DNA of 5,346 nucleotides, from the NCBI GenBank assembly GCA_003243865.1, contig QHBQ01000331.1:1-5346 (forward strand). Direction: 5' to 3'. The notes under the pieces were generated by a model that saw only the letters and a program-made list of their open reading frames with translations, searched no databases and was not told the DNA's origin. Shown here one piece after another: positions 1 through 5,346 of this stretch. The position numbers and the translations under genes are program-made. The stretch's first letter is position 1. Each line of letters opens with the position of its first letter. Source of the DNA: Candidatus Chloroheliales bacterium (lineage in GTDB: Bacteria > Chloroflexota > Chloroflexia > QHBQ01).

Positions 1-33
1 TATCTGGAGGTGCAGAAGTATGCGCTACATTGA
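1..33 (+). CDS. Possible 3' end of an upstream gene, cut by the window edge
   Basis: Frame 1 is open from the first base and reads YLEVQKYALH before a TGA at 31-33. The mixed charged and hydrophobic residues look like a normal protein tail, and AT-rich non-coding repeats start directly after the stop, which is where a gene end would be expected. The other two forward frames are also open to about 52-57 but run into the repeats and read less like protein. Ten residues are too few to name a family, so the call is tentative. Confidence 0.3.
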   Translation, partial: YLEVQKYALH

Positions 34-54
34 GATTAAGGATTAAGGATTAAA
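34..54 (+). repeat. Tandem heptamer repeat, GATTAAG type, three copies
   Basis: Two perfect GATTAAG units (34-40, 41-47) are followed by GATTAAA (48-54). The inverse complement of the same heptamer family lies at 108-128. This is simple-sequence, non-coding DNA between a possible upstream gene end and the promoter of the small membrane protein. Confidence 0.85.
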
Positions 55-107
55 GACAGAATAGCCTCGGTGAGTAGGCGCTTAACCCAAATGATTACTA
101 CCTCATC

Positions 108-128
108 CTTAATCTTTAATCTTTAATC
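108..128 (-). repeat. Inverted counterpart of the GATTAAG heptamer repeat, three copies
   Basis: The plus strand reads CTTAATC (108-114), TTTAATC (115-121), TTTAATC (122-128), which on the minus strand is GATTAAA, GATTAAA, GATTAAG. Aligned with 34-54, 18 of 21 positions match and the differences are all G/A, so a hairpin with some G-T or G-U pairs around a loop of about 53 bases is possible. The unit at 115-121 also covers the -35 position of the promoter downstream, so the repeat is part of a promoter region. Confidence 0.8.
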
Positions 129-150
129 TTTTAGCTGTATAATACCCCCA
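115..150 (+). promoter_or_regulatory. Putative promoter of the small membrane protein, predicted leaderless
   Basis: A perfect -10 hexamer TATAAT lies at 138-143. At the ideal 17-base spacing, the -35 position (115-120) reads TTTAAT, which matches TTGACA at only three of six positions. Six bases separate the -10 box from the ATG at 150, so a transcript starting at the usual distance would begin at or next to the start codon. No Shine-Dalgarno sequence precedes that ATG, which fits a leaderless mRNA. The -10 box is seen directly; promoter activity and the transcript start are inferred. Confidence 0.55.
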
Positions 151-434
151 TGTTTGAGCAACTCGCCTGGACAATCCTACTGATTACCGCCATCGTGGTG
201 CTGCTGCTCTGGTACTTCTTCAGCAGGCCGCAGTTGTGGCAGAAACTTGACCGCGTGTTTCGTGGCTTTCTGCTGGTCATCGCTGCTATTGCGGCGCTGG
301 TGGTGCTATTCGTCGGTGGGTATCTAGGCGCAGTGCTGGGCGGCTTGCCCGGCTTCATCCTCGGCGGGCTGCTGGGCCTGGGCATCGCCACCCTCATTGT
401 GATGCACTTCTTCGCCCATGCCAACCTGCTTTGA
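150..434 (+). CDS. Small three-helix membrane protein of unknown function, 94 aa
   Basis: I do not recognise a family. The protein is almost entirely hydrophobic, with likely membrane segments at about residues 7-24, 38-57 and 67-88. A short amphipathic, basic stretch (about 26-39, containing RPQLWQKLDRVFR) lies between the first two. Residues 56-78 are glycine-rich with repeated GG pairs, resembling the glycine-zipper packing of small membrane proteins. The ATG at 150 is chosen because it follows a TATAAT box by six bases and no ribosome-binding site or better start is visible, suggesting leaderless translation. The antisense strand is also open here (131-424), but that product is Pro/Ser/Arg-rich and looks like a shadow. 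The gene stands alone: a palindromic element separates it from the next gene. It could be a holin-like or envelope-stress protein, but nothing in the sequence decides this. Confidence 0.7.
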   Translation: MFEQLAWTILLITAIVVLLLWYFFSRPQLWQKLDRVFRGFLLVIAAIAALVVLFVGGYLGAVLGGLPGFILGGLLGLGIATLIVMHFFAHANLL

Positions 435-446
435 TTGCAGATTGTA
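433..446 (+). repeat. Degenerate heptamer pair, GATTGCA then GATTGTA
   Basis: Two adjacent heptamers differing at one position overlap the stop codon of the small membrane protein and are followed by a partial third unit, GATG. This is the third seven-base-period repeat in the first 650 bases. Two copies alone could be chance. Confidence 0.4.
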
Positions 447-462
447 GATGCTGGGTGATTTA

Positions 463-552
463 TACCAATTGGCTATGGTGCTGGTGTAAATCGGATGGGC
501 GCGATAAATCTGCGCCCCTACGGAAACGCACCATCTGCTCGGCTAATTGGTA
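463..552. mobile_element. 90-bp nested palindrome flanked by TTA, MITE-like
   Basis: The ends are TACCAATTGGC (463-473) and GCTAATTGGTA (542-552), which match as inverted repeats at 10 of 11 positions. TTA occurs directly outside both ends (460-462 and 553-555), as a 3-bp target duplication would. Inside, ATGGTGC (475-481) pairs perfectly with GCACCAT (528-534), and GGGCGC (497-502) pairs with GCGCCC (512-517). The whole element could therefore fold into one long, bulged stem. There is no coding capacity, so any movement would need a transposase from elsewhere. It fills the gap between two plus-strand genes and could also act as a terminator or an mRNA-stabilising hairpin. A second copy elsewhere in the genome would be needed to confirm mobility. 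Confidence 0.6.
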
Positions 553-579
553 TTACACCCCTTACGAAAATAGGCAAAA

Positions 580-1437
580 ATGGCACGTAGCTCTTCATTC
601 ACCATTCACCATTCACCATTCACCATTATTATTGACCTGCTCGCCATTGCTGCCATCGTCACGCTCGGCACGTTCATCTATTACGGTAGGCAGGAGCCAG
701 CCGACGCCGCACTGCTGCGGGTGCAGGCCAGCCACACCCTGCGGGTCGGCATGGACCCGACTTACCCGCCGTTCGAGAGCTACGTGAACGGCAAGCTGGT
801 CGGCTACGATGTAGACCTTGCTGGCTTTATCGCAGGCGTAATTGGCCCCGATGTGCAGGTGCAGATTGTGCCGATTGCCAGCGACGCGCTCTACAGCAAG
901 CTGGCCTCAGATAACGTGGAGATGATCATCTCTGCCCTGCCGTTTATCTACGAGCGCAGCGCCGATGTAATCTACACCCGCGCCTACTTCGACGCCGCCC
1001 CGGTGTTGGTGGCACCGACCGGCAGCAGCATCAAGGGCGTGGCTGACCTGGGCGGCAAGCGCGTCGGCGTGGAGCTAGGCAGCCAGGGTGATGAACAGGC
1101 CCGCCGCTACAACCGCGACCATCCCACTGCGCCGCTCACCCTCGTCACCTTTGACCTGCCTACTGATGCGCTTGATGCGCTGGCTGCGGGCAAGCTGGAT
1201 GCTGTCATCGTTGACCCGATCGCCACCGCTGCCTGGCAGGCGCAACACCCCCACCCAGCCTCCCCCGAGATGGGGGAGGGGAATAAGCTGACTACCATTG
1301 CCTCGGTCGGCAGCGTTCCCTACGTCGTGGCGGTCGGCAAGGACAGCAAGCAACTCGCCCGCCTTGCTGACGCCGCCATTGCCCAGGCACAAAGCAGCGG
1401 CGAACTGGAGCGGCTCTCTACTAAGTGGTTTAGATAA
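580..1437 (+). CDS. ABC transporter substrate-binding protein, family 3 (amino-acid type)
   Basis: This is an extracytoplasmic solute-binding protein of the polar amino-acid family (SBP_bac_3), which binds ligand outside the membrane and hands it to an ABC permease. The mature domain opens with LRVGMDPTYPPFESY at about residue 54, then NGKLVGYDVDLA (70-81). ISALPFIYERSADVIYTRAYF (117-137) holds the region of the ligand carboxylate-binding Arg, probably R126. LGSQGDEQA (166-174) matches the ligand-binding loop, and DAVIVDP (207-213) carries the usual second-lobe Asp. It ends with the typical ELERLSTKWFR. Residues 16-36 are one hydrophobic segment without a lipobox Cys, so it is membrane-anchored or cleaved near ADA (41-43). 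The ATG at 580 has a weak AGG five bases upstream. Residues 6-16 are encoded by ATTCACC heptamers, and residues 223-235 by a palindromic insert. No permease or ATPase is nearby, so the substrate is unknown. Confidence 0.88.
   Translation: MARSSSFTIHHSPFTIIIDLLAIAAIVTLGTFIYYGRQEPADAALLRVQASHTLRVGMDPTYPPFESYVNGKLVGYDVDLAGFIAGVIGPDVQVQIVPIASDALYSKLASDNVEMIISALPFIYERSADVIYTRAYFDAAPVLVAPTGSSIKGVADLGGKRVGVELGSQGDEQARRYNRDHPTAPLTLVTFDLPTDALDALAAGKLDAVIVDPIATAAWQAQHPHPASPEMGEGNKLTTIASVGSVPYVVAVGKDSKQLARLADAAIAQAQSSGELERLSTKWFR
597..627 (+). repeat. Tandem ATTCACC heptamers inside the start of the binding-protein gene
   Basis: Four perfect ATTCACC units (597-603, 604-610, 611-617, 618-624) are followed by a partial ATT. 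They encode residues 6 to 16 of the binding protein (S-F-T-I-H-H-S-P-F-T-I), just before the hydrophobic signal segment. Seven is not a multiple of three, so gain or loss of one unit would shift the ATG at 580 out of frame with the rest of the gene. Four units (28 bases) plus the flanking bases are compatible with the current frame. Confidence 0.9.
1246..1284 (+). repeat. C/G-rich palindromic element inserted in frame in the binding-protein gene
   Basis: A run of C-rich CACCC units leads into CCTCCCCC (1259-1266), a five-base loop (1267-1271) and GGGGGAGG (1272-1279), a perfect 8-bp stem. It encodes HPHPASPEMGEGN (223-235), a low-complexity stretch between the conserved DAVIVDP region and the C-terminal lobe, where family members normally have no such segment. 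A clearly related element with the same order (CACCC units, C-rich arm, five-base loop, GGGGGAGGG arm, AAT) lies at 3912-3954 in glgB. Confidence 0.75.
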
Positions 1438-1438
1438 C

Positions 1439-1445
1439 GAGGAGG
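1439..1445 (+). promoter_or_regulatory. Strong ribosome-binding site that decides the DUF2283 start
   Basis: GAGGAGG is a near-perfect anti-16S match and sits directly after the binding-protein stop codon (1435-1437). There is no ATG, GTG or TTG at a useful distance in the DUF2283 frame; the frame has a TAA at 1447-1449, an ATT at 1450 and an ACG at 1453. The ACG lies seven bases downstream, which is ideal spacing, and gives the usual family N-terminus. Confidence 0.75.
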
Positions 1446-1452
1446 ATAAATT

Positions 1453-1680
1453 ACGCGGTTCAGTTACCATCCTGACACCGATGCTCTTTATATCCACCTC
1501 TCAGAGAAGCCCAGCGCGGACTCCGATGAGGTTGCCCCCGGTGTGGTGTTCGACTACGATGCCAATGGCAAGCTGGTGGGGATTGATATAGACCACCTGA
1601 GCGCGGTTGCTGATGTCAGTTCGGCTGAAGGTGTTGCTGCTAGCAGGGCAAAGAATGGCCGTAAGCGGCGCCACTCATAA
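1453..1680 (+). CDS. DUF2283 family protein, 75 aa, apparent ACG start codon
   Basis: Reading from the ACG gives (M)RFSYHPDTDALYIHLSE, then SDEVAPGVVFDYDANGKLVGIDI. This is the DUF2283 pattern: a short beta-rich domain with YDPEADALYI-like and VDYDxxGxxVGIEI-like motifs. After the domain (about residues 1-48) comes an Ala/Ser-rich linker and a basic tail, KNGRKRRHS. The molecular role of the family is not established; members often sit beside small DUF4258 genes, but none is seen here. It follows the binding-protein gene by 15 bases behind a strong Shine-Dalgarno, so the two are probably co-transcribed. Gene finders limited to ATG, GTG and TTG would miss it, because the first in-frame GTG lies within the VVF motif. 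Either ACG is used inefficiently, or a former ATG has mutated and the gene is losing expression, or the base is a sequencing error. The last 127 bp overlap the convergent acetyltransferase gene. Confidence 0.75.
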   Translation, partial: TRFSYHPDTDALYIHLSEKPSADSDEVAPGVVFDYDANGKLVGIDIDHLSAVADVSSAEGVAASRAKNGRKRRHS

Positions 1681-2474
1681 TCCTCGCGGTGAAATTTCTT
1701 GACAAAGCCAATGCTGCGATAGAGATTATACCCCTCATGCGAGGCGAACAGCATCGTGTAGCGGTAGCCACGCGCCCGCGCTTCGAGTAGCGGCGCGAGG
1801 GTAATTGCCTTGCCCAAGCCTTTGCGCCGCGCTGCCGGTATGGTGCTGACATCGTAGATACCAGCCAGGCCCTCTGCCAGCAGCAGGGTGGAGGATGTTA
1901 CCGCTTCGCCATCAAGGTAGCCGACATAGTGATGCCACGCGCCAGTAGGATCGAAGCCGAGGCAAGCGTAAGCGTCGTAGTAGGGGCGGCCAGCGGCCAG
2001 CGTACCCTCGAAGCCAGCGACGGAGGCAACATACCAATCGTATAGCGTCGCCTCATCGTTCACGCGCACGATGAGGAAGTTAGGCGGGGTGCTGGTGTTC
2101 TCATCCAGTGCGTGCAGGTCGGCAACCATTGCCGGTTCGCCGCCGACGTGCCTCAGCCCGGCGGCCAACAGGTAGTCGGCAAGGTTGGGCGGCTGGCTGT
2201 TGGGGAAGACCTCCCACCACGCACTCCCCGCTCCTTTCGCGCTCATATCAGCCACAATCTCCGCTATCTTAGCTTCGACACGCTCTGGGGCAAGGCGGGC
2301 GCGAAAGATAGAGTTGCCCGGCGCACTGTTGGCGACGAACCACATTGCTTCGTCATCCTCTTGCATCACGATGCGTGGCAAGCAGGTGAAACTCGCAAAG
2401 TAGGCGCGGAAGTTGGCCTCGATGGCCTCGGCCATCGCTTCATCGTTGGCAAATGCTGTGACGATTTGGCTCAA
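1554..2474 (-). CDS. GNAT-family N-acetyltransferase, 306 aa, TTG start
   Basis: The C-terminal half is a GNAT domain that would transfer an acetyl group from acetyl-CoA to an amine. Residues 182-199 (HYVGYLDGEAVTSSTLLL) form the central strands. GIYDVSTIPAARRKGLGKA (205-223) is motif A with the R-x-x-G-x-G acyl-CoA loop (R216, G219, G221). HEGYNLYRSIGFVKKF (246-261) is the usual C-terminal motif. Residues 1-125 may be a divergent second GNAT-like half. The substrate is unknown. The TTG at 2472-2474 is chosen because GGGAG (2482-2486) lies seven bases upstream; the nearby ATG at 2481 is in another frame and meets a stop quickly. The gene follows glgB by 27 bases and probably shares its transcript. 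The fold should end near residue 270. The remaining Ala/Ser/Thr-rich tail is antisense to the DUF2283 gene and may be an extension gained by stop loss. Confidence 0.85.
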   Translation of the reverse strand: MSQIVTAFANDEAMAEAIEANFRAYFASFTCLPRIVMQEDDEAMWFVANSAPGNSIFRARLAPERVEAKIAEIVADMSAKGAGSAWWEVFPNSQPPNLADYLLAAGLRHVGGEPAMVADLHALDENTSTPPNFLIVRVNDEATLYDWYVASVAGFEGTLAAGRPYYDAYACLGFDPTGAWHHYVGYLDGEAVTSSTLLLAEGLAGIYDVSTIPAARRKGLGKAITLAPLLEARARGYRYTMLFASHEGYNLYRSIGFVKKFHREDYEWRRLRPFFALLAATPSAELTSATALRWSISIPTSLPLAS

Positions 2475-2481
2475 AGTTCAT

Positions 2482-2486
2482 CTCCC
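2482..2486 (-). promoter_or_regulatory. Shine-Dalgarno that decides the TTG start of the acetyltransferase
   Basis: On the minus strand GGGAG lies seven bases before the TTG at 2472-2474, inside the 27-base gap after the glgB stop. An ATG between them (2479-2481) is out of frame with the acetyltransferase and too close to the ribosome-binding site to be its start. Confidence 0.65.
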
Positions 2487-2501
2487 GCAGATACAAGGTA
2501 A

Positions 2502-4745
2502 TTAGCCCTCCGAAGTTTTCTTCAACATCAGCACCCCCAGCGGTGGCAAGGTAAGCACAAGCGAGGCGGGATAGTTGCCGTGCGGGGTCGGCTCGGCCTG
2601 CGCCACGCCGTTGTTGCCCACGCCGCTGCCCCAGTATGCTGCGGCGTCACTGTTGAGCAACTCGCGGTACTGGCCTGCTTGCGGCACCGGCACGTGGTAG
2701 CCCGCGCGCACCATGGGGGTGAAGTTGCAGACCACGATTAGCTCATCGCCATTCTTGGCGCGGCGAAGGAAGGATAGCACGCTGTTGTCGCTGTCGTCGG
2801 CCTCCAGCCACTCGAAGCCCTCCCAACTGAAGTCCACCTCGTGCAGCGCCGGTTCGCTATGATACAGCGCGTTCAGGTCGCGCAGCCAGGCGGTGATGCC
2901 GCGATGGGCTTCCCAGTCGGCCTGGTGCCAGTCGAGGCCGGTGGCGTAGTTCCACTCTCGCCCCTGCCCGAACTCCATGCCCATGAACAGCAGCTTCTTG
3001 CCGGGATGGCCCCACATATAGCCGAACAGCAGCCGCAGGTTGGCGAACTTCTGCCAGGCGTCGCCCGGCATCTTCGCCAGCAGCGACCCCTTCAGGTGAA
3101 CCACCTCGTCGTGCGACAGGGCAAGCACAAAGTTCTCGCTGAAGGCGTAGACCAGGCTGAAGGTCAGCTTGTTATGGTGGTAGCGGCGATAGACGGGGTC
3201 GAGCGACAGATAATCGAGGATGTCGTGCATCCAGCCCATGTTCCACTTCAGGCTGAAGCCCAGCCCGCCCAGGTAGGTGGGCCGCGACACCATCGGCCAG
3301 GCGGTGGACTCCTCGGCAACGGTTAGCGTGCCGGGGTAGCTGCCATGCACCAGTTCGTTGAAGCGGCGCAGGAAGTCAATCGCCTCCAGGTTCTCGCGCC
3401 CACCGTAGGCGTTGGGGATCCACTCGCCTGGTTCACGGTTGTAGTCGAGGTAGAGCATCGCGCTGACCGCATCCACACGGTAGCCGTCAATGTGGTATTT
3501 ATCGAGCCAGAACAGCGCGTTGGAGAGCAGGAAGTTGCGCACCTCGCTGCGCCCGTAGTTGAAGATGAGCGTTCCCCACTCTTTGTGTTCACCCTGGCGT
3601 ACATCGGCGTGTTCGTACAGGTGGGTGCCGTCGAAGTAGACCAGGCCATGACCGTCCTTGGGGAAATGGGCAGGCACCCAGTCGAGCAGCACGCCGAGGC
3701 CCGCCTGGTGGGCCTGGTCAACGAAATACTGGAAGTCCTCCGGCGTGCCGAAGCGTGAGGTTGGTGCATAGTAGCCGATAGTCTGATAGCCCCACGAGGC
3801 ATCGAAGGGATGTTCGCTGACCGGCATTAGTTCGATGTGGGTGTAGCCGAGGCCCTTGACATAGGGGATGAGCGTGGCAGCCAGTTCGCGGTAGGTCATT
3901 GGCCGCCACGTATTACCCCCTCCCCCTTCCAGGGAGAGGGTTGGGGTGAGGGTGGCATCTTGCGTCCACTGCCACGAACCCAGATGCGCTTCATATATCG
4001 AAATCGGCGCATCCAGCGCCTGTCGCAGCGGACGCTGCTCCACCCACTCGGCATCGTTCCACCGGTGCAAGTTCACGTCCCAGACCATGCTGGCGGTGCT
4101 GGGGCGTAGCTCGGCGGCGAAGCCGTAGGGGTCGGATTTGATGAAGATGTCGCCGCGCTGGGTGCGGATCTCGTACTTATATAGTGCGCCCTGACCCAAC
4201 CCCGGCACGAATAGCTCCCAGATGCCGCTATTGCCACGCAACTGCATCGGGTGCGCCCGCCCGTCCCAGTGGTTGAAATCGCCAGCCACGCTGACCCGCG
4301 CCGCGTTCGGCGCCCATACCGCGAAGTGAACGCCCTCCACCCCATCAACCGTAACAATGTGGGCGCCGAGCTTCTCATAGGTTTGATAGTGCGTCCCTTC
4401 GCCGATGAGATAGAGGTCGAACTCGCTCAGTTGCAGCGGGAAGCGGTAGGGGTCGTCGGCAACGTAAGCGTGGCCCTCATCGTCAATCACGCGCAGGTGA
4501 TACGGATGACCCGGCTTCAGCGGTGCAGTCACCTCGAACAAATCGCTGTTCGCCAGCCGTGCCAGCGGGTAGCTCTTGCTGTTGGCAACCAGTTCGACAC
4601 TGCGCATACGCGGTTGGAACACTCGCACCGTTGTTTCCTTGCCGTGGGCGCTGGGGTGTGGCCCTAGCACGTCGTAGGGCGAGTTGTGCCGCGCCTCGCG
4701 TATTCTCTGCAATTGTTCGCTCAACGAAGTGTCTGCCTCTATCAT
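2502..4745 (-). CDS. glgB: 1,4-alpha-glucan branching enzyme, GH13, 747 aa
   Basis: This cytoplasmic enzyme cuts an alpha-1,4-glucan chain and reattaches it through an alpha-1,6 bond, introducing branches during glycogen synthesis. Domain order is an N1 module (about 20-110, YDVLGPHP), a CBM48 module (about 125-215, [22 protein letters not shown]), a GH13 barrel (about 245-600) and a C-terminal beta domain. Barrel motifs are complete: DWVPAHFP (355-362), DGYRVDAV with nucleophile D425, AEES with the acid/base at E478 (or E479), and SHDE with D546. The length is slightly above the common 630-730 range. Residues 264-278 are a low-complexity insert from a palindromic element, just before MTYRELA in a loop that varies in the family. 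The ATG at 4743-4745 has AGGGG five bases upstream. The acetyltransferase follows closely. No other glycogen genes are in view, and the promoter is not clear: TATTTT (4778-4783 on the minus strand) lacks a convincing -35 partner. Confidence 0.97.
3912..3954 (-). repeat. C/G-rich palindromic element inserted in frame in glgB
   Basis: On the minus strand CACCC-type units lead into CCCTCTCCC (3932-3940), a five-base loop (3927-3931) and GGGGGAGGG (3918-3926). This is a 9-bp stem with one T-G mismatch that would be a wobble pair in RNA. It encodes roughly [15 protein letters not shown] (residues 264-278). The order of parts matches the element at 1246-1284, including the AAT after the G-rich arm, and both are in the coding orientation of their host gene. 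Confidence 0.8.
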
Positions 4746-4890
4746 AGTTGCCCCTGATCAGCCTACGATGAGCGTTAAAATAGGGCAGCTACGGGCCTGC
4801 GCCCCCAGAACTGGTCAAGCCACCACTAATCTTGCGCCATCCTGCCGTTTTCGATGCTTGGGGTAAGGATTAGCCTGCTGGGGGAGTAGT
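4746..4890. other. Short intergenic region between the tyrosine kinase and glgB
   Basis: There are 145 bases without a convincing gene. Near glgB it holds the AGGGG ribosome-binding site (4751-4755, minus strand) within an 8-bp palindrome CTGATCAG (4754-4761) that partly overlaps it. It also holds a weak TATTTT (4778-4783). No clear hairpin plus T-run terminator follows the kinase stop codon, so read-through from the kinase gene into glgB cannot be excluded. Confidence 0.5.
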
Positions 4891-5346
4891 CTAGCGTTCG
4901 CCCTGCCCGTAATACTTATAGTAGTCGCGCTCAAGCTGGGCGTTGTTCAGCACCACGCCGAGGATGTTGGCGCCCACCTTCTCCAGCATCGTCTTCGCCC
5001 GCCGCGCCAAGTCGCGCCTGGTGTGACCGGCGTTGATGACCAGCAGCACGCCGTCCACTTGCGGAGCTAGCACCGCCGCGTCAGTCACGGCGATAATCGG
5101 CGGGGAGTCGAGCAGCAGGAAGTCGGCCTCCCCCTTCAGTGCGGTGATCACCTCTTGCATCCGCCGTGAGCCGAGCAACTCCGCCGCGTTGGGCGGGAGC
5201 GGGCCGCTGGATAGCAGCATCAGGTTTGGCTCCAGGGTCTGTTGCAAGGGTGGGGTGGCGGCCGCGTTGGCATCGAGTACCATGCTGGTCAGCCCCTGCT
5301 CGTTGGACAGCCCGAACAGCTTATGCAGGCTGGGGCGGCGCAGGTC
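4891..5346 (-). CDS. Polysaccharide-biosynthesis tyrosine autokinase (CpsD/Wzc type), C-terminal part, cut by the window edge
   Basis: This bacterial tyrosine kinase normally phosphorylates itself and controls chain length and export of capsular or exopolysaccharide. The frame stays open to the window edge and begins DLRRPSLHKLFGLSNEQGLTS. DLRRP is the end of the Walker A' motif, so the Walker A P-loop and any membrane-spanning Wzz domain lie outside. An internal ATG at 5281-5283 is not the true start. PNLMLLSSGPLPPNAAELLGS and RRMQEVI are typical of the family, and FLLLDSPPIIAVTDA is Walker B with its catalytic Asp. VDGVLLVINAGHTRRDLARRA and LGVVLNNAQ follow. The tail RDYYKYYGQGER has four tyrosines, matching the Tyr cluster that is autophosphorylated in these kinases. 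The gene lies upstream of glgB on the same strand with a 145-base gap, but a functional link is not shown. A ParA/MinD-like ATPase is less likely because of the Tyr tail. Confidence 0.92.
   Translation of the reverse strand, partial: DLRRPSLHKLFGLSNEQGLTSMVLDANAAATPPLQQTLEPNLMLLSSGPLPPNAAELLGSRRMQEVITALKGEADFLLLDSPPIIAVTDAAVLAPQVDGVLLVINAGHTRRDLARRAKTMLEKVGANILGVVLNNAQLERDYYKYYGQGER

Follow-up and report, generated by a model that had tools for sequence, protein, structure and literature searches.

A DUF2283 gene with ACG at the initiator position and without the partner gene of its relatives in Chloroflexota

The window, i.e., the whole stretch of 5,346 nucleotides analyzed here, contains a complete DUF2283 gene in which ACG occupies the position of the family's initiator methionine. 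Probably, though by no means certainly, it is the orphaned second gene of a toxin-antitoxin-like module whose start has been naturally weakened or lost, with weak or no translation from ATT or ACG. As judged from the sequence, the start change looks recent on an evolutionary scale, since the coding frame is still marked by purifying selection. The ACG alone is a case of ordinary start-codon decay, and the pair formed by DUF2283 and its partner gene is of greater interest.

Results

The DUF2283 reading frame (1453..1680, forward strand) comprises 75 codons plus the stop codon TAA at 1678-1680 and is open from the ACG onward, with no stop inside. Its product matches Pfam family PF10049 with an E value of 1.2e-18 and 67.4 bits, residues 3-50 covering positions 2-49 of the 49-position profile. 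This score lies above the curated cutoff of 23 bits across the domain, so that the complete DUF2283 protein claimed for this frame in a preliminary description is borne out. Some sources name DUF2283 relatives YuzE, the B. subtilis name. Five strands and a C-terminal helix are predicted for the protein (mean pLDDT, 81.7). Among solved structures, no relative was found by sequence (best E value, 0.58) and none of the 353 matches by fold reached an E value of ≤0.001; NCBIfam and PADLOC hold no family for the DUF2283 protein or its partner.

The leader contains the Shine-Dalgarno sequence GAGGAGG (1439..1445, forward strand; AAGGAGG at the equivalent place in the nearest relative, L099), which is separated from the ACG (1453..1455, forward strand) by a spacer of seven bases (1446-1452), exactly as had been described. 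The hexamer AGGAGG occurs once in the window, both strands counted, namely in this leader, while shuffling expects 2.37 copies; by itself it is unremarkable in rarity, and what matters is its position ahead of a complete domain. The ACG also stands where the family has its methionine: in an alignment of 27 homologues, hand-picked among the 120 matches listed of 157, this column holds Met in 24 and Val in two, while the remaining homologue has a gap there. One of the 24, P0109, has a 12-residue extension ahead of its Met. The 88-aa L099 product (P0241, for which the protein database lists 3 contigs) is clearly related and does not appear among those 120 of 157 matches, so that absence there means little.

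The preliminary description had taken the in-frame TAA (1447..1449, forward strand) to exclude an upstream start. This TAA is present and in frame, but it is followed, again in frame, by ATT (1450..1452, forward strand), a possible weak start 4 bases past GGAGG. The expectation that gene callers would miss the gene proved wrong as well, since the protein database entry P0001 (76 aa, MTRFSYHPD...), which lies on a contig of 5,346 bases and counts two member sequences there, is the DUF2283 frame read from this ATT. Between 1431 and 1480, ATG, GTG, and TTG are absent from all forward frames, which rules out a nearby start in a shifted frame. The first such codon downstream in frame is GTG 1543, and it was rejected as the true start because it would cost three of the five predicted strands. 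There was no sign of a special RNA structure at the start (z-scores of -0.21 for the window and 0.38 for L099). A promoter scan of the forward strand (window 1200-1760 and L099 7600-8300) returned no promoter-like site and gave no support to TGGTATAAT, which had been spotted by eye ahead of the L099 and L167 modules (L167 being a second DUF2283 copy in the genome of L099).

Relatives of the locus were sought with the protein encoded directly upstream, a family-3 extracellular solute-binding protein (580..1437, forward strand; PF00497, E value of 2.8e-25), in 400 genomes of the phylum and then in 158 genomes of the class of the best match, scoring just the best few candidates per genome. One close relative was found, contig C44 of the Chloroflexota genome G454 (L099), whose binding protein is an 80% identical orthologue. 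The eight nearest binding-protein relatives are P0122-P0129 (68-83% identity), of which P0125 belongs to L099, and the comparison covers the contig of P0125 alone. A GlgB-anchored scan, which served as the route to Chloroflexota genomes, gave at least 80 loci with a best identity of 60% among the matches listed.

The leader of L099 reads AAGGAGGATAGATT-ATG-CGGTTCAG and that of the window GAGGAGGATAAATT-ACG-CGGTTCAG, with a single-base difference inside the start codon. By this one close relative together with the family, the ACG is shown to be derived from ATG, and ATT 1450, which in L099 also directly precedes the start codon, is on the same comparison an inherited spacer. In the class, DUF2283 was detected (E value of ≤1e-6) at 82 places in 52 of the 158 genomes, and no match was interrupted by a stop. 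At 79 of these places (G341:C78, at a contig end, G490:C313, and G301:C427 being left out), the codon at the Met position, as placed by the profile match, was counted: ATG at 46, GTG at 7, TTG at 5, another codon at 21, and ACG at none. Between -15 and +3 codons, all but one of the 21 offer an in-frame ATG, GTG, or TTG; the one without, L126 (G474:C168:3168-3299), carries CTG and has a close homologue with ATG in G475. In the phylum sample, which shares G329, G353, and G395 with the class survey, the 22 copies of the module start with ATG (18) or GTG (4), again never with ACG. L099 and the two surveys rule out ACG as a conserved family trait; a weak start is not conserved among the relatives. 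The preliminary description had left a natural non-AUG start, a recent start-codon loss, and a base error as options and had proposed to compare the same locus in close relatives. Conserved natural use of ACG finds no support in this comparison, and the recent loss or weakening of the start is favored.

Past its start, the DUF2283 frame shows no sign of decay and, by its substitution pattern, is under purifying selection. Codons 2-57 of the window and L099 differ by 30.0 synonymous changes on 37.3 sites and 16.0 nonsynonymous changes on 130.7 sites; by codon position, these changes number 12, 4, and 30. Polarized by L167 over codons 2-43, which is rough because L167 is a paralogue, 6 synonymous and 3 nonsynonymous changes fall on the window branch and 11 and 4 on the L099 branch, while 8 could be assigned to neither. 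Neither stops nor the relaxed constraint of a pseudogene was thus observed. The value of pS is 0.80 for DUF2283, 0.51 for the binding protein, and 0.42 for a 94-aa open reading frame (ORF), the latter two having pN values of 0.12 and 0.09. DUF2283 is at least as diverged as its neighbors, possibly more, which might reflect gene conversion or a paralogue swap. The family score of the window copy is the highest of the three (53.7 bits for L099 and 39.6 bits for L167).

The stop codon of the binding-protein gene (TAA, 1435-1437) abuts the DUF2283 leader and lies 12 bases from the ATT and 15 bases from the ACG, with the strong Shine-Dalgarno sequence in between. In blastn comparisons, window 632-1437 aligns with L099 6879-7717, and window 1437-1595 aligns with L099 7959-8117, so that the match ends at the stops of both binding-protein genes (window 1437, L099 7717). 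At this junction (1437..1438, forward strand), 241 bases of L099 (7718-7958), which contain a broken partner gene, are missing from the window, and a search of the window for a partner remnant gave nothing beyond chance (best E value, 0.95). Inspected by eye, the L099 partner has its start in a different frame from its body, and the body contains an in-frame TGA. L167 is likewise partner-less: only a stretch like the first codons of the partner precedes it, and its DUF2283 matches just profile positions 2-43 and appears shortened inside.

The open piece of the L099 partner, which has no family match at an E value of ≤1, was found at 7 places in the class, L099 included (E value of ≤0.001). Internal stops are present in G353 and G438 and absent in G329 and G482, and the copies of G395 and G479 appear by eye to change frame. 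With the intact G329 partner, 25 places in 23 of the 400 phylum genomes were recovered (E value of ≤1e-6), which represent 24 genes because two places are pieces of one gene in G297. DUF2283 adjoins 22 of the 24, the distance to the end of the partner match being -1 to 42 bases; the exceptions are the gene of G228 and the second gene of G393. Three of the 25 places have internal stops (G353, G393, and G228) and the G297 gene is split, but most are open. By these frames, intact partners are common in the phylum sample and partner loss is not the rule. On this evidence, the partner and DUF2283 form a conserved pair in which the first gene is in some cases disrupted, and the window is without such a pair, since the partner is absent.

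The partner is a protein of ~76 aa with a weak likeness to DUF4258 (PF14076), and the G329 copy, with an E value of 0.03 and 15.1 bits, falls below the curated cutoff of 25 bits. In the class, a DUF4258 match (E value of ≤0.001, one match being below the cutoff and one having an internal stop) lies just ahead of DUF2283 at 22 of the 82 DUF2283 places, i.e., at 22 of the 79 DUF4258 places. The 5.2-Mb genome G454 alone has five DUF2283 and nine DUF4258 places.

Discussion

In the explanation that we prefer, the DUF2283 gene of the window would be the surviving second, antitoxin-like gene of a two-gene, toxin-antitoxin-like module. The stretch that bears the partner in L099 is missing, so the gene now stands directly behind an unrelated solute-binding-protein gene, and the change from ATG to ACG may have come before or after the loss of the partner. 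Where the pair is intact, DUF2283 lies within a few bases of the partner, an arrangement suggestive of translational coupling. In the window, a strong Shine-Dalgarno sequence and ribosomes terminating 12 to 15 bases upstream might still yield a little protein from AUU 1450 or ACG 1453; the output would be far below that of an AUG start, or zero. The window protein is like other small DUF2283 (PF10049) proteins in its complete domain, with five strands and a C-terminal helix predicted, but differs in having ACG rather than ATG, GTG, or TTG at the Met position and in the absence of the partner gene.

A toxin-antitoxin role of the pair is supported by analogy, short of proof, because DUF4258 is listed among the RelE/ParE-superfamily toxin families of type II modules (PMC11980606) and one DUF4258 gene of Synechocystis is paired with a HicB-type gene (PMC4963859). 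Like the DUF4258 genes, the partner adjoins a small second gene, but its score is below the curated cutoff; moreover, the antitoxin comes first in the modules tabulated in PMC11980606, whereas the partner comes first in the Chloroflexota pair. A wider proposal, which we hold to be unlikely in its full extent, regards the partner and DUF2283 as a toxin-antitoxin-like module of Chloroflexota that has so far gone undescribed. Frame breaks, stops, or deletion of the whole gene would at times destroy the partner, purifying selection would preserve DUF2283, and the window copy would have been re-coupled to a foreign gene and would now be weakly initiated from AUU or ACG.

The gene could be dead, a remnant of a decaying module with zero translation. 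This sub-case of the preferred explanation is rather doubtful: the partner stretch is gone, the start codon is lost, and the second partner-less copy, L167, appears shortened inside, but the window frame has no stops, is constrained on its own branch, and has the highest family score of the three copies. The purifying selection seen on the window branch speaks against an old loss and would allow the ATT or ACG to be in real use. It would also suit a weak start that is itself selected, with a low-level product made from AUU 1450 (or ACG 1453) and coupled to the end of the binding-protein gene. Bacteria are known to use AUU as a weak start, e.g., in infC (cited in PMC9845219) and cvfC1 (PMC13009471), and AUU or AUA behind an extended Shine-Dalgarno sequence gave about 10% of AUG expression in Staphylococcus aureus, in poor medium (PMC13009471). 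The strong Shine-Dalgarno sequence, the in-frame ATT implied by the database prediction P0001, and the intact, constrained protein resemble this situation. The window gene shares the strong Shine-Dalgarno sequence and weak start with infC and with cvfC1 and ccpN of S. aureus, and the small size of its product with cvfC1; the starts of cvfC1 and ccpN, however, are described as conserved (PMC13009471), whereas the nearest relative of the window has ATG, ACG is absent from the family surveys, and the ATT is an inherited spacer. Among 61,358 ancestral AUG starts, 363 changed to GUG, 113 to UUG, 2 to CUG, and 1 to AUU, and the main text of that study makes no mention of ACG (PMC5622118). Such rarity is more in keeping with weakened selection, or with an error, than with a tuned start, and we regard a selected weak start as the least probable of these readings.

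A base or assembly error at 1454, with an ordinary start codon in the organism, is improbable to a slightly lesser degree. The single-base difference from L099 within the start codon and a frame otherwise free of decay are what such an error would leave behind. A random error, however, would have had to strike one of three bases, and the contig shows no obvious errors, because the ORFs for the binding protein, GlgB, and the 94-aa product stay open for as long as relatives or Pfam domains predict.

Taken together, the loci place stages of a two-gene module falling apart in one series, from a broken partner in L099 to a missing partner, an altered start, and a still constrained protein in the window. 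Unless initiation is shown at the ACG, this codon is of modest interest. The work also points to the conserved partner-DUF2283 pair, whose function is directly testable; full-text searches for DUF2283 and COG5428 gave no paper in the literature collection covered.

Further features of the locus

A phage or plasmid origin was dismissed: of 39 plasmid records, the 20 listed match solely in the GlgB gene, and so does the one phage record. The 3' end of DUF2283 shares 127 bases (window 1554-1680) with a GNAT-type ORF of the minus strand (1554-2474), and the genes downstream are unlike those of L099. A dispersed repeat at window 462-553 recurs in L099 at 8303-8393 (84% identity), and 25 bases are matched exactly at L099 10449. 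Relative to L099, the window has an insertion at 27-136 with inverted heptamer-type repeats. It sits where the upstream gene stops, and the product of that gene ends in ALH instead of ALGR. Tandem heptamer-like repeats (window 590-630, L099 6840-6875) encode the N terminus of the binding protein; at the matching place, their units are of the TTCACCA type in one of the two relatives and of the CTCAAAA type in the other.
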